Part shown: piece after piece, positions 1 to 8,945 of the stretch
How positions within the stretch are numbered: position 1 is the stretch's first letter
Layout: every line of letters starts with the position of its first letter
Notes under the pieces: generated by a model
What the model saw: only the letters and a program-made list of their open reading frames with translations
The model's database searches: none
What the model was told of the DNA's origin: nothing
Program-made: the position numbers and the translations under genes
Assembly (NCBI GenBank): GCA_018667995.1
Contig: JABIQT010001101.1
Coordinates: 1 to 8,945 of the forward strand
Source of the DNA: Candidatus Latescibacterota bacterium
Lineage (GTDB): Bacteria > JAAXHH01 > JABIQT01
Direction: 5' to 3'
DNA length: 8,945 bases

Positions 1-251
1 CGAATGAACGTGATCATGGTAGACTCACGTTCTTCGTATGAGATAGCACTCGGCCATACCCATTGCACGCTCATGGGCGTTTCACCCCATCCATATGCCG
101 TTTCGCCGTCTGCCCTGCATACTCCTATTCGGATTCGCGCGCACGAAATACGCGTCAGTATCTCTGCTCCGAATTTCAGCGGCAATCTAGTCTCAATGGG
201 AAGCATATAGGCGGTTACGTCTGTTGTACTGATATCCGTTTCGATCGGCAT
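1..251 (-). CDS. Mandelate racemase/muconate lactonizing (enolase superfamily) protein, N-terminal part, cut by window edge
   Basis: An open frame on the minus strand starts at ATG 251-249 and runs without a stop to base 1, giving 83 codons of an incomplete gene. The start lies 3 nt beyond the sulfatase stop and is preceded by an AGGAAAG ribosome site inside the end of that gene, so the two are translationally close. The protein begins MPIETDIS and contains RLPLKFGAE (about 22-30), a strand RIRIGVCRADGETAYGWGE (about 39-57) and VQWVWPS (about 62-68). I recognise this as the N-terminal capping domain of mandelate racemase/muconate lactonizing enzymes, with its substrate-specificity loops. The catalytic barrel (Lys bases and Asp/Glu/Glu Mg2+ ligands) lies outside the window, so the reaction cannot be assigned. 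Family members are acid-sugar dehydratases, racemases or cycloisomerases acting in the cytoplasm. Family assignment is fairly sure; substrate is unknown. Confidence 0.8.
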   Translation of the reverse strand, partial: MPIETDISTTDVTAYMLPIETRLPLKFGAEILTRISCARIRIGVCRADGETAYGWGETPMSVQWVWPSAISYEERESTMITFI

Positions 252-254
252 GAA

Positions 255-1709
255 TTACTTTCCTGTGTAGATGTCGCGAAAATAGGGATGAAATCCCGGT
301 TGTCCGGGCCATCCGGTCCAATACGAGCAGTCGGCGGGTATTTCACCCTTCCCTTCACGTAACCAGGTATACAACTTTGGGTCGATCTCCCGACGTCCTA
401 TCTCCTCAATTGCTTCAGAATGGATGCATTTGACGACATCCGGAAACTGATCCTCAATGTACTCTTGGGAACCTAATCGGGTGAGGCGGCTGGTTTCGGG
501 GCGTTGCCCTACTTCCAAAACCCACTGGTCGGTGAAAGCCGTGAACAGAATAGGGGGCGTGTCATCATCGCCTGTTGATTTCCAGGTGTGAGCAGCCGGA
601 CCGGCAAGGGCTATACTTCGCCCTTCTCCCCCGGACCGTGCGAGAGCCAGCACGTCGCGGCCGTCCAGGTCGTCCGGCACATCTTGACCTGCCAAAGACA
701 ATATGGTAGGGAAAAAATCCTGAGGTTGAACGATGGTGTTGGTACGACCAGATTCAGCGTCCGGTGTCCTGATGAAGAGTGGAACGTGGCCCTCTTGCTC
801 GTGAACGGGCGCACCCTTTCCGAAGAAGTTTCGCTCACCGACGTTGGTACCATGATCACCCGTGAATATCACCGCAGAATTCTCAAGTACGCCGGTTGAC
901 TCGAGCGTGTCCATGAGTCTGCCGAAACAGTGGTCCATCCAAGCAACTTTCGCCGGGTATTGAGCGGCCATCATTGCCCGGGCCTCGTCAGAAAGACGGG
1001 GATCATTTCGCTGCCAGTAGAGACTTCGGGGATCGACCAATCCATCATATTCCGGTGTTTTATTGTACCGTCGCATGAATTCGGGTGGCGCATCCCAAGG
1101 CTCATGTGGATCGAAGCAGTCTATGTATAGAAAGAAGTTATCTCGGTTTTTGTTATCTCGAACGAATTCCGACGCGGTTTCAAATAACCTATAACAGTTC
1201 CAATCACTGTGGTCTTTTCTATGCCGATTGGCAGGCGCGTAGGAGCGTGTATGCAGGGTGTGAAGCCCCTCCTCTCCCAAGCATTCAAAAAGGTCATCTC
1301 TGCGCCAATTGGGTGGCCATGATTCGGAATCGGTTATCCATGGCCTGTCGACCTCGGCACCGCGGACAAACGTCCATGCGTGAAATGGCCAGTCGAAATT
1401 ATGCCCGCCGTTTACCAGGTGGGGGGTGTCATGGATAAGCTGGGTGGCATATCCGGCCTCTCCAAGCATGGCGGGAAACGTCCTCGCATCAAATGACAAC
1501 GGTTTCCAGGGATGGAACGGGCCGCCATACAATCCGGTCATGACGTCGTTTCTGCAGGGAATTGTTGGAAAGCTGGCACAGAATGCACGATCATATATCC
1601 AGGACTGTTCGGCCAGCCTATCTATGTTGGGCGTATCCACCGCCGTGGCTCCGTTAGCCCCTATGAAATCGTATCTCATGGTGTCGATCATTATGAAGAT
1701 GATGTTCAA
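255..1709 (-). CDS. Sulfatase-fold (alkaline phosphatase superfamily) hydrolase with a Thr nucleophile position
   Basis: A 484-aa protein of the sulfatase/phosphodiesterase fold. Numbered from TTG 1709, it opens with the core strand NIIFIMIDTMRYD, where D9 is a metal ligand. The active-site motif at residues 45-59 reads A-S-F-P-T-I-P-C-R-N-D-V-M-T-G. It aligns base for base with the sulfatase C-x-P-S-R-x-x-x-L-T-G signature, but Thr49 replaces the Cys that becomes formylglycine, while P51, R53, T58 and G59 are kept. Further metal and substrate residues are D200-P-H202, the GDHG motif (D285, H286), K298 and H303. A Thr nucleophile is known in related phosphodiesterases and phosphomutases, so the enzyme may cleave a phosphate or phosphonate ester, or a sulfate by another mechanism. 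No signal peptide is visible, which suggests a cytoplasmic enzyme. An upstream in-frame ATG at 1793 would give 512 aa, but it overlaps the preceding gene and adds a polar, non-homologous-looking leader. Second gene of the minus-strand operon. Confidence 0.86.
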   Translation of the reverse strand: MNIIFIMIDTMRYDFIGANGATAVDTPNIDRLAEQSWIYDRAFCASFPTIPCRNDVMTGLYGGPFHPWKPLSFDARTFPAMLGEAGYATQLIHDTPHLVNGGHNFDWPFHAWTFVRGAEVDRPWITDSESWPPNWRRDDLFECLGEEGLHTLHTRSYAPANRHRKDHSDWNCYRLFETASEFVRDNKNRDNFFLYIDCFDPHEPWDAPPEFMRRYNKTPEYDGLVDPRSLYWQRNDPRLSDEARAMMAAQYPAKVAWMDHCFGRLMDTLESTGVLENSAVIFTGDHGTNVGERNFFGKGAPVHEQEGHVPLFIRTPDAESGRTNTIVQPQDFFPTILSLAGQDVPDDLDGRDVLALARSGGEGRSIALAGPAAHTWKSTGDDDTPPILFTAFTDQWVLEVGQRPETSRLTRLGSQEYIEDQFPDVVKCIHSEAIEEIGRREIDPKLYTWLREGKGEIPADCSYWTGWPGQPGFHPYFRDIYTGK

Positions 1710-1718
1710 AGCCGCTAT

Positions 1719-1725
1719 CCTCTCT
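1719..1725 (-). promoter_or_regulatory. Ribosome binding site choosing the TTG start of the sulfatase-fold gene
   Basis: On the minus strand AGAGAGG is followed by 9 nt and then TTG at 1709-1707. Using this start leaves a 29-nt gap after the oxidase stop (1739-1741), and the protein then begins exactly at the first core strand of the fold (NIIFIMIDT). The competing ATG at 1793 lies inside the oxidase coding sequence. Confidence 0.6.
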
Positions 1726-1738
1726 TGACACGCACAAC

Positions 1739-2919
1739 CTACTTGCGTCTGGCTGCCTCTCGCCCGTAGCCCTGTTTCAGTTCTGGACGCCACTGAAATC
1801 TATGGGCCCACACATTTTCCTTCTGCTCCACAACATCGGCGATTATTGGTCCCAGTACGGGAGCGAATTTGAATCCGTGGCCACTACCGCCCGTGGCCAC
1901 CGTTAATCCAGGCCGGTTTGGATCGTTGTCTATCCAGAAGTGGCCGTCGGCGGTGTCGGCGTACAGGCATAGTCTGGTGTACACGATTTCATCCTGAGCC
2001 AGCGAGGGAAACGATTGATCCAAAAATGCGCGAAGATTGTCATGGTCTTCGGCCGTAACCCGCCGATCGCCCAAAGGATCTGTGCGAACCCCCGCCCCAT
2101 GGCATGCGCTCTTAACGATGCCATCCTGGTGTAGTGGGAAACCATAGTAACCGGTATTGGCGATATCTGCTGTGAACACGGGAAAACTCTCGGCGGCAAA
2201 CAGATTTGGACTGGATGGCTTCAGATGAAAGACCGGCTGTCCATTGGGGACAATGGAATGAGTGAGTGCCGGCAGTGTGCCGCTGGCCCAAGCACCTGTT
2301 TCCATCACCACATGATCGGCGGAGAATATGCGGCCGCTCTGATCCACAACACCTTCTACCTCGCCGTGCTTTTCAATCAGTCGGGACACCGTGTTCGCAC
2401 GATAGAACTGTACGCCATTCTTCTCGGCTTGACGGACAAGGGCCTCGATCACCGGGCCACTTTCTGCATATCCTCCTCTGGCATGGAAGAACCCGTCCTG
2501 GTACACTTCCGAATTCCATGCCGGGAAACGACGGGCAATGGAGCCGCTATCCAACCTCTCTGGACGCTGGTCTCTCCTCAGGAGGAACTGGCAGCTCTCG
2601 TACTCAAAGTCGCCCGGTTGCATCTGTCCATGGCAGAGCATGACCACGCCGGTCTGATGAAATAGCTGCGGCTCACCGCGTGACGCCCACATGTCGTTCC
2701 AGTCCAGCCCTGGAGCCCCGCTTCCACCAATTTCATATACTGCCCATCCGGACCGTACTCCATTCGGATTACCTTGCTGATATCCGTACTCGCGGCCAGC
2801 GGATGCGGTACGGGACCGGAATCGAGCACGGAGACATTGTATCCGCGCCGATTCAGCTCAAGTGCTCCCGCCACACCGAAAATACTGGAGCCAACGATCA
2901 ATACATCAACTGTCGACAT
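1739..2919 (-). pseudogene. FAD-dependent amine oxidase (MSOX/SoxA/DadA-like), frameshifted by a 5-bp duplication
   Basis: Two overlapping minus-strand pieces make one gene: codons from ATG 2919 (frame closes at 2578) and a second frame closing at 1739 (its first ATG is at 2692). The break is at 2698-2707, where CTGGA occurs twice in tandem. Deleting one copy joins ...LQGW to NDMW... and gives 391 aa, the usual family length. The N-terminal part has the dinucleotide-binding strand VLIVGSSIFGVAGAL with an acidic residue in SVLD. Repaired numbering puts Arg52 (KVIRMEYG), Lys268 (GIVKS), Cys316 (LCLYADTADGHF) and Lys349 (GHGFKF) at or within a few residues of Arg52, Lys265, Cys315 and Lys348 of monomeric sarcosine oxidase, so covalent FAD and carboxylate binding appear preserved. 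The expected reaction is oxidation of an N-methyl or secondary amino acid with release of H2O2. First gene of the minus-strand operon. As given it cannot make the full enzyme. The lesion may be a real recent mutation, a slippage switch or an assembly error. Confidence 0.85.
2698..2707 (-). repeat. 5-bp tandem duplication (CTGGA x2) causing the frameshift
   Basis: On the plus strand TCCAG is followed directly by a second TCCAG; on the coding strand this is CTGGACTGGA. Excising either copy turns ggc-tgg-act-gga-acg into ggc-tgg-aac-gac-atg (G-W-N-D-M) and restores one continuous reading frame through the oxidase. A 5-nt duplication is a classic slipped-strand product. Confidence 0.8.
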
Positions 2920-2961
2920 TATTTTCCGTTTGTGCTCTGAGCTCTGTTGACGAGAGGCGAT

Positions 2962-2976
2962 ACGTTTGACACACGT
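2962..2976. promoter_or_regulatory. Imperfect palindrome over the -35 box, possible operator
   Basis: The 15-mer ACGTTTGACACACGT is symmetric at all paired positions except 5 and 11 (ACGT-n-TGnCA-n-ACGT). It covers the whole -35 hexamer of the desaturase promoter and sits between the divergent oxidase and desaturase genes, a typical place for a repressor site. Short palindromes also arise by chance, and the regulator is unknown. Confidence 0.35.
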
Positions 2977-2994
2977 TAGTTTTCATCCTATATT
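2966..2994 (+). promoter_or_regulatory. Sigma70-type promoter of the desaturase gene
   Basis: A perfect -35 TTGACA (2966-2971) is separated by 17 nt from a -10 TATATT (2989-2994, 5 of 6 matches). Transcription would start near 3001, giving a 5' leader of roughly 38 nt before ATG 3039. It is the best promoter match seen in the window. A reverse-strand TTGACA at 3011-3006 has no well-spaced -10 partner, so the promoter of the minus-strand operon is not identified. Confidence 0.7.
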
Positions 2995-3026
2995 GGCCCG
3001 AATCCTGTCAAAGCAGTCATGGTTAT

Positions 3027-3033
3027 AGAGGAG
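3027..3033 (+). promoter_or_regulatory. Ribosome binding site choosing ATG 3039 for the desaturase
   Basis: AGAGGAG at 3027-3033 lies 5 nt before ATG 3039. The in-frame GTG at 3033 overlaps this site and the TTG at 3036 is only 2 nt from it, so ATG 3039 is the favoured start. Confidence 0.7.
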
Positions 3034-3038
3034 TGTTG

Positions 3039-3998
3039 ATGAACAAGTCGGGCAAGATAAAAGCCTCTGATTTCGTCCCTCAGACACGCCTGGGTGAGCT
3101 ATTAGCTAAGAAAGACGGACCGGGAATTCTCTATCTGCTAGGGCATCTGTCAGTGCTGGCCATCACGGGATTTCTGCTCCATCTGTCTCTCGATACTGGA
3201 TGGATTATACCGGCGGTGGTCCTTCACGGAACAGTTATTGTGCATCTCTTCGCGCCGTTTCATGAAGCTAATCACTATACTGCATTTTCCAGCCAATGGC
3301 TGAACAAATCGGTCGCGTGGTTTACAGGTCTGTCGATCTTTCTGATTCCCCTGTATTTCCGGTACGAACATATAGCGCACCATAACCATACGCAGATGCA
3401 GAAAGAAGACCCTGAGATGATTCCAATGGCAGAGCGACTGACGGGTTATCTCTACTACACCACAGCCATTCCCTACTTCTATAGTAACCTTTTGACCTTG
3501 GCCCGTGTGCCATTTCGACTCTACAACAGCATGGAGCTAAAATTCATCCCAAATCGTGAACTTGACCATGTATGGCGGCAGGCATGCATCATGTGTATGG
3601 TCTACATTGGACTGGCGGCACTGTCCGTGGCACTGGAAACGTGGATGCTGGTGGTCTATTGGCTTATTCCTCGCTTTGCCGGGGAACCGATTATGCGACT
3701 GATTCGCATGACCGAACACACGGGTTGTCCTCGTGTAGCCGATATCCTACGAAATACACGCACAGTGCTCACATTCGCGCCTGTTCGATGGTTGGGATGG
3801 AATAATGCCTATCACGCAGAGCATCATGCTGTTCCCACGGTGCCCTTTCACGCGTTGGGCGAACTACACCAGACCATGGGATCTCAGTTTGCGGAAATCC
3901 GGAAAGGCTACCTACATACCCAGATCCATCTTATCAAGAATTCAGCGCTGTCGGATGATAAGAAGAATTTGGAAAATGAAGCAGTAATCGCTCAGTAG
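3039..3998 (+). CDS. Fatty acid desaturase family membrane di-iron enzyme
   Basis: A 319-aa integral membrane protein with the three histidine boxes of the desaturase/hydroxylase superfamily: H75-EAN-H79, H111-IA-HH115 (followed by H117) and H259-AE-HH263, with an extra E226-H227 before the third box. Hydrophobic segments lie at about 30-50, 56-73, 92-107, 140-156 and 180-210, so the boxes face the cytoplasm as expected. The conserved tail pattern NTRT...NAYHAEHHAVPTVPF is characteristic of this family. The enzyme should use O2 and electrons from a separate donor to desaturate or hydroxylate an aliphatic chain. Some relatives act on lipids, and one (RtxC, rhizobitoxine biosynthesis) acts on an amino-acid derivative, so the substrate cannot be read from the sequence. 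It has its own promoter and precedes the PqqD-M50-cNMP gene by 137 nt on the same strand, with no clear terminator between them; co-transcription is likely. Confidence 0.9.
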   Translation: MNKSGKIKASDFVPQTRLGELLAKKDGPGILYLLGHLSVLAITGFLLHLSLDTGWIIPAVVLHGTVIVHLFAPFHEANHYTAFSSQWLNKSVAWFTGLSIFLIPLYFRYEHIAHHNHTQMQKEDPEMIPMAERLTGYLYYTTAIPYFYSNLLTLARVPFRLYNSMELKFIPNRELDHVWRQACIMCMVYIGLAALSVALETWMLVVYWLIPRFAGEPIMRLIRMTEHTGCPRVADILRNTRTVLTFAPVRWLGWNNAYHAEHHAVPTVPFHALGELHQTMGSQFAEIRKGYLHTQIHLIKNSALSDDKKNLENEAVIAQ

Positions 3999-4015
3999 GC
4001 GCGGCCTTCCTGCAT

Positions 4016-4120
4016 ATGCACACTGAACCTGTTCTCAGGTATCGGGCACCCGTTGCATTCGGTCAGATGGTGTTCAGTGTACCCTCTAAAGTCAAGCGAA
4101 TAATCACCGCCGCCGGATGA
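4016..4120 (+). CDS. Possible 34-aa small ORF (hypothetical)
   Basis: An ATG at 4016 opens a 34-codon frame (starts MHTEPVLRYRAP, ends RIITAAG) that stops 15 nt before the start of the PqqD-M50-cNMP gene, on the same strand. It has no convincing ribosome site and no recognised motif. An open frame this short is expected by chance fairly often. It is listed only because it sits directly ahead of a protein with a peptide-recognition-like domain and a peptidase core, the position where a precursor or leader peptide could lie. Confidence 0.2.
   Translation: MHTEPVLRYRAPVAFGQMVFSVPSKVKRIITAAG
4020..4080 (+). repeat. Inverted repeat in the leader between desaturase and protease genes
   Basis: ACACTGAAC (4020-4028) and its exact reverse complement GTTCAGTGT (4072-4080) are 43 nt apart. 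A smaller hairpin, ACCTG/CAGGT with a 4-nt loop (4027-4040), overlaps the left arm, so alternative foldings are possible. No T-run follows, so it is not a standard intrinsic terminator. It may be a structured leader or a protein-binding site, or chance. Confidence 0.4.
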
Positions 4121-4135
4121 TCTGAGAAGGTCCCT

Positions 4136-7100
4136 ATGGATATCTGGGCATCGATCGACGCGGGCCTCAATGAGCCAGCGGAAACTCCCTCCATACACGA
4201 TATACTCTCGGACACATATGATTTGTCACGTTACTATCCGCGTAGGATTGGTGCGGTAAGCGTGGCTCACTTTACCCGATCTGGCGGCCAGGATTACCAT
4301 GTCCTCAAAAACACGGCTCAGCGGGGATACGTTCGACTCGACGAATCCGGATATTTTCTCTGGCAGTTAATGGACGGTACCCGAAGCGTCAAGGATCTGA
4401 TGGTCGCTTATTTCGAGGCGTTCAAACGCCTTGATCGGGACGGAGTCATTGGACTAATACGTCGGCTCCAGCGTGAGGGGATGTTGGTGGGCAACCAACA
4501 TGACGCATACAAACTAATTGGCAGCCAATTGCGGACGGATGATCTTCTGAGTCGTCTGCAACAGTTCCGTGCTATTCTATTCCGAAAGAGTGTGACAGTA
4601 AGTGGGCTTGATAGGCCTGTTACAGAATCCTACAGACATGTGGTGAGATATCTGTTCAGTATGCCGTTCCTCGTGGTATATCCCCTTATTCTACTAGTCG
4701 GCCTTTACTGCTTCGGGGCTCTGCTGCAATCCGGCCAATACAGCCTATATAACGTAGCGAATTCTGCTGGTCTCGGCCTGGTAGTCCTGCTGGTCGTCAA
4801 TGCCACGATGGTCACCATTCATGAAGCTGGACATGCTTATGCTTTAAAGCACTATGGACTTGATGTTCCGGCAGGAGGGCTCGTATTCTATCTTGGGCTG
4901 CCGTGTTTTTTCGTGGACGCGACGGACGCATGGATGGCGCCGAGGCGACAGCGCATTATGGTCGCCCTTGCTGGACCGTACAGTACCGCCTTGATCTCCT
5001 CTTTGCTGGCTCTGATGTTGATTCTGGTCCCCGATCTACCGGCTTCCGGTATAATGTTTAAATTGGCCCTCTGGGGGTACATCTCGGCATGCATCAATCT
5101 ATATCCATTGCTGGAGTTTGACGGATATTACGTGCTGGTGGATCTCCTGGACGTTCCCATGTTACGGAGAAAGTCCTTTCAGTTCCTGAGGCACCGCCTG
5201 CCCGATCTCGCTACGGGGAAAAGTATTGCGTCAGCCCGTGAGTGGTTGCTTGGAGGATATGGACTGCTGGCCTTTCTCAGCACTGGGGCCTTGCTGATCT
5301 TATCGCTCTTCGTAGTAAAGTGGCGTATAGATCGGATTTCTGGGGCATTTGACGGCAGCGGTTCGCTGCTGTCCGGTTCGCTTACAGTAGCTATCGCTGT
5401 GTTTCTGGCGGTTCCCGTGGTGCTGGCCGTATTGGGCCTTCTTGTCTGGAGTGGAGCCAGGATTCTCAGGTTAATCAAATCGTCCGGAATAACGACGAAT
5501 GTGTTCCTCGTCACTGCTATCGGTATATCAGGCGTTATATTCTTCAGCTTGGCGGTCGGTCTGCTGATTCCTGATGACGCTCAGTTTACTGCCTGGGAAA
5601 CTGGACGTCTGGGAGGAGGCTTACTGACCGCCATATTTGCGTTTTGGGCGCGGCGTCTTTGTGTCGGAAGTCGCAAAGCAACTCTGATGTTCGTGTTGAT
5701 CCTGGCAGGCATTGCGACTACGCTTGTCTCAGGTGTGCATCTTATCAATGACGGAGAGTCAGATTCTGCAATTGATACGGCAGCGGGTACTATGGGCCTG
5801 GTCGGTTTGGTGGTCTATTTGCGCCTCCGCTATTTCAATGGCTTACCCAATGGTGCGTCTTCAGTTTCCTGGCTTACCATAGGATTCGGATTGCTGGCGG
5901 CTACTGTCAGTGGGCTCATCCAAACTGAGGATTCCACCGCTCTGTTGCTCCTAAGCCGAACAGCCTGGCTTATCTGTGCGCTTGGGCTCGGTGGTCTCAT
6001 CCTTTCCCATAAAACGGTGGAATTCCGCCGGCCTGAAACCGATATGTCGCTGGAAATGCGTGACCAGGAGTATCTTTGGCGCGTCCTGACCTATTATGTG
6101 TCCGGACTCGACATAAACCTTGGCTTGCTGGAAGGGGATAAATGCCGTGGCCGCGTGGCCAGAGCCTTGGCTCAGGCATCGGAAACCGCCGATCTACATT
6201 TTGTCTTCCATGCTGGCAGCCTCGTGGAAGACCAGCCGCCTGATGGCATTCACGACGCGGCTGGCCGATACAGAACGGCCCTCGGTGTTGCTATGGATCT
6301 CTACCAGAGGGAATTCGGCCACAGTCATTGGCGTAGACTGTCAGTTTTTCTCTACGATCGTCTGTCGTGGCAGCAACGCGAGCTCCTGGATGAGCACCTC
6401 CTATACGGATCGAGGCTGGATCCGGATCCGGATCCAGAATTGCGTGGTCAGGTTCTTGATCTGGTCCGCTCCACCTCCCTATTTGGGGATCTGCCCGAGC
6501 AGGCTATTCGTCAACTCTCGAAGGCTTTCAAGACTGTTTACATGGCGGCGGGCGATACGATCGTCTCAGAAGGTGAGTCGGGAGATAGGTTCTTTCTGAT
6601 CCAAGCGGGGATTGCGTTGGTGACGAAACGCGCGGCGTACGAGGATGCCGTGGTGGGACATCTTTTCCCCGGTGATTATTTCGGAGAGCTGGCGCTCTTG
6701 TACGATGCGCCCAGGAATGCGACTATCCGATGCACCACGGACATGACAGTGCTGGAATTGCCGCAGGCCGCTTTTGACCACCTATTGCGTCACTCCCTGA
6801 CGGCAGTAGCGGGCATCGAGATTGGAATTGAAATGATCCAGTTCCTTCGGCCAATTCCCCTGTTTTCGTCATTTGGCCCGCAGAAACTCTCCGAGCTTTT
6901 CAGACTTTTGCATTCCATGATCTATGAGGAAGGATCGATCATTGTGACTAAAGGTGAAACTGGCGACCGATTCTATCTTGTCAAGTCGGGTGAAGTAGCC
7001 GTATTAAGTGAGGCAGAGGAAGAAGCTGAGCACATGGCCATTCTTGGTCCAGGTGAATACTTTGGAGAGATTGGACTGCTGCGGGATATGCCAAGGACCG

Positions 7101-7246
7101 CGACAATACGCGCGGCTTCAAACGTGGAATTGATGGTTTTGGAGAGACGCGATTTTGAAAAACTGGTGTCCACCCACGAAGCGGCCACCAAGTATCTCAA
7201 CGTGGTGGCCGGTCGCAGGTTGCATCGACTACAATCCTCTAACTGA
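4136..7246 (+). CDS. PqqD-like / M50 (site-2-type) membrane metallopeptidase with two cyclic-nucleotide-binding domains
   Basis: A 1036-aa multidomain membrane protein, started at ATG 4136 with GAGAAGG 5 nt upstream. Residues about 40-120 look PqqD-like (YVRLDESGYFLWQLMDGTRS, ending with LQREGMLVG), the fold that binds RiPP leader peptides. Residues about 170-395 form an M50 core: zinc motif H229-E-A-G-H233 within a membrane helix and the third ligand in LLEFD329G. Further hydrophobic segments run to about 623, roughly twelve in all. Residues about 640-775 are soluble and unassigned, ending in a DPDPDP linker. Two cNMP-binding domains follow, at about 782-890 and 908-1015. Both keep the phosphate-binding cassette: FGE (849-851) with PRNA (R860), and FGE (976-978) with PRTA (R987). 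The likely role is cleavage of a membrane or peptide substrate under control of a cyclic nucleotide; this is inferred from domains. Catalytic residues look intact. It lies downstream of the desaturase and overlaps the isomerase gene tail-to-tail by 8 bp. Confidence 0.9.
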   Translation: MDIWASIDAGLNEPAETPSIHDILSDTYDLSRYYPRRIGAVSVAHFTRSGGQDYHVLKNTAQRGYVRLDESGYFLWQLMDGTRSVKDLMVAYFEAFKRLDRDGVIGLIRRLQREGMLVGNQHDAYKLIGSQLRTDDLLSRLQQFRAILFRKSVTVSGLDRPVTESYRHVVRYLFSMPFLVVYPLILLVGLYCFGALLQSGQYSLYNVANSAGLGLVVLLVVNATMVTIHEAGHAYALKHYGLDVPAGGLVFYLGLPCFFVDATDAWMAPRRQRIMVALAGPYSTALISSLLALMLILVPDLPASGIMFKLALWGYISACINLYPLLEFDGYYVLVDLLDVPMLRRKSFQFLRHRLPDLATGKSIASAREWLLGGYGLLAFLSTGALLILSLFVVKWRIDRISGAFDGSGSLLSGSLTVAIAVFLAVPVVLAVLGLLVWSGARILRLIKSSGITTNVFLVTAIGISGVIFFSLAVGLLIPDDAQFTAWETGRLGGGLLTAIFAFWARRLCVGSRKATLMFVLILAGIATTLVSGVHLINDGESDSAIDTAAGTMGLVGLVVYLRLRYFNGLPNGASSVSWLTIGFGLLAATVSGLIQTEDSTALLLLSRTAWLICALGLGGLILSHKTVEFRRPETDMSLEMRDQEYLWRVLTYYVSGLDINLGLLEGDKCRGRVARALAQASETADLHFVFHAGSLVEDQPPDGIHDAAGRYRTALGVAMDLYQREFGHSHWRRLSVFLYDRLSWQQRELLDEHLLYGSRLDPDPDPELRGQVLDLVRSTSLFGDLPEQAIRQLSKAFKTVYMAAGDTIVSEGESGDRFFLIQAGIALVTKRAAYEDAVVGHLFPGDYFGELALLYDAPRNATIRCTTDMTVLELPQAAFDHLLRHSLTAVAGIEIGIEMIQFLRPIPLFSSFGPQKLSELFRLLHSMIYEEGSIIVTKGETGDRFYLVKSGEVAVLSEAEEEAEHMAILGPGEYFGEIGLLRDMPRTATIRAASNVELMVLERRDFEKLVSTHEAATKYLNVVAGRRLHRLQSSN
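6418..6435 (+). repeat. Three perfect GGATCC tandem units encoding a DPDPDP linker
   Basis: Three contiguous 6-bp GGATCC units lie inside the protease gene and encode Asp-Pro repeats (residues 762-767) just before the first cNMP-binding domain. Because the unit is a multiple of 3, changes in copy number would alter linker length without a frameshift. Confidence 0.75.
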
Positions 7247-8111
7247 TCAGATTCTTCAGGTACGCCACATCTCGTTTCAGAATCCCCTGTCGCTCATTCT
7301 CCGGGAATCTACCAAGCGACTCATCCTCAATACAGATATCGCCCTGGTAACCGGCGTTTTTCAAGAAGCCTACAACACGGGAGTGGTCAATATCACCGTC
7401 TGGAATAGGACAACCATATTCGCCGTACTTCCAACCTATTTCACGTTGCTTGGCGCGTTCCGCTTCAGGGTAATTGATGTTCTTGACGTGAGTGTGCTTT
7501 GCCCTGGGTGCGAAATGCTCCAGAATCTCGTAGACCTGGTCGAGGGGATAGCCGTACCAGTAGAAGTTCCCCGTGTCCAGGGTCATACCGAGTCGCGGGG
7601 AGTCCACGCCGTCCAGCACGGCATCGAGGAATTCCCTCTCGTTTCCACGCGCTCCATGATTTTCAATTCCAAGGGGAACTCCAGTTTCAGCCGTCTCCTC
7701 AAGAAGCCATTTAATTCCCCGAGTAAAGCGGTCTACTCTTGCGTCAAGGTCCATATTCTCCTGATCTCTCATGGCGGAATCGATACGCACTGCTTTAATC
7801 CCCAATTCACTGGCGGCTTTGACCGCCTGCACACACCACGAGACCTCGCCGCTGAGATCCGAGACGTTGAAGTTATTAGCCAGCAGCAGTGCAGACACGT
7901 GGATATTGTGTTCGGCAAGATGGTTCCGGAACTGTTCCCTGGAACCCTCATCGGACAATTGGAAGGAGGCGCCGGGCAAGGTCAAGGCTCGAACCGAGCA
8001 TTGGCGACTGAAATCCATTTCCGTGGCAGACAGCCCAAGATCGGTGAGGCCTTCCAGAATAGTGCGGTAACCTGCATTAAGCACCATGGCATCTCGGATA
8101 GAGGCGTACAT
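7239..8111 (-). CDS. Sugar phosphate isomerase/epimerase-like TIM barrel (xylose isomerase/AP endonuclease 2 family)
   Basis: A 290-aa protein when started at ATG 8111-8109. An AAAGGA site 6 nt upstream supports this start over a TTG at 8147 that has no good ribosome site and adds 12 residues. The N-terminus (MYASIRDAMV...LTDLGLSATEMDF) is the usual first barrel strand and helix. The metal-binding set of the family is present: E150 (GIENHG), D179 (TLDTGNFY), H206/H208 (KHTHVKN) and E262 (CIEDESLG), on successive strands. Size matches the family (about 270-300 aa). Members interconvert ketoses or act on inositol and related compounds using a divalent metal, in the cytoplasm; the exact substrate is not visible. 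The gene has its own probable promoter and is divergent from the carbonic anhydrase. Its 3' end overlaps the protease gene by 8 bp. It may act with the minus-strand catabolic genes at the left, though it is not in the same operon. Confidence 0.88.
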   Translation of the reverse strand: MYASIRDAMVLNAGYRTILEGLTDLGLSATEMDFSRQCSVRALTLPGASFQLSDEGSREQFRNHLAEHNIHVSALLLANNFNVSDLSGEVSWCVQAVKAASELGIKAVRIDSAMRDQENMDLDARVDRFTRGIKWLLEETAETGVPLGIENHGARGNEREFLDAVLDGVDSPRLGMTLDTGNFYWYGYPLDQVYEILEHFAPRAKHTHVKNINYPEAERAKQREIGWKYGEYGCPIPDGDIDHSRVVGFLKNAGYQGDICIEDESLGRFPENERQGILKRDVAYLKNLIS

Positions 8112-8117
8112 GTGTGG

Positions 8118-8123
8118 TCCTTT
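8118..8123 (-). promoter_or_regulatory. Ribosome binding site choosing ATG 8111 for the isomerase
   Basis: On the minus strand AAAGGA is followed by 6 nt (CCACAC) and ATG. The upstream in-frame TTG at 8147 lacks a comparable site, so the shorter 290-aa product is favoured. Confidence 0.6.
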
Positions 8124-8163
8124 CGAAAAGACGAATTTGTCAGACAACCCAAGAATCGGTGCG

Positions 8164-8193
8164 AATATACCAGCATAGGTAGTATCTAATCAA
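8164..8193 (-). promoter_or_regulatory. Probable promoter of the isomerase gene
   Basis: On the minus strand TTGATT (8193-8188) is separated by 18 nt from TATATT (8169-8164), which is preceded by TGG, making an extended -10. The predicted start near 8157 gives a leader of about 45 nt before ATG 8111. It lies in the divergent gap shared with the carbonic anhydrase, for which no clear promoter was found. Confidence 0.45.
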
Positions 8194-8228
8194 TCAATTT
8201 GTGACACTCTCGAATTGTAGGAGGATAT

Positions 8229-8861
8229 ATGCGAACACAGTCGCGGGAGTCGCAGGCGTATGTGACACCGCAGATGGCCCTTATCTTCCTGAAAGAAGGT
8301 AACAGGCGATTTCGACGAAATCTGCACGCCAATGCAGACTTGCTGCATCAGGTCAATGAAACGCGCGATGGCCAGTTTCCCTTCGCGACGGTCTTGAGCT
8401 GTATTGACTCGAGGGTGTCTTCGGAGCTGATATTTGATCAGGGCCTGGGTGACATTTTCAGTATTCGCGTCGCGGGGAATTTCATCAACAATGACATTCT
8501 CGGAAGTATGGAATTCGCGGGCAAAATAGCTGGATCACGCCTGATCGTCGTACTCGGCCATACGAACTGTGGTGCGATACGGGGACTTTGCGATCATGTA
8601 AATATAGGCCATCTTGGCGGCATTATGAAGAAGCTGCGTCCGGCACTGGAAGCTACTGAGTACGACAGTGCTTACCGAACCTCTGGGAATCCGGCATTTG
8701 TAGATCGGGTAGCCGAGACGAATGTACAGTTGGCACTGGCGGGAATCCCTATACGAAGTCCCATCATCCGCAGCCTACTTTCGCAAGGACTGATAGGATT
8801 GGTAGGGGCCATATACGATGTTCATACCGGTAGGGTGAACTTTATGGAGGAGAATTGGTGA
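8229..8861 (+). CDS. Beta-class carbonic anhydrase
   Basis: A 210-aa cytoplasmic enzyme of the zinc beta-carbonic anhydrase family, catalysing reversible CO2 hydration to bicarbonate. Zinc ligands C58, H111 and C114 are present in the signature strings SCIDSR (57-62, with the D60/R62 pair) and GHTNCGA (110-116). The intervening block FDQGLGDIFSIRVAGN (69-84) and the C-terminal YDVHTGRVNF are typical. Length is normal and no signal peptide is seen. The ATG at 8229 has a strong AGGAGG site (8219-8224) only 4 nt upstream, predicting good translation. It is divergent from the isomerase gene, and no partner gene such as a SulP bicarbonate transporter is visible downstream before the window ends. 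Its functional link to the neighbours is unclear. Confidence 0.94.
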   Translation: MRTQSRESQAYVTPQMALIFLKEGNRRFRRNLHANADLLHQVNETRDGQFPFATVLSCIDSRVSSELIFDQGLGDIFSIRVAGNFINNDILGSMEFAGKIAGSRLIVVLGHTNCGAIRGLCDHVNIGHLGGIMKKLRPALEATEYDSAYRTSGNPAFVDRVAETNVQLALAGIPIRSPIIRSLLSQGLIGLVGAIYDVHTGRVNFMEENW

Positions 8862-8945
8862 TTCATGCGCGGTCAAGGCGCGCTCTGATTCTAATCGAGA
8901 ACAGGTCATCTGTAGCTCCAAAGGGACCGGGTGATCCCTGCCAGC

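Follow-up and report, generated by a model that had tools for sequence, protein, structure and literature searches.

Leader peptidases that join an RRE to an M50 core have a characterised precedent in MpaP of the daptide system (PMC10036551), and processing by M50 enzymes is further exemplified by EpeP, TglG and TmoG (PMC10885120). For Os1348 of Pseudomonas, the neighbours reported are an acetyltransferase, a SagB-type dehydrogenase and a peptidase of gluzincin-like type rather than an M50-cNMP protein (PMC7726476, PMC2887384). In the literature that we searched, which took in few subscription papers, we found no published description of an RRE-M50-cNMP architecture, nor any of a RiPP leader peptidase controlled by cyclic nucleotides. 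A protein of this architecture is nevertheless encoded in the window, by which we mean the whole stretch of DNA analysed here (8945 nucleotides). The window is an entire small contig of a fragmented, 85 % complete assembly of 6.06 Mb.

The protease gene and its surroundings

The protease gene is a complete ORF of 1036 aa at positions 4136–7246 on the plus strand, which begins with ATG, has AGAAGG a short distance 5′ of this start, and contains no internal stop. Its features, with the evidence for each, are as follows.

4136–7246, plus strand: gene for an RRE-M50-cNMP-cNMP membrane protease (complete ORF; Pfam and NCBIfam)
4241–4513, plus strand: PqqD/RRE domain, residues 36–126 (PF05402; AlphaFold model; best PDB matches are RREs)
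4664–6001, plus strand: membrane region, residues 177–622, comprising the M50 core and then extra transmembrane segments (hydropathy segments 179–622; NF041824 match up to residue 419)
4820–4834, plus strand: HEAGH zinc-binding/catalytic motif, residues 229–233 (sequence; conservation in 41 relatives)
5108–5125, plus strand: LLEFDG motif, including the third zinc ligand D329 (sequence; D329 conservation in 41 relatives)
6053–6415, plus strand: soluble linker domain, kind not assigned, residues about 640–760 (secondary structure; pLDDT roughly 54–73 in the full-length model)
6461–6835, plus strand: first cNMP-binding domain, residues 776–900, with cassette residues E851 and R860 (PF00027; phosphate-binding cassette)
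6845–7219, plus strand: second cNMP-binding domain, residues 904–1028, with cassette residues E978 and R987 (PF00027; phosphate-binding cassette)

Upstream, 138 bp 5′ of the protease and on the same strand, lies a gene for a desaturase-type (fatty acid) membrane enzyme (3033–3998, plus strand) with a weak match to the guanitoxin hydroxylase GntB. The original prediction had pointed out this neighbour; as no homologue of this desaturase was present near any relative of the protease that we examined, we have rejected a link between the two. Further upstream, a gene for a FAD-dependent oxidoreductase (DAO; 1739–2919, minus strand) is broken into overlapping frames (2578–2919 and 1739–2692), which suggests a frameshift through mutation or assembly error.

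An RRE-type fold precedes an intact zinc site

A Pfam search placed PF05402 (PqqD) at residues 55–117 with 28.3 bits, above the gathering score of 23.4. An AlphaFold model of residues 1–137, built from a three-sequence alignment (mean pLDDT 67, about 80 over residues 41–80), has three strands followed by three helices, and the top three Foldseek hits of this model in the PDB were all leader-bound TbiB1. When ranked with VIA-align, TbiB1 (Z 8.4), a leader-bound lasso-peptide B1, TigE and CteB came ahead of ordinary winged-helix regulators, with Z scores of 7.8–8.4 for the first three and 6.8–8.4 once the CteB RRE is included. In contrast to this fold search, a PDB sequence search with the N-terminal profile returned no RRE. 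The N-terminus of the protease is, as modelled, an RRE-type (leader-recognition) fold, in agreement with the earlier suggestion of a leader-recognition-like N-terminus and of a PqqD fold at residues 40–120.

The zinc protease core likewise proved to be as described. Hydrophobic segments flank both HEAGH and D329, the latter set within PLLEFDG, and the predicted zinc site (H229, E230, H233 and D329) is intact. Because D329 is invariant and the other three residues are nearly so across 41 relatives, chance resemblance can be dismissed. The protein is a single polypeptide with a PqqD/RRE domain, an M50 site, a multi-transmembrane region and two cNMP domains. The best NCBIfam match was NF041824 (RRE-M50) over residues 53–419 (E-value 6 × 10−42; 144.2 bits against a cut-off of 300). 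Three Pfam families had been named as a check on the architecture; PF05402 and PF00027 matched, whilst PF02163 gave no match to the window protein at E ≤ 1, although 38 of the 41 relatives match it at E ≤ 0.01. Pfam detected no PDZ or CBS domain in the protease and no family in the linker at residues about 640–760. The full-length AlphaFold model, also from three sequences, has a mean pLDDT of 44.5, and its M50 core is without confident geometry. Amongst the relatives, an Actinomycetota protein (L010, 9788–10934) carries HEAGR in place of HEAGH and is possibly a catalytically dead protease.

Distribution and architecture of relatives

Using a profile built from four rows of the RRE-M50 part, we found relatives in 52 of 400 Chloroflexota genomes (about 13 %), in 25 of 396 from Actinomycetota (6 %) and in three of 16 from the phylum of the window, one of these three having only the HlyD type described below. 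The viral contigs searched held no relatives, and a plasmid search gave only partial matches, mostly to HlyD-type or daptide proteases or to cNMP proteins. Most of the closer relatives have one or two cNMP domains C-terminal to the M50 core. In L144, L147, L148, L149 and L200, however, the cNMP domains stand N-terminal to the RRE-M50 part, so that the two parts have been joined in both orders.

In a tree of the M50 part, the window protease groups with that of L011, from the same order (support 99/99), whilst 26 long proteins form a large clade (C1124) that is split off with full support. In addition, two loci from the order of the window, L014 and L015, encode M50 proteases with an HlyD-like C-terminus, which adjoin a Ser/Thr-kinase-like ORF and an apparent beta-propeller sensor ORF. 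At seven Actinomycetota loci (L175, L177, L179, L180, L181, L185 and L186) the end of a gene for a protein of about 150–270 aa, mostly signal-bearing, coincides with the start of the protease gene or overlaps it slightly.

Leader proteins and a zinc-ribbon-like protein adjoin the relatives

The neighbourhoods of relatives, which the original prediction had proposed to survey for short conserved peptides and desaturases, yielded leader-type proteins and, near the relatives examined, no homologue of the desaturase. Three components recur together: the protease, a zinc-ribbon-like protein and a leader protein. Proteins with a leader domain of the Os1348/NHLP clan adjoin the protease in 20 of the 29 Chloroflexota loci outside C1124, and the leader domain is N-terminal in them (NF038399; PF14407 in L009). 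As our own leader profile was seeded from these same protease loci, we took the curated model NF038399 as an independent test; it scored above its cut-off within a few kb of the protease at 14 loci. Given that the 400 genomes contain about 120 NF038399 hits in all, and no single genome more than seven, this linkage is far beyond chance. For the leader protein beside the full-length relative L009, the score was 78.6 bits (cut-off 40). By comparison, a strong Os1348 hit was present in 37 of the 52 protease-containing genomes and in three of the 348 others (Fisher test), but such co-occurrence is confounded by shared ancestry and we therefore prefer physical adjacency as evidence.

Many leader domains terminate in a recurrent R(M/L)SK motif, in many cases with glycines behind it, and a tail comes next. 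These tails are either repetitive (ARNT in L059; ALNSAE in L053) or long and of low complexity, reaching 1171 residues in L145, such that some candidate precursors, in contrast to ordinary RiPPs, have tails of hundreds of residues. At L145 (G062, C20:15000–34900) the RRE-M50 gene is flanked by five large, low-complexity ORFs of 343–1386 aa with Os1348/NHLP-like domains, unusually large for leader-bearing proteins, which lie as follows:

3999–8159: leader-bearing ORF
11562–12593: leader-bearing ORF
12615–15683: leader-bearing ORF
15343–17949: leader-bearing ORF
17702–19901: leader-bearing ORF

The zinc-ribbon-like protein, of about 70 aa, is found near the protease at 38 loci, usually a few dozen bases away. 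It carries the motifs CxxC, FCGRxxC and CGVC/CGAC and matches no Pfam family above cut-off. In L011, the closest relative, its ORF overlaps the stop codon of the protease. Neither the window nor its 85 % complete genome yielded a zinc-ribbon-like partner, an Os1348/NHLP leader protein or any other precursor; as the assembly is also fragmented, a precursor may be missing from it or be too divergent. A genome of the same order (G015) has kept the zinc-ribbon-like protein and gave no Os1348 hit.

The proteases of clade C1124 share no common functional neighbour directly beside them, and a genome-wide search located their leader-type peptide at a separate locus. There, a 72-aa Os1348 peptide adjoins a cyclase-AAA-TPR protein (class III cyclase) in all 12 loci read, within about 0.1 kb in 11 of them and at 0.5 kb in one. 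This peptide is strongly conserved in the Chloroflexota loci L131–L142, with a C-terminal end of approximately LDPRLSKSAGRGF. These genomes thus offer a second, independent connection between a leader-type peptide and cyclic-nucleotide signalling.

Tandem cNMP domains and links to cyclic nucleotides

PF00027 identified two domains in the protease (E-value 1 × 10−43; 147.5 bits against 27.5), and both predicted phosphate-binding cassettes are intact: FGELALLYDAPRNA (residues 849–862) and FGEIGLLRDMPRTA (residues 976–989). This bears out the claim of two cNMP domains that each keep their cassette. The Arg of both cassettes is present in the window protein, in L009 and in nearly every relative outside C1124, and the retention of Arg and Glu in the window protein, in L009 and in almost all cassette-bearing loci suggests, as judged from sequence conservation, selection for binding. 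In C1124, by contrast, the phosphate-binding Arg is missing or unaligned in nearly all first cNMP domains and gone from every second one (PR to PP or similar), whilst the domains themselves persist. The clade has a cyclase-linked leader peptide, yet a protease that looks unable to bind ligand.

Of the 46 non-C1124 loci, six have a class III cyclase at a distance of up to 5.5 kb (2.1 expected; P about 0.02) and four have one no more than 1 kb away (0.55 expected; P about 0.002), both comparisons being post hoc; this enrichment is modest and the genomes concerned are rich in cyclases. At L009 the protease shares a single stretch with an NHLP protein, a cyclase and an M16 peptidase, although the M16 peptidase is absent beside other relatives. 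The genome of the window codes for four class III cyclases. It also encodes a second tandem cNMP protein of 476 aa (L211, 6950–8380; G000 C227). Elsewhere, a CRP-like protein of about 240 aa with a single cNMP domain recurs in L174–L181 past the zinc-ribbon-like gene, mostly 0.6–0.9 kb beyond the protease.

Overall, the proposed cyclic-nucleotide gating of the window protease is plausible from its sequence, in that both Arg residues are kept and cyclases are modestly enriched near relatives. Nevertheless, as the Arg is lost throughout the sister clade C1124, gating cannot hold for every member of the family.

Proposed function and alternatives

We consider there to be slightly better than an even chance that the window protein is an RRE-guided intramembrane zinc leader peptidase tied to cyclic-nucleotide signalling. 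In the mechanism we propose, the cytoplasmic PqqD/RRE domain would capture a ribosomally synthesised precursor by its leader domain, and the M50 core would cut this precursor in or at the membrane, possibly also assisting its export, as has been proposed for EpeP; the tandem C-terminal cNMP domains may then modulate cleavage in response to a cyclic-nucleotide signal. We infer all three of cleavage, its substrate in the window organism and switching by cyclic nucleotide. RiPP-type processing is well supported by the RRE-type fold and by the gene neighbourhoods of relatives. Since related bacteria carry the gene beside peptide precursors, the window protease itself probably trims such precursors, perhaps under the control of cAMP or cGMP. 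The earlier idea of a regulated RiPP-processing protease is supported in part, by the RRE fold and by the relatives beside Os1348/NHLP proteins, but not from the window and its genome, where no precursor was found.

An RRE-guided leader peptidase could also be imagined in which the cNMP domains are folded scaffolds or docking modules with no role in sensing cyclic nucleotides. The persistence of these domains in the 26-member sister clade after loss of the Arg, as well as the weakness of the cyclase enrichment around loci that keep it, would be in keeping with this. We regard it as rather unlikely, however, given that Arg and Glu are retained in both domains of the window protein, of L009 and of almost all cassette-bearing loci, that cNMP domains are also fused ahead of RRE-M50 in L144, L147, L148 and L149, and that the sister clade has a class III cyclase near its leader-type peptide gene.

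Other explanations depart from leader processing in the window organism altogether. M50 proteases often have signalling roles, and with a desaturase gene 138 bp 5′ on the same strand, the protein might be a site-2 protease that frees a membrane-tethered regulator, perhaps linked to lipid state, with the PqqD-like fold as a protein-binding wing. Against this stand the lack of a desaturase near any relative, the absence of PDZ and CBS domains from the protease by Pfam, the closer likeness of the N-terminus to leader-binding RREs than to other winged helices, and the RiPP-type leader proteins that adjoin relatives; we judge it very unlikely. Alternatively, the gene could be a relic or have been re-purposed in the lineage of the window, its gene cassette having decayed so that a leader-bearing substrate is no longer met. 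The partner genes missing from the genome, and an order-mate that retains the zinc-ribbon-like protein but likewise lacks an Os1348 hit, point in this direction, whilst the gene itself has kept an intact reading frame, zinc site, RRE and pair of cNMP cassettes, and the assembly that lacks the partner genes is fragmented and 85 % complete, the window being a small whole contig of it. Such decay seems to us distinctly unlikely.

Returning to the leader peptidase tied to cyclic-nucleotide signalling, a bolder form of it can be put forward only tentatively: cAMP or cGMP made by a class III cyclase and sensed by the tandem cNMP domains would switch RRE-M50 cleavage of NHLP-leader proteins at the membrane, including those whose long tails, repetitive or of low complexity, extend to ∼1000 residues. 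If so, leader domains would serve as general targeting tags for membrane processing, beyond their use in small RiPPs. Recurring as it does in Chloroflexota, Actinomycetota and the phylum of the window, a leader-guided protease with intact cNMP cassettes would turn peptide maturation into something switchable, and the architecture offers a marker for unusual precursors.

Comparison with known systems

Amongst the RiPP systems with leader proteins of the Os1348/NHLP clan (NF038399, PF14407; PMC7726476, PMC2887384), the likeness lies in the neighbours of relatives, whereas no such protein was found in the genome of the window. The bacteriocin-type transport-associated cNMP protein family TIGR03896, whose name links cNMP domains to bacteriocin transport, matches the C-terminus of the protease with 56.9 bits against a cut-off of 161, and does so only over the cNMP domains. 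The RRE-M50-HlyD proteins of L014 and L015 have a related M50 core but fall on a separate branch of the tree, and from reading their sequence end in an HlyD/lipoyl-type arm where the window protease has cNMP domains. The epipeptide proteases EpeP/YydH/LiaK (NF058609; PMC10885120) are RiPP-maturing M50 enzymes with a weak match at residues 169–340 (43.8 bits; cut-off 225), in a model of 246 positions that has no cNMP domains. No daptide genes, be they modification genes or Thr-ending precursors, were present among the ORFs of the window. MpaP/DapP (NF041824; PMC10036551), however, shares with the window protease an N-terminal RRE followed by an M50 intramembrane core, and differs from it in that its model of 379 positions includes neither the extra transmembrane block nor the cNMP domains. 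The window protein is thus a variant within the known RRE-M50 peptidases such as MpaP.
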